A stretch of 64,000 bases of DNA from Kiloniellales bacterium (lineage in GTDB: Bacteria; Pseudomonadota; Alphaproteobacteria; Kiloniellales; JAKSBE01). Shown in pieces: positions 1 through 64,000 of this stretch; within the stretch, counting starts at the first letter, position 1; each line of letters starts with the position of its first letter. The notes below the pieces were generated by a model that was given only the letters and a program-made list of their open reading frames with translations, was not told the origin of the DNA and made no database searches. The position numbers were made by a program, and so were the translations under genes. The stretch covers positions 62,001 to 126,000 of the forward strand of contig JASJBF010000026.1 in NCBI GenBank assembly GCA_030066685.1, read 5' to 3'.

Positions 1-311
1 GGGCGATGCTCGCCCATGACCGAGACATAGGCCTCGTTCATCCTCTCGAAGTCGCGCATCTCCTTCAGGAACACCTGGATATGGACGACGTGAGCCAAAT
101 CGGAGCCGACCGATTTCAACATCGAATCGAAGGAGTTCAGGATCCTGACGGTCTGGGAGAACACGTCGTCTCCCGCCAGCCGGCCCGTGTCCGGCTCGAC
201 GCCGCCGACGCCTCCGATCGTGATGAAATCGCCGACCTTCGCAACATGGCTATAGGGCCCGATCAGCGGGGGGCTATCGGGCGGCGTCAGCGTCTCGACC
301 TTCGGCGCCAT
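1..311 (-). CDS. RidA/YjgF family protein, C-terminus cut by window edge
   Basis: The gene is open from an ATG at 311 on the minus strand to the left edge, 103 codons without a stop. The protein begins MAPKVETLTPP and contains IGPYSHVAKVGDFITIGG (about 21-38), a run typical of the RidA/YjgF/UK114 family, and an HVVHIQVFLKEM segment matching the family's central strand. Family members are usually 115-130 residues, so only the last part, including the Arg-bearing C-terminal motif, is missing. Characterised RidA proteins deaminate reactive enamine/imine intermediates in the cytosol, but many paralogues have other or unknown substrates, so only the family is claimed. It reads away from the window, with 125 bases separating it from the Crp/Fnr gene on the same strand. 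Confidence 0.85.
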   Translation of the reverse strand, partial: MAPKVETLTPPDSPPLIGPYSHVAKVGDFITIGGVGGVEPDTGRLAGDDVFSQTVRILNSFDSMLKSVGSDLAHVVHIQVFLKEMRDFERMNEAYVSVMGEHR

Positions 312-436
312 CTCCAACCTCGCAAAAGAGTCCGCAGATTGCTATCCCGAACAAGACGGATGTGACAGAAGGCCGGGAATTGCCGAGGGTTCCTGCCTCT
401 ATGGGAAGGTTCGCTTCGGATGCGATGGGCCGACTC

Positions 437-1210
437 CTAGCCCACCGGCTCGCCTTCGCCCTTCGCCAGGGCGGTCAGTCTGGCCGGGTCGGACAGCAGG
501 ATGTGACGGGGGTCGGCCATCTCGATCAGGCCGCGGTCCTTCAGGGCCGTGAAGGCGCGGCTCACCGATTCCACCGTAAGGCCGAGGTACTGGGCGATCA
601 CCTCGCGGTCCATGGCGAGGTCGACGCGCGCGGCCTTCTCCCCGGCCGCGCCCTGATGGTCTCGGATCTCCAGAAGGAAGGCGGCCAAGCGCTCCAGCTT
701 TGACTTGGCCAGGATCACCAACAGGTGCGCCCGCATCCGCGCCATGCTCCGCTCGGCCAGGTCGAGCAGGCAGCGGTGAACCTCGGGCTGGGCCTGCGCG
801 AAGCGGTCCAGCGATTCCCACGGCAGGGTCCAGAGCGTCGAGGGCACCAGGGTCCGCGCGGTCACCGGCGAGCGCCCCTCCTCGGTCGATGCGGCCAGCA
901 GGTCGCCGGGAAAGCACCAGCCAACCATCTGCTCGCCCTGGCCCGGCTTGGATTGGTAGAGCGCGACCAGCCCGCGCTCGAGGATCATCAACTCAGGCAG
1001 GACGTCGCCTTCCCGGGCGAGGGCGCAGCCGACGGGTGCCTGCTTCCCCTGCAACAACGCGCCCAAGCGCGCCGCCGCGGGCTCGCCGAGGTGCGTGCCG
1101 AAGAGCCGCAGGCCGGACTCGCAGGCGCCGGGCCCGCTAACGGCCCCGACCTTCGCGGCCCCTTTCGTTCGGTCCTCCAATGACTCCGGTCCCACAGCGG
1201 CAGCCCCCAT
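437..1210 (-). CDS. Crp/Fnr-family transcriptional regulator
   Basis: A 257-residue protein with a cyclic-nucleotide-binding-like sensor domain (about 50-150, including ILERGLVALYQ and WCFPGDLLA) followed by a C-terminal helix-turn-helix (MDREVIAQYLGLTVESVSRA, about 198-217). The recognition helix carries E-S-V-S-R, which keeps the Glu, Ser and Arg that FNR uses to read TTGA half-sites. The cysteines are scattered; the clustered N-terminal cysteines that hold the FNR 4Fe-4S cluster are not present. It therefore looks more like a FixK/Dnr-type protein than an oxygen-sensing FNR, and the effector is unknown. A TTGA-N6-TCAA box lies about 43 bases upstream of the start, suggesting autoregulation and control of the divergent sugar operon. 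The start has only a weak ribosome-binding site and could be internal. Confidence 0.9.
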   Translation of the reverse strand: MGAAAVGPESLEDRTKGAAKVGAVSGPGACESGLRLFGTHLGEPAAARLGALLQGKQAPVGCALAREGDVLPELMILERGLVALYQSKPGQGEQMVGWCFPGDLLAASTEEGRSPVTARTLVPSTLWTLPWESLDRFAQAQPEVHRCLLDLAERSMARMRAHLLVILAKSKLERLAAFLLEIRDHQGAAGEKAARVDLAMDREVIAQYLGLTVESVSRAFTALKDRGLIEMADPRHILLSDPARLTALAKGEGEPVG

Positions 1211-1252
1211 GACAGGGAGCCTAGACCCTAATGCCTTCCGGGGCGCGGCGAC

Positions 1253-1266
1253 TTGATTTGCGTCAA
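1253..1266. promoter_or_regulatory. FNR/FixK-type operator (TTGAT-N4-GTCAA)
   Basis: The sequence TTGATTTGCGTCAA is a near-perfect dyad with the TTGA-N6-TCAA core recognised by FNR, FixK and Dnr proteins. It lies in the 307-base divergent region (1211-1517) between the Crp/Fnr gene and the ABC sugar operon. The neighbouring regulator has the matching recognition-helix residues. Nothing else recognisable was seen in this gap apart from a purine-rich ribosome-binding site just before 1518. Confidence 0.6.
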
Positions 1267-1517
1267 GTATGGGCCCTTCCTGGCGGGCCCCCGGCGCTAC
1301 AACCTAAGGCGCATGCGACTCGGCTTGACCCCGAAAACCGGCGCTCTAACATGACTTGGCGCCGCGGAATCCCGACCGGACGGTCGCTCGAAACAACGCC
1401 GGGTTGCGGTGCCGCGCCGGCCCCGGGAGAGGGCCGAAGCCGGATCGCGCCGTCGCGGCCAGGACAAGAACCGGACCAAGCAAGAACCAGAACAAGATCG
1501 AGAGGGAGGCAAGACAG

Positions 1518-2993
1518 ATGATTCGCAAGGCTTTGCTGGCCGGGGGCTTGGCCCTCGGCACGATCTCGCTCGGCGCCGTGGGCGCGGCGGGCGCCGGCGA
1601 CTACGACGGCGTGACGGTTAACGTCATGACCTTCACCGGCCCGCAGATCGCCGAGCCCCTGCAGCGCCGCGCGCCCGACTTCGAGAAGCTGACCGGCGCC
1701 AAGATCAACGTCATCACGGTGCCCTTCTCGGACCTCTACACCAAGCTGCTGACCGACTGGGCGACCGGCACCAACTCCGTCGACGCCGCGGTCTTCGCCC
1801 CGCAGTGGATGGTCGACTACGTGGGCCCCGGCTACCTGGAGGACCTCACCGACAAGGTCGCGGCCGACTCCGCGCTGGCGGTCGACGACATCGCGCCCTT
1901 CTTCCGCGAGTTCTCGCAGCAGTTCAACGGCCGGACCTACCTGATCACCCTGGATGGCGATTTCCAGATGGTCTACTACCGCAGCGACCTCTTCCAGGAG
2001 GCCGGCCTCTCGGCGCCCGCGACCTGGGACGACTACGTCGCGGCGGCCAAGGCCCTGCACGGCAAGGACATGAACGGCGACGGCCAAGCCGACTTCGGCT
2101 CCTGCATCGCCAAGAAGCGCAACGCCCAGTCTTACTGGATGATCACCTCCATCGCGGCCGGCTTCCTGCAGTCCCAGGGCACCAGCCAGGGCGCCTTCTT
2201 CGATACCCGCGACATGAAGCCCCTGGTCAACAACGACGGCTTCTCGGCCGCCCTCGACGTCTACCTGGAGACCACCAAGTACGCCCCGCCGGACGAGATC
2301 AACCTCGACGTCGGCGACACCCGCAGCCTCTTCACCACCGGCCGCTGCGCCCTGACCCTGGACTGGGGCGACATCGGCACCCTGGCGATCGATCCGGACA
2401 ACTCCAAGGTCATCGACAAGGTCGGCGCGGTCATGCTGCCCGGCTCCAAGCAGGTCCTGGACCGCGAGTCCGGCAAGCTGGTGGCCTGCGACGGCAGCTC
2501 CTGCCCGCACGCCATCGACGGCGTCAACCGGGCGCCCTTCGCGGCCTTCGGCGGCTGGTCCGGCGGGATCAACAAATCGGCCGACGCCAAGGTCAAGGCC
2601 GCGGCCTACGACTTCTTCTCCTTCATGAGCCAGCCGGCCCAGTCCAACGTCGACGTGACCATCGGCATCACCGGCTTCAACCCCTACCGGCTGTCCCAGT
2701 TCGAGCAGACCGAGAACTGGGTCAAGGCCGGGATGAGCAAGGCCGCAGCCGCCGACTACCTCGGCGCGATCCAGGCCAGCCTGAACAGCCCCAACATGGT
2801 GCTCGACCTGCGGATCCCCAAGAACCAGGCCTATCAGCAGGTGGTCCTCGACACCGCCCTGGCGCGGCTGCTGGCCGGCGAGATCGACAAGCAGCAGGCC
2901 ATGGCCGCGATCGAGGAAGGCTGGAACGAGCTCAACGAGGACAACGGCGTCGAAGACCAGCTGAAGTTCTACAAGGCGACGCTCGGACAATAG
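1518..2993 (+). CDS. ABC transporter substrate-binding protein (family 1, sugar type)
   Basis: A 491-residue exported solute-binding protein. It starts with a Lys/Arg-containing hydrophobic signal peptide (MIRKALLAGGLALGTISLGA, cleavage probably near AAGAGD at about 26-28). The mature part has the family 1 extracellular solute-binding pattern, with LTDWATGTNSVDAAVFAP and TWDDYVAAAKAL characteristic of maltose/polyol/glycerol-3-phosphate binding proteins. The ATG at 1518 follows a good AGGGAGGC ribosome-binding site; the longer reading frame from 1356 is upstream noise. It is first in an operon with two permeases, an ATPase, an aldose dehydrogenase-like reductase and a lactonase-like hydrolase, so the ligand is inferred to be a monosaccharide, possibly L-fucose. 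The sequence does not identify the ligand. Confidence 0.9.
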   Translation: MIRKALLAGGLALGTISLGAVGAAGAGDYDGVTVNVMTFTGPQIAEPLQRRAPDFEKLTGAKINVITVPFSDLYTKLLTDWATGTNSVDAAVFAPQWMVDYVGPGYLEDLTDKVAADSALAVDDIAPFFREFSQQFNGRTYLITLDGDFQMVYYRSDLFQEAGLSAPATWDDYVAAAKALHGKDMNGDGQADFGSCIAKKRNAQSYWMITSIAAGFLQSQGTSQGAFFDTRDMKPLVNNDGFSAALDVYLETTKYAPPDEINLDVGDTRSLFTTGRCALTLDWGDIGTLAIDPDNSKVIDKVGAVMLPGSKQVLDRESGKLVACDGSSCPHAIDGVNRAPFAAFGGWSGGINKSADAKVKAAAYDFFSFMSQPAQSNVDVTIGITGFNPYRLSQFEQTENWVKAGMSKAAAADYLGAIQASLNSPNMVLDLRIPKNQAYQQVVLDTALARLLAGEIDKQQAMAAIEEGWNELNEDNGVEDQLKFYKATLGQ

Positions 2994-3071
2994 GCGCATG
3001 ACCGCAACGGCAGGCGGGCCCCGACTCGGCGACGGGGCCCGCCGCAAGGTTCCGTGTTTCGGAGGCCCGCT

Positions 3072-4214
3072 GTGACCGCCCCGGGCATCACCCTGGCGGC
3101 GGACGAGGCGCCGGCCTCGCGGCTGTCGGAATGGATCGACCGGCAGGTCGCCCAGCTCCTGATTCTGCCGACGGTCCTGATCCTGCTCGGCCTCTCGATC
3201 TTCCCAATGCTGATCTCGGCCTACCTGGCGCTTTCCAAGTTCAGCCTGGCGCCCGGCGGCTACCAGCTGCGCTTCGTCGGCTTCCGGAACTTCAAGAAGC
3301 TGCTCTTCGGCTCCCAGCAGTTCCATTTCCTGGGCACCTTCGGCAGCCTCGCGTGGTTCGAGTGGCTGCTGCTGCTGGCCGCGGCCGCCGGGGTCGTCTT
3401 CGGCTTCCTCCGCTACCTCCGCCGCGGCCGGGTGAGCCCGGTCGGGATTCTCGGGCGGCTGATCGCGGGCAGTCTGGCACTCGCCCTGCTGCTGCTCCTG
3501 CTGATCACCCTCAACGCGCCGGGCTTTCCGGGCTCGCTGGTGGTCACCCTGTTCTACGTCCTGGCCGGGGTCGCCCTGCAGTTCGGGCTCGGCCTCGGCC
3601 TGGCCCTGCTCTGTGCCCAGCAGATCCGCGGCCGCAACTTCTTCCGGGTCGTCTTCTTCGTGCCCCTGATGGTGACCCCGGTCGGTATCGCCTACGCCTT
3701 CCGCATGCTCGCCGACATGGGCAAGGGGCCCTTCGCGCCGGTCTGGCAGCTCTTCGGCCTGGCCGAGTTCGCCTGGTCGGCGGATCCCTGGTCGGCGCGC
3801 CTGGTGGTCCTGATCGGCGACACCTGGCAGTGGACGCCCTTCCTCTTTCTGATCCTGCTGGCCGCGATCGAGAACCAGCCGCGCGACCAGATCGAGGCGG
3901 CGCGGATCGACGGCGCCAGTTCCTGGCAGGTCTTCCGCGACATCACCTGGCCGGCCATCGCGCCGGTCGCGGCGACGGTGGTCCTAATCCGCCTGATCGA
4001 GGCCTTCAAGATCATCGACCTGCCCAACGTGCTGACCAACGGCGGGCCGGGCATCGCCACCGAATCCATGACCCTGCACGCCTTCATCGCCTGGCGCACC
4101 CAGGATCTCGGCGGCTCGGCGGCGGTCGGCTACATGCTGCTCTTCGTCGCCGTGGTCTCCTGCGTCTCCTTCTTCAACTTCGTGGTCCGCCCGGCGCGGA
4201 GGCACGAGGCATGA
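3072..4214 (+). CDS. ABC sugar transporter permease, MalF type
   Basis: A 380-residue inner-membrane permease. The cytoplasmic coupling loop is seen as EAARIDGASSWQVFRDITWP (about 276-295), the EAA motif that docks on the ATPase. After the first membrane segment there is an extra pair of predicted helices (about 100-165, WLLLLAAAAGVVFGFL and LALALLLLLLITL) before the usual permease core, which ordinary MalF/UgpA homologues of about 290-310 residues lack. A GTG at 3072 was chosen because GGAGG at 3061-3065 sits seven bases ahead; another GTG at 3054 lacks such a site. The stop overlaps the next gene's ATG (ATGA), implying translational coupling. Confidence 0.9.
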   Translation: MTAPGITLAADEAPASRLSEWIDRQVAQLLILPTVLILLGLSIFPMLISAYLALSKFSLAPGGYQLRFVGFRNFKKLLFGSQQFHFLGTFGSLAWFEWLLLLAAAAGVVFGFLRYLRRGRVSPVGILGRLIAGSLALALLLLLLITLNAPGFPGSLVVTLFYVLAGVALQFGLGLGLALLCAQQIRGRNFFRVVFFVPLMVTPVGIAYAFRMLADMGKGPFAPVWQLFGLAEFAWSADPWSARLVVLIGDTWQWTPFLFLILLAAIENQPRDQIEAARIDGASSWQVFRDITWPAIAPVAATVVLIRLIEAFKIIDLPNVLTNGGPGIATESMTLHAFIAWRTQDLGGSAAVGYMLLFVAVVSCVSFFNFVVRPARRHEA

Positions 4215-5266
4215 GCACCCCGGTGCAAAACTCGCTCTGGCGCCGGCTCTTCGAGCCCAAGGACCTGCAGTCCCTGGCGCCGGGCACCAAGCTCCTGACC
4301 TACGCGGTCCTGCTCGGCTGGACCTTCGTCGTGCTCTTCCCGCTCTACTGGCTGCTGATCACGTCGTTCAAGCTGCCGGTCCAGGTCAACGATGGGCCGG
4401 ACTACCTGCCCTTCGTCGACTTCGCGCCCTCGGGCCACGCTTGGCACTACGTCTTCGTCGAGCTCGGCAACGACACCCTGCGGCCTTATCTGAACTCGGT
4501 GGTGATCGCCTTTGTCAGCACCCTGCTGGCCGTGCTCTTCGGCGCCTTCGCCGCCTACGCCCTGGTGCGCATCCAGTACCGGGTGAAGCTCGGCCTGATC
4601 CTCGGTTTCCTCCTGATCCTGGCCGCCGTGGTCGTCGCCACCGCCGCCTACGGAGTCGCCTGGCAGATCAGCCTCGCGGTCGGCGCTGCACTCTTCCTGA
4701 TCCTTGTCGCGACCCTCGGCCGCCACTTCCGGCGCGCCCTGGGCAACGAGGACATCCAGTTCTGGATCATCTCCAACCGCATCCTGCCGCCGGTGGTCGC
4801 GGTGCTGCCGATCTACATCATGTTCCAGCAGCTGCGCCTGCTCGACACCCACCTCGCGCTGATCCTGACCTACATGGCGGTCAACCTGCCGATCGCGGTC
4901 TGGATCCTGCGCGACTTCTTCGCCGGCATCCCCATCGACCTGGAGGAGAGCGCCCAGATCGACGGCGCCTCCAAGCTGCGCATCCTCTTCACCATCGTCC
5001 TGCCGCTGGCCAAGCCGGGCCTGGCGGCGACCTTCCTGCTGGTGCTGATCCTGGCCTGGAACGAGTACCTGCTGGCGCTCTTCCTCTCGACCGCCGACGC
5101 CCAGACCATGCCGCTGCTGGTCGCCGCCCAGAACGCCACGCGCGGGCCGCAGTGGTGGTACATGTCTGTGCTGATCATCATCATGATCGCCCCGGTGGTC
5201 GCCATGACCGTCCTGCTGCAGCGCTACATCGCGCGCGGCCTGCTGATCGGCGCGGTGAAGGGCTGA
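4211..5266 (+). CDS. ABC sugar transporter permease, MalG type
   Basis: A 351-residue permease and partner of the preceding one. The EAA loop is EESAQIDGASKLRILFTIVL (about 239-258). Like its partner it carries an additional hydrophobic pair inside the transport core (about 126-170, LGLILGFLLILAAVVVATAA and LAVGAALFLILVATL), between the helix ending YALVRIQYR and the FWIISNRILPPVVAVLP segment. Typical MalG relatives are about 270-290 residues. It overlaps the upstream gene by four bases and its own stop overlaps the ATPase start (TGATG), so the three transport genes are tightly coupled. Confidence 0.9.
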   Translation: MSTPVQNSLWRRLFEPKDLQSLAPGTKLLTYAVLLGWTFVVLFPLYWLLITSFKLPVQVNDGPDYLPFVDFAPSGHAWHYVFVELGNDTLRPYLNSVVIAFVSTLLAVLFGAFAAYALVRIQYRVKLGLILGFLLILAAVVVATAAYGVAWQISLAVGAALFLILVATLGRHFRRALGNEDIQFWIISNRILPPVVAVLPIYIMFQQLRLLDTHLALILTYMAVNLPIAVWILRDFFAGIPIDLEESAQIDGASKLRILFTIVLPLAKPGLAATFLLVLILAWNEYLLALFLSTADAQTMPLLVAAQNATRGPQWWYMSVLIIIMIAPVVAMTVLLQRYIARGLLIGAVKG

Positions 5267-6342
5267 TGCGCGTCGCCCTCCAGAACCTGCGCAAGTCCTT
5301 CGGCGTCGTCGAGGTCGTGAAGGGCCTGGACCTGGAGATCGCCGAGGGCGAGTTCCTGGTCCTGCTCGGCCCTTCGGGCTGCGGCAAGACCACGGCCCTG
5401 CGCATGGTCGCCGGCCTGGAGCCGGTGACCGAGGGCCGGATCCTGATCGGCGAACGCGACGTCACCGAGGTCCTGCCCAAGTACCGCGACATCGCCATGG
5501 TCTTCCAGTCCTATGCGCTCTACCCGCACATGACCGTGGCCGAGAACATCGGCTATCCGCTCAAGCTGCGCCGCCTGCCCCAGGACCAGCGCGCCGCGGC
5601 GGTGCGCGAGGCCGCCGGCAAGGTGCACCTGGAGGACTACCTGCAGCGCTATCCGCGCCAGCTCTCCGGCGGCCAGCGCCAGCGGGTCGCCCTGGCCCGG
5701 GCCATGGTCCGCCGGCCGAGCCTCTTCCTGATGGACGAGCCGCTGTCCAACCTCGACGCCAAGCTGCGCGGCCACATGCGCGCCGAGCTCAAGCACCTGC
5801 AGCAGGAGCTGGGCGTGACCACCATCTACGTCACCCACGACCAGATCGAGGCCATGACCCTGGCCCACCGGGTGGCGGTGATGAACCAGGGCGTGGTCCA
5901 GCAGATCGGCCGGCCGCGGGAGATCTACCGCAACCCGGCGAACCTCTTCGTCGCCGGCTTCATCGGCGCGCCGCCCATGAACCTGGTCTCCGGCCGCCTG
6001 GAGGCCGGCGCCTTCGTCAACGGCGCCGGGCAGGTCGCCTGCCCGGGCCTGGCAGCGCCGGGCAAGGTGGTGCTCGGCTTCCGGCCGGAGGACTGCCGCG
6101 TCGTCGCGCCCGAAAAAGGCGCGCTGCGCGGCCGGCTCTACTCGGTCGAGATGACCGGCAGCGAGAGCATCGTCACCTGCCGGCTGGACAAGACCCAGAT
6201 CGTCGCCCGAATGCCGGACGACTTCGACCTGCCCGTCGACACCCCGGTCGGGATCGAGCTGGACCCCGCCCGGCTCTGCATCTTCGACGGCAAGAGCGGC
6301 GAGCGCCTGCGCGCCGCGACAGAGGAGACCGCGAGACCATGA
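5266..6342 (+). CDS. ABC sugar transporter ATPase, MalK/UgpC type
   Basis: A 358-residue ATP-binding subunit. Walker A is GPSGCGKTT (35-43), the signature is LSGGQRQR (133-140), Walker B is LFLMDEP (153-159) and the switch His is in VTHDQ (H191). The C-terminal part (about 240-355) has the TOBE/regulatory extension typical of MalK-like subunits (LGFRPEDCRV). It powers the two preceding permeases at the cytoplasmic face. The start overlaps the permease stop, and its own stop overlaps the following reductase start by four bases. The transporter and the two catabolic enzymes are therefore one transcription unit. Confidence 0.93.
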   Translation: MRVALQNLRKSFGVVEVVKGLDLEIAEGEFLVLLGPSGCGKTTALRMVAGLEPVTEGRILIGERDVTEVLPKYRDIAMVFQSYALYPHMTVAENIGYPLKLRRLPQDQRAAAVREAAGKVHLEDYLQRYPRQLSGGQRQRVALARAMVRRPSLFLMDEPLSNLDAKLRGHMRAELKHLQQELGVTTIYVTHDQIEAMTLAHRVAVMNQGVVQQIGRPREIYRNPANLFVAGFIGAPPMNLVSGRLEAGAFVNGAGQVACPGLAAPGKVVLGFRPEDCRVVAPEKGALRGRLYSVEMTGSESIVTCRLDKTQIVARMPDDFDLPVDTPVGIELDPARLCIFDGKSGERLRAATEETARP

Positions 6343-7367
6343 AGACACGCACCCTGCAGACCCGGCAGCACGGGCCTCTGGAGCTCACCACTCTGGGCTT
6401 CGGCTGCGCGCCGCTCGGCAACCTCTACCGGCCGATCCCGGAGCCGGTCGCCCAGGCGACCCTGGACGCCGCCTTTGACGCCGGCATCCGTTACCTCGAC
6501 ACGGCGCCGCTCTATGGCCTCGGCCTCTCGGAGGAGCGTCTCGGCCGGGCCATCGCCCGCTGGCCGCGCGACGAGCTGCAACTCTCGACCAAGATCGGCC
6601 GGATCCTGATCGACTGCCCGCCGGAGGAGGTGCCCGAAACCATCTTCCACGACATCCCCGCGCGCCGCTTCGACTACGATTACACCTACGACGGCGTGCT
6701 GCGCTCCTACCAGGACAGCCTCAAGCGCATGGGCACCGACCGGGTCGACATCCTCTTCGTCCACGACGTCGACATCTGGACCCACGGCAGCCGCGAGGCC
6801 TCCGACGCCAAGATCCGCGAGCTCATGGAGGGCGGCTATAAGGCGCTGGAGGAGCTGCGCGCCGCCGGCGACGTCAAGGCCATCGGCGTCGGCATCAACG
6901 AGTGGGACATCTGCGAGCGCCTGGCCAAGAGCGCCGACTTCGACTGCTTCCTGCTGGCCGGCCGCTACACCCTGCTGGAGCAGGAGGCCCAGGAGTCCTT
7001 CCTGCCGCTCTGCGTCGAGCGCGGCATCGGCATCATCCTCGGCGGGCCCTACAACAGCGGCATTCTCGCCACCGGGCCGGTCGAAGGCGCGAAGTACAAC
7101 TACCACTCCGCGCCGCCCGAGATCCTGGAGCGCGCCGGGCGCCTTCTGGCGGTCTGCGAGGCCCACGGCGTGCGCCTGGTCGAGGCGGCCCTGCACTTCC
7201 TGCTGAACCACCCGGCGATCGTCTCGGTGATCCCCGGCGCTGCGGCGCCGGAGGAGGTGACCCGCAACCTCGAGGTCCTCTCCGCGCAGGTGCCGGCGGC
7301 CCTGTGGCGCGACCTCAAGGCCGAGGGCCTGATCCGCGCTGACTCGCCGCTGCCAGAGACCGATTAG
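6339..7367 (+). CDS. Aldo/keto reductase, D-threo-aldose (L-fucose) 1-dehydrogenase-like
   Basis: A 342-residue cytosolic NAD(P)-dependent oxidoreductase of the aldo/keto reductase superfamily. The catalytic tetrad is visible: Asp54 and Tyr59 in YLDTAPLYG, Lys85 in STKIGR and His142 in FVHDVD. The opening LGFGCAPLGNLYRPI and the GGPYNSGIL segment resemble the subfamily containing L-fucose/D-threo-aldose 1-dehydrogenase and pyridoxal 4-dehydrogenase. The first oxidises the C1 hydroxyl of a free sugar to the lactone. The next gene encodes a lactonase-like amidohydrolase, which supports the sugar-oxidation reading. Pyridoxal dehydrogenase is the main alternative, but a sugar ABC transporter in the same operon argues against it. 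Confidence 0.85.
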   Translation: MKTRTLQTRQHGPLELTTLGFGCAPLGNLYRPIPEPVAQATLDAAFDAGIRYLDTAPLYGLGLSEERLGRAIARWPRDELQLSTKIGRILIDCPPEEVPETIFHDIPARRFDYDYTYDGVLRSYQDSLKRMGTDRVDILFVHDVDIWTHGSREASDAKIRELMEGGYKALEELRAAGDVKAIGVGINEWDICERLAKSADFDCFLLAGRYTLLEQEAQESFLPLCVERGIGIILGGPYNSGILATGPVEGAKYNYHSAPPEILERAGRLLAVCEAHGVRLVEAALHFLLNHPAIVSVIPGAAAPEEVTRNLEVLSAQVPAALWRDLKAEGLIRADSPLPETD

Positions 7368-7383
7368 GCCTGAGGATGACACC

Positions 7384-8214
7384 ATGGCCCCCGGCATCGA
7401 TGCGCACGTCCACTTCTGGCAGCTGGCCCGCGGCGACTATGACTGGCTGACCCCTGATCTCGCGGCGATATACCGCGATTTCGCCCCCGGCGACCTGGAT
7501 CCGTTGCGCCAGCTTTACGGAATCGACGGCGTGGTCCTGGTCCAGGCCGCCGCGACCGTGGCCGAGACCGAGTACCTGCTGGGCCTCGCCACCGAGACGC
7601 CCTGGATCCGTGGCGTGGTCGGCTGGGTCGAGTTCGCCGATCCCACCGCACCGTCCGAGATGGTGCGCCTGGCCGCCAATCAGACCCTGAAGGGCTTCCG
7701 CCCGATGATCCAGGACATCCCGGATGACGATTGGATGCTGCGCCCCGACCTCGACCCGGCCTTCCGGGCGCTGATCGACCTCGACCTTTGCTTCGACGCC
7801 CTGACCTTTCCGCGCCACCTGAAGAACCTGCTGGTCTTGCTCGGCCGCTATCCCGAGCTGCGCACGGTGATCTGCCACGGCTCGAAGCCCCAGATCCGCG
7901 ACCGCGCCTTCGCGCCCTGGGCCGCCGACATGAAGACCCTGGCGCAGGAGACCCGGGCGCTCTGCAAGCTCTCCGGCCTGGTCACCGAAGCTTCGGCCGA
8001 CTGGAGCGAGGCCGACCTCCGCCCCTACGTCGACCACCTGCTCGAAACCTTCGGCCCGGAGCGCCTGATCTGGGGCTCCGACTGGCCGGTCTGCACCCTG
8101 GCCGCCCCCTACGACGCTTGGCGCGCCGCCGCGGAAGCGCTCACCGAAGGGCTGTCGAAAACGGAGAAAGCCGCCGTCTTCGGCGGCAACGCGGAGCGCT
8201 TCTACCGGCTGTAG
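7384..8214 (+). CDS. Amidohydrolase-2 family lactonase (L-fuconolactonase-like)
   Basis: A 276-residue metal-dependent hydrolase of the amidohydrolase superfamily. The N-terminal metal site is IDAHVHFW (H8, H10), followed by a central CHGSKP and the catalytic Asp in IWGSDWPV near residue 240. This HxHFW start and length match the COG3618 group, which includes L-fuconolactonase and L-rhamnonolactonase. These enzymes hydrolyse the 1,5- or 1,4-lactone made by an aldose dehydrogenase. It follows the aldo/keto reductase by 16 bases and appears to end the operon; an intergenic palindromic repeat follows. A sugar-acid dehydratase that would complete the pathway is not in the window. Confidence 0.85.
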   Translation: MAPGIDAHVHFWQLARGDYDWLTPDLAAIYRDFAPGDLDPLRQLYGIDGVVLVQAAATVAETEYLLGLATETPWIRGVVGWVEFADPTAPSEMVRLAANQTLKGFRPMIQDIPDDDWMLRPDLDPAFRALIDLDLCFDALTFPRHLKNLLVLLGRYPELRTVICHGSKPQIRDRAFAPWAADMKTLAQETRALCKLSGLVTEASADWSEADLRPYVDHLLETFGPERLIWGSDWPVCTLAAPYDAWRAAAEALTEGLSKTEKAAVFGGNAERFYRL

Positions 8215-8245
8215 GGGGTTGGCTCCAACGCCGCTCTCCACACCT

Positions 8246-8323
8246 CTGTCATTGCCGGACTTGATCCGGCAATCCATTGAGTCAAGCCAAGATGGATGCC
8301 CGGATCAAGTCCGGGCATGACAG
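8246..8323. repeat. Intergenic palindromic repeat family A, copy 1
   Basis: Outer arms CTGTCATTGCCGG and CCGGGCATGACAG flank inner hairpins built on CCGGACTTGATCCGG and CCGGATCAAGTCCGG, with an ATCCAT/ATGGAT pair at the centre. Similar copies occur at 31312-31390 and 40307-40406, with a half copy at 57502-57560. This copy lies between convergent genes and could work as a bidirectional terminator-like structure. Confidence 0.8.
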
Positions 8324-8369
8324 TCGTGAGGTTGTCTGGTGATCGCGCTTACCAGTCGTCGCCCCGACC

Positions 8370-8732
8370 TCAGGGCGAGAAGTCCTTGCTGAGGATGTAG
8401 GCGACGATGGTCATCCGCTCCTGCTGATTGTAGACCTCTTTCCAGGCCGGCATCTTGCGGAAGCCGTTGGTCACCCGGTCGTAGACGAAGTCCGGCTTGT
8501 AGCGCCGCGGCTTCAGCTTGGGCGCCTTGCCGGGATAGGCGGAGCGGCCGTGGCAGTGGCGGCACTGCTCCTTCCAGATTTCCTTGCCGGCCTCGATGTT
8601 GGACTGGGTCTTGAGGAAATCCTCGCTGAAGGGCGGCGACGGCTCCTTGCCGCCCTCAGCAACAACTGCCGTGCCGCAAAGGGCCAGCATCGACGTGATG
8701 GCCAGCGAAGCGCTCAAAGCACGCAGCGTCAT
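8370..8732 (-). CDS. Exported c-type cytochrome
   Basis: A 120-residue small cytochrome c. The start ATG at 8732 gives a clean signal peptide (MTLRALSASLAITSMLALCG, cleavage near VVAEG); the longer reading frame to 8852 only adds a basic non-conserved tail. Heme is attached at CRHCH (about 57-61) and the likely axial Met lies in FRKMPAW near residue 94. It lies 138 bases downstream of the PQQ-type sugar dehydrogenase on the same strand. The inferred role is periplasmic electron acceptor for that dehydrogenase, passing electrons to the respiratory chain. Confidence 0.88.
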   Translation of the reverse strand: MTLRALSASLAITSMLALCGTAVVAEGGKEPSPPFSEDFLKTQSNIEAGKEIWKEQCRHCHGRSAYPGKAPKLKPRRYKPDFVYDRVTNGFRKMPAWKEVYNQQERMTIVAYILSKDFSP

Positions 8733-8870
8733 GTCTCGGCCGACGTTCCTCGTCTCTCGGGCGGTGCCGGACTCAGTCTTCGCCGTCACCGCGGTTTGCA
8801 GTGTGGATGAGGCGACCCCGGCAGCGCACCGGGATCGCCTCGACCCGTTCATTCCATCCGCTGCCGCGGA

Positions 8871-10163
8871 TCAGTTCGCCGGGACGATCTTGTAGATCGT
8901 GTCCAGGCCGCCCACCGGGCCGGTGGTGATCGAGGTCAACGCGTAGACCTCGCCGTCCCGGTCCTGCCCGAAGGCCAGGATGTAGGGCGTGTTGCCCTCC
9001 ATGTTGGTCACCTCGGCGGTGTCCATGCTCCAGCTGCCGTCGTCGGCCCGGGAGCCGACGAAGATCTGGCCGTCCATCTCGGCGAAGGATTTGCTCCAGT
9101 CGCCGAAGATGTACTTGCCCTTCCAGGCGTCCTGGGCGCCCTGGTAGACGTAGCCGCCGGTCACCGAGATGCCCTTGCAGCCGTCCGGCTTGGCGGTGCA
9201 GTTCTGGTACTCCAGGATCGGCAGGACCAGGCCGCTGGTGTCGCAGGTCTTCGGATGGTCGTCCGGGTTCTGGTAGTCGAAGCAGTGGGTGGCCTCCATC
9301 TTGCGCCAACCCATGTTGCCGCCCTTCTCGATCACGTTGACCTCTTCATAGCTGTTCTGCTGCACGTCGGCGCAGATCAGCCGGTCGCTGCCGGTGTCGA
9401 AGGAGCAGCGCCAGGGGTTGCGCAGGCCGTAGGCCCAGATCTCCGGCAGGGCGTCGTTGTTGCCGACGAAGGGATTGTCGTCGGGGATGCCGTAGGGCTC
9501 ACCGCCGTCGACGTCGATCCTCAGGATCTTGCCCATCATGGTGGTCAGGTCCTGGCCGTTGCCCTCGGTCACGTTGTGGCCGATGCCCCAGTCGTTGGCA
9601 TAGCCGCCGTCGCCGGTCGAGATGTAGAGCATCCCGTCCTTGCCGAAGCCGATCCAGTGGCCGTTGTGGTTGAACTGCGGCCAGTCGATCGAGGTCAGGA
9701 TCTTGCCGGAGCGGGGATCCGCGGCGTCGGGATCCTCGGCCGAGACCTTGTACTCGGCGACCACGTTGGTGTGGTCCCACCAGAACTGCTTGCCCAGGTC
9801 GCCCTGGAAGTCGAGATGCGCGGTGTAGGCGACGTAGAAGCGGCCGTTGTCCTGGAAGTCGGGGTGGAAGGCCAGGCCCAGCAGGCCGCGCTCGTCGAAA
9901 TCCTTCCACAGCTGCGGGATCAGGTTGCGGATGTCGAGGAAGGGCTCGGGCTCGAGCTGGCCGTCCCGGACGATCCGCACGCGGCCGAACTGCTCGACGA
10001 CGAAGGTCCGGTCGTCGCCTTCCGGCTGGACCATCGCCAGCGGCGCGTTCAGGCCGGTGACGAAGGGTTCGAGCTTGACCGGCACCTCGGCCTGTGCGGT
10101 CACGCCCGCTGTGAGCAGCGCGGCGAAGGCAGACGCCGCGGTGAGAGTCCTTACAAGGCTCAT
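8871..10163 (-). CDS. PQQ-dependent aldose sugar dehydrogenase (Asd/YliI type)
   Basis: A 430-residue periplasmic protein of the soluble glucose/sorbosone dehydrogenase family. The ATG at 10163 has a strong GGGGAGGAT ribosome-binding site and a signal peptide (MSLVRTLTAASAFAALLTAG, cleavage near AQA-EV). The beta-propeller signatures are ERGLLGLAFHPDF, FNHNGHWIGFGKDGMLYIST and LRNPWRCSFD. Several Cys pairs in the C-terminal third (THCFDYQ, KTCDTSG, QNCTAKPDGCKG) suggest disulfides, as expected for a periplasmic enzyme. Family members oxidise aldoses using pyrroloquinoline quinone. The downstream cytochrome c gene fits as its acceptor. No PQQ synthesis genes are present in the window. Confidence 0.88.
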   Translation of the reverse strand: MSLVRTLTAASAFAALLTAGVTAQAEVPVKLEPFVTGLNAPLAMVQPEGDDRTFVVEQFGRVRIVRDGQLEPEPFLDIRNLIPQLWKDFDERGLLGLAFHPDFQDNGRFYVAYTAHLDFQGDLGKQFWWDHTNVVAEYKVSAEDPDAADPRSGKILTSIDWPQFNHNGHWIGFGKDGMLYISTGDGGYANDWGIGHNVTEGNGQDLTTMMGKILRIDVDGGEPYGIPDDNPFVGNNDALPEIWAYGLRNPWRCSFDTGSDRLICADVQQNSYEEVNVIEKGGNMGWRKMEATHCFDYQNPDDHPKTCDTSGLVLPILEYQNCTAKPDGCKGISVTGGYVYQGAQDAWKGKYIFGDWSKSFAEMDGQIFVGSRADDGSWSMDTAEVTNMEGNTPYILAFGQDRDGEVYALTSITTGPVGGLDTIYKIVPAN

Positions 10164-10335
10164 ACTTATGATCCTCCCCTTGAGTAAGCCTAGGTTCCGC
10201 TTCCCAAGCCAGCGTTCTTCTGTTTTTTTGTTGCCCCAAAGCTTACCGACGATCCACGGCCGCGTCCATCGGCCTTCTCGCCGCCCCGGACTGCGTTTTG
10301 CCGGCTGGCCGAAGAGGGGCTCGGGGAGGTGGCCG

Positions 10336-10986
10336 CTATCCAGCTTCCGGGCGCCATCCCGTGGCCGAGGCCTCGGCGGCGGAGTAGGCGGCCGCCGTGA
10401 AGGCAGGCAGCGCTTCGCAACTCCGCCGATGCGCGTCCAGGCCGGGCAGGCGCGCCGGGTCGAAAAGCTGCGGCAGCTTCTCCACGGCATGGGTCACGGC
10501 GACGGCAACCGCCAGGTCGGCGCGCGTCATCGCGTCGCCGACCAGCCAGGGCTTGGTGGCCTTCGCTTCCAGCCAGAGAAGCGCGCGCTCGATTTGACGC
10601 TCCAGCCGCTCCACCCACGCCGGGTCATGGGTGCCCGGGCTTCGGCGGGCGAACTCGATGCCGCGCTCGTAGAGCTTCTCTGCCAGGCCTATGCCGACGG
10701 CCTCGACGCGGAACATCTCCCTCCGCTCGCTATCTCCGGCCGGCGACAGGCGGCGGTCGGGCGGCGCGACGTCCTCCAGGTATTCAAGGATCGCTCTGCT
10801 GTCGTAGAGATGGTCGCCTTCGGCAAGGATCAGGACCGGGACCTTTCCGAGAGGATTGATAGCGAGCACGTCATCGAAGTCCGCAAACACGGAAAGGACC
10901 CGACGCTCGAAGGGCAGGGCGTAGTGGTTGAGCGCGACGGCGACGCGACGAACGAAAGGCGAATCGTACTGACCGACAAGGATCAT
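10336..10986 (-). CDS. Glutathione S-transferase family protein
   Basis: A 216-residue two-domain GST. The thioredoxin-like N-terminal domain begins MILVGQYDSPFVRRVAVALN, where the Ser in YDSPFVRR is in the catalytic position, and has the cis-Pro in KVPVL and the glutathione-binding DSRAI. An all-helical C-terminal domain contains MTRADLAVAVAVTHAV. The ATG at 10986 starts directly at the first strand; the longer frame to 11124 adds unrelated sequence. Members conjugate or reduce electrophiles with glutathione in the cytosol; the substrate is not predictable. It is followed after 172 bases by the PQQ dehydrogenase gene on the same strand, but no functional link is evident. Confidence 0.9.
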   Translation of the reverse strand: MILVGQYDSPFVRRVAVALNHYALPFERRVLSVFADFDDVLAINPLGKVPVLILAEGDHLYDSRAILEYLEDVAPPDRRLSPAGDSERREMFRVEAVGIGLAEKLYERGIEFARRSPGTHDPAWVERLERQIERALLWLEAKATKPWLVGDAMTRADLAVAVAVTHAVEKLPQLFDPARLPGLDAHRRSCEALPAFTAAAYSAAEASATGWRPEAG

Positions 10987-11334
10987 GGCTGTGGCGCTTC
11001 GTTGGGCTGAAGGCGTCCCGACAATGGAGCATGGTGAGGGCAAGTCCCGCAACTGGGTGAACAGAAGCCATTCGAAGATCTTGAAGAGCGGCCCCTTTTT
11101 CAGGACCGCAAGGGGTCCCTTCAAGTCGGTCGCTGGGAATCGCCGTTTAGAGACGCAAACGAAATGGCCGCCTCGGACCCGAAGCGACCGATCACGAATT
11201 GCGGCGCGAATGTCGGCTATTGGATCGTAAAACGGTCACTTCGCCTGGGCGACCGGCTGTGTTGCCAAGGCCGAATCGTACATACTGCGTGCCTCTCGCC
11301 TCTGGCTTCAAAACCGGCTCTCTGGGCCCCCACA
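10987..11334. other. Intergenic region without a recognised gene
   Basis: A 348-base stretch between the divergent GST and orphan genes. It has somewhat lower GC than the surroundings. A weak GC-rich inverted repeat lies around 11090-11125 (GCGGCCCC against AAGGGGTCC). No conserved operator or RNA gene was recognised; it should hold the promoters of both neighbours. Confidence 0.4.
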
Positions 11335-12162
11335 ATGTCCATGCAATTTGAACCGTTGGAAAGGAAGCTGTTCTGCGAACTGGTCGTCCAGACGGTCCTC
11401 AGCCTGCTTGAGGCCGATTACCGCGAAGTAACCCTTTCAGAAACGAAAGGTTCCTACGCTGGAGGACACGCGGACCACAGCGACATTCAGAAGGTCGGCG
11501 CGATACTTGAACATTGCCAGGTGATCGACGCCAATCTGCGACTGCGGATCACTGTTCCAGCGATCTATGACCACTTGGCCGAAGAACCCGAGCGCTTCGG
11601 GATCGACCTGCCTTGGATGATCGAGGCCTTGCTTCGTCCAACATGGGACTACCAGCCGAACGACAGTCCATGGCGGGGCGGTGGATTTTCAAGTGCCGGC
11701 AAAGGCTTCCCGATACAAGAGCGCTTGAGAGAGCTATTCCTGTTCTTTGAAAAGCTTGGCTACGCGGAAGTCGCAGGTGGCCGCGCCGCTTGGACACGGA
11801 AAATGGGCCCGCCGATGTGTGGTGCAGGTGGATGGGGGATCTTCACGCCGGACGGTATCGCCGCTTATGATGAAGTGGTGCGTATGGCGCAGACCCTCCC
11901 GAGCGAGTTTCACGCGGATTTTCTGTCCAAGCCCACCATTTACGAAACCAATGCCTGTTGGGTTGTTGCAAATCACTGGTATCGAAATGAGTGGCACGCG
12001 GCAGGGGCGCTTGGTGATAGAGACAAAATTCCCTTTGTGGATGGCGACCTTTTTCTGGGGTCGCATGAAAGGGCTCACCGGATGAAGCAATTTCTTCGGG
12101 GCGAGTTCCCTTCTAGGCAAGACGTTCTGACGGGCGCATACATGGCGGCAAATCGAAAGTGA
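11335..12162 (+). CDS. Uncharacterised protein (orphan)
   Basis: A 275-residue soluble protein that I do not recognise. The ATG at 11335 (MSMQFEPLERK) is preferred, with a second ATG at 11341; the open frame runs back to 11164 but the extra part has a non-protein look, and neither start has a strong ribosome-binding site. The sequence is rich in aromatic residues in the second half (WTRKMGPPMCGAGGWGIFT; NACWVVANHWYRNEWHAAG). There is no signal peptide or membrane span. Codon use is noticeably less GC-biased than in neighbours, consistent with recent acquisition. No functional link to the GST gene or the ebo genes can be seen. Confidence 0.65.
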   Translation: MSMQFEPLERKLFCELVVQTVLSLLEADYREVTLSETKGSYAGGHADHSDIQKVGAILEHCQVIDANLRLRITVPAIYDHLAEEPERFGIDLPWMIEALLRPTWDYQPNDSPWRGGGFSSAGKGFPIQERLRELFLFFEKLGYAEVAGGRAAWTRKMGPPMCGAGGWGIFTPDGIAAYDEVVRMAQTLPSEFHADFLSKPTIYETNACWVVANHWYRNEWHAAGALGDRDKIPFVDGDLFLGSHERAHRMKQFLRGEFPSRQDVLTGAYMAANRK

Positions 12163-12312
12163 CAAATGGCGGCTTATGGGTTGGCGACCAACCTTAGGCG
12201 GAACACCTAATCAGCGGCTCTCATTGGCCGATCCCGGCCATTCCGGCTCAAAGCCGACGCTCTACTCGTGCCGTTCCGGCCCGCGTTTGGCCGGCCGGTT
12301 CGACGACCCTCT

Positions 12313-13239
12313 TCACTCGATGATCAGCTCGTCCATTGAGCGCTTGATCTTGGCCTCCTCGATCTTGGGCTCGCGGCCGCCGCGCAGTATCGAGTTGCCC
12401 TCGTAGAGGGTGCGCTGGTCGATCGCCGGCGGGTTCAGCCAGTCGTCCTCCTTGATCTGGCCGCTCTGGCCGTAGGCGTCGAGCGCGTTCTGGTAGCAGG
12501 CCAGGCGCACCTGCTCCTCGGGGATACCGCGCTCCAGGGCCAGCTTGGCGGTCTTGGCCACGCCCAGAGGCTCGGAGATGCCCCAGTCGCAGGCCGAGTC
12601 GACGATGATCCGCTCGGCGCCGTACTGGCGCAGGATCTCGACCATGCGGGCGTTGCCCATCTTGGTGCTGGGATAGATCGAGAAGGCTGCCCAGAAGCCC
12701 CGTTCCAGGGTCTCCTGCACGGTCTCCTCGTTGTTGTGGTCGATGACCACCTTGGAGGGCGGCAGGCCGTGCTCCTCGCAGACGTCCATGGAGCGCGAGG
12801 TGCCGCGCTTCTTGTCCCGGTGCGGGGTGTGGATCATGACCGGCAGGTCGAGCTCCTTGGCCAGCTCGAGCTGCAGGCGAAAGTACTTGTCCTCCAGGTC
12901 GCTCTGCTCGTCGTAGCCGATCTCGCCGATGGCGACGACGCCCTCCTTCAGAGCGAAGCGCGGCAGGATCTCCATGACCTCCTCGGCCAGGGCCTCGTTG
13001 TTGGCCTCCTTGGAGTTCAGGCCGATGGTGCAGTAGTGGCGGATGCCGAACTGCCCGGCGCGAAAGCGCTCGAAGCCGACGATGTGGGAGAGGTAGTCGA
13101 TGTAGCTGCCGACGTTGGTCCGCGGCTGGCCGATCCAGAAGGCCGGCTCGATCACGGCGACGACGCCGGCCGCGGCCATGGCCTCGTAGTCGTCCGTGGT
13201 CCGCGAGATCATGTGGGTGTGCGGGTCGATGAACATCAT
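12313..13239 (-). CDS. eboB: EboB: TatD-family metal hydrolase of the ebo cluster
   Basis: A 308-residue TIM-barrel hydrolase. The metal ligands expected of TatD enzymes are present: HxH in IDPHTHM (H7, H9), Glu in AIGEIGYDE, His in MIHTPHRD, His in VVIDHNNEE and Asp in IIVDSACDWG. The IDPHTHMISRTTDDYEAM opening is typical of the TatD-like protein encoded beside eboA, rather than of general TatD DNases. The start at 13239 (MMFIDPH) is chosen because GGAGG lies ten bases ahead; an ATG at 13269 overlapping the eboA stop (ATGA) is possible and would imply coupling. It forms a two-gene operon with eboA. Its substrate in the Ebo process is unknown. Confidence 0.85.
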   Translation of the reverse strand: MMFIDPHTHMISRTTDDYEAMAAAGVVAVIEPAFWIGQPRTNVGSYIDYLSHIVGFERFRAGQFGIRHYCTIGLNSKEANNEALAEEVMEILPRFALKEGVVAIGEIGYDEQSDLEDKYFRLQLELAKELDLPVMIHTPHRDKKRGTSRSMDVCEEHGLPPSKVVIDHNNEETVQETLERGFWAAFSIYPSTKMGNARMVEILRQYGAERIIVDSACDWGISEPLGVAKTAKLALERGIPEEQVRLACYQNALDAYGQSGQIKEDDWLNPPAIDQRTLYEGNSILRGGREPKIEEAKIKRSMDELIIE

Positions 13240-13265
13240 GGTCCCACGTCCTCCAGCTTTGTCCG

Positions 13266-14144
13266 TCATGCCTGCGCTACCGGATCGTGCTCTAGGCGCT
13301 CCCAGGTCAGCGCGCCGCTTTCGATCTCCGCCGCGAGCGCGCCGGCGCCGGCCAGCAGCACCCGGGCCTCTGCCGCCGGGCTCGCGGCCAGCGCCAGGGC
13401 GGCAGCCCGGCGTTCGGTCTCATCCTCGCCGCGCAGCGCCCGCTCCAGGTCCGGCAGCAGCGAGGCCACGGCAAAGGGCCCGACGCAGCGCCAGAGCTCC
13501 GGCGAGACCGGCCGGCCGGCCGCCCAGCGCTCGTGGGCGTAGTCGATCAGGATCGCCGCCAGGGCCGGGTTGGCGCGCGCGTCCAGGCCCTGGATCGGGT
13601 GCAGGCTGCTGCCGATGAACAGGGCCTTGAGCACCATCTGGTTCCAGCGGTTCTCGTCAAAGCGCTCGCGCGGGAAGGGGTTGCGGTGGGCCACCGCCTC
13701 GAAGACCGCGCGCATGTTGGTCCTGAGCCCCTCGGCCGCCTGGTCCTCCAGCGCGGCGGGGTCGGGGTAGAGCGGCAGGCCGCGGTAGAGCGCGATGGCC
13801 TCGCCGACCTCGGCGCTGCCGCAGAGCGCGGTGAAGCGTTCGGCGAAGCCGGTGTTGGCGCCGGCAGCCGCTAGCAGAGCCAGGATCCGGGCCGCCTCGT
13901 CGACGCTCCAGCCCCGCGGGTCCCAGCCCGGCCGCGCCGCCTCGGCGGCTTCCAGGTCGGCCTCGGACAATGCCAGGTCATCCTTGCCCAGGCGCCGCGG
14001 GATCATGCCCAGGGCGATGTGCAGCTTGCGGTCGCTGGGGTCCTGCTGAAGGGCCTCGAGCTGCCCGGCGAGCCAGTCGAAGGCAGTCTCGGGCAGTTGT
14101 CGCTGCAGCCAGGTGCGCAGCAGCCTGCTCGGCTGTTCCGCCAT
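13266..14144 (-). CDS. eboA: EboA-domain protein (metabolite traffic)
   Basis: A 292-residue helical protein. The C-terminal half carries the block I associate with EboA: HRNPFPRERFDENRWNQM, then LKALFIGSSLHPIQGLDARA and LIDYAHERWAAGRPV. The ATG at 14144 follows a GGGGAGGAC ribosome-binding site; the upstream extension is non-coding repeat. It has no signal peptide or obvious catalytic motif. EboA is the marker protein of the six-gene ebo cluster, which in Nostoc is needed for precursor export during scytonemin synthesis; its molecular role is not known. eboB follows with a four-base overlap or a 26-base gap, depending on start. A divergent eboF begins 272 bases away. Confidence 0.85.
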   Translation of the reverse strand: MAEQPSRLLRTWLQRQLPETAFDWLAGQLEALQQDPSDRKLHIALGMIPRRLGKDDLALSEADLEAAEAARPGWDPRGWSVDEAARILALLAAAGANTGFAERFTALCGSAEVGEAIALYRGLPLYPDPAALEDQAAEGLRTNMRAVFEAVAHRNPFPRERFDENRWNQMVLKALFIGSSLHPIQGLDARANPALAAILIDYAHERWAAGRPVSPELWRCVGPFAVASLLPDLERALRGEDETERRAAALALAASPAAEARVLLAGAGALAAEIESGALTWERLEHDPVAQA

Positions 14145-14185
14145 GTCCTCCCCTTGCAGTCTCTTGGCCGCCGGGGTGCTGCGTC

Positions 14186-14296
14186 CCCTCACCCAGCTCC
14201 GGCTAGGGCTCGGCCTCCGGCCTCGCCAAGCCTCCACATCCCTCTCCCCGCGGGAGAGGGAGGGGCCCGCCGCGAAGCGGTGGGAGGGTGAGGGGC
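14186..14296. repeat. Intergenic repeat family B, copy 1
   Basis: The repeat has the outer pair CCCCTCACCCAGCTCCGG and GGGAGGGTGAGGGGC and an inner hairpin around CTCTCCC/GGGAGAG and GGGCCCGCCGC. Near-identical copies lie at 26887-26998 (opposite orientation) and 43765-43877. This one occupies most of the divergent eboA-eboF promoter region. Confidence 0.8.
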
Positions 14297-14416
14297 CGCT
14301 CGGGCAATCGATCGATCCTCGGCGGCGGTTTTCCCCAGTCTATAAGCCCCGGTTTCGATAGGAAAGCGCTTCGCCAGCCTTGCCTCCTGGCCCGGCCAGC
14401 CTCTAACGTCGCTGCC

Positions 14417-15799
14417 ATGCGGGACACCCTGGTCATCCTGGTCGTCGGGCTTTCGCCCTCCCTGATCGGCGAGCACACGCCCCACCTGAAGCGCCTGGCG
14501 GACGAGGGCGGGCTGCGGCCGCTCACCACGGTGCTGCCGGCGGTGACCTGCACGGCCCAATCCAGCCTGGTCACCGGCCTGCCGCCCTCGGGCCACGGCG
14601 CCGTCGCCAACGGCTGGTACTTCCGCGACCTCTCCGAGGTCTGGCTCTGGCGCCAGTCCAACCGCCTGGTCGGCGGCGAGAAGATCTGGGAAGCCGGCAA
14701 GGCCCGCGACCCGGACTTCACCTGCGCCAAGATGTTCTGGTGGTACAACATGTATTCGACGGCGGACTGGAGCGCGACGCCGCGCCCGATGTATCCCGCC
14801 GACGGCCGCAAGATCCCCGACCACTACGCCCACCCTTCCGAGCTGCGCGACGAGCTCAACGCCAAGCTCGGCATGTTCCCGCTGTTCAAGTTCTGGGGGC
14901 CGATGGCCGACATCGCCTCCAGCCAGTGGATCGCCGACGCCACCCGTCACGTGATGGAGACCCGCAAGCCGACCCTGACGCTCTGCTACCTGCCGCACCT
15001 CGACTACAACCTGCAGCGCCTGGGCCCGGACCTTTCCCAGCCGCGCCTGGTCAAGGATCTGCAGGAGATCGACGCGGTCTGCGGCGAGCTGATCGAGCCG
15101 GCCCGGCGCGACGGCAAGCGGATCGTCGTGGTCTCCGAGTACGGCATCACGCCGGTGACCGACGCCGTGCACATCAACCGCGCCCTGCGCGAGGCCGGCC
15201 TGATCCAGGTCCGGGTCGAGATGGGCCGCGAGCTGCTCGACCCCGGCGCCTCGACCGCCTTCGCCCTGGCCGACCACCAGCTCGCCCACGTCTACGTCCA
15301 GGCTTCGGAGCGCGTCGCCGAGGTCAAGACCCTGATCGAGGCCCTGGACGGGGTCGAGGTCGTGCTCGACGAGGAGGAGAAGCGCGCCCACGGCCTCGAT
15401 CATCCCCGCGCGGGCGAGCTGGTTGCGGTCTCCCGCGCCGACCGCTGGTTCAGCTACTACTACTGGCTCGACGACGAGCGCGCGCCGGACTTCGCGCGCA
15501 CCGTCGACATCCACCGCAAGCCCGGCTACGACCCGGTCGAGCTCTTCCTCGACCCGGCGCTCTCGGTCCCTATGCTCTCGGTCGCCTGGCGCCTGGCCAA
15601 GCGCAAGCTCGGCTTCCGCAGCCTGCTCGACGTGATCTCCCTGAAGGACACCCGGCTGGTCAAGGGCTCCCACGGCCGCCTCACCGACGATCCCGCCGAC
15701 GGCCCCCTGGTCATCTCCTCCCAGCCCGACCTCCTGCCCGAGGGCCCGGTCGCCGCGACCGCCTTCAAGCAGCTCGTTCTGGACCACGTCTTCGCCTAG
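14417..15799 (+). CDS. eboF: EboF: alkaline-phosphatase-superfamily protein of the ebo cluster
   Basis: A 460-residue protein with the type I phosphodiesterase/nucleotide pyrophosphatase fold. PAVTCTAQSSLVTGLPPSGH (about 41-60) matches the nucleophile-Thr region and keeps Thr44. Other metal-site positions look altered against the usual family pattern. The first Asp (xxDG) is Val10 (VVGLSPS). The D-x-x-x-H pair reads D-Y-N-L-Q. The DH pair reads SEYG. The last His survives in HRKPGYDP. The protein may therefore not be a normal two-metal phosphatase. There is no signal peptide, so it is predicted cytosolic. It is divergent from eboAB and separated from the eboDEC genes by about 3 kb. Confidence 0.85.
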   Translation: MRDTLVILVVGLSPSLIGEHTPHLKRLADEGGLRPLTTVLPAVTCTAQSSLVTGLPPSGHGAVANGWYFRDLSEVWLWRQSNRLVGGEKIWEAGKARDPDFTCAKMFWWYNMYSTADWSATPRPMYPADGRKIPDHYAHPSELRDELNAKLGMFPLFKFWGPMADIASSQWIADATRHVMETRKPTLTLCYLPHLDYNLQRLGPDLSQPRLVKDLQEIDAVCGELIEPARRDGKRIVVVSEYGITPVTDAVHINRALREAGLIQVRVEMGRELLDPGASTAFALADHQLAHVYVQASERVAEVKTLIEALDGVEVVLDEEEKRAHGLDHPRAGELVAVSRADRWFSYYYWLDDERAPDFARTVDIHRKPGYDPVELFLDPALSVPMLSVAWRLAKRKLGFRSLLDVISLKDTRLVKGSHGRLTDDPADGPLVISSQPDLLPEGPVAATAFKQLVLDHVFA

Positions 15800-16081
15800 C
15801 GCCAGATCGCGTCGGCCCGGACTTAAAAATGCGCAACATCACTGAAACAAGCCATCTCTAAGCTAGCAGTTTTGACATTGGATGCTTTGGGCCATGAGAG
15901 GCCTGCGACCAGGGCTCGCCTTGGGTCGCGGACGTAATTTGGGTCATGGCACGCGCAGGCAGGATCGTAGAGACGATCGGATATTAGTCTGCAGCGCAGA
16001 AGACCACGCCGGTAAGGTGCGCTTTCGAGGCCGGATGGTCCGGAACAGGAAGCGACTCCCGCCGCGCAAGGGAGGAAGAGG

Positions 16082-16735
16082 ATGAAGACAGCGATCAAGG
16101 TGGAGGAGGCCGCCGGGATGATCCCCGACGGCGCGGTTCTGCTCATCGGCGGCTTCATGGCGGTGGGCTCGCCCCTCCGCCTGATCGACGCCATCGTGGC
16201 GCGCGGTGCCAAAGACCTGACCGTCGTGGCCAACGACACCGCCATGCCAGGCAAGGGAATCGGCAAGCTGATCAGCTGCGGCGCGGTCTCGCGCGCCATC
16301 GTGTCCCACATCGGGCTCAACCCGGAGACCCAGGCCAAGATGATGGCCGGCGAGATCGAGGTCGAGCTGGTGCCCCAGGGCACCCTGGTCGAGCGGATCC
16401 GCGCCGGCGGCGTCGGCCTCGGCGGCGTGCTGACCGCGACCGGCCTGGGCACGACCGTGGAGGAGGGCAAGCAGATCGTCGAGACCGGCGGCCAGCGCTA
16501 CCTGCTCGAGACGCCGATCCGCGGCGATTTCGCCCTGGTCTCGGCGCGCCAGGCCGACTACGCGGGAAACCTGGAGTACTCGCTGACCGCCCAGAACTTC
16601 AATCCGGTCATGGCGCTCGCCGCCGACACCGTGATCGCGGAGCCGCAGACCATCGTCCCGGTCGGCGTGATCCCGCCCGACGCGGTCAAGACGCCGGGCG
16701 TGCTGGTCGACCACCTGCTCGAGAGGGCCGCCTGA
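16082..16735 (+). CDS. atoD: Acetate/acetoacetate CoA-transferase alpha subunit
   Basis: A 217-residue family I CoA-transferase subunit with close overall resemblance to Escherichia coli AtoD. Examples are GGFMAVGSPLRLIDAIV, VANDTAMPGKGIGKLISCG, SHIGLNPETQ, LVPQGTLVERIRAGGVGLGG and AQNFNPVMALAADTVI. With the beta subunit it moves CoA between an acyl-CoA donor and acetoacetate or a short-chain acid. A GGGAGGAAGAGG ribosome-binding site precedes the ATG, and a TTGACA hexamer at 15872-15877 could be part of its promoter, though the -10 is poor. The stop overlaps the next ATG (TGATG). It may activate acetoacetate formed by the BKACE enzyme at 34285, which is inference. A PcaI-type 3-oxoadipate CoA-transferase is the main alternative. 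Confidence 0.88.
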   Translation: MKTAIKVEEAAGMIPDGAVLLIGGFMAVGSPLRLIDAIVARGAKDLTVVANDTAMPGKGIGKLISCGAVSRAIVSHIGLNPETQAKMMAGEIEVELVPQGTLVERIRAGGVGLGGVLTATGLGTTVEEGKQIVETGGQRYLLETPIRGDFALVSARQADYAGNLEYSLTAQNFNPVMALAADTVIAEPQTIVPVGVIPPDAVKTPGVLVDHLLERAA

Positions 16736-17388
16736 TGGACGCCAAGGAAATCATCGCCCGCCGCGTCGCGCGGGAAATCCGGCCGAACACCCTGGTCAAC
16801 CTCGGCATCGGCCTGCCCAGCCTGGTCGCCAACCACCTGCCCGACGAGGTGCAGGTCTTCTTCCAGGCCGAGAACGGGGTCATCGGGCTCGGCGCCCGCC
16901 CGCCCGAGGGCATGGAGGACCCCAACCTCACCGACGCCGGCGGCGGCTTCGTGACCGCGGTGCCGGGCGCGGCCGCGATCGACAGCGCCATGAGCTTCGG
17001 CCTGATCCGCGGCGGCCACCTCGACATGACCGTGCTCGGCGGCCTTCAGGTCGACGAGCGCGGCTACCTCGCCAACTGGATGGTTCCGGGCAAGATGGTG
17101 CCCGGCATGGGCGGCGCCATGGACCTGGTGGCCGGCGCGAAGCGCGTCGTGGTGGCGATGGTCCACACTGCGAAGGGCAATCCCAAGATCGTGCCGGAGT
17201 GCAGCCTGCCGCTGACCGCGGTGCGCCGGGTCAGCCTGATCGTCACCGAGATGGCGGTGATCGAGCCGACCGCCGACGGACTGGTCCTGCGCGAGCGCGG
17301 CCCGGGCGTCTCGGTAGAGGAGATCGAGGCCGCGACCGCCGCCTCGCTCATCCAGCTGGGCGAGGTCCCGGAGATGACCCTGGCCTGA
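16735..17388 (+). CDS. atoA: Acetate/acetoacetate CoA-transferase beta subunit
   Basis: A 217-residue partner of AtoD. The catalytic Glu that forms the glutamyl-CoA intermediate is in FQAENGVIGLG (about E45), and the family block HLDMTVLGGLQVDERGYLAN and PGKMVPGMGGAMDLV is intact. Its length matches E. coli AtoA (about 216). The start overlaps the alpha-subunit stop by one base. This pair, the LysE gene and an orphan separate the two parts of the ebo set, but no metabolic reason for that placement is visible. Confidence 0.88.
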   Translation: MDAKEIIARRVAREIRPNTLVNLGIGLPSLVANHLPDEVQVFFQAENGVIGLGARPPEGMEDPNLTDAGGGFVTAVPGAAAIDSAMSFGLIRGGHLDMTVLGGLQVDERGYLANWMVPGKMVPGMGGAMDLVAGAKRVVVAMVHTAKGNPKIVPECSLPLTAVRRVSLIVTEMAVIEPTADGLVLRERGPGVSVEEIEAATAASLIQLGEVPEMTLA

Positions 17389-17484
17389 GCGCCGGCGGTC
17401 AAGGGTCAGGATGGCAAGTCGCGGCTGGACAGATGGCGGGAACCCGGTGTTTGCTGCGTGGGGACTGAGCTGGGGAGTCGCCGC

Positions 17485-18096
17485 ATGTCCATCGAGTTTC
17501 TGATCACGTCCTTCATCGTCGTCGTCGCGCCGGGGACCGGCGTGATCTACACCTTGTCCTGCGGCCTGGCGCGCGGCGCCCGGGCCAGCGTCGCCGCGGC
17601 GCTGGGCTGCACGGTGGGGATCCTCCCCCACGTGACGGCGGCGATCCTCGGGCTGGCGGCCCTGCTCCACACCAGCGCCCTCGCCTTCCAGGTCTTCAAG
17701 TATCTGGGGCTGGCCTATCTGCTCTACCTGGCCTGGACCACGCTCAAGGACAAGGAGTCGCTCTCGGTCGAGCCGGCGGAGGCGCGGCGCAGCGCGGTCA
17801 AGATCGCGGTTCGGGGCTTCCTGATCAACATCCTCAACCCCAAGCTCTCGATCTTCTTCCTGGCCTTCCTGCCCCAGTTCGTGCCCGCCGACGCCGCCCT
17901 GCCGCTGCTCCGCATGACCGGCCTTAGCGCCGTTTTCATGCTGATGACCTTCGTGGTCTTCGTCGGCTACGGCGTCTTCGCCGCGGCGGTCCGGCAGCAC
18001 GTCATCACCCGCCCCGCGGTCATGACCTGGCTGCGCCGCGCCTTCGCCGGTGCCTTCGCCGGCCTGGGCGTGAAGCTGGCGTTCTCGGAGCGGTGA
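17485..18096 (+). CDS. LysE/RhtB-family exporter
   Basis: A 203-residue inner-membrane protein with about six hydrophobic segments. The N-terminal VVVAPGTGVIYTLSCGLARG matches the LysE/RhtB signature (PGP-like turn followed by GxxRG), and FLINILNPKLSIFFLAFLPQ (about 114-133) is the second conserved family block. The ATG at 17485 is preceded by GGGGAG at seven bases; the frame's earlier start at 17458 is unsupported. Family members export amino acids or related small metabolites by proton exchange. It lies 96 bases after atoA on the same strand, within the interval between the two ebo gene groups, so an export role linked to ebo products is conceivable but unproven. Confidence 0.88.
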   Translation: MSIEFLITSFIVVVAPGTGVIYTLSCGLARGARASVAAALGCTVGILPHVTAAILGLAALLHTSALAFQVFKYLGLAYLLYLAWTTLKDKESLSVEPAEARRSAVKIAVRGFLINILNPKLSIFFLAFLPQFVPADAALPLLRMTGLSAVFMLMTFVVFVGYGVFAAAVRQHVITRPAVMTWLRRAFAGAFAGLGVKLAFSER

Positions 18097-18285
18097 GGCG
18101 GCCGACGTCTTGTGGCAGCTTGAATGAGGTGACCGAGCTCGCCCGGAGAAGTTTCCCGCCATCCTACGGGTCGCAGATCGGCAGTCCGCCGATCCGATCG
18201 AAGCTGCCAAACGTGACGGCATTCGATCGTTGTCTCGATCGGACTGCGGAACAAAAAGGGCAGCGAGCGTCTTGGGAGGATCTCG

Positions 18286-18885
18286 TCATCGACCCTGTTC
18301 CGGCTCGAAACGCCCGAGCACTTCGAAGTCGTGAGCGGTCGCAAGGACCGGGATTGGCTTGACCAGGTCTTGCGAGCGCAGCGTCTCCTCGATCAGAAGG
18401 ACAAACTTGCTCATCACCAAGTTCTGCGCCGTGTCGTAAAGGGCCTTGTAACTCTTGTCCTTCCAGATTTGCTCTTGGTGATACCAATCGAAGTCCTTCT
18501 GGACGCTCTCCAGGCCCGTCAAGGTCATGTCTGGGACGTCCGGCGATTGCCAATCGGAGAGCCAGTCCAGGTCGTTCTCGTCCCTCCTGTAGCGGTCGTA
18601 GCCAAAGAAGTCGACGTACCACCGATCGGGGTTGATGTCGAAGCCGTTCATCTCGAGGTAGACGGCCTCAATGCGGAGTTTGGTCTCACATAAAGATATG
18701 AATTCGTTGAGTCTTGCAGCCATCGAGGCCGTTGAATTCGAGAAGCTGTGCCCGACCAAGCTCGCAAAGGGGCCGCGTTTGTCGGTCGTAATGTAGTCTT
18801 CGAGTTGCCTGACAGCCCCTAGGTGGTCTTTGGCCTGGAAGCGGTCGAAAGTCAGAACCCACGGATTCCATTCGTTTTCGCTCAC
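18286..18885 (-). CDS. Uncharacterised soluble protein (orphan)
   Basis: A 199-residue protein I do not recognise, beginning with GTG at 18885 behind an AGGGAGTC ribosome-binding site. It is acidic and rich in Asp, Tyr and Trp (GYDRYRRDENDLDWLSDW, about 94-111) and has no signal peptide, membrane span or known motif. Codon use is less GC-biased than in the ebo or ato genes, like the orphans at 11335 and 57943. It is flanked by the LysE gene (convergent) and eboC (same strand, 161 bases away). It probably belongs to an accessory insertion between the ebo groups. Confidence 0.6.
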   Translation of the reverse strand: MSENEWNPWVLTFDRFQAKDHLGAVRQLEDYITTDKRGPFASLVGHSFSNSTASMAARLNEFISLCETKLRIEAVYLEMNGFDINPDRWYVDFFGYDRYRRDENDLDWLSDWQSPDVPDMTLTGLESVQKDFDWYHQEQIWKDKSYKALYDTAQNLVMSKFVLLIEETLRSQDLVKPIPVLATAHDFEVLGRFEPEQGR

Positions 18886-19046
18886 GGAACGGACTCCCTT
18901 GTCAGCAGCAGGTCATCGAAGGTCGGGCAATAGGCTCGCTCATGGACCCTATTGGGTCCTCACGACGGCCACGAGCTTATACGCATTTCGCGGTCGATCA
19001 GATAGCTGCCCGTGATCGGAAGTCTTCGCGCCTTGGAAATTCGCCT

Positions 19047-19919
19047 TTAAGTCCCCGCCACGTAGCGCTGCAAACCCAGCGTGACGAAGAACCCGAGCAG
19101 GGCCAGGCCGGCCAGGCCGAGGTTGCCGGTGCCGGCGATCAGCATGGCGTCGTAGAGCGAGATCCCGGCGATCAGGCTGATCACGGCGCGCGGGATGTCG
19201 CCGGGGCCGCGGCGGCGGATCAGCCAGAGCGCCAGCGCCATCCAGGCGGCCAGGGGCAGCAGGTAGGCTATCACCAAGGGATAGGCGCCGGCCAGGAACA
19301 GGCCGTAGGCGAGCGGCGCGGCCAGGAAGAGCAGCGGCCAGAGGTTCTTGACTTCGCCCAGGTTCTCCTGCTTGGCGACATAGGTCAGGCCGATCACGTA
19401 GCAGAGCAGCAGGGCGCCGCCGAGGATCACCGCCGGCGGCAGGGGCAGGGCGATGGCCAGGCCGGTGGCGACGTAGACGAGGAAGCGGCAGGCGCCCATG
19501 ACCACCGGGCTCAAGGGGTTGGCCTTGTGGTACCAGTCGTAGAACACGATGGCCGCGGCCAGCGCCAGGCCGCCGAGCAGCGGCCAGACCCCGGTGCCGC
19601 CTTCGACCCCGAAGCCGGTCCAGGCCAGGCAGGCGACGCCCAGGCCCAGCATGCCGAAGCCCAGGGCGTAGACCGTGGCGCGGGAGACCCGGCCGGCCGG
19701 GATCGGCCGCTCCGGGCGCTCGCGGGCGTCGATCTCGGCGTCGAAGGCGTCGTTGAGATACATGCCGCCGACGTAGAAAAGGGTCAGCCCGGCCAGCAGC
19801 GCCGGGACCCGATCGTCGCTCAGCGCTCCGCCGGCCAGCACCAGCGCCGCCAGCATGTTGGTCCAGACCGTCGGCAGGTTCGACACCCGCCCCAAGCTCA
19901 AGGCATCGCGCAAGGTCAT
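19047..19919 (-). CDS. eboC: EboC: UbiA-like prenyltransferase of the ebo cluster
   Basis: A 290-residue inner-membrane protein with eight or nine hydrophobic segments and the UbiA fold. The first Asp-rich motif is intact (MYLNDAFDAEIDARERPERP, about 54-73). The second, normally DxxxD, reads FYDWYHKANPLSPVVMGACR (about 127-146), a His/Lys-containing variant I associate with EboC. The opening LGRVSNLPTVWTNMLAAL is also typical of EboC and its relatives. Members of the superfamily join polyprenyl diphosphates to an acceptor in the membrane; the EboC reaction is unknown. It lies on the same strand as eboD and eboE, separated from eboE by 232 bases containing a repeat. Confidence 0.87.
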   Translation of the reverse strand: MTLRDALSLGRVSNLPTVWTNMLAALVLAGGALSDDRVPALLAGLTLFYVGGMYLNDAFDAEIDARERPERPIPAGRVSRATVYALGFGMLGLGVACLAWTGFGVEGGTGVWPLLGGLALAAAIVFYDWYHKANPLSPVVMGACRFLVYVATGLAIALPLPPAVILGGALLLCYVIGLTYVAKQENLGEVKNLWPLLFLAAPLAYGLFLAGAYPLVIAYLLPLAAWMALALWLIRRRGPGDIPRAVISLIAGISLYDAMLIAGTGNLGLAGLALLGFFVTLGLQRYVAGT

Positions 19920-19966
19920 GGGGCGGTGGCCAGGGAAACGTCGACGTGAGGGACGGACTCAACTAG

Positions 19967-20095
19967 CCCTCCCCCCTTGAGGGGGAGGGTGCGGGTGGGG
20001 GGTATCGCGAAGCGACCAGGCGATATCGAGATGTTCTGTGCGGCCTTACGGCCGCCACCCCCACCTCTGTCCTCCCCCCTCAAGGGGGAGGAAGG
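19967..20095. repeat. Intergenic repeat family C, copy 1
   Basis: Pyrimidine-rich and purine-rich arms CCCTCCCCCCTTGAGGGGGA and CTCCCCCCTCAAGGGGGAGG each form a hairpin and flank a central palindrome (GGCCTTACGGCC). Related copies lie at 33335-33442, 34121-34243 and 55591-55693. This copy separates eboE from eboC on the same strand. Confidence 0.75.
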
Positions 20096-20151
20096 ACGCC
20101 GTTGTCGCCTCGGGAGTCCAAGAGGCCGATCCGCGCGGACACGCAGACTCA

Positions 20152-21336
20152 TCACGCCAGCTGCTCCCGCACCCAGTTGAGCTCGCGGGCGATGGCGGTG
20201 CCGACCTCGGCCTGGCGGTAGCGCTCGGGCAGGACGTCCCAGGTGTAGGTCTCGACCTCCAGCTGGTCGGTCACCGGCTCGGCCCGATGGAGCGCGAGGA
20301 TCTCGCGCAGGAAGGCCTGCGTGGTGCCGAAGTCCTGCATCGCCTCCAGGAAGATCGGCACGTGGAAGTGGATCCGCCACTCCCGCCCCCCTGCCCCTTC
20401 GGCCTGCGCCAGGGCCTCGGGCAGGTCGAGGTAGCGGGTCAGGCCCTCGGGCCCGCGCTCGACCGTCTGGTGCAGGTAGACCGGCTCGGCGAAGGGCGCC
20501 AGCTGGTCGCGGGTCTCGGCGCCGACCGATGGAATGCGCAGGGCGGCGCTGAGCTGCAGCTTGGCGATGCGGATCCCGGCGGCGCGCAGCCGGGCCAGGC
20601 TGTCGCGCGGGTCCTCGAACTCCACCGCGGCATGGCAGACGTCGTAGCAGACCCCCAGGTGGCGGCGCAGCGCGGCCTCGGCCTGGGGCTCGGACAGGCC
20701 GCTCAGGGCGGCGAGCCGGGCGGCGGCCGCGGCGGAGAAGAGCCGGCCCTCGAAGTAGTCGACCGTCTCGGCGATCGTTTCTAGAAAGCAGCAGGGCTCC
20801 GGCTCCAGGGCCAGGACGATGTGCCGGCCGCGCCGGTCTTCGATGGCGACCAGCTCGGCGACGTGGCGGATCAGGTTCTCGGTGATCGCCTCCACGCGTC
20901 CTTCCGCCCAGGGCTTGAAGGTCCCAGGCACGGTCGAGACGCTGCCCTCCAGGCCCTCCGGCAGGAAGATCGCCAGGATCTCGGCCAGGCGGTTGCTGTA
21001 GAGCAGGCGTTCCTCCTCGCTCCAGTCCGGGCGGTAGGCGCCCTCCTTGACGCTGGCGCCGTGGAAGGTGCCGTAGGGGAAGCCGTTCAGGGTGAAGACG
21101 TAGTAGGGCCCCTCGTCGAGCAGGGCCTGCAGCTCCTCGAGGGCCGCCGGCTGGATCAGCGCCTCGGCGGCGGCCGCCGAGAGCCGCAGCCCCAGGCCCA
21201 AGGGCGCCGCCGGCGCGACCGCCGCCTTGACCGTCGGCAGGTGCCGGCGCAGGCCGTCGAGGACCTCGGGCCAGGTCTCTCCGGGGTGGATGTTGCTGCA
21301 GTAGGTGAGCTGGCCCAGCCCGCCGTCCAGGCGCAT
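20152..21336 (-). CDS. eboE: EboE: TIM-barrel metabolite traffic protein
   Basis: A 394-residue protein of the xylose-isomerase-like TIM-barrel group. It opens with GGLGQLTYCSNIHPGETW, a start I associate with EboE, followed by VFTLNGFPYGTFHGASVKEG, VLALEPEPCCFLE and REWRIHFHVPIF. The conserved Glu, His and Asp residues (EPEP, CYDVCHAAVEFED, HFHVPIF) could bind a divalent metal. The ATG at 21336 overlaps the eboD stop (TGATG), so translation is coupled. The longer open frame to 21789 is a shadow of eboD. It presumably acts on a sugar-like intermediate together with EboD; the substrate is unknown. Confidence 0.87.
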   Translation of the reverse strand: MRLDGGLGQLTYCSNIHPGETWPEVLDGLRRHLPTVKAAVAPAAPLGLGLRLSAAAAEALIQPAALEELQALLDEGPYYVFTLNGFPYGTFHGASVKEGAYRPDWSEEERLLYSNRLAEILAIFLPEGLEGSVSTVPGTFKPWAEGRVEAITENLIRHVAELVAIEDRRGRHIVLALEPEPCCFLETIAETVDYFEGRLFSAAAAARLAALSGLSEPQAEAALRRHLGVCYDVCHAAVEFEDPRDSLARLRAAGIRIAKLQLSAALRIPSVGAETRDQLAPFAEPVYLHQTVERGPEGLTRYLDLPEALAQAEGAGGREWRIHFHVPIFLEAMQDFGTTQAFLREILALHRAEPVTDQLEVETYTWDVLPERYRQAEVGTAIARELNWVREQLA

Positions 21337-22553
21337 CAATCGGCGGTCCGCTGCTTCAGCCAGGCGATGGCCTCGGCGACCAGGGCCTCGTCCATCTCGT
21401 GCACCTCGACGCCGGTGCCGATGCCGGCCAGCAGGGTGATGGTCAGCTCGCCGCCCAGGTGCTCCCGGAAGTCGCGCAGACCCTGCAGGACCGCGTGGCG
21501 GCCCTCGGCCTCGCGCTTGTCGAGCGCCGCGTGCCAGAGCTTGAAGCCCAGGTGCTCGAGCAGGAAGCAGATCCGCTCTTCCTCGGCCGGCTTCAAGAGG
21601 CCGCGCAGCACCGAGTAGCGGGCGTCTAGGGCCAGGCCGATGGCCACCGCCTCGCCGTGGCGCAGGTGGTGGCGAGTCATGGCCTCCAGCTTGTGCGCCG
21701 CCCAGTGGCCGTAGTCCAGGGGCCGGGCGCTGCCGGTCTCGAAGGGGTCGCCGCCCTGGGCGATCTGGTGCATGTGCAGCTCGGCGCAACGCCGGATCAG
21801 CTGGGCCATGGCCGCGCCCTCGAAGAGCGCCAAGTCGTCGGCGTTGCGCTCCAGCCAGGCGAAGAACTCGCCGTCGCGGATCAGCGCGACCTTAACCGCC
21901 TCGGCCATGCCGGCGATCTTGTCGCGGGCCGGCAGGGCGTCGATCATCTCCGCGTCGTTGAGGACCGCGAAGGGCGGCGCGAAGGTGCCGACGAAGTTCT
22001 TCTGGCCGTAGAGGTTGACCCCGTTCTTGACCCCGACGCCGGAATCGTTCTGGGCCAGCACCGTGGTCGGCACCCGGATGTGGCGCACGCCGCGGTGGGT
22101 GGTCGCCGCGACCAGGCCGACCGCGTCCAGCAGGGCGCCGCCGCCGACGCCGATGACGTAGGAATGCCGGTCGATGTGATGCTCGAACAGGGCCTGCTGC
22201 ATCTGCTCGACGAAGTAGAGCTCGGACTTCAGGCGCTCGCCGCCCGGCACCACGATGGGCGCGGCGACCAGCTCCATCCGGCCGACCCAGGCCTCGGCGT
22301 AGGCGGCGATCTCCCCGGCCAGCTCCGGGCGCACCGCCAGCAGCCCGTCGTCCAGGAAGACCAGGCAGCGGTGGCGCCGCGCGGGCTCCAGGCGCGCCAG
22401 GGCTTCAGCCAGGACCGGGTTGGCCGGGTCGAAGAGCGCGCGGGTGAAATGGACCGGGTAGTCGAAGGCAACGGCGAAGCGCTGCCAGTGGACCCCGTCC
22501 TGCATCGGGTCTTGCGTCCGGGACGGCTCCGTCCCCTCGAGGGTCTTCGTCAT
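21336..22553 (-). CDS. eboD: EboD: 3-dehydroquinate-synthase-like sugar phosphate cyclase
   Basis: A 405-residue cytosolic enzyme of the sugar phosphate cyclase superfamily. NAD-binding motifs are PGGERLKSE, GVGGGALLDAVGLVAATTHR and PTTVLAQNDSGVGVKNGVN. Candidate metal ligands are Glu in GMAEAVKVALI, His in LDYGHWAAHKLE and His in RHGEAVAIGL. The long N-terminal extension and the QNDSGVGVKNGVN form distinguish it from the housekeeping AroB, which is expected elsewhere in the genome. A start at 22505 (MQDGVHW) is also possible. It heads the eboD-eboE-eboC group and is divergent from the TMEM220 gene. Confidence 0.87.
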   Translation of the reverse strand: MTKTLEGTEPSRTQDPMQDGVHWQRFAVAFDYPVHFTRALFDPANPVLAEALARLEPARRHRCLVFLDDGLLAVRPELAGEIAAYAEAWVGRMELVAAPIVVPGGERLKSELYFVEQMQQALFEHHIDRHSYVIGVGGGALLDAVGLVAATTHRGVRHIRVPTTVLAQNDSGVGVKNGVNLYGQKNFVGTFAPPFAVLNDAEMIDALPARDKIAGMAEAVKVALIRDGEFFAWLERNADDLALFEGAAMAQLIRRCAELHMHQIAQGGDPFETGSARPLDYGHWAAHKLEAMTRHHLRHGEAVAIGLALDARYSVLRGLLKPAEEERICFLLEHLGFKLWHAALDKREAEGRHAVLQGLRDFREHLGGELTITLLAGIGTGVEVHEMDEALVAEAIAWLKQRTAD

Positions 22554-22746
22554 GCGCTTCGCGCGGACCCGTCTTCGGCGGTGCCTCGGCGGGCCGCCGC
22601 CTTCGGGTCCCCTCCCACAGCTGGCCGACGGCCGGGCCTTGTTGTTTTCCTCGCCGTCGCAAGGACTCTATGCTAGGGGCGAAGAGGGAATCAACGGCCC
22701 CGTCGCAGCGCCGCTGCCTTGGGCCGCTCGTCCGGGAGGAGCGCCG

Positions 22747-23127
22747 ATGCGCATCGTGAACGCCGTGCTCTGCCTGCTGATGCTCGCCTTCGCGGCGGTG
22801 CAGTACAACGACCCCGACGCCGGCCTCTGGATGGTGATCTACGCCCTGCCCGCCGCCTGGGCCGCCCTGGCGGCCTGGCGTCCGGCAATGCTGCAGGAGC
22901 GCCCTGCGACTTTGGGCCTCGGGTTCTGCCTGCTCGCCGCCCTCGGCGGCGTCGCCCACTGGTGGCCGAGCGACGCCGGCTGGTGGCGCCAGGAGGTCTG
23001 GTGGGAGAGCGAGACCGCCCGCGAAGGCATGGGCCTGATGGCGGTCACCCTCGTCCTGGCCGTGGTCGCCCTGACCCGCTGGCTGGGGCGCGGCAAGGCC
23101 GGGCCGCTGGAGCGGCCGGCCGGGTAG
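22747..23127 (+). CDS. TMEM220-like small membrane protein
   Basis: A 126-residue inner-membrane protein with four hydrophobic segments. The opening MRIVNAVLCLLMLAFAAVQY followed by NDPDAGLW is the pattern I know from the transmembrane 220 family. A GGAGGAG ribosome-binding site precedes the ATG at 22747, so the longer frame from 22552, which would overlap the eboD start, is rejected. The function of this family is unknown. The gene lies six bases before the Asp/Glu racemase-family gene, so the two are probably cotranscribed. Confidence 0.8.
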   Translation: MRIVNAVLCLLMLAFAAVQYNDPDAGLWMVIYALPAAWAALAAWRPAMLQERPATLGLGFCLLAALGGVAHWWPSDAGWWRQEVWWESETAREGMGLMAVTLVLAVVALTRWLGRGKAGPLERPAG

Positions 23128-23133
23128 GACGCC

Positions 23134-23835
23134 ATGCCCCGGCACATCGGCATCGTCGCCTGCTCCGCCGAGGGCGCGGCGCTCTGCTACCGCACCATCT
23201 GTATCGAGGGCGCGGCGCTGCTCGGCTCGCACGCCCATCCCGAGGTCTCGCTGCACGGCCAGTCGCTGGCCAACTACACCGCCTGCCTGGAGCGCGGCGA
23301 CTGGCCGGGCGTGGCCGAGCTGATGCTGGACTCGGCGGAGAAGCTGGCCAGGACCGGCGCCGATTTCCTGATCTGCCCGGACAACACCATCCACAACGCG
23401 CTGCCCCACCTGGAGGGGCGCGCGCCGCTGCCCTGGCTGCACATCGCCGAGGTCGTCGCCGATCAGGCGGTCGCGCGCGGCTTCCGGCGCCTCGCCCTGA
23501 CCGGCACCCGCTGGCTGGTCGAGAGCGAGCTCTATCCGGAGAAGTTCGCGGCGCGCGGCCTGGCGGTCCTGCGCCCCGAGCCCGACGAGCGCGCGGAGAT
23601 CGACCGCATCATCATGGAGGAGCTGGTCTACGGCGTCTTCAAGCCTGAAGCCGTCACGTATTTCCAGCAGGTCATCGGGCGGCTGAAAGACGGGGGCTGC
23701 GACGCCGCGATCCTCGGCTGCACCGAGATCCCCCTGATCCTGGACGACTCGAATTCTCCGCTGCCGACCCTGGATTCCACGCGTCTGCTCGCCCGGGCGG
23801 CCCTGCATAAGGCGGTGGCGGGCGTGCCGGCCTAG
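23134..23835 (+). CDS. Aspartate/glutamate racemase family protein
   Basis: A 233-residue cytosolic enzyme. Two catalytic cysteines are in place: one in FLICPDNTIHNALPHLEG (about C89) and one in AAILGCTEIPLIL (about C189), the arrangement used for two-base proton transfer. The N-terminal HIGIVACSAEGAALCYRTIC also fits the family. Members racemise aspartate or glutamate or act on related acids; the exact substrate cannot be set from sequence. It follows the TMEM220-like gene by six bases. Confidence 0.88.
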   Translation: MPRHIGIVACSAEGAALCYRTICIEGAALLGSHAHPEVSLHGQSLANYTACLERGDWPGVAELMLDSAEKLARTGADFLICPDNTIHNALPHLEGRAPLPWLHIAEVVADQAVARGFRRLALTGTRWLVESELYPEKFAARGLAVLRPEPDERAEIDRIIMEELVYGVFKPEAVTYFQQVIGRLKDGGCDAAILGCTEIPLILDDSNSPLPTLDSTRLLARAALHKAVAGVPA

Positions 23836-24176
23836 GCTTCTCGGTCAGGACCGCAAAGCCGGCCCCTTGGGCTGGCCTGTGGCAATCGTCACAGCCGGGA
23901 GCGCGCGCGCGTGAGACGCTGAACGCGGTAGGGGACGAAGATCCATCATGGAGTTGGCGCCATGGCGGAGCCCCGCGAGCCGTCTCGGACGGCCTTTCCG
24001 GCAGCGACGGCCCGGGCCGGGCGGAGGATGCCCGGCGTGGCGAGCGAGCCCGGGCAGGGATCGAAATCCACTTGGTGTCTCTCGAGCACGATGAAATGTG
24101 GTCGGATCGACCTCATATCTTATTCGTGCCCTGAACGGTTGAATGAAAGCGGGACGGCGGCGTCCGGGGGGTCCTC
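23836..24176. other. Intergenic region with diverged hairpin repeat
   Basis: A 341-base gap upstream of the universal stress gene. At 24081-24130 it contains GAGCACGATGAAATG, then GACCTCATATC and a GTGCC end, an imperfect version of the perfect hairpin at 59952-60000 (GAGCACGATGATATGAGG). A short open frame at 23962-24186 has atypical composition and no convincing start site and is not called a gene. No specific promoter elements were recognised. Confidence 0.5.
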
Positions 24177-25061
24177 ATGGCGATGACAACGGTCTTGGTG
24201 CTGGTCGAGAGTTCCGAGCACGGGCGCCGCACGGTGCGGGCGGCCTTCCAGGCCGCGCGGCGCGACGGCGGCCATGTGGTCGGCCTCTATCCGGTGCCGC
24301 CCTCCGAGCGGCTGACCCCGCAGGCGATGTACTTCTCGCGCGCCTCGCTCGAGGTGCCGGGGCAGGACGGCCTGGCCATGCTGGACCGGGCCGAGCGCGA
24401 CGGCGGCGCCGGGGTCGAGACCGCGCGCCACGCCTTCGAGGAGGTTGCCGCCGAGATGGGTGCAACGCTGCAGGAGCGGCCGCCGAACCCGGGCAGGCTG
24501 ACCGCCTTCTTCCGGTCCCAGGCCGACGGCGATCCCGAGGCGGTGGCCGCGCTGGGCCGGGTCTTCGACCTGGTCGTGGTCCAGCAGCCGCGCGAGGATC
24601 CCGACCACCGGATCCGCAAGCTGCTGCGCGCGGTGCTCTTCCAGGCCGGGCGTCCGGTCCTGGTCGTGCCGCCCGATCCTTCGGCCTCCCTCGGCACGCG
24701 GCCGCTGATCGCCTGGAACGGCAGCGCCCGTTCGGCCCGGGCGGCGGCCATCGCGCGCAACTTTTTCGATGGCGCCCGGGAAATCGGGATCCTCTCGGTG
24801 CGCACCAAGAACGGCTCGGGGCCTTCGGCCCAGGACCTGGCGGACTACGTCGCCTGGCACGACATGAAGGCCAGCGTCCTCGAAGCGACGCTGGCGAACC
24901 ATCGTCTGGGCGACGTCTTCCTGCGCGAGGCCGGGCGTTTCGGCGCCGACCTCCTGGTCATGGGGGCCTACGCCCAGAGCCCCTTCCGGGAATCCCTGAC
25001 CGGCGGCGTCACCAACCACGTCCTCAGCCACGCCGCGCTGCCGGTCCTGATGACCCACTGA
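24177..25061 (+). CDS. Tandem universal stress protein (UspA domains)
   Basis: A 294-residue protein made of two consecutive Usp domains (about 1-150 and 155-294). Each starts with a hydrophobic strand (TTVLVLVESS; RPLIAWNGSARSARAAAIAR). The second ends with LVMGAYAQSPFRESLTGGVT, which keeps the G-x2-G-like nucleotide-binding turn and terminal Gly/Thr pattern of ATP-binding Usp proteins; the first is more degenerate (DLVVVQQPRED). A G-rich ribosome-binding site lies before the ATG at 24177. Tandem Usp proteins in alphaproteobacteria are general stress-survival factors; no specific partner is evident here. Confidence 0.88.
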   Translation: MAMTTVLVLVESSEHGRRTVRAAFQAARRDGGHVVGLYPVPPSERLTPQAMYFSRASLEVPGQDGLAMLDRAERDGGAGVETARHAFEEVAAEMGATLQERPPNPGRLTAFFRSQADGDPEAVAALGRVFDLVVVQQPREDPDHRIRKLLRAVLFQAGRPVLVVPPDPSASLGTRPLIAWNGSARSARAAAIARNFFDGAREIGILSVRTKNGSGPSAQDLADYVAWHDMKASVLEATLANHRLGDVFLREAGRFGADLLVMGAYAQSPFRESLTGGVTNHVLSHAALPVLMTH

Positions 25062-25203
25062 AGCGGGCGCGGGGCACGGCTCCATCTGTCTGAGATAGAT
25101 CGAAATATATTGTTCAATCGACTCCAATCCGGCGCAATCTGATCTAGTCTAAGGCGCGGCAGCGGCCCGGGTTCGAGCCTTCGATCGGCCAGGTGAGGCG
25201 TGC

Positions 25204-25644
25204 GTGAGCTTTCTTCCCTTCCAGACCCTGTACTTCGAGGACCTGAGCCTGGGCATGACCGAGACCTATCCGAAGACGGTCAAGTCCTCGGACGTGGTCG
25301 GCTTCGCGGAGATCACGGGCGACCGCAACCCGATCCATCTCTCGGAGCACTTCGCGGCGAAGACGCCCTTCAAGGGCCGCATCGCCCACGGCCTCTACAC
25401 GGCCAGCCTGATCTCGGCGGTGATCGGCACCCGGCTGCCCGGGCCGGGCGCGATCTACATCTCGCAGACGCTGCGGTTCCTCGCGCCCGTGAAGATCGGG
25501 GATACGGTCGACGCCATCGTCGAGGTCGTCGAGCTGAACGGGGAAAGGCAAAGGGCCAGGCTGAGCTGTGCCTGCAAGGTCGGAAGCGAGGTCGTCCTGG
25601 AGGGCGAAGCCGTCGTCAAGGTCCCGCGGCGCCCCCAGGACTGA
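25204..25644 (+). CDS. MaoC-like (R)-specific hydratase
   Basis: A 146-residue hot-dog-fold enzyme. The hydratase-2 motif with catalytic Asp and His appears as AEITGDRNPIHLSEHFA (about 37-53), followed by GRIAHGLYTASLISAVIGT. It begins with GTG at 25204, behind a GTGAGG stretch. Family members hydrate trans-2-enoyl-CoA to (R)-3-hydroxyacyl-CoA, often for polyhydroxyalkanoate supply or fatty-acid side paths. It converges on pobA with 22 bases between the stops, so it is not part of that unit. The substrate is not determinable. Confidence 0.88.
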   Translation: MSFLPFQTLYFEDLSLGMTETYPKTVKSSDVVGFAEITGDRNPIHLSEHFAAKTPFKGRIAHGLYTASLISAVIGTRLPGPGAIYISQTLRFLAPVKIGDTVDAIVEVVELNGERQRARLSCACKVGSEVVLEGEAVVKVPRRPQD

Positions 25645-25666
25645 CGCCGGCCCGTCTCGGGCTCCC

Positions 25667-26998
<1,332 letters not shown>

Positions 26999-27030
26999 TG
27001 GTCGCGACCTCCGTTGCATCGTCAGCGCCC

Positions 27031-28419
27031 CTATCCCGACAGCAGCCGCGGGACCGCCAGCGCCAGGACCGGCAGGGCGAGCAGCAGGGCGACCCGCAGG
27101 ATCTCGACCGCGAAGAAGGGCATGACGCCCCGAAAGACCTGTCGCATGGTGGCGTTGTCGGCCAGGGTCGAGATGATGAAGACGTTGAGCCCGACCGGCG
27201 GCGTGATCAGCCCCAGCTCGACCACGATCAGGGCGAGGATGCCGAACCAGACCTTCAGCTCCTCGCTGCTCAGGCCGTAGGCGGCGGTTGCGGCGGTCGC
27301 GTAGTCGCCGCCGTTGAGGTCGATCAGCACCGGCCAGAAGAAGGGCACTACGACCAGGATCATCGCGAGCGACTCCATGAAGCAGCCGAGCACGATCAGC
27401 AACGCCAGCATGGCGATCAGCACCAGCCAGGGATCGAGCCCGCTGCTTGCGGCCCAGCTCGCCAGGGCACTGGGCAGGCCGGCGCGGCTGAAGAAGCCCT
27501 TCAGGACCTCGGCGCCGAAGAGGATGAAGTAGATCATCCCGGCAGTGACCGCGGTATCGAGCAGCGACTGCCTGATGCCCTGGCCGGTCAGGCCCTCGCC
27601 GCGCAGGCGAAGCAGCAGGCCGTAGGCCAGGACCGCGAAGACCCCGACCCCGGCCGCTGGCGTCGGCGTGAAGAGCCCGGCGCCGAGGCCCAGGATGATC
27701 GCGCCGAAGATCGCCACCACCGGGATCAGCCGCAGGACCGCCCGGCGCCGGTCTGCCGCCTCAAGCGGCGGGGCCGGCGGCGCGGCCTCGGGGCGCAGGC
27801 GCACCAGGACCGCGATCACCGCCATGAAGAAGCCGACCGCGATCAGGCCTGGCAGCAGGGCGGCCTGGAACATCTCGATGATCGAGGCCTCGACGATGAT
27901 CGCGTAGACCACCAGCGCCACCGAGGGCGGGATCAGGATTCCCAGGGTGCCGCCGGCGGCCAGGGTCCCGGTTGCCAGCCGCGGCGCGTAGCCCATGCGC
28001 TTGAGCTCGGGCAGCGCGACCCGGCCCATGGTCGCGGCGGTCGCGAGCGAGGAGCCGCAGACCGCGCCGAAGCCGGCGCAGGCGCCGATCGCCGCCATGG
28101 CCGCGCCGCCGCGGAAGCGGCCGATCAGGGCGTTGACTCCCTGGAAGAGGTCGCGGCTGAGGTTGGCGTGGGACGCGAGAAATCCCATCAGCACGAAGAG
28201 CGGCACCACGGAAAGCTCGTAGTTGGCGACGCTATTCCAAAGCAGGGTCTTGTACTGCTTCAGGTAGGGCTCGAAGCGCAGGTAGGGCAGTGCCAGGCTG
28301 AGGGCGTAGTTGCCGGCGATGCCGACCCCGATCATCGCCAGGCCGACCGGGACCCGCAGCGCGAGCAGGCCGAACAGGAGGACCAGCCCGGCCAGGCCGA
28401 TCAGCTCACGCTCGCCCAA
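27031..28419 (-). CDS. TRAP transporter large permease (DctM type)
   Basis: A 462-residue inner-membrane protein with about twelve hydrophobic segments, the ion-coupled transport subunit of a tripartite TRAP system. Family blocks include FGAVCGSSLATAATMGRVAL, TLAAGGTLGILIPPSVALVV and LGLITPPVGLNVFIISTLAD. The start (TTG at 28419) overlaps the dctQ stop by 14 bases. With the small permease and the binding protein it should import an organic acid. Its position between pcaQ and pobA suggests 4-hydroxybenzoate or protocatechuate. Confidence 0.9.
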   Translation of the reverse strand: MGERELIGLAGLVLLFGLLALRVPVGLAMIGVGIAGNYALSLALPYLRFEPYLKQYKTLLWNSVANYELSVVPLFVLMGFLASHANLSRDLFQGVNALIGRFRGGAAMAAIGACAGFGAVCGSSLATAATMGRVALPELKRMGYAPRLATGTLAAGGTLGILIPPSVALVVYAIIVEASIIEMFQAALLPGLIAVGFFMAVIAVLVRLRPEAAPPAPPLEAADRRRAVLRLIPVVAIFGAIILGLGAGLFTPTPAAGVGVFAVLAYGLLLRLRGEGLTGQGIRQSLLDTAVTAGMIYFILFGAEVLKGFFSRAGLPSALASWAASSGLDPWLVLIAMLALLIVLGCFMESLAMILVVVPFFWPVLIDLNGGDYATAATAAYGLSSEELKVWFGILALIVVELGLITPPVGLNVFIISTLADNATMRQVFRGVMPFFAVEILRVALLLALPVLALAVPRLLSG

Positions 28420-28945
28420 GGTCTTCCCCTTCGAAGGCCTGGAGACCGGCGACCGCTGCCCAGAGCAGCAGCGAGGCGATGCCCGGCAGGTAGAAGGGCC
28501 ACTCCGGCCAGCCGAGCACCCGCGACAGCGCGCCGTCGGCGCGGGTCTCCAGGAGGCCGAGCGTCATCCAGAAGGCGAGAAAGGCCGCCAGCGCCGCCAT
28601 GGCCAGCGCGATCGCCGCATCCAGCCTGCCCCGGACCCGCGGCGGCAGCCACTTGGCGAAGAGGTCGACCGCGACGTGGCCGCGGCGCAGCTGGCAGTAG
28701 GGCAGCAGCATGAGGGCGGCCGCCGAGATCGCCAGGCGCACGAAGTCCTCGTAGCCGGGCAGGCCCGAGACCGTCCCGCCGAACGCGCGCGCCAGGCGGT
28801 CCAGCGCGAAGGCGCCGGCGTTGGCCGTGGTCACCAGGACGATGGCCAGCAGCACCACCCCGCCGGTGATGGCCCAAGCGGCCGCGAGCTTTCCGACGAG
28901 GTCGCGCGTTCGATCCGTCCGTCGTTCACCGGAGCCGTCGTTCAT
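28406..28945 (-). CDS. TRAP transporter small permease (DctQ type)
   Basis: A 179-residue membrane protein with four hydrophobic helices (for example AWAITGGVVLLAIVLVTTAN near residue 25). It has the DctQ feature GHVAVDLFAKWLPPRVRGRL after the third helix start. It pairs with the large permease, whose start lies inside its last codons. The ATG at 28945 follows an AAAGGTGAG site located in an inverted repeat. Confidence 0.88.
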   Translation of the reverse strand: MNDGSGERRTDRTRDLVGKLAAAWAITGGVVLLAIVLVTTANAGAFALDRLARAFGGTVSGLPGYEDFVRLAISAAALMLLPYCQLRRGHVAVDLFAKWLPPRVRGRLDAAIALAMAALAAFLAFWMTLGLLETRADGALSRVLGWPEWPFYLPGIASLLLWAAVAGLQAFEGEDLGRA

Positions 28946-28952
28946 CGGGGCT

Positions 28953-29036
28953 CACCTTTCGACAGGGGGCGCAGCCCGGCGCTACGCGCGGGTGAGGCGG
29001 ACACCACGCTCCTCACCCTGAGCCTGTCGAAGGGTG
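28953..29036. repeat. Inverted repeat with TTTCGACAGG/CCTGTCGAA arms
   Basis: CACCTTTCGACAGG at the left and CCTGTCGAAGGGTG at the right form an outer stem around a GC-rich interior. The right half, CTCACCCTGAGCCTGTCGAA, resembles a short palindrome common between genes in alphaproteobacteria. It fills the gap between dctP and dctQ. Confidence 0.65.
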
Positions 29037-29074
29037 AGGGGGCCAGGAAGCGCGAAGGCAGCTTGCTCTCGAGG

Positions 29075-30106
29075 CTACTTCGCGCCGCGCTTGGCGACCG
29101 CCGCGCGGGCCGCCTCGACCAGGGCCTCGCCGTCGATGCCGTTGTCCCGGGCCTCCTTGATCCAGCGGTCGACGACCTGGGCGCCGAGCGCGTCGAAGCC
29201 GGCCTTGGCGTCGGCGTCCAGGGCGACGACCTCGCCGCCGGACTTGGCCTGGGCGGCCTTGCCGGGGGCCTCGACCCCGTCCCAGATGCCGCCGATCTCG
29301 CCGGCGATGGCGGCGCCGGAGTTGGCGTCGATCACCTTCTTCAGGTCTTCCGGCAGGGCCTCGTAGCGCTCCTTGTTCATGGCGTAGAGGAAGACCGAGG
29401 TGCCGAAGCGCGAGCCGTCGCCGCCCTCGACCGAATAGTTGGTCAGCTCCTGCAGCTTCAGCGGCAGGACGATCTCGAAGGGCACCAGGGCGCCGTCGAC
29501 CGTGCCCTTGGACAGCGCCTCGGGCAGGGCGGGCACCGGCATGCCGACCGGCTCGGCGCCCCAGGCCTCGATCATCCAGGCGCCGGTCCGCGAGGGCGTG
29601 CGCAACTTCAGGCCCTTGACCTCGTCCACCGAGCGGACCGCCTTGTCGCGCAGGTGCAGCGCGTTGCCGGCGTGGACGTGGACCAGGATCGGCTTGAGGT
29701 CGGCGTAGTCGGCGGCGATCAGGGCGAAGTTGTCCTGGATCGCCAGGGTGGTGGCCCGGGCGCTGCCCTTGTGCACGGTCGGCAGCTCGAAGACCTCGGA
29801 GCGCGGGAAGACCCCGGGCGTGTAGCCGATCAGGGTCCAGACGATGTCGGCCGCGCCGTCGCGCACCTGGCGGTAGAGCTCAGGCGGCTTGCCGCCCATC
29901 GACATCGAGGGGAAGACCTCGACCTTGATCCGGCCCTTGGACTGCTCTTCGACACGCTTCGCCCAGGGGACGATGAACTTGGCGTGGGCCGGCGACTTCG
30001 GGCTCAGGAAGTGGTGCACGGTCAGCGTGATCTCGGCGGCCTGGGCCGGGACGCTGGCTGCCGCCACGGCCAGAGCGGCAGCGCAAAAACGGGTGATCGC
30101 GTTCAT
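29075..30106 (-). CDS. TRAP transporter substrate-binding protein (DctP type)
   Basis: A 343-residue periplasmic protein. The second of two nearby ATGs (30106) is preferred because GGGGAGG lies seven bases ahead of it; the first ATG abuts that site. A signal peptide (MNAITRFCAAALAVAAASVP) ends near AQAAE. The mature protein has the DctP fold motifs, including LKLRTPSRTGAWMIEAWGAE with the Arg that usually binds the ligand carboxylate. The ligand is inferred to be an aromatic acid from the pcaQ/pobA setting. GGTTAT elements upstream may be PcaQ sites. Confidence 0.9.
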   Translation of the reverse strand: MNAITRFCAAALAVAAASVPAQAAEITLTVHHFLSPKSPAHAKFIVPWAKRVEEQSKGRIKVEVFPSMSMGGKPPELYRQVRDGAADIVWTLIGYTPGVFPRSEVFELPTVHKGSARATTLAIQDNFALIAADYADLKPILVHVHAGNALHLRDKAVRSVDEVKGLKLRTPSRTGAWMIEAWGAEPVGMPVPALPEALSKGTVDGALVPFEIVLPLKLQELTNYSVEGGDGSRFGTSVFLYAMNKERYEALPEDLKKVIDANSGAAIAGEIGGIWDGVEAPGKAAQAKSGGEVVALDADAKAGFDALGAQVVDRWIKEARDNGIDGEALVEAARAAVAKRGAK

Positions 30107-30191
30107 GGACATCCTCCCCTTCGGAACCTCGGGTCTTCTTGGTGCTCGGGTGTTCGGGACCCTTTCACCCGGAAGTATGAAAGTCGGTTTC

Positions 30192-30239
30192 GGTTATGAG
30201 AAATGAATTCTTCGGTGCTTTCCATGTCGCTCCGGTTAT
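30192..30239 (-). promoter_or_regulatory. Two ATAACC half-sites upstream of the TRAP operon (candidate PcaQ sites)
   Basis: On the minus strand CATAACCGAAAC (GGTTAT at 30192-30197 on plus) and CATAACCGGAGC (GGTTAT at 30234-30239) lie 42 bases apart in the same orientation, ahead of dctP. The second overlaps the pcaQ stop codon. They match the ATAACC half-site reported for PcaQ in rhizobia and are near-copies of the site upstream of pcaQ/pcaD. Direct repeats rather than a dyad make this uncertain. Confidence 0.4.
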
Positions 30240-31210
30240 GACGCGACCGCCGCGGCGGCCCGCTCGGCGGCGACGTCCCGGACCGCCTGCATCAGCATCT
30301 GGGTCGCCAGGCCGGGCGGCACGTCGGCCCGGACCGTCAGGCCGACCGGCCCGCTGGTGGTCGGGTCGCCGGCGAAGGGCAGGGCGACCAGCAGGCCGTC
30401 CGCCAGGTCGTCGGCGACCACGCCCTGGGAGATGATCCAGACCGCGTCCGAGGTCCGGGTGTAGCTGCGCCCGAAGGCCATGGACACGGTCTCGATGCGG
30501 TCGGGCAGGGCGCCGACCCCCTGGGCGATCAGCAGGCGGTCGACATAGGGCCGGATGATCGAGCCCTCGATCGGCATCAGCACCGTGAAGTCGCGGATTC
30601 GCCCCAGCTCGAAACCGCCGCCGTCGAGCAGGGGATGGCCGGGCCGGACCACCAGGCGGACCGGCTCGGAATAGAGGGTCTCGAAGGCCAGGCCGGTCAT
30701 CAGCGCCGGCTCGGCCAGGCGCCCGACCACCAGGTCCAGCTCGCCGACCCTGAGCTGCGCCAGCAGCACGCTGTTCTGGCCGGTCACGACCCGGACCGTG
30801 GTCTCGACGCCGTCGGCCTTGAAGGCCTGGATCGCCGCCGGCATGACCCGGGCGGCGACGGTCGGCAGGGCACCCACGGTGATCGCGAAGCCGCCCTTGG
30901 CCCGGGCCTGGGCGATGCTGTCGACGCCCTGGCGCAGGGCGGTGACGCTGGCCCCGGCGTAGCGCAGAAAGACCTCGCCGAAGCGGGTCAAGGTGACGCC
31001 CCGCTTGCTGCGGTCGAAGAGCCGCACGTCCAGGGTCGCCTCCAGCTCGCGCAGGGTCTTGGAGACCGCGGGCTGGGTCACCGCCAGGGCGTCGGCCGCC
31101 TTGACCACGCTCTTCTGCCGCGCGACCTCCAGGAAGCACTGCAGGTGCCGGAACTTGATCCGCTGGACCATCACCGGACCGCCGCCGGCCGGTCGCGTCT
31201 CGGGCAGCAT
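30236..31210 (-). CDS. pcaQ: LysR-type regulator of the pca operon
   Basis: A 324-residue LysR-family activator. The winged helix-turn-helix is [20 protein letters not shown] followed by [20 protein letters not shown], very like PcaQ of rhizobia. ATG 31210 is chosen for its GGGGGA ribosome-binding site; a start at 31171 ([10 protein letters not shown]) is the alternative. The C-terminal domain would bind a co-inducer, which for PcaQ is known to be beta-carboxy-cis,cis-muconate or gamma-carboxymuconolactone. It is divergent from pcaDCHGB, as in rhizobia, and precedes the TRAP operon on its own strand. Confidence 0.88.
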
Positions 31211-31222
31211 GCATTCCCCCAG

Positions 31223-31260
31223 GGTTATCCGTCCCGCCTTCTTTCTCATTTTACATAACC
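31223..31260. promoter_or_regulatory. GGTTAT-N26-ATAACC in the pcaQ-pcaD divergent region (candidate PcaQ operator)
   Basis: GGTTAT at 31223-31228 and ATAACC at 31255-31260 form a wide dyad in the 221-base pcaQ-pcaD intergenic region. PcaQ in Sinorhizobium is described as binding ATAACC-N4-GGTTAA, so the half-sites match but spacing and order differ. The segment CATAACCGGAAC recurs nearly unchanged ahead of the TRAP operon, which supports a shared regulator. Confidence 0.45.
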
Positions 31261-31311
31261 GGAACTGCGGTCCAAGCTGATGGCCGAAGCCGGGCTCGCG
31301 GTCCCTTCCAG

Positions 31312-31390
31312 CTGTCATTGCCGGGCTTGACCCGGCAATCCATCGAGCCACCGGCACCATGGATGCCCGGATCAAGTCCGGGCATGACAG
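31312..31390. repeat. Intergenic palindromic repeat family A, copy 2
   Basis: CTGTCATTGCCGGGCTTGAC at the left and CCGGATCAAGTCCGGGCATG at the right, with the ATCCAT/ATGGAT centre, match the element at 8246-8323. It lies just upstream of pcaD, between the candidate PcaQ operator and the gene, so it would be in the transcript leader. Confidence 0.8.
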
Positions 31391-31431
31391 AGGAGTTGGC
31401 GGCTCAGGACCGAGAGGGAGGAGAAAACGCG

Positions 31432-32226
31432 ATGCGCTTCGCCAGGGTGAACGACGTGGTGCTGCACCACGCGGTCGAGGGGCCGCCGGACGCGCCGACC
31501 GTGGTCTTCTCCAACTCCCTGGGCACCGACTTCCGGGTCTGGGACCCGCTGCTTGCCCACTTCGGCCAGGGCCTGCGCCGGGTCCGCTACGACAAGCGCG
31601 GCCACGGCCTGTCCCAGGCCCGGCCCGCGCCCTACGTGATGAGCGATCACGTCGGCGACCTGGCGGCCCTGCTCGACCACCTCGGGATCGAGTCGGCGGT
31701 GATCGTGGGGCTGTCGGTCGGCGGCATCATCGCCCAGGGCCTCTCGGCCCTGCGCCGCGAGCGGATCCGCGGCCTGGTGCTCTGCGACACCGCCCACGTG
31801 ATCGGTCCGGCGGAGATGTGGGACCAGCGCATCGCGGCCATCGAGGCCGGCGGCATCGAGTCCTTGGCCGACGCGGTCATGGAACGCTGGTTCTCGGAGG
31901 CCTTCCGCCGGGACAGGCCGGAGGAGCTGGCCGGCTGGCGCAACATGCTGGTCCGCACCCCGGTCGAGGGCTACCTCGGCACCGCGGCGGCGATCCGCGA
32001 TTCCGACATGACCGCGCAGGCCCAGGCGATCCGCGTGCCGACCCTCTGCGTCGGCGGCTCCGAGGACGGCGCGACCCCGCCCGAGCTGGTCGGCGCCCTG
32101 GCCGCGCTGATCCCGGGCGCGCGCTTCGAGGTCATCGAGGGCGCCGGGCACCTGCCCGGCGTCGAGGCGCCGGAGACCCTGGCCGGCCTGATGAAAGACT
32201 TTTTCGCGGAGGCCGGCCTTGCCTGA
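31432..32226 (+). CDS. pcaD: 3-oxoadipate enol-lactonase
   Basis: A 264-residue alpha/beta hydrolase. The nucleophile elbow is GLSVGG (Ser at about 97), the acid is Asp in GSEDGATPP, and the His is in GAGHLPGVE near residue 242. [19 protein letters not shown] is typical of PcaD. It hydrolyses beta-ketoadipate enol-lactone to beta-ketoadipate. The start at 31432 is preceded by GGGAGGAG. It is first in the pcaDCHGB-type operon, and its end overlaps the pcaC start. Confidence 0.92.
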
Positions 32227-32602
32227 AGACCGCCACCAGACCGGGATGCTGACCCGCCGCGCGGTCCTGGGCGACGCCCATGTCGACCGGGCCGAGGCGA
32301 AGACGACCGACTTCAACGCCGACTTTCAGCAGTTCATCACGGAGGGCGCCTGGGGTTCGCTCTGGTCGCGGCCCGGCCTCACCCGGCGCGAGCGCAGCCT
32401 CTTGACTATCGCGCTGCTGGCCGCCCTGGGCCACGACGAGGAGCTGGCGCTGCACGTCCGCGCGACCCGCAACACCGGCGCCAGCCCCGAGGACATCAAG
32501 GAGGCCCTGCTGCACGTGGCGGTCTACGCCGGGGTGCCGGCGGCCAACCGTGCCTTCGCCGTCGCCGCCGAGGCGCTGGAGGAGCAGGGAGAGGTGGGAT
32601 GA
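32219..32602 (+). CDS. pcaC: 4-carboxymuconolactone decarboxylase
   Basis: A 127-residue member of the CMD family. GDAHVDRAEAKTTDFNADFQ, SRPGLTRRERSLLTIALLAA and EDIKEALLHVAVYAGVPAAN are the family blocks with the catalytic Glu/His residues. It decarboxylates gamma-carboxymuconolactone to the enol-lactone used by PcaD. A TTG start at 32219 behind GGAGG is chosen; an ATG at 32246 (MLTRRAVLG) is the alternative. It overlaps both pcaD and pcaH by a few bases. Confidence 0.92.
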   Translation: MPEDRHQTGMLTRRAVLGDAHVDRAEAKTTDFNADFQQFITEGAWGSLWSRPGLTRRERSLLTIALLAALGHDEELALHVRATRNTGASPEDIKEALLHVAVYAGVPAANRAFAVAAEALEEQGEVG

Positions 32603-33306
32603 GCGACCGGGCTCCCTTCAAGCCGCGGGACTGGGGCAGCCACCCGCCCTACCGCTATCCCGACTACAAGTCGACCGCCCTGCGCGCGCCGACCAAGCCC
32701 TTGGTTCCCCTGGCGCAGTCGCTCTCCGAGCTGACCGGCCCGGTCTTCGGCCACGACAGCCTCGGCCCTCTGGACCACGACCTGACCCGCAACGCCGCAA
32801 AGGACGGGGAGCCCCTGGGCGAGCGGATCATCGTCACCGGCCGGATCCTGGACGAGGACGGACGGGCGGTGCCGCAAACCCTGGTCGAGGTCTGGCAGGC
32901 CAACGCGGCCGGCCGCTACATCCACACCGTCGACCAGCACCCCGCGCCGCTCGACCCGAACTTCCTCGGCGCCGGGCGCTGCCTGACCGACGACGCGGGC
33001 CGCTACCGCTTCGTGACCGTCAAGCCGGGCGCCTATCCCTGGGGCAACCATCCCAATGCCTGGCGGCCCAACCACATCCACTTCTCGCTCTTCGGACCGA
33101 GCCTGGCGACCCGCCTGGTGACCCAGATGTACTTTCCCGGCGATCCGCTGCTCGACCTCGACCCGATCTTCCAGGGCACCCCGCCCGCGGCCCGCGACCG
33201 CCTGATCGCCGCCTTCTCGCTCGAGGTCACCGAGCCCGACTGGGCGCTCGGCTACAGCTTCGACATCGTCCTGCGCGGCCGCGCCGCCACGCCGATGGAG
33301 GGTTAG
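32599..33306 (+). CDS. pcaH: Protocatechuate 3,4-dioxygenase beta subunit
   Basis: A 235-residue intradiol dioxygenase subunit. The ferric iron ligands are visible: Tyr in NAAGRYIHT, Tyr in KPGAYPWGNHPNAW and two His in WRPNHIHFS. This is the catalytic iron-bearing chain, which cleaves protocatechuate between its hydroxyls to beta-carboxymuconate with PcaG. The start overlaps the pcaC stop. A family C repeat of about 108 bases separates it from pcaG, which is unusual because pcaH and pcaG normally abut. Confidence 0.94.
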   Translation: MSDRAPFKPRDWGSHPPYRYPDYKSTALRAPTKPLVPLAQSLSELTGPVFGHDSLGPLDHDLTRNAAKDGEPLGERIIVTGRILDEDGRAVPQTLVEVWQANAAGRYIHTVDQHPAPLDPNFLGAGRCLTDDAGRYRFVTVKPGAYPWGNHPNAWRPNHIHFSLFGPSLATRLVTQMYFPGDPLLDLDPIFQGTPPAARDRLIAAFSLEVTEPDWALGYSFDIVLRGRAATPMEG

Positions 33307-33334
33307 GTTCAGTGCTTTTCTGTGAATCTCCGGT

Positions 33335-33442
33335 GATCACCCCCTCCCCAACCCTCCCCCATCAAGGGGGAGGGAGTGAGTCGATGGCTAGCACCTCAGT
33401 CTTCCCTCCCCCCTTGTGGGGGAGGGTTAGGGTGGGGGGTGA
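33335..33442. repeat. Intergenic repeat family C, copy 2
   Basis: CCCTCCCCCATCAAGGGGGA and CCCTCCCCCCTTGTGGGGGA are the hairpin arms, enclosed by CACCCCCT and GGGGGGTG. The element is inserted between pcaH and pcaG inside one operon. Confidence 0.75.
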
Positions 33443-33494
33443 ATCACCGCCGCCACGGCGTGTTTCCCCGATCACCGACGGAGGCCTCTGACTC

Positions 33495-34082
33495 ATGCCC
33501 AAGCAGACGCCGTCGCAGACGGTCGGCCCCTACTTCGCCTACGGCCTGACGCCCGAGCAGTACGGCTACGCCTTCTCCAGCATCGCCGGCGGCGCCCTCA
33601 CGGCCGAGGCGGGCGACGGCGAGCGGATCCGGATCGAAGGCCGGGTGCTCGACGGCGCCGGCGAGGCGGTGAGCGATGCCCTGGTCGAGATCTGGCAGGC
33701 CGACGGCCAGGGCCGCTACGCCCATCCGGCCGACCCGCGCAGCTCCAACGCCCGCTTCCGCGGCTTCGGCCGGGTCGGCACCGGCACCGATCCGGAGCAG
33801 CGCTTCGTCTTCGAGACCGTCAAGCCGGGCCCCCTCGGCGACGGCCAGGCGCCGCACGTCAACCTCATGCTTTTCCTGCGCGGCCTGCTGTCCCACGCCT
33901 ACACCCGCATCTACTTTTCCGACGAGGCCGAGGCCAACGCGGCCGACCCGGTGCTCGCCGCGGTCTCGGCCGAGCGCCGCGCGACCCTGATCGCCGCCCG
34001 CGAGGAGACCGCGGGCACGCCGCTCTACCGCTTCGACATCCACCTTCAAGGCGACCGCGAGACGGTCTTCTTCGACGTGTGA
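33495..34082 (+). CDS. pcaG: Protocatechuate 3,4-dioxygenase alpha subunit
   Basis: A 195-residue alpha chain that pairs with PcaH. It begins TPSQTVGPYFAYGLTPEQYG, the standard PcaG start, and has ALVEIWQADGQGRYAHP and PHVNLMLFLRGLLSHAYTRI. It lacks the full iron-ligand set of the beta chain, as expected. A GGAGG site lies ten bases ahead of the ATG. Confidence 0.93.
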   Translation: MPKQTPSQTVGPYFAYGLTPEQYGYAFSSIAGGALTAEAGDGERIRIEGRVLDGAGEAVSDALVEIWQADGQGRYAHPADPRSSNARFRGFGRVGTGTDPEQRFVFETVKPGPLGDGQAPHVNLMLFLRGLLSHAYTRIYFSDEAEANAADPVLAAVSAERRATLIAAREETAGTPLYRFDIHLQGDRETVFFDV

Positions 34083-34120
34083 GTAGGATAAGCTAGTGCT
34101 TATTGGTCCGGGTCCAGGAG

Positions 34121-34243
34121 TCACCCCCACCCAACCCGCGCTCAGCGCCGCGCGTACGCGCCCCATCGAGGGGGAGGGCTCTTGCGGGCGGCCGTCGATA
34201 TCTTCCCCCTCCCCCTTGATGGGGGAGGGTGGGGTGGGGGTGA
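34121..34243. repeat. Intergenic repeat family C, copy 3
   Basis: It starts TCACCCCCACCCAACCC and ends GGGTGGGGTGGGGGTGA, with CCCCTCCCCCTTGATGGGGG as one internal hairpin. It lies between pcaG and the BKACE gene, again inside the pca operon. The interior GCGCCGCGCGTACGCGC palindrome differs from copy 2. Confidence 0.75.
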
Positions 34244-34284
34244 GAGCACGCCCGACGCAGTAAAGGACCGAAAACGAGACGACC

Positions 34285-35130
34285 ATGACCGAGCCCTGCA
34301 TCATCACCGTGGCGATCACCGGGTCGGTGCCGCGCAAGGAGGACAACCCGGCGGTGCCGATCTCGGTGCAGGAACAGATCGAGTCCACCCAGGAGGCCTT
34401 CGAGGCCGGCGCCAGCCTGGTCCACGTCCACGTCCGCAACGAGGACCAGACGCCCTCGTCGGACCCGGAGAAGTTCGGCGCCTTCCAGGAGGGCGTGCGC
34501 CGGCACTGCCCGGGCATGATCGTCCAGTTCTCGACCGGCGGCCGCGGCCGCGCCGCGGCGGCGCGCGGCGCCATGCTCCACCTCAAGCCCGACATGGCCT
34601 CGCTGGCGACCGGCTCGGTCAACTTCCCGAACATGATCTACGAGAACCCGCCGCAGCTGGTCGAGGATCTGGCCGCGACCATGCTGGCCGAGGGCATCAA
34701 GCCGGAGGTCGAGGTCTTCGACCTGGCCATGCTCTACACCGCCGCCGAAATGGCCGCGGCCGGACGCCTGAAGGCGCCGCTCCACGTCCAGTTCGTCTTC
34801 GGCCTCAGGAACGCCCTGCCGCCGCGCCGCGAGATTCTCGAGTTCGAGGTCGCCCAGCTCGCGGCCCTGGCGCCGGGCGCGACCTGGACCGCCGCCGCCA
34901 TCGGCCGCAGCCAGCTCGAGATGAACCACTGGGCGCTGGCGCTGGGCGGCCACTGCCGCACCGGGCTGGAGGACAACATCCGCTTCGACAAGTCCCGCCT
35001 GGCGGCCAGCAACGCCGAGCTGGTCGCCCGGGTCGCCGATCTCTGCGCCGACTACGGCCGCCACCCCGCGACGCCGGCCGAGGCGCGCGGGCTGCTGTCG
35101 CTGCCGCCGGCCCCACCAGAGAGCCCATGA
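34285..35130 (+). CDS. Beta-keto acid cleavage enzyme (BKACE, DUF849 family)
   Basis: A 281-residue TIM-barrel enzyme of the 3-keto-5-aminohexanoate cleavage family. It opens CIITVAITGSVPRKEDNPAV, has ASLVHVHVRNEDQTPSSDPE with the HxH metal site (about H48, H50), and ends with DYGRHPATPAEARGLL. Characterised members use zinc to swap a beta-keto acid and acetyl-CoA into acetoacetate and a new acyl-CoA. In a pca operon lacking pcaIJ/pcaF, the likely substrate is beta-ketoadipate, giving acetoacetate and succinyl-CoA. That substrate has been reported for some BKACE enzymes; here it is inferred from context. Its stop overlaps the pcaB start. Confidence 0.88.
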   Translation: MTEPCIITVAITGSVPRKEDNPAVPISVQEQIESTQEAFEAGASLVHVHVRNEDQTPSSDPEKFGAFQEGVRRHCPGMIVQFSTGGRGRAAAARGAMLHLKPDMASLATGSVNFPNMIYENPPQLVEDLAATMLAEGIKPEVEVFDLAMLYTAAEMAAAGRLKAPLHVQFVFGLRNALPPRREILEFEVAQLAALAPGATWTAAAIGRSQLEMNHWALALGGHCRTGLEDNIRFDKSRLAASNAELVARVADLCADYGRHPATPAEARGLLSLPPAPPESP

Positions 35131-36464
35131 GCGTCACGCCCCTCGATTCCGCCCTTTACGGCGCGCTGCTCTCCGACGCGGAGGTCGCCGCCCGGCTCGA
35201 CGATGCGGCCCAGCTGCGCTCGATGCTGGAATTCGAGGCGGCCCTGGCCCGGGTCCAAGGCCGGCTCGGCGTGATCCCGGCGGACGCGGCCGCGCGGATC
35301 TCCAAGGTTGCTGAGTCCTTCGCACCCCATCCCGCCGACCTCGCCGAAGCGACCGCACGGGACGGCATTCCGGTCCCGGCCCTGGTCGCCGCCCTCCGCG
35401 CGGCGGTCGGCGCCCCTGCGGCGCAGCACCTGCACTGGGGCGCGACCAGCCAGGACGTCATCGACACCGCCCTGGTTCTCCGGTTGAAGCCGGTGCTGGA
35501 GATCCTCGACCAACGCCTCGCCAACCTGACGCAGACTCTAGCCGCCCTGGCCGAGCGGCATCGCCGCACCCTGATGGTCGCTCGGACCCGCGGCCAGCAG
35601 GCGGTGCCGACGAGCTTCGGCCTCAAGGCCGCGGTCTGGCTGGCGCCCCTGCTGCGCGCCCGGCAGCGCCTGGATCAGCTCCGCCCGCGCCTGCTGCTGC
35701 TCAGCTTCGGCGGCGCGGCTGGCACCCTGGCGGCGCTGGGCGACCGCGGCCCGGCCGTCGCCGAGGCCCTGGCCCGGGAGCTCGGCCTCGGCCTGCCGCC
35801 GCTGCCCTGGCACGTCCAGCGCGACGGCCTCGCCGAGCTCGCCGGCTGGCTGTCCCTGGTCACCGGCAGCCTGGGCAAGCTCGGCCAGGACGTCCTGCTG
35901 CTGGCCCAGGGCGAGGTCAGCGAGCTCCGCGAGGGCGGTGGCCCCGGCCGCGGCGGCTCCAGCACTATGCCGAACAAGGCCAACCCGGTCGCCAGCGAGG
36001 TTCTGGTCACCGCCGCCCGCCTCAACGCGACCCTGGTCTCGGCGCTGCACCAGGCCTTGCCCCAAGAGCAGGAGCGTGGCGGCCCCGGCTGGCAGCTCGA
36101 ATGGCTGACCCTGCCGCAGATGCTGGTCACGGCCGGCTGCGCCCTGCGTCACGCCGCCGACCTGATCGAAAACCTCGAGGTCGACCCCGCGCGCATGCGC
36201 CGCAACCTCGAGGCCTCCAACGGCCTGGTGCTGGCCGAGGCCGCGACCTTCGCCCTGGCCGAACACCTGCCGCGCCCGAAGGCGCAAGAGCTGGTCAAGG
36301 CCGCCTGCGCCGAAGCCAAGGCCGGCGGCCGCCACCTCGTCGACCTCCTCGCCGAGAGCAGCGATGCCCCGGTCGACTGGGCGAAGCTGCGCGACCCGGC
36401 CAACTACCTCGGTGCTGCCGAGACCTTGATTGACTGCGTGCTGGCGGAGGTCGGGAAGGATTAA
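35127..36464 (+). CDS. pcaB: 3-carboxy-cis,cis-muconate cycloisomerase
   Basis: A 445-residue member of the fumarase/aspartase superfamily. The signature is GGSSTMPNKANPVASEV (about 285-301), and LHWGATSQDVIDTALVLRLK is the second conserved block. It cyclises beta-carboxymuconate to gamma-carboxymuconolactone. The ATG overlaps the BKACE stop (ATGA), showing that the keto-acid cleavage enzyme is cotranslated with the pathway. The stop codon abuts the terminal repeat of the palindromic element at 36464. Confidence 0.93.
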   Translation: MSVTPLDSALYGALLSDAEVAARLDDAAQLRSMLEFEAALARVQGRLGVIPADAAARISKVAESFAPHPADLAEATARDGIPVPALVAALRAAVGAPAAQHLHWGATSQDVIDTALVLRLKPVLEILDQRLANLTQTLAALAERHRRTLMVARTRGQQAVPTSFGLKAAVWLAPLLRARQRLDQLRPRLLLLSFGGAAGTLAALGDRGPAVAEALARELGLGLPPLPWHVQRDGLAELAGWLSLVTGSLGKLGQDVLLLAQGEVSELREGGGPGRGGSSTMPNKANPVASEVLVTAARLNATLVSALHQALPQEQERGGPGWQLEWLTLPQMLVTAGCALRHAADLIENLEVDPARMRRNLEASNGLVLAEAATFALAEHLPRPKAQELVKAACAEAKAGGRHLVDLLAESSDAPVDWAKLRDPANYLGAAETLIDCVLAEVGKD

Positions 36465-36726
36465 TACCAAGGAGCGCTGATAACGACCCATTTGATGGCG
36501 CACGGCGGCCCGCCGGGCAGGCGCGGCCCGCAGCGCGATGCCATCGCATCGGGCAAGGGCCGCAACGCACCCGGCGGGCCGCCGCGCGCCGCCGAAGGCC
36601 GGGTTTGCTTGACCGCCCGCTGCGTTGCGCTCCGCTTACGGTACCCCGCACCGCTGCGCGAAGCGCGCCTGACGGGCGATCAAGCAAACCCGGTCAAATG
36701 AGTCGTTATCAACGCTCCTTGGTATA
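36464..36726. repeat. Nested palindromic element with terminal inverted repeats (MITE-like)
   Basis: The ends are about 33-base inverted repeats: ATACCAAGGAGCGCTGATAA from 36464 and TTATCAACGCTCCTTGGTAT ending at 36725, with few mismatches. Inside are two further inverted repeats. One pairs GGCGGCCCGCCGGG with CCCGGCGGGCCGCC (about 36504-36582). The other pairs CCGGGTTTGCTTGACCGCCC (from 36599) with GGGCGATCAAGCAAACCCGG (ending 36693), with one mismatch. There is no open frame of note. The structure resembles a non-autonomous mobile element or a large structured intergenic repeat. Confidence 0.7.
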
Positions 36727-36743
36727 AGGGTTGGGCATTGGGC

Positions 36744-36776
36744 CAAAAAGAAAGGCCGGCGCGAGGCCGGCCTTTC
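36744..36776 (-). terminator. Rho-independent terminator of the fasciclin gene
   Basis: Read on the minus strand, an 11-base stem (GAAAGGCCGGC pairing with GCCGGCCTTTC) with a five-base loop is followed by CTTTTTGG. It lies about 20 bases beyond the stop of the 36798-37286 gene. Confidence 0.85.
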
Positions 36777-36797
36777 GTACTTGCAGTCGGTCTGGCG

Positions 36798-37286
<489 letters not shown>

Positions 37287-37497
37287 GTCATTATCACCAA
37301 TGTTGTGTGGAACGGATACGCCCTTGTTCGCAGCGCCCCGCCCGACGGATCACTTCGGCTGCGACACTTGATGAACGATGGCGGCGCGTAGCCGTTGAAG
37401 AGGATCGAGGGCCGCAAATGTGGCGGCGGTCCTTCGACCTGTGATCTGTCCTCGAAGGCGCCGCGTAATGCTTGGCTGTTGATCGGGGAGATAGATC

Positions 37498-38028
37498 ATG
37501 AAGAAGCGGAAGTCGATGTTCGGTGCTCTGATAATCTGCGCCGCGGCCGTCCAGTTCACTCCGGCCGAAGCTGGAGCGCAGCTCGACGGTCTCGGCATCA
37601 AGAACGTGCGGATCTTCGACACCGCCGTCTCGGCCGCAGGCCTTCGCCCGGTCGTGGACGCCGACCGCAGCTTCACCCTGTTCCTGCCCGCGGATGAGGC
37701 GCTCGAGGCCGAGGGCGCCGCCGTCCTGCTGAGCGGCGTCTACCTGACGCCGAGCAACCGAGAGCGGCTCTTCGACCTCGTGGCCTATCACCTCGTTCCC
37801 GGCGAGAAAATCGACCTGGCATCGGCCCCGCGCGACGTCACCACTCTGAGCGGCGAGGCCCTGTCGATTGCACGCGACGGCGGGCGAATCCTGCTCAACG
37901 GACATGTCGGCGTGACCCGCTCCATCGACTTCGGCAAAGGCGTCGTTCACATCGTCTCGGGCCTACTCTGGGCCGAGCTGAACCCGCGAGACGGGCATGG
38001 CGACGTCGCCCAGGGCGTCACCTGGTAA
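37498..38028 (+). CDS. Divergent FAS1-like exported protein
   Basis: A 176-residue protein with a signal peptide (MKKRKSMFGALIICAAAVQF, cleavage near AEAGA). The FAS1 pattern is weaker than in its neighbour but recognisable: RSFTLFLPADEALEAEG, LFDLVAYHLVPGEKIDLASA and KGVVHIVSGLLWAE. GGGGAGATAGATC precedes the ATG. It probably arose as an ancient paralogue of the 36798 gene, from which it is now transcribed divergently. Confidence 0.85.
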   Translation: MKKRKSMFGALIICAAAVQFTPAEAGAQLDGLGIKNVRIFDTAVSAAGLRPVVDADRSFTLFLPADEALEAEGAAVLLSGVYLTPSNRERLFDLVAYHLVPGEKIDLASAPRDVTTLSGEALSIARDGGRILLNGHVGVTRSIDFGKGVVHIVSGLLWAELNPRDGHGDVAQGVTW

Positions 38029-38072
38029 ACCGGGCCACATCGACAGTCTTGGATTTGCGGCTGCGAGCTGGC

Positions 38073-38723
38073 TCAGAGGGGGCAGCTCAGCAAAACCGGC
38101 GTTCGCCCGATGTGCTCGTCGCTCTGAACCTGCTTGACCAGGAAGTCCGCGACGTTGGCCCGTGAGATCAAGCCGTAGCGCCAGCGCTTCGGATCGAGCT
38201 CCACGCGGTAGCGTCCGGTCCGCGGGCCGTCGACCAGGATGACGGGTCGGGCAATCACCCAGTCCAGGTCGCTTTCTCGAATCAGAGCCTCTTGGGCGTC
38301 CTTGTCGTCGTAGGCCCGTCCAAGGAGCAGCCGGTGGGCGGCGCCGCGCAGGCAGCCGAGGCGCCGCCGGCTGTCGCCGGCACCGAAACCGGTGACCGAG
38401 ATCAGACGGCGCACTCCGGCGGCCTTCATCGCCTGGACCAGCAGCAGCGTCGATTCGGAGAACAAGCTGACCGGTTTTAGCAGCCGCTCGGCGCTGGCGG
38501 CCACGCCGATCGCCTGGATCACCGCGTCGACCCCATCGACTGCGAGCGACAGGCGCTCCGGGTCGAGCACGTCGCCGGGCAGCTTCTCGAGCCGCTCGTG
38601 GGTGATGGGGATGCGGTCGGCGCTGCGTGCCAGGGCGCGCACGTGATGGCCCTCGGCCAGCCCGCAGCGGACGGCTTCGAGCCCGATGCCCCGCGACGCA
38701 CCGATGACGAGGATCTTGGCCAA
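38073..38723 (-). CDS. NAD(P)-binding epimerase/reductase-like protein
   Basis: A 216-residue Rossmann protein of the atypical SDR (NAD(P)H-binding) group. The nucleotide motif is ILVIGASRGIGLEAVRCGLA (4-23), with DAVIQAIGVAA and RRLISVTGFGAGDSRRRLG further on. The apparent start is TTG at 38723, four bases after the stop of a small upstream gene, so translational coupling is likely. No catalytic YxxxK is evident, which fits the NmrA-like/YwnB-like subgroup; the reaction is unknown. Confidence 0.82.
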   Translation of the reverse strand: MAKILVIGASRGIGLEAVRCGLAEGHHVRALARSADRIPITHERLEKLPGDVLDPERLSLAVDGVDAVIQAIGVAASAERLLKPVSLFSESTLLLVQAMKAAGVRRLISVTGFGAGDSRRRLGCLRGAAHRLLLGRAYDDKDAQEALIRESDLDWVIARPVILVDGPRTGRYRVELDPKRWRYGLISRANVADFLVKQVQSDEHIGRTPVLLSCPL

Positions 38724-38725
38724 GG

Positions 38726-38902
38726 CTAGGGCGCGCCCCAGATGTCGTCATAGAGCACGGTGGCGTCCCGCGGGTCGCGCATCGCGTCGCGGTGGCTGGC
38801 GGCGTAGTCCGGCGCCGGCCGAAAGGCCTCGGCGGCCGTCCGAAGGCCGGAGAAGGGATTTCGGCGCGGATCTTTTGCCAGCTCGTAGAGGCGGCGCAGC
38901 AT
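38726..38902 (-). CDS. Small conserved-looking protein upstream of the NAD(P)-binding gene
   Basis: A 58-residue basic protein (MLRRLYELAKDPRRNPFSGL followed by RTAAEAFRPAPDYAAS) starting at 38902 behind an AAGGAG ribosome-binding site with ideal spacing. It has no signal peptide or membrane segment. Its stop lies four bases before the start of the NAD(P)-binding gene. The longer frame to 39019 lacks a ribosome-binding site. The function is not recognised. Confidence 0.6.
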   Translation of the reverse strand: MLRRLYELAKDPRRNPFSGLRTAAEAFRPAPDYAASHRDAMRDPRDATVLYDDIWGAP

Positions 38903-39154
38903 GACCGGATCTCCTTGAAGGAAGCCTATGCTGTTACGCCCCTGTCCGGGTCGCGGATCATGGCCGGGCCCTTCGCCGCCGTCGATCTCGGTCCCGGCGT
39001 CGCTCGCGCCCGGAGTCATCGGCAGGGCGTCAGCTTGCGTAGAAGCTCTCGATATAGGCAGTCCCGACGTGCCCGGGAGCCGGCGTCTTTTCCCGGGCCG
39101 CGCCGGGTGGGATCCGAGGTTTATCGGAGCCCTGACGGAGGAGCCTGTACGGAA

Positions 39155-39613
39155 ATGTCGCTCGTCGTCTTCATCCTGGCCGTGATCCTGGTCGCCAGCT
39201 CCGGTGCCGTTTTCAAGCCGGGTGCCTGGTATCGGACGCTGACGAAGCCCTCCTGGACGCCGCCGGACTGGGTTTTTCCGACCGGATGGACCCTGCTCTA
39301 CGTGCTCATCGCGATCTCCGGCTGGCGGGTCTGGGAACGGCTGCCCCTCGAGGCGGCACTCGTCCCCATGGCGATTTACGCCCTGCAGCTCCTGCTGAAC
39401 GCGGGCTGGTCGGCGATCTTCTTCGGCCTCAAGCGGCCGGACTGGGCCTTCGCCGAGCTGGCCTGCCTCTGGCTGGCGATCGTCGCCAACATACTGGTGT
39501 TCCAGCCGATCGATACGCTCGCCGCCGCGCTGCTGCTCCCCTACCTGGCCTGGGTCACCTTCGCCGGGGCGCTCAACCTCGCGGTCTGGCGCCTGAACAC
39601 GGGCAGCCCGTGA
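39155..39613 (+). CDS. TspO/MBR-family membrane protein
   Basis: A 152-residue five-helix inner- or outer-membrane protein. The TspO signature is PGAWYRTLTKPSWTPPDWVF (about 22-41), followed by GWTLLYVLIAISGW, LLLNAGWSAIFFGLKRPDWA and LPYLAWVTFAGALNLAVWRL. TspO proteins bind porphyrins and act in stress and redox or tetrapyrrole regulation in alphaproteobacteria such as Rhodobacter. The ATG at 39155 begins at the first helix, with GGAGGAG about 15 bases before it. The stop overlaps a small membrane-protein gene. Confidence 0.9.
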   Translation: MSLVVFILAVILVASSGAVFKPGAWYRTLTKPSWTPPDWVFPTGWTLLYVLIAISGWRVWERLPLEAALVPMAIYALQLLLNAGWSAIFFGLKRPDWAFAELACLWLAIVANILVFQPIDTLAAALLLPYLAWVTFAGALNLAVWRLNTGSP

Positions 39614-39864
39614 CCGGCCGCCCGCGCAGGATGGGCATCCGGTCTCGCGCCTGGGTCTGGGGCTGGAGCCTCGCCGCTCTCGGCGGGCTCGCGATGCTCT
39701 TGCTCAGCCTCGCTTTCGATCCCACCACTGCGAGCGCGGCGGCCGCTTGGGCCATGACCGGCGCTTTCGCGGCGGCCCAGACCGGGCTCGCCCTGGTTGC
39801 GATCTCGGTATTTTGGCGGCTCTACCAACGTGCGGCGCGGATCGGCACCCGCCGCGACCGCTGA
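39610..39864 (+). CDS. Small two-helix membrane protein
   Basis: An 84-residue protein starting at GTG 39610, which overlaps the tspO stop (GTGA), or at ATG 39631. It contains two predicted membrane helices (SLAALGGLAMLLLSLAF and AMTGAFAAAQTGLALVAISV) and ends in a basic tail. Tight coupling to tspO and the clear hydrophobic pattern support a real gene; no family is recognised. Confidence 0.5.
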   Translation: MTGRPRRMGIRSRAWVWGWSLAALGGLAMLLLSLAFDPTTASAAAAWAMTGAFAAAQTGLALVAISVFWRLYQRAARIGTRRDR

Positions 39865-39877
39865 TGCCGATCGGCGC

Positions 39878-40261
39878 TCACCCGTCCCCGTCGATCTCGG
39901 CCAGCACCCGCTTGGCAATGCGAAAGCATTCGACGCCCGCCGGGATGCCGCAGTAGATCGAGATCTGGTGCAGCACGGCACGCAGCTCCTGGCGGGTCAC
40001 GCCGTTGGTGATCGCGCCGCGGAAGTGCAGCTCCCACTCGTGCATGCGGTTGAGCGCGGCGATCATGGTCAGGTTGAGCATCGAGCGGGTCTTGGGGTCC
40101 AGGGTGTCGTCGCCCCAGCCGAAGCCCCAGCAGAACTCGGTCATCATCTCCTGGAAGGGCCGGCTGAAGTCGTCGGCCCCGGCCAGGGTCTTCTCGACGT
40201 AGTCCGCCCCCAGCACCGCCTTGCGCTTCTCCACCCCGCGTTCGAAACGCTCCTTGTCCAT
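39878..40261 (-). CDS. Carboxymuconolactone decarboxylase family protein
   Basis: A 127-residue CMD-family protein, a distant paralogue of PcaC at 32219. It shows KRKAVLGADYVEKTLAGADD, TRSMLNLTMIAALNRMHEWE and RQELRAVLHQISIYCGIPAG. An AAGGGAGC ribosome-binding site precedes the ATG. It lies downstream of the liv-type ABC transporter genes on the same strand, across a family A repeat, so it may belong to the pathway that the transporter feeds rather than to the protocatechuate operon. It could be a lactone decarboxylase or an AhpD-like oxidoreductase; the lone Cys in IYCGIP argues against the CxxC AhpD type. Confidence 0.85.
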   Translation of the reverse strand: MDKERFERGVEKRKAVLGADYVEKTLAGADDFSRPFQEMMTEFCWGFGWGDDTLDPKTRSMLNLTMIAALNRMHEWELHFRGAITNGVTRQELRAVLHQISIYCGIPAGVECFRIAKRVLAEIDGDG

Positions 40262-40306
40262 AGCTGCTCCCTTTCTGTCGATCGCTTCAGTCTAGGTTCT
40301 CTCCAT

Positions 40307-40406
40307 CTGTCATGCCCGGAGCGCGTACGCGCGGCGCTTCGCGCGATCCGGGCATCCATCTCGCAAGCGGCATGATGGATAGCCGGGTCCAGCCCGGCTA
40401 TGACAG
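40307..40406. repeat. Intergenic palindromic repeat family A, copy 3
   Basis: CTGTCATGCCCGGA and GGCTATGACAG form the outer arms. The first inner hairpin is enlarged by GCGCGTACGCGCGGCGCTTC compared with copies 1 and 2. The ATCCAT/ATGGAT centre is retained. It lies between livF and the CMD-family gene. Confidence 0.75.
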
Positions 40407-40434
40407 GCGATGCGAATCCCGCAAAGACGAGAAT

Positions 40435-41148
40435 TCACCCCGCGGCCTCCTGCCCGACGCCGACGTAGCGGTAGAGCGGCGCCGGGTCGGCGTGAAGGGC
40501 CGCCGGCGTCGCGGTTTCCAGGACCGTGCCGTTCTCGACGAAGGCGATCCGGTCGGCGACCGCCAGGGCCGCCTCGACTTTCTGCTCGACGAGAAGCACC
40601 GCGACGCCCCGGGTCTTGAGGACCCGCACCGTCTCCAGGATGGTCGCGACCATGCTCGGCTGCAGGCCCTCTGTCGGCTCGTCCATCAGCAGGACCTTCG
40701 GCTCCAGGCAGAGCGCCCGGGCCGTCGCCAGCATCTGCTGCTCGCCGCCGCTCAGGCTGCCGGCGCGCTGGGTCAGGCGCTCGCGGAGGATCGGGAAGAG
40801 GTCGAGGATGCGCTTCAGGGTCTCGCGGTCCTTGTCCTTGACCATCAGGCCGAGGCGCAGGTTCTCCTCGACGCTCAGCTCGCCGAAGAGCCGGCGCCCC
40901 TGGGGCACGTAGGCCAGGCCCAGGGCCGGGATCCGGTGCGCGGGCAGGGCGGTCAGCTCGGTGTCGTCGAGCCGCACGCTGCCGCCGCTGGCCCGGACCA
41001 GGCCCAAGATGGTCTTCAGCGCCGTGGTCTTGCCGGCGCCGTTGCGCCCGAGCAGGCCGAGCACTTCGCCGGGCGCAAGCGCCAGGGAGAAGTCGCGCAG
41101 GACCTGGACGCTGCCGTAGTGGCTGGAGAGGGCGTCGACGGTCAGCAT
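40435..41148 (-). CDS. livF: Branched-chain amino acid-type ABC transporter ATPase (LivF)
   Basis: A 237-residue ABC ATPase. Walker A is GRNGAGKTT (about 34-42), the signature is LSGGEQQ, Walker B is VLLMDEPTEGL, and the switch His is replaced by Gln in LLVEQK, as in most LivF proteins. The start overlaps the livG stop (TGATG). It energises the LivHM permease with LivG. The substrate of this copy is not necessarily an amino acid; many such systems import aromatic or heterocyclic acids. Confidence 0.92.
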   Translation of the reverse strand: MLTVDALSSHYGSVQVLRDFSLALAPGEVLGLLGRNGAGKTTALKTILGLVRASGGSVRLDDTELTALPAHRIPALGLAYVPQGRRLFGELSVEENLRLGLMVKDKDRETLKRILDLFPILRERLTQRAGSLSGGEQQMLATARALCLEPKVLLMDEPTEGLQPSMVATILETVRVLKTRGVAVLLVEQKVEAALAVADRIAFVENGTVLETATPAALHADPAPLYRYVGVGQEAAG

Positions 41149-41882
41149 CACGTCCCCAGATAGGCGCGCTGCACGTCGGCGTCGGCCCGGATCTCGGCCG
41201 GCGTGCCCTCGGCCAGGATGGCGCCGCGCTCGACCACGGTGATCCGCTCGGCCAGCTCCATGACCACCGGCATGTTGTGCTCGATCAGCAGGACGGTCAC
41301 TTCCTTGGCGATCTCCCGGGTCAGCGCGCAGAAGCGGGCGATCTCGGCGTTGGACAGGCCCTGGGTGGGTTCGTCCATGATCAGCAGCTCCGGCGAGAGC
41401 GCCAGGCCGAGCGCGACCTCGAGCAGGCGCTGGTGACCGTAGGGCAGCTCGGCCGCTCTGCGGTCGATGTCCTCGGCCAGGCCGACCCGCGCCAGGGCGG
41501 CTTCGACCTCGGCCCGCAGCGCGGCCGAATCCTCGCGCAGGCGGCCGGCGAGGCCGGTCATGCGCCGGCGCTGGATCGCCAGGGCCAGGTTGTCGTGGCA
41601 GCTCAGGTTCTGGAACACGCTGGTGATCTGGAAGGTGTAGACGATGCCGGCCCGGGCCCGCTGCCAGGCCGAGAGCCCGGTGATGTCCCGCTCCTTGAAG
41701 AAGATCCGCCCGGCGCTGGGCGCCAACCGGCCGCTGATCACGCTGACCAGGGTGGTCTTGCCCGCGCCGTTCGGCCCGATCACCGCGCGGATCTCGCCCG
41801 CCGGCAGCTCCAGGTCGATGCCGCGCACCGCCTCCAGGCCGCCGAAGCGCTTGCTCAGGGCTTCCGTCCGCAGCAGGCTCAT
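41148..41882 (-). CDS. livG: Branched-chain amino acid-type ABC transporter ATPase (LivG)
   Basis: A 244-residue ATPase. Walker A is GPNGAGKTT, Walker B is LLIMDEPTQGLS, and the His switch is LLIEHNMPVV, as usual for LivG. The signature region reads LPYGHQRLLEVALGLA, a degenerate LSxGxQ typical of this subunit. ATG 41882 overlaps the livM stop (ATGA); the longer frame to 41906 overlaps livM further and is less likely. Confidence 0.92.
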   Translation of the reverse strand: MSLLRTEALSKRFGGLEAVRGIDLELPAGEIRAVIGPNGAGKTTLVSVISGRLAPSAGRIFFKERDITGLSAWQRARAGIVYTFQITSVFQNLSCHDNLALAIQRRRMTGLAGRLREDSAALRAEVEAALARVGLAEDIDRRAAELPYGHQRLLEVALGLALSPELLIMDEPTQGLSNAEIARFCALTREIAKEVTVLLIEHNMPVVMELAERITVVERGAILAEGTPAEIRADADVQRAYLGT

Positions 41883-42844
41883 GACCGCCCCCAGCGCGAG
41901 CCCCAACGATCCAGGACCGTCCCAACCACGCCCTTGGGAAAGGCCAGGACCAGCACCACCAGCACCACGCCGACCACGATCAGGTAGCTCGAGGTGACGT
42001 CGCTGGCGAAGTCCACCAGGTAGGACATCAGCCCGGTGCCGACCAGCGGCCCCAGGGTCGTGCCCAGGCCGCCGAGCAGGACCCAGAGCAAGGCATAGAT
42101 CGAGTACTGCGTCGAGGCGAAGGTCGCGCCGACGTAGGCGAAGAGCAGGGCGTAGGCGGCGCCCGCCAGGCCCGAGATCGTGCCGGACACGGTCAGGGCC
42201 AGCAGCTTGTAGCCGAAGGTGTTGTAGCCGAGCATCCGGGTCCGCTGCTCGTTCTCGCGCACCGCGACCAGGACCCGGCCGATCGGCGAATGCAGCAGCG
42301 CTATGCTGGCCAGGTAGCAGAGCGCGAAGAGCGCCAGCGCCGCGTTGTAGCGCACCGTCGGGTCGGCCAGGCGCAGCTCGGCCCCGCCCACCTCGATCCG
42401 GCGCAGCGCCTCGGCGATCACGAAGCCCTCGTCGCCCTTGGTGACCTCGTTGAAGTAGAGCGTCGTCAGGAACACCGCCTGGGCGAACATCAGGGTCACG
42501 ATCAGGAAGGCGACCCCGCTGGTCCTCAGCGCGATCAGCCCGACGGCCAGCGCCAGGACCAGGCCGGCGAGCGCGCCGAGGAGCAGCGCAAGGGGCATGG
42601 AGACGCCGAGCAGTTGCGCGCCCAGCCCGGCGGCGTAGATCCCGGCGGCGAAGAACATGGCATGGCCCAGGCTCAGCAGCCCCGTATAGCCGAAGGCGAT
42701 GTTGTAGCCGATGGCGAAGCTGGCCAGGACCATGATCCGGGCGAAGTTGGTGTGGTGATAGTCCGGCAGCAGCGCCTGCAGCCCGAAGAGCCCGGCGAGC
42801 ACCGCCAGGGCCAGGAGCCAGCGCCTGGACGCGGCGCCGGTCAT
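41879..42844 (-). CDS. livM: Branched-chain amino acid-type ABC transporter permease (LivM)
   Basis: A 321-residue inner-membrane permease with about ten hydrophobic segments. Diagnostic blocks are AIGYNIAFGYTGLLSLGHAM, followed by FFAAGIYAAG, RTSGVAFLIVTLMFAQ and GRVLVAVRENEQRTRMLGYN. It overlaps livH upstream and livG downstream by four bases each. Confidence 0.92.
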   Translation of the reverse strand: MTGAASRRWLLALAVLAGLFGLQALLPDYHHTNFARIMVLASFAIGYNIAFGYTGLLSLGHAMFFAAGIYAAGLGAQLLGVSMPLALLLGALAGLVLALAVGLIALRTSGVAFLIVTLMFAQAVFLTTLYFNEVTKGDEGFVIAEALRRIEVGGAELRLADPTVRYNAALALFALCYLASIALLHSPIGRVLVAVRENEQRTRMLGYNTFGYKLLALTVSGTISGLAGAAYALLFAYVGATFASTQYSIYALLWVLLGGLGTTLGPLVGTGLMSYLVDFASDVTSSYLIVVGVVLVVLVLAFPKGVVGTVLDRWGSRWGRS

Positions 42845-43719
42845 GTCGGCTTGGCGCCGAAGAGACCGCCCGGCCGCACCACCAGGACCAGGGCGACCAG
42901 CAGGGTGGCCAGGATCTTGGCCAGGGTCGGCGAGAAGAAGACCGAGATCACGCCGTCGCTGATGCCGATCACGAAGGCGGCGATCAGGGTGCCGCGCAGG
43001 CTGCCCAGGCCGCCGATGATCACCACGATGAAGGACAGCAGCAGGGGATCGTGGCCCATCAGGTAATGGGCCTGCTGGATCGGCACCACCAGGACGCCGG
43101 CGAGCGCGGCCAGGCCGCCGCCCAGGGCGAAGACCGCGGCGTAGACCCGGCGCACCGGCACGCCGAAGGCCTGGGCGGTCTCTTGGTCATACTGGGTCGC
43201 CCGCATGTGCAGGCCGAGCCGGGTCTTCTTCAAGAGGATCCAGGTCGCGAGCAGCAGGCAGGCCGAGAGCCCGGCGACGATCAGCTTGTAGCCGGAATAG
43301 CCGAACCAGGGGAACTGGACCCGGAAGTAGAAGGGCGCCTCGACCGCGCGGGCGTCGGGGCCGTAGAGGATCAGGACGCTCTGCTGGATGATGTAGAGCA
43401 GGCCGATGGTCGCGACGATGGTGGCTTCCGGGTTGTAGTCGACCCGCTTCAGGATCAGCCAGTCGGCGGCGATGGCGATGCCGCCGACCAGCAGCGGCCC
43501 GATCACCAGCGCCAGCAGGAAGCCGGTCAAGGGATCGCCGGCCATCTGCGCGACCCACCAGGCGATCACCGCGCCGAGCATGAAGAGCTCGCCGTGCGCC
43601 ACGTTGACAACCCGCATGACCCCGAAGACGAGCGACAGCCCGAGCGCGGTCAGCGCCAGCACGAAGGCCGAGACCGTGCCCTCCAGGACCGCGAGAAAGA
43701 AGTAGGCGCCGAAGCTCAT
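42841..43719 (-). CDS. livH: Branched-chain amino acid-type ABC transporter permease (LivH)
   Basis: A 292-residue permease. It contains GLSLVFGVMRVVNVAHGELF, MRATQYDQETAQAFGVPVRR and DPLLLSFIVVIIGGLGSLRG, the conserved LivH elements. The start at 43719 has only a weak ribosome-binding site, and a 190-base gap filled by a family B repeat separates it from the upstream binding-protein gene, so the operon may be read through that repeat. Confidence 0.92.
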   Translation of the reverse strand: MSFGAYFFLAVLEGTVSAFVLALTALGLSLVFGVMRVVNVAHGELFMLGAVIAWWVAQMAGDPLTGFLLALVIGPLLVGGIAIAADWLILKRVDYNPEATIVATIGLLYIIQQSVLILYGPDARAVEAPFYFRVQFPWFGYSGYKLIVAGLSACLLLATWILLKKTRLGLHMRATQYDQETAQAFGVPVRRVYAAVFALGGGLAALAGVLVVPIQQAHYLMGHDPLLLSFIVVIIGGLGSLRGTLIAAFVIGISDGVISVFFSPTLAKILATLLVALVLVVRPGGLFGAKPT

Positions 43720-43764
43720 GGGCTGTGAATGGATCCCTGAGCCTCAGGTGCTGGGGCGAAGTGC

Positions 43765-43877
43765 TCCCCTCACCCAGCTCCGGCTAAGGCTCGACCTTCG
43801 GCCTCGCCAAGCCTCCACAACCCTCTCCCCTTGGGAGAGGGAGGGGCCCGCCGCGCAGCGGCGGGAGGGTGAGGGGT
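43765..43877. repeat. Intergenic repeat family B, copy 3
   Basis: This copy has CCCCTCACCCAGCTCCGGCT and GGGAGGGTGAGGGG ends with an internal CTCTCCCCTTGGGAGAG hairpin, matching copies at 14186 and 26887. It lies between the binding-protein gene and livH. Confidence 0.8.
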
Positions 43878-43909
43878 CCGGCGCAGCCGCCATTCGCTCG
43901 GTCACTCCG

Positions 43910-45232
43910 CTACAGCGACATCTTCGTGTAGTCCGCTTTCGGCTCGTAGAGGCCGTCCTCGATGGTCGTGCGGTGGACGACCTTGAGGCGCTGGTTCTCG
44001 ACCTTGGAGATGAACTGCTGGCCGAAGCTCTGGTGGAGCTGGCCGATGAACTTCTTGCGGCCTTGGGGATGCGCCTTGCCTTCCTCGTACCACTCGACCG
44101 CCTCGACCGCCTCGATCAGGGCCGCCCGGTCCTTGTCGTTGGCGCTCTTGTAGCCGCTCTCCTCGACCGCCCGCTTGATCGCGAAGAGCGTCTCCCAGCA
44201 GCCGAACATGTGGGAGTAGGTCGAGACGTCCTTGGGGTCGCTGGCGCTGGCGCCGTTTTCGTCGACCCCGACCTTGGCGCGGTAGAACTTCTCGGACTCG
44301 GTCGGATAGCCGTCGGCGTAGCGCGGCAGGCCTTCCCAGAAGTGCGAGCCCTCCAGAAACTCCAGGCCCGGGGTCGCCATGTCGACGGCCTCCAGGGAAT
44401 CGATGAAGCCGAAGAGCTGCGGCCCCCGGTCGCCGAAGAACTCGCCCAGCTCCTTGACGAAGGTCAGCACGCCGGGCCCGACCATGACGTGGTAGAGAAC
44501 CTCGGTCTCGGCCGGAATCTTCGGGAAGTACTTGGTGTAGGAGGTCTCGGTCGGCGGGATCGGCAGCAGCGCCGTGACCTTGCCGCCCTGGCGTTCCAGC
44601 GCGGCGCTCATGTGGTCCCGGTGGTTGTAGCCGAAGGCGTAGTCCGGAAAGATCAGGGCGACCTTCTTGCCCAGGTTCTGGGCCATCCAAGGCGCCATGG
44701 AGATGACCTGCTGGCGGACGTCGGTGATGCCCGGCTGGAAGACGTAGCGGTTCAGGCTGCCCGAGGGCACGTGGGTGCCCTCGCTGACCACGAAGTAGGG
44801 CATCTTCAGCTCGCCGGCGCGCGGCGCCGAGCCGATCACCACATGGGAGAACAACGTGCCGAAGACGAAGTCGACCTTGTGCCGGCTGGCGAACTTCTCG
44901 ACCACCTCGGCGCCGCGCTTGGGATCGGTGGCGTCGTCCTCGATGACAAGCTCGATCGGCCGGCCGGCGATGCCGCCCAGCTCGTTGATGTATGCGACCG
45001 CGGCCTGTGTCGTGCGCTCGTACCAGCGGCCGTAGGCCGCGCCGATTCCGGTCCGGTGGGCCTGGAAGCCGAGGCGCAGCGGTGCGTCGCTGCCCTGGGC
45101 GAAGGCGCCGAAACCCGGAAGGGTGCCGACGGCCGCCAGGCCGGCCGCGGCCCCGGCGCCCTTCAGCGCACGCCGCCGCGACAGCGTCCGGATGATGCCG
45201 CTCTCAGTTTGCCCTTTGTCCCGCTTGTCCAT
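43910..45232 (-). CDS. ABC transporter periplasmic binding protein (Leu/Ile/Val-binding type), Tat-exported
   Basis: A 440-residue binding protein. The N-terminus has a twin-arginine signal, LSRRRALKGAGAAAGLAAVG, ending near AFAQG, so it is probably folded before export. The mature part has the periplasmic-binding-protein type 1 fold, with LRLGFQAHRTGIGAAYG and VISMAPWMAQNLGKKVALIF. GGGAGGGG precedes the ATG. It supplies LivFGHM. The divergent molybdenum hydroxylase cluster nearby makes a heterocyclic acid a reasonable ligand guess, but this is not shown by sequence. Confidence 0.9.
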   Translation of the reverse strand: MDKRDKGQTESGIIRTLSRRRALKGAGAAAGLAAVGTLPGFGAFAQGSDAPLRLGFQAHRTGIGAAYGRWYERTTQAAVAYINELGGIAGRPIELVIEDDATDPKRGAEVVEKFASRHKVDFVFGTLFSHVVIGSAPRAGELKMPYFVVSEGTHVPSGSLNRYVFQPGITDVRQQVISMAPWMAQNLGKKVALIFPDYAFGYNHRDHMSAALERQGGKVTALLPIPPTETSYTKYFPKIPAETEVLYHVMVGPGVLTFVKELGEFFGDRGPQLFGFIDSLEAVDMATPGLEFLEGSHFWEGLPRYADGYPTESEKFYRAKVGVDENGASASDPKDVSTYSHMFGCWETLFAIKRAVEESGYKSANDKDRAALIEAVEAVEWYEEGKAHPQGRKKFIGQLHQSFGQQFISKVENQRLKVVHRTTIEDGLYEPKADYTKMSL

Positions 45233-45339
45233 CGAGAGTCCCCTCCCTGCATCAAAAGGTCCTGCGACCCGGCGGTTCGCCCCGCCGCTTTTCTCGCGGC
45301 AAAAAAGTCTAACCCCGGATCATTCGTACACCAACGGTT

Positions 45340-46809
45340 CTAGCCGGCGACCGGCGCCGACAGCAGCCAGAGGCCGAACAAGGTATAGCAGATCATCAGG
45401 ACGGTCATCGGGATCTGGCTCACGACGGCGCGGCCGCGCGCACCGACTTGCCGCAGGGCGATGGCGTGGGCCAGGGCGACCGCGACCACGTGGGCGACGA
45501 CGATGATCGCGATCTGCGTCCGCCAGATCAGGCCCACTGCGTGGTAGTCCATCAGGAAGGACGCGGTGACGTGAGCCCCGCGCAGGCCCAGGAGGTTCCA
45601 GCCCAGCCCCAAGGGATCGTTGAAGGCGATCGCGGCGTGCTGCACGTCGACCATGAAGATGGTCAGGTAGTGCGCGAGGTGATAGCCGAAGGCGATCGGC
45701 ACGACCGACAGGGCATAGCCGCCGAAGGCCTCGGTGAGCTTGGTCGGCCGCCCGGCCAGGCGGTGGCCCAGCCAGACCACGCCCAGGTAGCAGCACAGCA
45801 GCGCGCCGAAGGTCGCCAGCAGGCCCAGGCTGTTGGGCAGCAGCACCGCGGAGCGTCCCGGGAACTCCAGGGGATTGATTCCGATCGTGCCGAGCCAGCG
45901 GAAGGTCAGCGACAGGCCGTCGAAGGACACCGTGCTCAGCATCAGGATCACGAAGGCGACCGCGCTGAGCGAGAGCGGCGCGACCCGCAGCAGGCCCAAT
46001 CCCGGCAGGGTGAGCTGGAGCCGGCCGGTGTCCGCGCCGCCGGGCGCCGCCTCGGGCCGGCCGTTCAGGGGCGACATCCAGGACACGACCCGGAAGTAGA
46101 CCGAAAAAGCCTCGCCCTGGCGCAGCCAGGCCCGATCGCCGAAGAGCAGCATGGCGGCCAGGTTGGCCAGGAAGTAGAGGCCGAGCGCCCGCGCCAGGGT
46201 TGGCGGATCCTGGGGCGCCGTGTAGACCAGCTCGAACCAGGCGAAGCCGAGGAACTGCAGGACCGCCGGCCAAGTGCCGAGCCAATCGGGATAGCGCAGG
46301 GGCGGCGCCGCGACCCAGCGCGCCGGGCCGGGCAGCCTGCCGATCAGGGCGTAGAGGCCGCGCCAGGGGTTCAGCACCGCCCAGAGATTGCCGAAGACAA
46401 GGTGTAGTACGGTCAGGCCGACCCACCACAGGGTCCAGATCGTGAGCGGCAGGGGATTGGCCAGGGGGTCCGGCGTGCCCAGGAGGCCGGCGCCGATCAG
46501 GGCCAGCATCACGAAAAAGCTGGCCAGGCTCAGCGGCGTCGCAGCGACCCTTGGTAGCCGGCCGAGCGGCCGGACCGCGGCCTCGAGCCTGGCGAAGCCC
46601 GAGGTCCCGACCAGGGCGACGAGGACGAAGGAGATTCCGACCACGAGGCTGCCGCCGAAGATGTAGAGGTCTCGGGGCAGCGTCAGTACGATGGCGCTCT
46701 CGGAGGTGTGCGCCAGCGCCGCCCCGGGCCGACCGCAGAGCTCGGCGGCGAGAAGCGTCCCGGCCGCGACGGCCGTCCGGTAGTTCCGCTGCGGGGCTTG
46801 CTCTGGCAC
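45340..46809 (-). CDS. Multi-pass membrane protein of unknown function
   Basis: A 489-residue protein by the GTG start at 46809, with about twelve predicted membrane helices. It starts with a leader-like stretch (YRTAVAAGTLLAAELC) ending near ALAHTSES. The open frame extends to a TTG at 46953, which would run into the MarR promoter, so the shorter form is preferred; no start has a strong ribosome-binding site. Conserved-looking polar features within helices include FGNLWAVLNPWRGLYALIGR, GYHLAHYLTIFMVDVQHAAI and FLMDYHAVGLIWRTQIAI, with several intramembrane His residues that could bind metal. I do not recognise the family with confidence. It lies 107 bases upstream of the binding-protein gene on the same strand. 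Confidence 0.75.
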   Translation of the reverse strand: MPEQAPQRNYRTAVAAGTLLAAELCGRPGAALAHTSESAIVLTLPRDLYIFGGSLVVGISFVLVALVGTSGFARLEAAVRPLGRLPRVAATPLSLASFFVMLALIGAGLLGTPDPLANPLPLTIWTLWWVGLTVLHLVFGNLWAVLNPWRGLYALIGRLPGPARWVAAPPLRYPDWLGTWPAVLQFLGFAWFELVYTAPQDPPTLARALGLYFLANLAAMLLFGDRAWLRQGEAFSVYFRVVSWMSPLNGRPEAAPGGADTGRLQLTLPGLGLLRVAPLSLSAVAFVILMLSTVSFDGLSLTFRWLGTIGINPLEFPGRSAVLLPNSLGLLATFGALLCCYLGVVWLGHRLAGRPTKLTEAFGGYALSVVPIAFGYHLAHYLTIFMVDVQHAAIAFNDPLGLGWNLLGLRGAHVTASFLMDYHAVGLIWRTQIAIIVVAHVVAVALAHAIALRQVGARGRAVVSQIPMTVLMICYTLFGLWLLSAPVAG

Positions 46810-46966
46810 GGAGACCTGGCTGCTGGTTCTCGGTGGCGTGATCCTGTCCAATCCACTGGGCCAGCCTTGTCCTGTCAAGCCGGTGCGCCGCGGCGGTGCG
46901 CCGCCCGGCCTTGTGGTGGCGCAGGGATGCGTATAATCCTTCACGACTTTCAACCGGAGGGATCCG

Positions 46967-47425
46967 ATGAAGCGGCGGCGGGCAGCGGCGGCGCGGGCGA
47001 AGACGCCGACCGACGACTATGTGCTCGAGGCGCAGGTGGGCCACCTCCTGCGCCGGGCCCACCAGCGGGCCAGCGCGATCTTCGCGGCGCAGTTCGCGGA
47101 GCTCCAGCTGACGCCGACCCAGTACGCCGCGCTGGTCAAGATCCACGACGAGGGCGAGGTCTCCCAGAACCACCTGGGCCGCCTCACGGCCATGGACCCG
47201 GCGACCATGAAGGGCGTCATCGACCGCCTGGACAAGCGCGGCCTGATCGTCAGCAAGCCCGACCCCAAGGACCGCCGCCGCACCCTCTGGCGCCTGACCG
47301 GCGCGGCCGAAGAGCTGCTCGCTCCGGCCGTTGAGGCCGGCCGGTCGGTCACCGAGGAGACCCTGGCGCCGCTCTCGCCCGAGGAGCGCGCGGCCTTTCT
47401 CGCCCTCCTCGCCCGGCTGACCTGA
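46967..47425 (+). CDS. MarR-family transcriptional regulator
   Basis: A 152-residue winged-helix dimer. The DNA-binding part is VSQNHLGRLTAMDPATMKGV followed by IDRLDKRGLIVSKPDPKDRR, the wing with the usual D-x-R-x(2)-R pattern. GGAGGG precedes the ATG. It is divergent from the membrane-protein/liv unit and 117 bases ahead of the molybdenum hydroxylase operon on the same strand, so it is the likely repressor of one or both, responding to a small aromatic ligand. Confidence 0.92.
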   Translation: MKRRRAAAARAKTPTDDYVLEAQVGHLLRRAHQRASAIFAAQFAELQLTPTQYAALVKIHDEGEVSQNHLGRLTAMDPATMKGVIDRLDKRGLIVSKPDPKDRRRTLWRLTGAAEELLAPAVEAGRSVTEETLAPLSPEERAAFLALLARLT

Positions 47426-47542
47426 TTCTTGCCTGGCGTGCAGCTTGGGCCTATCCTGGCTTCGTTCGTGTACATACAAAAAAGCGGACCATGGACCGGG
47501 CCTTGAGGGCCCGCGGCCGGACAGGAGGAGACCACGGGCCAG

Positions 47543-48397
47543 ATGACAATTTATCTGCGCCCCAGGACGCTGGATGACGCGCTCGCCGCCCTGGCCGCGC
47601 AGCGCCTGACGGTGCTGGCCGGCGGCACCGACTTCTATCCTGCGCGGGTCGGCCGGCCCCTCGACGACGACGTCCTCGACATCACCGGGTTGAAGGATCT
47701 TCGCGGTATGCGCGAAGACGGCGATGCCTGGCGCATCGGCGCGCTGACCACTTGGAGCGATCTGCTGCGCGCTCAGCTGCCGCCCTGCTTCGACGGCCTC
47801 AAGGCCGCGGCCCGGGAGGTCGGCGGGGTCCAGGTCCAGAACGCCGGCACCCTGGTCGGCAACCTCTGCAACGCCTCGCCGGCCGCCGACGGCATCCCCT
47901 GCCTCCTGGCCCTGGACGCCGAGGTCGAGCTGGCCAGCGCCGCCGGCACGCGGCGCCTGCCGCTGGCCGACTTCCTGGTCGGCAACCGCAAGACCCGGCG
48001 CGGGCCGGACGAGCTCGTGACCGGCGTGGTCCTGCCCAAGCTCCGGCCCGGCGCCGCCGGCGCCTTCGTCAAGCTGGGTGCGCGCCGCTACCTGGTGATC
48101 TCCATCGTCATGATCGCCGTCGTGATCGAGCCCGAGGCCGGCCGGGTCGCCGACGCCAGGGTCGCGATCGGCGCCTGCGCTCCGGTTGCCCGGCGGCTGC
48201 CGGCCCTGGAGGCGGCGCTGAAGGGCCGCGCCCTCGATGCCGGGTTGGGCGAGTCCGTGGCGCCGGACCACCTGCGCGGCGCGCTCGCCCCCATCGACGA
48301 CGTCCGTGCTTCGGCCGACTACCGCCGGGACGCGGCCGAAACCGCGCTGCGCCGCTGCCTCTCGGATCTCGGCGCTGCCTTGGGAGGCTCGGCGTGA
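47543..48397 (+). CDS. Molybdenum hydroxylase FAD-binding subunit (xanthine dehydrogenase family)
   Basis: A 284-residue CoxM/NdhF-type subunit. FAD-binding motifs are TVLAGGTDFYP (23-33) and QVQNAGTLVGNLCNASPAAD (about 96-115). It transfers electrons from the Fe-S clusters of the partner to an acceptor. The stop overlaps the next gene's GTG by four bases. In family terms the pair could hydroxylate nicotinate, another N-heterocycle or an aldehyde; the following reductase gene points to a nicotinate-like ring. Confidence 0.9.
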   Translation: MTIYLRPRTLDDALAALAAQRLTVLAGGTDFYPARVGRPLDDDVLDITGLKDLRGMREDGDAWRIGALTTWSDLLRAQLPPCFDGLKAAAREVGGVQVQNAGTLVGNLCNASPAADGIPCLLALDAEVELASAAGTRRLPLADFLVGNRKTRRGPDELVTGVVLPKLRPGAAGAFVKLGARRYLVISIVMIAVVIEPEAGRVADARVAIGACAPVARRLPALEAALKGRALDAGLGESVAPDHLRGALAPIDDVRASADYRRDAAETALRRCLSDLGAALGGSA

Positions 48398-51156
48398 AGC
48401 TCGAGGCTCCCGGCATCAGCTTCACGGTCAACGGCCACGCCGTCGATGCGCGCTCGCCGGCGCTGACCCGCCTCTCCGTGGTCCTGCGCGAGGAGTTCGG
48501 CCTGACCGGGACCAAGGTCGGCTGCGACGCCGGCGACTGCGGCGCCTGCACCGTGCTGCTCGACGGTGCGCAGGTCTGCGCCTGCATGATCGCCCTGGGC
48601 CGGGTCGCCGGGTCTGCTGTGACCACGGTCGAGGGCCTGGCAAAGGACGGAGCGCTCTCGCCCCTGCAGGCCGCGTTCCAGCGCCACGGCGCCGCCCAGT
48701 GCGGGATCTGCACGCCGGGCATGCTGATGGCGGCGCAGGACCTGTTGACCCGCAATCCCGCACCCTCCGAGGCGGAGGTCCAGGATGCCCTGGGCGGGGT
48801 GCTCTGCCGCTGCACCGGCTACCGCAAGATCGTCGAGGCGGTGCTCGACGTCGCCGGCAGCGGCTTCGGCGAGACGCCGGCGGCGGGCGAAGCCGTGGGC
48901 GCGCGCCTCGCCAAGGTCGACGGCCTGCAGAAGCTCACCGGCGCCGAGGTCTACGCCGCCGACCGGGCCCCGGCGGATGCGCTCTGGCTCCGCGCGCTCC
49001 GCTCGCCCCACGCCCGGGCGCGCTTCTCCGTCGGCGACCTGGGACCGCTGCGCGCCGCGCACCCCGGCCTGGTGGCGGTGCTGACGGCGCGCGACGTGCC
49101 GGGCAGCAACGCCTTCGGCATCTATCCGGTCGGCAAGGACCAACCGGTCCTGGCGGCCGAGGAGGTGCGCTTTCGCGGCGAGGCGGTGCTGCTCCTGGTC
49201 GGCGACCGGCGGAGCATCGACTCGATCCGCGACGACGAGGTCCCGATCGACTGGCGGCCGCTGGACCCGGTCGAGGGCCTGGAGGCGGCCCTGGCCGAGG
49301 GCGCGCCGCTGGTCCAGGCCGATAAGCCGGGCAACCTCCTGACCGAGGGCCTGGTCCGCAGGGGCGACCTTGCGGCCGGCTTCGCCGCGGCCGACTTCGT
49401 CGCCGAGGGCGCCTGGGAGACCTCCTTCGTCGAGCACGCCTACATCGAGCCCGAGGCCGGCTGGGCCCGGCGCGAGGGCGACCGCCTGACCGTCGCCGTC
49501 ACCACCCAGACCCCCTACATGGACCGCGACGAGATCGCCCACATCCTCGGCATAGAAAAGGACCAGGTGCGGCTCATCCCGACCGCCTGCGGCGGCGGTT
49601 TCGGCGGCAAGCTCGACGCCTCGGTCCAGCTCCTGCTCGGCCTGGCCGCCTGGACCCTCGACCGGCCGGTCCGCTGCAGCTACAGCCGGCCGGAGAGCCT
49701 GGCCTCCACGACCAAGCGCCATCCGGCGAAGATCGCCGCACGCGCCGGCTGCGACGCGGCGGGCCGGCTCACGGCCTTCGAGTTCGACGGCGACTTCGAC
49801 ACCGGCGCCTACGCCTCCTGGGGGCCGACGGTCGCCGACCGCGTCCCGATTCACGCCACCGGCCCCTACACCGTGCCCAACGTCCGCAACCGCAGCCGGG
49901 CGGTGCACAGCAACGGGCCGCCTTCGGGCGCCTTCCGCGGCTTCGGCGTCCCGCAGTGCGCCTTCGCGCACGAGGCGCTCTGCGACGAGCTGGCCGAGCG
50001 CTGCGGCCTCGATCCCTTGGAGTTCCGCCTGCGCAATGTCCTGCGCGTGGGCGACGCCACCGCGACCGGCCAGGTGCTGGAGGCCAGCGCCGGCCTCGCC
50101 GATTGCCTGGAGGCCCTGAAGCCGCGCTGGGCCGTGGCGCGCCGCGCCGCCGAGGCCTTCAACGCCGACGCCGGCGAGCTGCGCCGCGGCGTCGGCCTGG
50201 GCTGCATGTGGTACGGCTGCGGCAACACCTCGCTCTCCAATCCCTCGACGATGCGGGTCGGGATCGACCGAGACGGCCGGCTGACGCTCTACAACGGCGC
50301 GGTCGACATGGGCCAGGGCGCCAACACGATCATGGTTCAGATCTGCGCCGACGCCCTGGGCGTGGCGGCCGGCCGCTTCGCCTACGTCATGGGCGACACC
50401 GACCTGACGCCGGATGCCGGCAAGTCCTCGGCCTCGCGCCAGACCTTCGTCTCCGGCCGCGCCGCCCAGCTCGCCGGCGAGGCGCTGCGCGCCGAGATCC
50501 TGCGCCTGGGCAACGTCGGCGACGCCGCCGTCATCGAGCTGGGGCAGGGCGAGATCATCCTGCGCGACGCCGGGGCGGAGCGGCGCATCGACCTGACCGC
50601 CCTGACCCCGGACGCGCGCGGCGACGTCCTCAGCGGCGAGGGCCACTTCGATCCCCCGACCCGGCCGCTTGACGCGAACGGCCAGGGCGTGCCCTACGCG
50701 ACCTACGGCTTCGCCGCCCAGATGGCCGAGGTCGAGGTCGATAGGGAACTCGGGACCGTCAAGGTCCGGCGCATCGTCGCCGCCCACGACGTCGGCCGGG
50801 TCATCAACCCGATCCAGGTCGAGGGCCAGATCCACGGCGGGATCGCCCAGGGGCTCGGCATGGCCCTGATGGAGGAGTACATCCCGGGCGTCACCGAGAA
50901 CCTGCACGACTACCTCATCCCCACTTTCGGCGACCTCCCGCCGATCGAGACCATCCTGATCGAGGACCCGGAGCCCCTCGGCCCCTACGGCGCCAAGGGG
51001 ATCGGCGAGCCGGCCCTGATCCCGACCGCGCCGGCGATCTTCGGCGCGGTCCATCACGCGACCGGAGTCCGTCTGCGCTTCGCCCCGGCGACCCCGCACC
51101 GGGTGCGCGCGGCGATCCTGGCGGCGCGGAAGGAGAAGGGAGGCCGCCATGCCTGA
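48394..51156 (+). CDS. Molybdenum hydroxylase large subunit with fused 2Fe-2S domain
   Basis: A 920-residue fusion. Residues 1-155 are a two-cluster ferredoxin domain: plant-type cluster C44, C49, C52 plus C62 or C64, and the second cluster C103, C106, C138, C140 in QCGICTPGM and LCRCTGY. The rest is the molybdopterin-binding large subunit, with TACGGGFGGKLDAS, GPPSGAFRGFGVPQ and the catalytic Glu in GAKGIGEPALIP near the C-terminus. These two parts are separate proteins in most CO/nicotinate dehydrogenases. GTG 48394 is the start; the longer frame from 47752 is a shadow of the FAD gene. It hydroxylates a carbon next to ring nitrogen using water. Confidence 0.92.
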   Translation: MKLEAPGISFTVNGHAVDARSPALTRLSVVLREEFGLTGTKVGCDAGDCGACTVLLDGAQVCACMIALGRVAGSAVTTVEGLAKDGALSPLQAAFQRHGAAQCGICTPGMLMAAQDLLTRNPAPSEAEVQDALGGVLCRCTGYRKIVEAVLDVAGSGFGETPAAGEAVGARLAKVDGLQKLTGAEVYAADRAPADALWLRALRSPHARARFSVGDLGPLRAAHPGLVAVLTARDVPGSNAFGIYPVGKDQPVLAAEEVRFRGEAVLLLVGDRRSIDSIRDDEVPIDWRPLDPVEGLEAALAEGAPLVQADKPGNLLTEGLVRRGDLAAGFAAADFVAEGAWETSFVEHAYIEPEAGWARREGDRLTVAVTTQTPYMDRDEIAHILGIEKDQVRLIPTACGGGFGGKLDASVQLLLGLAAWTLDRPVRCSYSRPESLASTTKRHPAKIAARAGCDAAGRLTAFEFDGDFDTGAYASWGPTVADRVPIHATGPYTVPNVRNRSRAVHSNGPPSGAFRGFGVPQCAFAHEALCDELAERCGLDPLEFRLRNVLRVGDATATGQVLEASAGLADCLEALKPRWAVARRAAEAFNADAGELRRGVGLGCMWYGCGNTSLSNPSTMRVGIDRDGRLTLYNGAVDMGQGANTIMVQICADALGVAAGRFAYVMGDTDLTPDAGKSSASRQTFVSGRAAQLAGEALRAEILRLGNVGDAAVIELGQGEIILRDAGAERRIDLTALTPDARGDVLSGEGHFDPPTRPLDANGQGVPYATYGFAAQMAEVEVDRELGTVKVRRIVAAHDVGRVINPIQVEGQIHGGIAQGLGMALMEEYIPGVTENLHDYLIPTFGDLPPIETILIEDPEPLGPYGAKGIGEPALIPTAPAIFGAVHHATGVRLRFAPATPHRVRAAILAARKEKGGRHA

Positions 51157-52636
51157 CGACGCAGCGAAACCCTCGATCATCACCTGCGACGCCTGTCCGG
51201 TGCTCTGCCGGATCCGCCCCGGCCGCAGCGGTGCCTGCGACCGTTACGGCAACGTCGACGGCAAGCTGACCCGCCTCGACCCCTTCGTGGTCACCCAGCG
51301 GATCGCCGAGGGCGAGGGCGCCCTGGTGCCCTTCGGCGGCAAGGACTGGGACGGCGCCCTGGTCTCCGGCGCGCCGACCTTCGTCACCGGCATCGGCTCG
51401 GGCACGACCTATCCGGACTACAAGCCGGCGCCCTTCATCGTCGCCAGCGCGTACGAGGGCGTCGACATGGTGACCGTGGTCTCGGAAGGGATCTTCAGCT
51501 ACTGCGGCCTCAAGGTGAAGATCGACACCGACCGCTTCCTGGGCCCGGAGACCGCGGCGGTGCGGGCCGCAGGCGAGCAGGTCGGTCACGTCACGACGGC
51601 CGAGTACGGCTCGCAGATGCTCTCGCTGGGCGGGGTGCGCCACCTGACCGGCGGCTCCAAGAAGGAGGGCACGGTCACCTGCGACATGATGCTGAAGCTC
51701 TGCAGCGGCGAGGCGGTGGAGCTGGCCATCGACGGCGGCGCCGGGATGACTCTCCAGGCGGGCGCGCCGCCGGTGATCAACGGCGTGCATGAGGAGCGCA
51801 TGCGGGTCGGCTGCGGCTCCGCGACCATCGGCATCTTCGCCCGGCAGTGGCAGGACCATGCCGACGAGGTCATCGTGGTCGACGATCATATCACCGGGGT
51901 CCTGACCGAGCACCAGGCCGGCCGCTTCCTCGAAATGAAGCCTTCGGGGATCCGGGTGCGCGGCCGCAGGTCGACGCCGGGCCGCTACTTCCAGGTCGCC
52001 GAGCCCGGCACCGGCTGGGGCGGCACCGACATCACCGAGCCGCTGTCGATCATCGAGAAGATCGATCCCAAGACCGCCTGGCCCGGCCTGCGCCTGCTGA
52101 TGGTCAGCACCACCGGCGAGGACGCCGCCTTCTTCGTCCTCGATGAGAAGCTGGTCCCGGTCCCGGCGCCCATGCCGGCGCCCCTTCAGGTCGTGGTCGA
52201 GCGGATCGGCGAGAACTGCGAGCCGGCCCTGGCCACCGTGCTCTTCATGGCCGGCGCCGGCGGCAGCCTGCGCGCCGGGGTGACCGAGAACCCGGTCCGC
52301 CTGACCCGCTCGGTCAAGCAGGCCCTGACCCGGGTCACCACCGGCGGGGCGCCGGTCTACGTCTGGCCGGGCGGCGGCATCACCTTCATGGTCGACGTCA
52401 CCACCCTGCCGGACAAGGCCTTCGGCTACGTGCCGACGCCGGCCCTCGTCGCGCCCATCGAGTTCACCCTGCGGCTCGAGGACTACGCCGCCATGGGCGG
52501 CCACCTCGACGCCGTCCGCCGCCTCGAGGAGGTCGCCGCCGAACCCGGGCGCGACGGCCGCCTCAAGACCCTGCGCTGGCACGAACGGGCGCCCTGGCCG
52601 GGGGCGCCGCTCACCGGAGAGGAGGACCAGACGTGA
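51149..52636 (+). CDS. 6-hydroxynicotinate reductase-like Fe-S flavoprotein
   Basis: A 495-residue protein resembling the 6-hydroxynicotinate reductase of nicotinate-fermenting Eubacterium barkeri. The N-terminus has a CX2CX3CX9C cluster motif (C13, C16, C20, C30 in TCDACPVLCRI and GACDR); further Cys lie in FSYCGLK, VTCDMMLKLC and VGCGSATIG. The E. barkeri enzyme has Fe-S clusters and a covalently bound flavin and reduces 6-hydroxynicotinate to the tetrahydro-6-oxo compound. SGAPT (73-77) and SGTT (84-87) faintly resemble ApbE flavin-acceptor sites. It overlaps the Mo subunit and the UPF0280 gene. The substrate here could be a related hydroxylated heterocycle. Confidence 0.8.
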   Translation: MPDDAAKPSIITCDACPVLCRIRPGRSGACDRYGNVDGKLTRLDPFVVTQRIAEGEGALVPFGGKDWDGALVSGAPTFVTGIGSGTTYPDYKPAPFIVASAYEGVDMVTVVSEGIFSYCGLKVKIDTDRFLGPETAAVRAAGEQVGHVTTAEYGSQMLSLGGVRHLTGGSKKEGTVTCDMMLKLCSGEAVELAIDGGAGMTLQAGAPPVINGVHEERMRVGCGSATIGIFARQWQDHADEVIVVDDHITGVLTEHQAGRFLEMKPSGIRVRGRRSTPGRYFQVAEPGTGWGGTDITEPLSIIEKIDPKTAWPGLRLLMVSTTGEDAAFFVLDEKLVPVPAPMPAPLQVVVERIGENCEPALATVLFMAGAGGSLRAGVTENPVRLTRSVKQALTRVTTGGAPVYVWPGGGITFMVDVTTLPDKAFGYVPTPALVAPIEFTLRLEDYAAMGGHLDAVRRLEEVAAEPGRDGRLKTLRWHERAPWPGAPLTGEEDQT

Positions 52637-53496
52637 GCAGATTCGGCGTTCCCCCCTGCATGTCCGTGCTGCCGGACGGCCGCCGCCGCCACCTCCAGCA
52701 CGGCCCGATCGACATCATCCTCGAGGCCTTCGGCCCGGCGGCGGAGCGGACCCGGGCCTACGACCAGGCCTGGCAGCGCTTCCACGCGCTGCTCGACGAG
52801 CTGGTCGCGGAGCTGCCGCTGCTGCGCCGCCCCGTCGATGGCGGGGACGCTGGGCTGCGCGGCCCGGTGGCGCGGCGCATGTACGCGGTCAGCCGGCCCC
52901 ACGCCGCGGTCTTCGTAACCCCCATGGCCGCGGTCGCCGGCGCCGTGGCCGACGCCGTCCTCGCGGCGATGGTCGAGGGGCGGCGGCTGGAGCGGGCCTA
53001 CGTCAACGACGGCGGCGACATCGCCCTCTACCTGGCGCCCGGCCAGAGCTTCACCACCGGCATCGTGACCCTGGGCGAGACCCCGGCCCTGGACGGCGCC
53101 TCGCGCATCGCCGCCGAGAGCCCGGTCCGCGGCATCGCGACCAGCGGCTGGCGCGGCCGCAGCTTCTCCCTCGGCATCGCCGACTCGGTCACGGTCCTGG
53201 CCGAGAGCGCGGCCGCCGCCGACGTCGCCGCGACCCTGATCGCCAACGCGGTCGACGTCGCCGACCCGGCGGTCCTGCGCGTCCCCGCGCGCGAGCTCTC
53301 GCCGGACAACGAGCTCGGCGCGCGCCCGGTCACGGTCGAGGTCGGGCCGCTGTCGCCGGTCCAGGTCGAGCGCGCCCTGGACGCCGGTGCCGCCGTGGCC
53401 AGGGACATGGCGGCGCGTGGCCTCATCGTCCAGGCGCTGCTGAGCCTGCAGGGCCGCTCCCGCATGGCCGGTGCGCCCCAGCACGTCGCGGCCTGA
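52633..53496 (+). CDS. UPF0280 / ApbE-superfamily protein
   Basis: A 287-residue protein of the UPF0280 (COG2122) group, related in fold to ApbE flavin transferases. Typical blocks are VARRMYAVSRPHAAVFVTPM, AVAGAVADAVLAAM, AYVNDGGDIALYLAPG and RGIATSGWRGRSFSLGIADS; the GGDI and ATSGW features mirror ApbE's Gly-Asp and SG(H/S) elements. GTG 52633 overlaps the reductase stop by four bases. Since the reductase family carries covalent flavin, this protein is a candidate flavinylating or cofactor-loading partner. That role is inference; no UPF0280 function is established that I know of. Confidence 0.85.
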   Translation: MSRFGVPPCMSVLPDGRRRHLQHGPIDIILEAFGPAAERTRAYDQAWQRFHALLDELVAELPLLRRPVDGGDAGLRGPVARRMYAVSRPHAAVFVTPMAAVAGAVADAVLAAMVEGRRLERAYVNDGGDIALYLAPGQSFTTGIVTLGETPALDGASRIAAESPVRGIATSGWRGRSFSLGIADSVTVLAESAAAADVAATLIANAVDVADPAVLRVPARELSPDNELGARPVTVEVGPLSPVQVERALDAGAAVARDMAARGLIVQALLSLQGRSRMAGAPQHVAA

Positions 53497-53514
53497 GCGT
53501 GACGTGATCGCGGC

Positions 53515-55554
53515 ATGACCGGGGCGCGCAAGGTCATCGGGGTCGATGTCGGCGGGACCTTCACCGACCTGATCCTGATGGACGAGGCCGGCGCCGGCCT
53601 GCGCGTCGCCAAGGTGCCTTCGACCCCGGAGAACCAGGCCCGGGGCGTGCTCGCCGCGATCGCCGAGACCGGCGTGCCGCTCGACCAGGTGGGGACCATC
53701 GTCCACGGCACCACGGCCACCACCAACGCCATGCTGGAGCGCAAGTTCGCGACCGCCGGCCTGATCACCACCCGGGGCTTCCGCGACGTGCTGGAGCTGG
53801 GCCGCCGCACCCGGCCCAAGCCCTACGGCCTCAAGGGCTGGTTCGAGCCGCTGATCCCGCGCGAGCGGCGCCTGGAGGTGACCGAGCGCCTCGACGCCGA
53901 GGGCGAGGTGCTCGAGCCGCTCGACGAGGCCGGAGTCCGCGCCGCCGCTGAGGCCCTGCGCGCGGCCGGCTGCGATTCCCTGGTCATCCACTTCCTGCAC
54001 AGCTACGTGAACCCGGCCCACGAGCACCGCGCCGCCGCGATCGCCGCCGAGGTCTGGCCGAACCGCCACATCACCACCGGCCACGCCATCCTCTCCGAGT
54101 ACCGCGAGTACGAGCGCGGCGTGACCGCGGCGGTCAACGCCTGCGTGCAGCCGGTGCTCGACCGCTACCTCACCCGCCTGCGCGAGGGCCTGGCCGAGCG
54201 CGGCTATCCCCGCGACCTGCTGGTCATGCAGGGCAACGGCGGCACGGTCTCCTCGGGCATCGTCGCCGAGGCCGCAGTCAAGACCGTGATGTCGGGGCCG
54301 GCCTCGGGGGTCATGGCCGCGGCCTACACCGCCAAGGCCGCCGGCATCGACGACGTCATCACCTACGACATGGGCGGCACCTCCTGCGACGTCGGCCTGA
54401 TCCGCGGCGGCGTGCCGGCGGTCAGCTCCGAGCTGGAGCTGGAGTACGCCATGCCGATCCACGTCCCCATGGTCGACGTCCACACCATCGGCGCCGGCGG
54501 CGGCTCGCTCGCCCGGGTCGACGAGGCCGGGATCCTCCAGGTCGGGCCGGAGAGCGCCGGCGCCGACCCGGGGCCGATCTGCTACGGCCGTGGCGGCCGG
54601 CGCCCGACCATCACCGACGCCAACCTGCTGCTCGGCCGGCTCAACCCCGAGGCCCTGCTCGCGGTCGAGAACCCGGTGTCGCTGGACGACCTGCGCGCCG
54701 TGTTCCAGCAGGACCTCGGCGAGCCGCTCGGCCTCGACGCCGAGGGAACCGCGGCGGCGGTGCTGCGCATCGCCAACGACCGCATGGCCGGCGCCCTGCG
54801 CCTGGTGTCGCTGGCCCGCGGCCAGGACCCGCGCGACTTCGCGCTCTTCGCCTTCGGCGGCGCCGGCCCGCTGCACGCCTCGGCCCTGGCCCGCGAGCTC
54901 GGCATCCCCCGAGTCCTGGTGCCGGCGCGCCCGGGGATCACCAACGCGCTGGGCTGCCTCGCCGCCGACCTGCGCCACGACTACGTCAACACGGTCAACC
55001 TGCCGGTGCCCGATCTCGACATGACGACGGTGCGCGGGATCCTGGAGGCGCAGATCGCCGAGGGCGAGGCGACCATCGCCCGCGAGGGCGTCGAGATCGA
55101 CGGCCTCACCGTCCTGCACGGCGCCGACATGCAGTTCCAGGGCCAGAGCCACATCCTGACCGTCCCGCTGCCCGGGGTCGCGGCCACCCGCGAGGACCTG
55201 CAGCAGGCCTTCGAGGCCGCCTACTGGACCCGCTTCGAGGTCGAGCTGCCGGAGATCCGCGCCGTGCTGGTCAACCTCAACACCGCGGTCATCGGCCGCC
55301 GCAAGGGCGTGCCCCTGGAGGCCCTCGCCGACTCCGGGGCCGAAGCCGGGCCCGGCACCCGCCGCGTGTGGTTTCCCGAAGGCTGGCGAGAGACGCCGAT
55401 CCACCGCCGCGGCGCCCTGCCGCCCGGCACGACCCTCGAGGGCCCGGCCATCGTCGAGCAGCTCGACAGCACCACCGTCGTCGAGCCCGGCGACCGTGTT
55501 ACGGTCGATCCACTGGGCAACCTGATCATCGACGTTGCGGGGCGCGCCGCATGA
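53515..55554 (+). CDS. Hydantoinase/oxoprolinase subunit A (HyuA type)
   Basis: A 679-residue ATP-dependent amidohydrolase subunit. The N-terminal actin-like phosphate loop is IGVDVGGTFTDLILMD (8-23). TIVHGTTATTNAMLERK, VMSGPASGVMAAAYTAKAAG, ITYDMGGTSCDVGLIRGG and the C-terminal EGPAIVEQLDSTTVVEPGD are family hallmarks. With subunit B these enzymes couple ATP hydrolysis to opening of lactam or imide rings (5-oxoproline, N-methylhydantoin) or carboxylate ketones. In this operon it is well placed to open the reduced ring made by the preceding reductase, in place of the enamidase known from E. barkeri. Confidence 0.92.
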   Translation: MTGARKVIGVDVGGTFTDLILMDEAGAGLRVAKVPSTPENQARGVLAAIAETGVPLDQVGTIVHGTTATTNAMLERKFATAGLITTRGFRDVLELGRRTRPKPYGLKGWFEPLIPRERRLEVTERLDAEGEVLEPLDEAGVRAAAEALRAAGCDSLVIHFLHSYVNPAHEHRAAAIAAEVWPNRHITTGHAILSEYREYERGVTAAVNACVQPVLDRYLTRLREGLAERGYPRDLLVMQGNGGTVSSGIVAEAAVKTVMSGPASGVMAAAYTAKAAGIDDVITYDMGGTSCDVGLIRGGVPAVSSELELEYAMPIHVPMVDVHTIGAGGGSLARVDEAGILQVGPESAGADPGPICYGRGGRRPTITDANLLLGRLNPEALLAVENPVSLDDLRAVFQQDLGEPLGLDAEGTAAAVLRIANDRMAGALRLVSLARGQDPRDFALFAFGGAGPLHASALARELGIPRVLVPARPGITNALGCLAADLRHDYVNTVNLPVPDLDMTTVRGILEAQIAEGEATIAREGVEIDGLTVLHGADMQFQGQSHILTVPLPGVAATREDLQQAFEAAYWTRFEVELPEIRAVLVNLNTAVIGRRKGVPLEALADSGAEAGPGTRRVWFPEGWRETPIHRRGALPPGTTLEGPAIVEQLDSTTVVEPGDRVTVDPLGNLIIDVAGRAA

Positions 55555-55590
55555 CCCGGACGCTGTTACCCACCTGCAAACTTCCGGGAG

Positions 55591-55693
55591 TCACCCCCAC
55601 CCAACCCTCCCCCAACAAAGGGGCGGACTTAAATGGGCGGTGGCCACGATGTTCTCCCTCCCCCTCGATGGGGGAGGGCCGGGGAGGGGGTGA
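55591..55693. repeat. Intergenic repeat family C, copy 4
   Basis: It begins TCACCCCCACCCAACCC and ends GGCCGGGGAGGGGGTGA, closely matching the outer arms of copy 3 at 34121. It lies between hyuA and hyuB, cotranscribed genes whose products form one enzyme. Confidence 0.75.
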
Positions 55694-55702
55694 TACGCCG
55701 AT

Positions 55703-57454
55703 ATGAGCAAGCCAGCACGCGACCCCGTGACCCTCGACCCCGTCACCCTGGCCGTGATCCAGAACGGCCTGACCCAGGTCTGCAACGAGATGGACCTGGC
55801 CTTCGTGCGCGCCGCCTTCAGCCCGGTCATCTCGGAGGCCCTGGACCGCTCCGACGGCATCTACCACCGCGAGACCGGCGCCCTCATCGCCCAGGGCGAG
55901 CTCGGCCTGCCGGTCTTCGTCGGCACCATGCAGTTCGGCACCCAGGAGGTGATCCGCCGCGCCAAGGACCTGCGCCCCGGCGACCTCTACATCGTCAACG
56001 ACCCCTACCTCGGCGGCACGCACCTGATGGACGTGCGCTTCGTGAAGCCCTTCTTCTATCGGGGCGAGCTCTTCTCCTGGCTGGCCAACACCGGCCACTG
56101 GCCCGACACCGGCGGCGCGGTGCCCGGCGGCTTCTCGGCCAATGCGACCGAGGTCGAGCAGGAGGGCCTGCGCCTGCCGCCGGTCAAGCTCTTCAAGGCA
56201 GGGGTGATGGACGAGGAGATCCTCTCGATCATCCTTTCCAACATTCGCATCGCCGACCAGCGCATCGGCGACATCAAGGCCCAGGCCGCCGCGCTGACCG
56301 TCGGCGAGCGCCGCCTGACTGCGCTGCTCGACCGCTACGGCCGCGACACGGTGGAGGCCGCCATGGCCGAACTGGAGGCCCGCGCCGAGCAGCAGATGCG
56401 CGCCAAGATCGCGCTCATCCCCGACGGCGTCTACCGGGGCGAGGCCTTCGTCGATTCCGACGGCGTGGTCGACGCGCCCCTGCGCATCGCCATGACCATC
56501 ACGAAAGAGGACTCGACGCTCACCTTCGACATGGCCGGCTCCTCGCCGCCCTGCCGCGGGCCGATGAACAGCGTCATCGCCACCACCCGCTCCTCGATCT
56601 ACCTGGCGATGAAGCACATCTTCCCCGAGGTGCCGATCAACGCGGGCACCTTCGCCCCGCTGCAGATCGTCGATCCTGTGGGCACCTTCCTCTACGCCGA
56701 ATACCCGCGCCCGGTCTCGGGCTGCGCGGCCGAGGTCAGCCAGCGCATCGCCGAGGCGGTCTTCGCCGCCCTGACCCCGGCGATCCCCGAGCTGCTCTTC
56801 GCCGCCCCGGCCGGCACCAGCGGCAACTTCGCGGTCGGCGGCCAGGACCCGGCGACCGGCCGCGGCTACGTGATGTATCTCATCTCCGGCGGCGGCTACG
56901 GCGGCAGCCGCGACGGCGACGGCATCTCCAACGGCTGCTCGACCATCGGCATCTCCAAGACCACGCCGATCGAGATCATCGAGCAGCGTTATCCGGTCCT
57001 GGTCGAGCACTATGCCCTGCACGAGGGCTCCGGCGGCGCGGGGCGGCAGCGCGGCGGCATGGGCGTCGCCTACAAGGTCCGCCTGCGCCGCGGTACGGCG
57101 CGCGCCTCCTTCGTCATGGACCACGGCCGCACGGGGCCACTCGGCGCCCTGGGTGGCGCCGACGGCGGCGTCAACCAGGTGATTGTCGAGCGCGACGGCG
57201 CCGCCTATCACCCCCCGCACCGCTCCAAGGACCAGGACATCCTGATCGCCGCCGGCGACACCATCACCGTCCGCACCCCCGGCGGCGGCGGCTACGGCGA
57301 TCCGCTTCAGCGCGACCCGACGCGCGTCGCCCGCGACGTGGCGAGGGGGTACTACACGGCCGAAGAGGCCGCCACGCGCTTCGGCGTGGTCCTGGACCCG
57401 GAGACGCTGGCTGTGGACGAGGCGGCGACCGCGGAACGGCGAAAGACGATGTGA
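55703..57454 (+). CDS. Hydantoinase/oxoprolinase subunit B (HyuB type)
   Basis: A 583-residue partner of the preceding HyuA-type subunit. It begins DPVTLAVIQNGLTQVCNEMD and has VNDPYLGGTHLMDVRFVKPF with probable metal-binding His/Asp, GSSPPCRGPMNSVIATTRSS and the C-terminal GGGGYGDPLQRDP, all typical of subunit B. Its length is near the family norm. It ends the plus-strand heterocycle operon; the next 488 bases hold no intact gene. Confidence 0.92.
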   Translation: MSKPARDPVTLDPVTLAVIQNGLTQVCNEMDLAFVRAAFSPVISEALDRSDGIYHRETGALIAQGELGLPVFVGTMQFGTQEVIRRAKDLRPGDLYIVNDPYLGGTHLMDVRFVKPFFYRGELFSWLANTGHWPDTGGAVPGGFSANATEVEQEGLRLPPVKLFKAGVMDEEILSIILSNIRIADQRIGDIKAQAAALTVGERRLTALLDRYGRDTVEAAMAELEARAEQQMRAKIALIPDGVYRGEAFVDSDGVVDAPLRIAMTITKEDSTLTFDMAGSSPPCRGPMNSVIATTRSSIYLAMKHIFPEVPINAGTFAPLQIVDPVGTFLYAEYPRPVSGCAAEVSQRIAEAVFAALTPAIPELLFAAPAGTSGNFAVGGQDPATGRGYVMYLISGGGYGGSRDGDGISNGCSTIGISKTTPIEIIEQRYPVLVEHYALHEGSGGAGRQRGGMGVAYKVRLRRGTARASFVMDHGRTGPLGALGGADGGVNQVIVERDGAAYHPPHRSKDQDILIAAGDTITVRTPGGGGYGDPLQRDPTRVARDVARGYYTAEEAATRFGVVLDPETLAVDEAATAERRKTM

Positions 57455-57942
57455 GGAAGACCCGCCGCCGTCACCGCCTCCCCGTTGTCACTGTCTCACC
57501 GCTGTCATGCCCGGAGTTGATCCGGGCATCCATCGGGCCGTTCACACGATGGTCGACAGGGTATCGCGCGATCGTAGCGCAACCTCAGGCGCGGCCTGCG
57601 CAGAGGCCAATTACGCATCGGATGACTGTCGCTGCAGCTTCCGGCGAAGATCGCCGACAAGGTCCCAGCGACCGTCGTCGCCAAGGAAACCGACAAGGAG
57701 CTCCAGCAAGTCGGCCGCCTGCCGGTCGTCGATCCGGCTGACATCCCAGCCTGTCCGGCCGAGGTCACAGCCTTGTCGGCCGTACCGAGCAGCAAGACGA
57801 GATCCCGCTGCCGCGCCCGCTCCAGGATCTTCTCCGGCCCCCGGCGGCTTCCGTCAGGATCGCGAAGCTGATGGCTCGACCTCAACCCTTTCTTTCAGGC
57901 TTCTTGCCATTGTATGGCAGGTGTTCCGAGGGGATGAAGGAC
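57455..57942. other. Gene-poor region with half repeat and degraded sequence
   Basis: At 57502-57560 CTGTCATGCCCGGAGTTGAT followed by CCGGGCATCCATCGGGCC is the left half of repeat family A, with only a faint right half (ACGATGG...CGACAGG). Beyond it lies the remnant listed at 57611-57890. No promoter or RNA gene was recognised. Confidence 0.55.
57611..57890 (-). pseudogene. Possible frameshifted gene remnant
   Basis: On the minus strand, one frame reads DPDGSRRGPEKILERARQRD then LVLLLGT, and a second frame continues GWDVSRIDDRQAADLLELLV then GFLGDDGRWDLVGDLRRKLQ to a TAA at 57611. Both parts have protein-like composition and G/C third positions but are in different frames around 57780, as if one indel has split a short gene. 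No intact start is seen and I do not recognise the family. Confidence 0.3.
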
Positions 57943-58524
57943 ATGGCGAAACGCACACCCTTTCACGAGATTCTGGCTGTGGAGGCAAAGGCGCGTGGCT
58001 ACAAGCGCTGCGGTTCGGCCTGGGCCAAGGACTACGGCGATCTGGTCGCGCACGTCCACATCGATCGATCTGCGAAGGTGAGGCACCACTACAGCTGCTG
58101 GATCAGCCTCTTCATCAAGGTGGAGGGCGTCCCGCCCGAGTACACGCAGCTGATAGAAGAGCTGAAGCTGGCCCCAGGGTCCCTCCACATCTACATACCG
58201 CCGAAAAGGTCTCCGGATCGGACGAGCCATCTCCTGAAACTCGTCAACAAGCCGCAGATCGGTCCGTCGAAGGACGGTGAGTCTCCTTCATCCCTGACAG
58301 AAGAAGAACGGAAGACAGAGGAAACGATCCGCAAGGTTTTCACCCTCTATCCGGACTCGGAACCCGACGCCAAGCAACTGGAACAAGTTCGCCGACTGAT
58401 GATCGAATGGGGTTTCGACAAACTCGCCCTCTGCAAGTCGAGGGCAGAACTGGCCGAGCGATTCACCGCAGGCGCGCCGCCCTTTGGGGTGTTCTTTGAC
58501 TACGCGAAGGCGTACCTGACATAG
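57943..58524 (+). CDS. DUF4304-like uncharacterised protein
   Basis: A 193-residue soluble protein (MAKRTPFHEILAVEAKARGY start). GYKRCGSAWAKDYGDLVAHV followed by HIDRSAKVRHHYSCWISLFI resembles the strand-rich pattern of DUF4304 proteins, which are small orphan or toxin-immunity-like proteins. The ATG at 57943 has GAGGGG nine bases ahead; the ATG at 57934 is too close to it. Codon use is less GC-biased than that of neighbours. No partner toxin gene is visible in the window. Confidence 0.6.
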   Translation: MAKRTPFHEILAVEAKARGYKRCGSAWAKDYGDLVAHVHIDRSAKVRHHYSCWISLFIKVEGVPPEYTQLIEELKLAPGSLHIYIPPKRSPDRTSHLLKLVNKPQIGPSKDGESPSSLTEEERKTEETIRKVFTLYPDSEPDAKQLEQVRRLMIEWGFDKLALCKSRAELAERFTAGAPPFGVFFDYAKAYLT

Positions 58525-58576
58525 GGCGCAGCGTCTGCTCGCCGCTGGCCCGCGACCCATTGCCCGCCGCGCCACC

Positions 58577-58826
58577 TCAGTCCCATGTCCGCCACGGGAT
58601 CTGGAAGATGCGCGCACCGTACTTCGCCAGCTGGCCAGGCGCGGTTCCCTGCTGGAGGGACTGGCCCAGGTGGCGTTGGAACGCGTCCCCGTCCAAAGGG
58701 CGCTTGCGCAGGCGATCGGTGACCATGGCGCGGTGCAGGACGCGCCCGCCCAGGACCGGGTCCGCCGTCGCCAGGTCTCGCGAAAAGCCTCTTGACCCGT
58801 CCCCTGTGGCCGCCCCTACAAGAAAG
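58577..58826 (-). pseudogene. Small coding segment or 5'-truncated gene remnant
   Basis: One minus-strand frame is open from about 58826 to a TGA at 58577 and reads RDLATADPVLGGRVLHRAMV then TDRLRKRPLDGDAFQRHLGQ and GARIFQIPWRTWD. Its codon pattern is strongly G/C-ending and the peptide looks natural, but the only ATG (58726) lies inside it. It is either a 49-residue gene from that ATG or the 3' end of a gene truncated near the MerR promoter. I do not recognise the family. This accounts for most of the 327-base gap before the MerR gene. Confidence 0.4.
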
Positions 58827-58851
58827 GGTCAGACCGACAGGGAGGCGATCC

Positions 58852-59880
58852 ATGAGCTCTGCCGCCGAGTTCCTCACGCCCGCCGAGGCCGCCAAGCGGC
58901 TCGGCGTCTCGGCCAAGGCCCTTCGGGTCTACGAGCAGCGCGGGCTGATCCGCCCGACCCGCAGCGCGGCCGGCTGGCGCGCCTATGGTCCGGAGGAGAT
59001 GAGGCGCGCGGCCGGGATCGTCGCCTTGCGGTCGCTCGGCTTCGGCCTGGCGCAGATCGCGCGGGTGCTGGATGCGGATCCCCGGGGCCTGGAGCAGGCC
59101 CTCGCCGGCCATGAGGCTGCGCTCGAAGGCCGGCTGCGCGAGATCTCCGCCACCCTGGACCGGGTGCGCAGCCTGCGCGACGACCTCGCCGGTGGCCGCG
59201 CGCCGGCGGGCAGAGAGCTGGCGGGCCTGGGCGCGCCGGCCAAGGCGCCGGTCGTCGCCTTCGACCTGCCCTGGCCCTGGGGCGGGGAAGCCTTCGAGCT
59301 GCGCGAGCTCCGCGCGCTGACCTTCATCGTCGGCCCGCTCTTCAGCGGCAAGACACGGCTCGCGCGGTGCCTCGCCGAGCGGCTGCCCGACGCGGCCTTC
59401 CTCGGCCTGGAGCGGTTGGACGACGGCGGCGCGGCGGCGCGCCTGGCGGCCGATCCGGCGCTGGGATCGCGGGTCGAGCGGGCGCTGGCCCGGCTGGTCG
59501 TGGCGGGCGCGACCCGCTCCGACGCCCTCGTCGCCCTTCTCGCCGGGCTCGAAGCCGAGGGGCCGGCCGCCCTGGTCGTCGACATGGTCGAGCAGGGGCT
59601 CGACGCGGCCACGCAGCGCGCCGTGATTGCCCGCCTGCGCCGCCGCGGGCCGCGGGCCAGGCCGCTGTTCCTGATGACCCGGTCCTGCGCGATCCTCGAC
59701 CCAGCGGCCCTTGGCGACGACGAGGCGATCATCTTCTGCCCGGCGAATCACGGTCCGCCGCTTTGCGTCGAGCCCTACCCCGGCGCCCCGGGTTACGAGG
59801 CCGTCGCCACCTGCCTCGCCTCGCCCGAAGTGCGGGCGCGGACGGAGGGGGTCATCGCCTGCCGGCCGGCGGCGGCGTGA
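58852..59880 (+). CDS. MerR-family regulator fused to a P-loop domain
   Basis: A 342-residue protein. Residues about 7-75 form a MerR winged helix (TPAEAAKRLGVSAKALRVYE, QRGLIRPTRSAAGWRAYGPE), followed by a coiled linker (about 80-125). From about 150 there is a second domain with a Walker A-like FIVGPLFSGKTRLARCLAER and a likely Walker B in GPAALVVDMVEQGLD, then a C-terminal part with cysteines (RSCAILD, IFCPANHGPPLCVEPYP). A nucleotide-binding sensor in place of the usual short effector domain is unusual. A GGGAGG site precedes the ATG. TTGACC at 58792 and TACAAG at 58817, 19 bases apart, resemble a MerR-type stretched promoter. Confidence 0.82.
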   Translation: MSSAAEFLTPAEAAKRLGVSAKALRVYEQRGLIRPTRSAAGWRAYGPEEMRRAAGIVALRSLGFGLAQIARVLDADPRGLEQALAGHEAALEGRLREISATLDRVRSLRDDLAGGRAPAGRELAGLGAPAKAPVVAFDLPWPWGGEAFELRELRALTFIVGPLFSGKTRLARCLAERLPDAAFLGLERLDDGGAAARLAADPALGSRVERALARLVVAGATRSDALVALLAGLEAEGPAALVVDMVEQGLDAATQRAVIARLRRRGPRARPLFLMTRSCAILDPAALGDDEAIIFCPANHGPPLCVEPYPGAPGYEAVATCLASPEVRARTEGVIACRPAAA

Positions 59881-59888
59881 CGGGCCGC

Positions 59889-59940
59889 TAGAGCGGGATG
59901 GTTTGAAGTCGATTGGACTTCAAATCTGAATCCCGCTCTA
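59889..59940. repeat. Hairpin repeat, TAGAGCGGGAT arms
   Basis: TAGAGCGGGAT and ATCCCGCTCTA pair across an inner TTTGAAGT/ACTTCAAA stem. It lies between the convergent MerR and LysR genes and, with the next hairpin, probably acts as a bidirectional terminator. Confidence 0.7.
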
Positions 59941-59951
59941 TTTCAGCAGGT

Positions 59952-60000
59952 TAGAGCACGATGATATGAGGTTGGTTCAACCTCATATCATCGTGCTCTA
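59952..60000. repeat. Perfect 49-base hairpin, TAGAGCACGATGATATGAGG arms
   Basis: The arms are TAGAGCACGATGATATGAGG extended by TTG, and their exact complement, around a three-base loop. A diverged copy is at 24081-24130. Between convergent genes it may terminate both transcripts; its exactness suggests recent spread or strong selection. Confidence 0.75.
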
Positions 60001-60046
60001 GCGCACCTCCCGGTCGGACGCGACTCGTTTGGCCGGATGCAAGGCC

Positions 60047-60937
60047 CTACAGCTTGCGGAATTCCTCGGCCAGCCAGTCGAAGACCAGGCGGACCCGGCG
60101 GCTGGTCTTGAGGTCCCGGTGCGACACCAGCCAGAGCGCGAAGCTGAAGGTTTCGAGCCAGGGCGCGACGCGGCGGACGAGGGGCTCGGCGTCGCCGACC
60201 CGGGTATTCATGGCGCCGATCCCGATGCCCTGCTTGGCCAGCTCCCACAGAACGAGGTGATTGCCGCAGATGACCGGGAAGTTGCGCGCGCTCAGGTTCA
60301 GGCCCTGCGCGTTGAGCCATGCCAGGTAGGCCTCGTTCTCGTCGAAGCCCAGGAACTCGGCGTCGGCGAAGTCCTCCGGCGTTCGTGGATCGCCGAGCCG
60401 CGCGAGATAGCCCTCCGAGGCGTAGAGGCGCGCGGTCTCGTCGCTCAGCTTGCGGGCGATGAGCTCCGGGTCGGAAGGCCGCACGCTGCGAATCGCGATG
60501 TCGGCCTCCCGGCGGCGCAGGTCGCGCAGGCTGTTCGAGGCGACGACCTCGACCTGGATCCCGGGCTCGGCGCGGCGCAGCCCGGCGACGATCGGGGGCA
60601 GGACGAAGGCCGACTCGACCTCGGTCGCGGTGATGCAGACGCTGCCCTCGATCGACTGCGACTGTCCCGAGGCGGTGAGGGAGACCCGGCTCGCCGCCTC
60701 GCCCATGTTGCGGACGTGCTCGACCAGCTCCAGGCCGCTGGGCGTCAGCTCCAGTCCCCGCCCGATGCGCTCGAAGAGGGCGACGCCGAGCTCCTCTTCG
60801 AGCGCGCTGACCTGGCGGCCGAGCGTCGGCTGCGTCATCCCCAGGGCGCGGGCCGCAGCCGAAAGGGAGCCCTCCTCGGCGGTGACCAGGAAGGCCCGCG
60901 CCCGGTTCCAGTCGAACTTCACGGAACGCCAATCCAT
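60047..60937 (-). CDS. LysR-family transcriptional regulator
   Basis: A 296-residue regulator. The helix-turn-helix is WNRARAFLVTAEEGSLSAAA followed by RALGMTQPTLGRQVSALEEE (about 10-49). The substrate-binding domain follows, with GSVCITATEVESAFVLPPIV. The start is taken at 60937 (MDWRSVKFDW), with 60949 as an alternative. It is divergent from a methyltransferase gene 156 bases away, which it may regulate. A possible LysR half-site palindrome in the gap (ATATGCGTAGACGCAT, 60937-60952 on the minus strand) overlaps the start. Confidence 0.9.
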   Translation of the reverse strand: MDWRSVKFDWNRARAFLVTAEEGSLSAAARALGMTQPTLGRQVSALEEELGVALFERIGRGLELTPSGLELVEHVRNMGEAASRVSLTASGQSQSIEGSVCITATEVESAFVLPPIVAGLRRAEPGIQVEVVASNSLRDLRRREADIAIRSVRPSDPELIARKLSDETARLYASEGYLARLGDPRTPEDFADAEFLGFDENEAYLAWLNAQGLNLSARNFPVICGNHLVLWELAKQGIGIGAMNTRVGDAEPLVRRVAPWLETFSFALWLVSHRDLKTSRRVRLVFDWLAEEFRKL

Positions 60938-61093
60938 GCGTCTACGCATATCAAACAGACGGATTTCGTCAATTCCCCTTCTAGGCTTGCAGAGATACAT
61001 CCCTCCCGCACAGACTTCTGCCGGCGCCTCGCCCATCTCGGCCGGACCGGCGGAAACCTCAGTTCTCAACACGGCCATCGAAAAGGCAGAGCC

Positions 61094-61747
61094 ATGACCG
61101 CAGCCGAACAGACGACATGCACCCCGGATCCGACCGCCCGGTTCTGGGACCGGATCGCCGAGCGCTATGCGCGCAAGCCCGTCGCGGACGAGGCGGCCTA
61201 CCAGGAGAAGCTGCGGATCACCCGGGACTACCTGCGCCCGGACATGGCGGTCCTGGAGTTCGGCTGCGGGACCGGATCGACCGCGCTCGCCCACGCGCCC
61301 TACGTCAGGCAGATCCTGGCGACCGACATCTCGGCGAAGATGATCGAGATCGCCGAAGCAAAGGCGCGGGCCGCCGGGGCGGGCAACGTTGCGTTCCGGC
61401 GCGTCGGCATCGGCGAACTCAGCGTGCCCGACGGCAGCTACGACGTCGTGCTCGGCCTGAGCATCCTGCATCTGCTCGCGGACCGGGATGCCGCGATCTC
61501 GAAGGTCTACCGGATGCTCAAGCCCGGCGGCGTCTTCGTCTCCAGCACCGCCTGCCTGGGCGATTTCCTGCCGATCTTCAGGTATATCGGGCCGCTCGGC
61601 CGGGCTCTCGGGCTGCTGCCCCTATTGAGCGTCTTCACCGTGAAGGAGCTGGAGGCCAGCCTGACCGGGGCCGGCTTCGAGATCGAGCGGCAGTGGCAGC
61701 CCGGCAGGCGCAAGGGCATGTTCATAGTGGCCCGAAAGCCCGGCTGA
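61094..61747 (+). CDS. Class I SAM-dependent methyltransferase
   Basis: A 217-residue enzyme. Motif I is VLEFGCGTGSTALAHA (about 54-69), the acidic loop is ILATDISAKMIEIAEAKA, and the later motif is YDVVLGLSILHLLADRDAAI with LKPGGVFVSSTACLG. It resembles the ubiquinone-methyltransferase-like group with FLPIFRYIGPLGRALGLLP near the C-terminus. The methyl acceptor is unknown. It is divergent from the LysR gene and is followed after 82 bases by another methyltransferase. Confidence 0.88.
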   Translation: MTAAEQTTCTPDPTARFWDRIAERYARKPVADEAAYQEKLRITRDYLRPDMAVLEFGCGTGSTALAHAPYVRQILATDISAKMIEIAEAKARAAGAGNVAFRRVGIGELSVPDGSYDVVLGLSILHLLADRDAAISKVYRMLKPGGVFVSSTACLGDFLPIFRYIGPLGRALGLLPLLSVFTVKELEASLTGAGFEIERQWQPGRRKGMFIVARKPG

Positions 61748-61829
61748 CCGCGGCCCTGTCGCCGGACCGCAGGAAAAAAGTCGGGCGCGGCGCGCCCGTA
61801 GACCTCCCCGAACACGGACCTTGCACCTC

Positions 61830-62567
61830 ATGAACGCGCACGACGCTCGGCCCGCGGGGCCGGCCAGAGACGGCATGATCCCGGTCTTCGCGCAGTCGAT
61901 CGGATCCTGGCGCCTGACGCTGCAGCGCCAGCTGCTCGGCCCGGCCGAGCTCGCCGCCAGGTACGACCGCGCCGCCGCCGGCTGGGGCCGGACGATCGAC
62001 CGGCTCGGCTATCCGCCGGTCTACCAGGGCCTGCTCCGGGCGGCGCTGGCGCGCGGGGCCCCGGGGCGGCGGATCCGCGCGCTCGACTGCGGGACGGGGA
62101 CCGGCGCCCTGTCCTGCGCGCTCGCCGCGGTCGCTGGCGCCCCGCTGCAGCTGGACGCGCTCGACATCTCCCTGCGGATGCTCGACCGGGCCGGCGAGCG
62201 CTTTCGCGAGCGCGGCCTACGGGCGGCGCTCCACCTGGGCGATGCCCAGGCCCTGCATTTCGACGACGCGACCTTCGACATCGTCATGGCCGGGCACGTC
62301 CTGGAACACCTGTCCGATCCCGGCCGCGCCCTCGCCGAGATGGTCCGGGTGGTTCGGCCCGGCGGTCTTGTCGTCGTCTTCCTGACCCGGCGCACGCTTC
62401 TGGGCCTTTACGTCCACCTGCGCTGGCGGACGCACATGGTCTCCGAGTCCGACGCCGTCGCCTGGCTCCGCCGCGCCGGCCTGGAGCAGGTCCGGCCGCT
62501 GGCGTCCGGCCGAGACGGCCTCTTTCGCAAGCTCAGCATCGCCTGCATCGGAACCAAGCCGGCCTAA
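61830..62567 (+). CDS. Class I SAM-dependent methyltransferase
   Basis: A 245-residue enzyme of the UbiE/Methyltransf_11 type. Motif I is ALDCGTGTGALSCALAA, then LDALDISLRMLDRAGERFRE, TFDIVMAGHVLEHLSDPGRA and VVRPGGLVVVFLTRRTLLG. ATG 61830 is preferred to the TTG nine bases earlier. A GC-rich hairpin follows the stop. It is not closely similar to the preceding methyltransferase, so the pair is not a simple recent duplication. Confidence 0.87.
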   Translation: MNAHDARPAGPARDGMIPVFAQSIGSWRLTLQRQLLGPAELAARYDRAAAGWGRTIDRLGYPPVYQGLLRAALARGAPGRRIRALDCGTGTGALSCALAAVAGAPLQLDALDISLRMLDRAGERFRERGLRAALHLGDAQALHFDDATFDIVMAGHVLEHLSDPGRALAEMVRVVRPGGLVVVFLTRRTLLGLYVHLRWRTHMVSESDAVAWLRRAGLEQVRPLASGRDGLFRKLSIACIGTKPA

Positions 62568-62579
62568 GCCGAGATCGCT

Positions 62580-62601
62580 CCCCGGCCGGCCGCGGCCGGG
62601 G
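62580..62601. terminator. GC-rich hairpin after the methyltransferase gene
   Basis: CCCCGGCC and GGCCGGGG pair around GGCCGC, twelve bases after the stop at 62567. There is no T-run, only ACTCTTGCTG, so intrinsic termination is uncertain. Confidence 0.4.
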
Positions 62602-62680
62602 ACTCTTGCTGACAATAGGAATATTGGCGTAGGCTTGCCCCCGGCCGAGAGGGGTAGAGACCGGTTTGACCAGCCAGTCG

Positions 62681-64000
62681 ATGACGCGCGCGCCAGACGC
62701 CGACCTTTCCGAGCAGGCCTTTCGGTTCGTCATCCTGGTCGGCCTGACGCCGGCCATCATGACCAGCCTGATCGCGCCGCGCTTCTGGATCGAGCAGTTC
62801 GCGCTCTGCCTGGGCAGCTGCCGGCCGGAACGGCTCATCGAGCCCCTCGTCGCGGGTTTCCCGCTCTACACCGCGATCGCGTTCCTGGCCCTCGCGCTGG
62901 GCCTCGCCCTCGCCCTGCGCCGGCTTATGCGCTGGCGCACGCTCCTGCTGGCGCCGCTGCTGCTTTTCGTCCTGCGGGGCCCGCTGGACATCGCGCTGGA
63001 CGGTGTCCTGTCGGCACTGCTCGAACCGGGCCGCTACTTCTTCGGCGAGTGGCTCTACAACGTCTCGACCTCCGTCGTCTTCGTCTGCCTGGCGCTCTCG
63101 CCGCGGCGCGTCATCCGCACGCCGGTCTTCGCGGCCTTCGTCGGCTTCCTGGTGCTGGCGATGCTCGTCGAGCCGCATTTCGGCGCGGGCGAGTGGCTCT
63201 TCTTCCTCGCCAGCTTCGCCGTCGCGCGGATCGTCGTGGGCTTCGTCCGCGAGAACTGGGCGCTCTTCGCGCGGATCGGCATGGGGCGCACGGCGGTGCT
63301 GCTGGGCAGGTCGCTGGTGCTGATGATACCGATCCTGGTGCTGATCGGCTTCGGCGAGCTGCTCCGGCAGAAGCTGGACTCGGCGGTCTCCGCTGCCGCC
63401 TACGACAACCGCCCGCTCTGCGCCTATCGGGAGCGGCTGCCGCGTCCAAGCGGCCCGCAGCCCGACGTGGCGGACCCCGGGATCCCGCTCATCCAGTGCA
63501 AGCTCGGGCCACTGGAAGGCGAGGCCGAGGCGGCCAGGAAGCTGAAGATCCACCACAAGAAGCTCGCGGCGGCCGACTCCTGCCTCCGCTACCACCGCGA
63601 AAACGGTGCTGTGACGCCCGCGCCCGAACTGGAACGCGATCTCTGCTACTACACCGAATACCTCTACGCCGGCCGGGCGGAGGCCATCGACAAGGCCTTG
63701 CTGAAGCACACCAACGGCACTGCAAAGACCGCCGACCAGATTCGCAGTGACGCCGAGGCCGCGGTCGAGACCGCCCTGCCCGACGTCAGGATCTACAACC
63801 CCAAGGTCCGCTGCACGGATTTCCCCTGGCTGCCCTGCGAGCTTAAGCAGGGTGTCCTCTACATCACCGAGGGCGCGGTCAACGGCGCCATCGGCCGCGC
63901 CCGGGGCTCGGTCGTCGACGCCGTCAACGACGTGGTCGGGGAGGCCGAGGAGCTCGATGCAGAGATCACGGAGGCGCTGAGGCAGCGGGTCGAGGACACG
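62681..64000 (+). CDS. Uncharacterised multi-pass membrane protein, runs off the right edge
   Basis: The frame is open for 440 codons from ATG 62681 to the window end; a TTG at 62666 behind GAGGGG is an alternative start. The N-terminal 250 residues hold about six hydrophobic segments (FVILVGLTPAIMTSLIA; LALALGLALALRRL; LVLMIPILVLIGFGELL). The remainder is a soluble part with paired Cys residues (RPLCAYRE, IQCKLGP, DSCLRYHR, DLCYYTEY, VRCTDFPWLPCELK) that suggest disulfides in the periplasm, ending in an acidic, coiled-coil-like stretch (VVGEAEELDAEITEALRQRV). I do not recognise the family. Confidence 0.75.
   Translation, partial: MTRAPDADLSEQAFRFVILVGLTPAIMTSLIAPRFWIEQFALCLGSCRPERLIEPLVAGFPLYTAIAFLALALGLALALRRLMRWRTLLLAPLLLFVLRGPLDIALDGVLSALLEPGRYFFGEWLYNVSTSVVFVCLALSPRRVIRTPVFAAFVGFLVLAMLVEPHFGAGEWLFFLASFAVARIVVGFVRENWALFARIGMGRTAVLLGRSLVLMIPILVLIGFGELLRQKLDSAVSAAAYDNRPLCAYRERLPRPSGPQPDVADPGIPLIQCKLGPLEGEAEAARKLKIHHKKLAAADSCLRYHRENGAVTPAPELERDLCYYTEYLYAGRAEAIDKALLKHTNGTAKTADQIRSDAEAAVETALPDVRIYNPKVRCTDFPWLPCELKQGVLYITEGAVNGAIGRARGSVVDAVNDVVGEAEELDAEITEALRQRVEDT

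Follow-up and report, generated by a model that had tools for sequence, protein, structure and literature searches.

The 460-residue product of eboF, encoded in the window (the whole stretch of 64,000 nucleotides analysed here), has most probably lost the classical two-zinc site of the nucleotide pyrophosphatases/phosphodiesterases (NPPs), a loss strongly supported by three concordant alignments. The ebo locus spans many phyla and has been tied to metabolite translocation, EboF being required for the export of a sunscreen precursor in a cyanobacterium (PMC6282210): deletion of eboF in Nostoc punctiforme abolished scytonemin and left the monomer in the cytoplasm, as did the other ebo deletions. 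EboF was assigned to PF01663, with hydrolysis of a phosphate-containing substrate inferred (Yurchenko, 2016), its homology with pyrophosphatases was noted (Klicki, 2018), and published sketches of the ebo pathway let it hydrolyse a phosphate bond, even perhaps as a prenyl diphosphate phosphatase. Both papers concern the same gene family and locus, and the missing ligands are not mentioned in their accessible parts; nor was a report of them found in the partly accessible open-access literature (further sources: PMC5133447, PMC9235831, PMC6891707, PMC7018646, PMC7576196). The annotation of EboF reads phosphodiesterase or pyrophosphatase, a vague label that the ligand loss turns into a sharply testable question. 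If the two-zinc site is absent, the EboF step in ebo models needs rethinking.

Family membership and predicted fold

The protein matched the Pfam profile PF01663 over residues 4-372 with 221.9 bits (gathering cut-off 23) and is 53-75% identical to eight relatives, annotated ebo loci among them. Annotated EboF-like records carry the label 'nucleotide pyrophosphatase/phosphodiesterase family protein', and NCBIfam held no fitting model, its best match being a weak one to phosphonoacetate hydrolase (31.7 bits; cut-off 407.55). An AlphaFold2 model computed with 63 homologues as input gave a mean pLDDT of 95.7 and a pTM of 0.94, and the best Foldseek matches to it were XacNPP, PhnA and ENPPs. Alignment of the model with XacNPP (2gsn_A) by VIA-align led to a Z of 31.1 and an rmsd of 2.7 over 333 aligned residues with 22% identity; for ENPP5 and PhnA, Z was 31.2 and 29.2 respectively. 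EboF is hence predicted to be an alkaline-phosphatase-like protein of the NPP fold. Its first modelled strand starts at residue 4, leaving no space for a leader peptide, whereas a canonical relative from the same phylum (L008) opens with what we read as a hydrophobic stretch. With XacNPP and ENPP1-7 it shares the fold (Z about 28-31), the position of the Thr nucleophile, the phosphate Asn, the first Asp of DxxxH and the last His, but it differs in the replacement of four of the seven zinc ligands (by V, Q, E and Y), an insert of its own and the missing leader. PhnA, the second-best fold group and source of the best NCBIfam match, has canonical metal ligands, unlike EboF.

Table 1. Features of eboF and of the surrounding ebo genes (window coordinates)
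Feature	Position	Strand	Basis
eboF, 460-residue NPP-fold protein	14417..15799	+	ORF, PF01663 match, structure model
V10 codon, replaces first metal-binding Asp	14444..14446	+	profile-2gsn, hhalign, conservation
T44 codon, kept nucleophile Thr	14546..14548	+	profile-2gsn, hhalign, conservation
N65 codon, kept phosphate-contacting Asn	14609..14611	+	profile-2gsn, hhalign, conservation
D196-Y-N-L-Q200, Asp kept, Gln replaces His of DxxxH	15002..15016	+	profile-2gsn, hhalign, conservation
E241-Y242, replaces metal-binding Asp-His pair	15137..15142	+	profile-2gsn, hhalign, conservation
D286-H287-Q288-x-x-H291, EboF signature; NGG in canonical members	15272..15289	+	hhalign, conservation
Insertion specific to EboF, roughly residues 346-411	15452..15649	+	gap in canonical profile
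H366-R-K368-P-G370-Y-D372-P-V-E375 motif within insertion	15512..15541	+	conservation
H419 codon, kept last metal-binding His (GSHG)	15671..15673	+	alignments, raw tails
eboB, TatD-like	12313..13269	-	family match; ligands kept
eboA, start uncertain	13266..14237	-	family match (from ORF residue 38)
eboC, UbiA-like prenyltransferase	19047..19919	-	105.8 bits, below model cut-off 250
eboE, TIM barrel; start from family match, open frame to 21789	20152..21309	-	462.1 bits, cut-off 250
eboD, 3-dehydroquinate-synthase-like sugar phosphate cyclase	21336..22553	-	PRK06203 590.1 bits, cut-off 333

Metal-ligand positions across EboF homologues

Seven zinc ligands, D, T, D, H, D, H and H, are the standard for a catalytic NPP (PMC6052110). 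Equivalent residues in EboF were assigned from an alignment of an EboF profile with XacNPP (2gsn), from an hhalign comparison between 63 EboF sequences and nine canonical ones (prob 99.9, E 1.3e-32) and from MAFFT with 76 EboF and 13 canonical members. All three paired V10, T44, N65, D196, Q200, E241, Y242 and H419 with the canonical D, T, N, D, H, D, H and H, which were found in 13/13 canonical sequences by MAFFT. The zinc-ligand set of EboF reads V, T, D, Q, E, Y, H, with three of seven kept (T44, D196 and H419); at the nucleophile-side zinc, an Asp and the His are gone and the remaining Asp has become Glu. A preliminary description, noting VVGLSPS, DYNLQ and SEYG in the open frame, had proposed that phosphatase metal ligands were lost with the Thr and the last His retained. 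These letters are correct, Val, Gln and Glu-Tyr do fall into the ligand columns of the solved XacNPP, the retention of T44 and H419 (in GSHG) was confirmed by alignment, and the ligand loss itself is strongly supported. That it is general for EboF, as was also considered, is likewise strongly supported by 174 distinct homologues compared with the 13 canonical sequences.

Homologues were collected from annotated plasmids (52 matching records), from genome contigs (80 loci kept of 581 relatives) and from sampled genomes, with matches in 4/299 genomes of the own phylum (including the window's own and canonical L008), 21/198 of Bacteroidota (at E 1e-8, canonical proteins included), 8/194 of Cyanobacteria and 162/199 of Planctomycetota, from which 40 lower-scoring loci were taken. 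This led to 188 sequences above 300 bits, of which 174 distinct ones were used once the window itself (L001, L005), partial sequences (L091, L096, L097), a degenerate one (L124) and 14 identical sequences had been left out. Since the peptide patterns behind the 80 genome loci avoid positions 10, 196, 200, 241, 242 and 419, these columns are unselected; the patterns do cover N65 and D286-H291.

D196, Q200, Y242 and the phosphate-contacting N65 were present in 174/174 sequences and the nucleophile T44 in 173/174. E241 was found in 169/174 (otherwise three D, one G and one S) and V10 in 159/174, the remainder being A or P and never D, and with these changes some members are left without any nucleophile-side metal site. 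H419 was aligned in 164/174, and all 10 gaps turned out to be SHG in the raw tails. The 136 high-scoring sequences, Nostoc rows among them, all carry D196, Q200, E241 and Y242. Conservation of at least 95% was reached at 6/8 catalytic-equivalent positions compared with 65/460 overall (p 1.4e-4), and positions R123, D129 and K132 are not constant among divergent members. In a tree of 89 rows (every fourth of those scoring at least 600 bits and each one under that score), one clade took in all 76 EboF rows with a support of 0.78, the root being arbitrary. No intermediates with some canonical ligands were seen along the score gradients of Bacteroidota and Cyanobacteria: bacteroidotal scores fell from 684 bits (EboF type) to a single 302 (L124) and then to at most 52 bits, the last canonical, and all 9 cyanobacterial matches reached at least 773 bits. 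A local mutation or pseudogene was ruled out by the open frame, a dN/dS of 0.16 against the same-genus L095 (428/460 residues identical) and the sharing of the changes by the 174 distinct homologues. Sampling of close relatives as the source of the pattern is countered by lower-scoring Planctomycetota members, down to 388 bits, with D196, Q200 and Y242.

Further residues are invariant in the 174 sequences, namely D286, H287 and Q288, N254, and K368, G370, D372 and E375 from an insertion of about 65 residues that is missing from the canonical profile in hhalign and carries an HxKxGxDPxE motif; its H366 is kept in 172/174. D286, H287, H291, H366, D372 and E375 are candidates for alternative metal residues. 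Together with this motif, the near-invariant T44, Q200, E241 and Y242 suggest a working rather than a decayed site; at the sequence level, this points to a fixed and rebuilt site and no decaying copy.

The degenerate bacteroidotal relative (L124:1492-2874, + strand) has S10, S44, S196, P200, D241 and E242 and no SHG, with DHQIAHVYV kept. No ebo genes were seen within its 4.1 kb, and a second, non-catalytic use of the fold is possible there. EboF also occurred in two loci titled as MAGs of Rickettsia typhi and Akkermansia muciniphila (L043 and L086), which are possibly misassigned bins.

The ebo locus and its dispersed form in Planctomycetota

In the window, eboF lies near eboA-E (12313-22553), with eboA and eboB adjoining it on the opposite strand, and the gene order is repeated in several relatives. 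H17, H19, E116, H147, H178 and D228 of EboB are kept in 75/75 sequences, N56, D57, D60 and D64 of EboC in 36/37, and E218, H283, H287 and H299 of EboD in 56/56; we take these to be the residues that bind metal or catalyse in the respective families. With EboB, EboC and EboD retaining their expected sites, EboF stands apart.

A 3-oxoacid CoA-transferase subunit pair (16082-17388, + strand) lies between eboF and eboC; in the same-genus locus L248, eboF, a LysE-type exporter and eboC stand in line and no CoA-transferase match was found, suggesting a lineage-specific insertion of the pair into the ebo locus. The prenyltransferase adjoining eboF in Ketogulonicigenium vulgare WSH-001 is annotated as two pieces (L013:10374-11221, - strand), and eboC may be broken there. 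A Streptomyces plasmid (L010:3232-10416) encodes an inositol-3-phosphate synthase in the expected place of EboD, along with a UbiA-like prenyltransferase, an isomerase, EboA, TatD, EboE and EboF. Similarly, a putative inositol-3-phosphate synthase, as we read it, is found near EboF in 2/40 Planctomycetota loci, and a gene family with a UbiA-like member is common to 6/40 (the L185 member being 35% identical to EboC). The cyclitol synthase of ebo loci therefore seems exchangeable, and together these loci suggest that the substrate of the constant ebo core is a cyclitol phosphate, no matter which enzyme makes it.

In the 162 matching Planctomycetota genomes, EboF is mostly distant from other ebo genes (L185-L224). 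The flanks of 28 long loci below 600 bits held no EboE or EboD, four EboC and one EboB, which hinted that EboF acts alone in this phylum. This idea was dropped when whole-genome searches of 29 EboF-bearing genomes, drawn from those of the 162 that had been fetched, detected EboB in 28/29 and EboE over the cut-off in 19/29. Among 20 genomes without EboF (the listed part of 37), EboB was clear in 2/20, with a weak TatD match in one more. Co-occurrence of EboB and EboF gave a Fisher p of 2.9e-10, or 2.9e-9 when the weak match is counted, both uncorrected for relatedness. EboF and EboB go together even without gene linkage, and the sampled Planctomycetota genomes show a near-universal, dispersed form of the ebo pathway.

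Possible functions of EboF

As the fold is kept and most zinc-ligand positions are replaced by equally conserved residues, the function of EboF is probably not an ordinary zinc-driven phosphate hydrolysis. The phenotype of the eboF deletion and the substitutions in the Nostoc rows, taken together, indicate that what the cell needs in vivo is a protein lacking the classical ligands. On balance we favour, with some reserve, a re-tooled, metal-poor enzyme that acts on a phosphorylated cyclitol or prenyl intermediate. Such a cytosolic protein of NPP fold would have had its two-zinc centre swapped for a fixed metal-poor site before it spread over many phyla. From the fold and the gene neighbours, the old phosphate pocket (Thr44, Asn65) may still hold a polar intermediate, a cyclitol or prenyl-cyclitol that is probably phosphorylated and presumably made by EboD (or the inositol-phosphate synthase) and EboC. 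Asp196, Gln200, Glu241, Tyr242 and His419 would bind this intermediate and give acid-base groups without two zincs, with His366, Lys368, Asp372 and Glu375 of the insert joining the pocket, and the EboF step would be a transfer, an isomerisation or a metal-free cleavage in the ebo pathway instead of a zinc-driven phosphodiester hydrolysis. Only tentatively do we go further and propose that EboF is fully metal-independent, with Gln, Glu, Tyr and HxKxGxDPxE in place of the two-zinc centre, and catalyses a transfer, an isomerisation or an elimination, none of them hydrolytic, on a cyclitol-phosphate or prenyl-cyclitol intermediate of the ebo pathway. We know of no non-hydrolytic, metal-independent chemistry of that kind in the alkaline phosphatase superfamily.

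The metal-poor enzyme is rated no higher because of YejM/PbgA, which was first said to lack catalytic residues and later reported to be a Mg-dependent phosphatase. It resembles EboF in the superfamily fold, in changed catalytic residues and in the kept Thr, but it is a membrane protein of the LtaS/EptA kind with the metal residues by the Thr retained, the side that EboF has lost. This precedent, the retention of T44, N65, D196 and H419 and the several additional invariant Asp, His and Glu residues would fit an EboF that is still a metal-dependent phosphohydrolase, with one metal on D196/Q200/H419 or a new site made of D286/H287/H291 and H366/D372/E375. We nevertheless find this doubtful, as the nucleophile-side site is lost (V10 and Y242, with E241 changed to G or S in two members), and in the one-metal LtaS, EptA and YejM the metal is bound at the nucleophile Thr, on just the side missing here. 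To our knowledge, one-metal members in general (compare the sulfatases) hold it on that side.

A non-catalytic binding, carrier or scaffold protein (pseudoenzyme) that holds either an ebo intermediate or one of the other Ebo proteins appears rather improbable to us: a near-invariant nucleophile Thr and near-invariant replacement polar residues across phyla exceed what pure binding seems to need. The loss of four of seven ligands and the published link of the locus to metabolite translocation speak for it, as does the relative that has lost most of the pocket (L124), whose DHQIAHVYV indicates that part of the surface may have another use. The 'binding or transfer' role put forward in the preliminary description is plausible and compatible with the sequences. 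Very little weight is left for a misalignment that hides the true metal residues at other points of the same strands. The solved NPPs share only about 22% identity with EboF, and the C-terminal piece is weak in the profile-to-PDB alignment (1.1 bits); against this, the three methods are concordant at each position, the spacings are equal (21 residues from Thr to Asn, 4 from Asp to Gln or His), and the flanking residues GL, GP, S..G and GSHG are in common.
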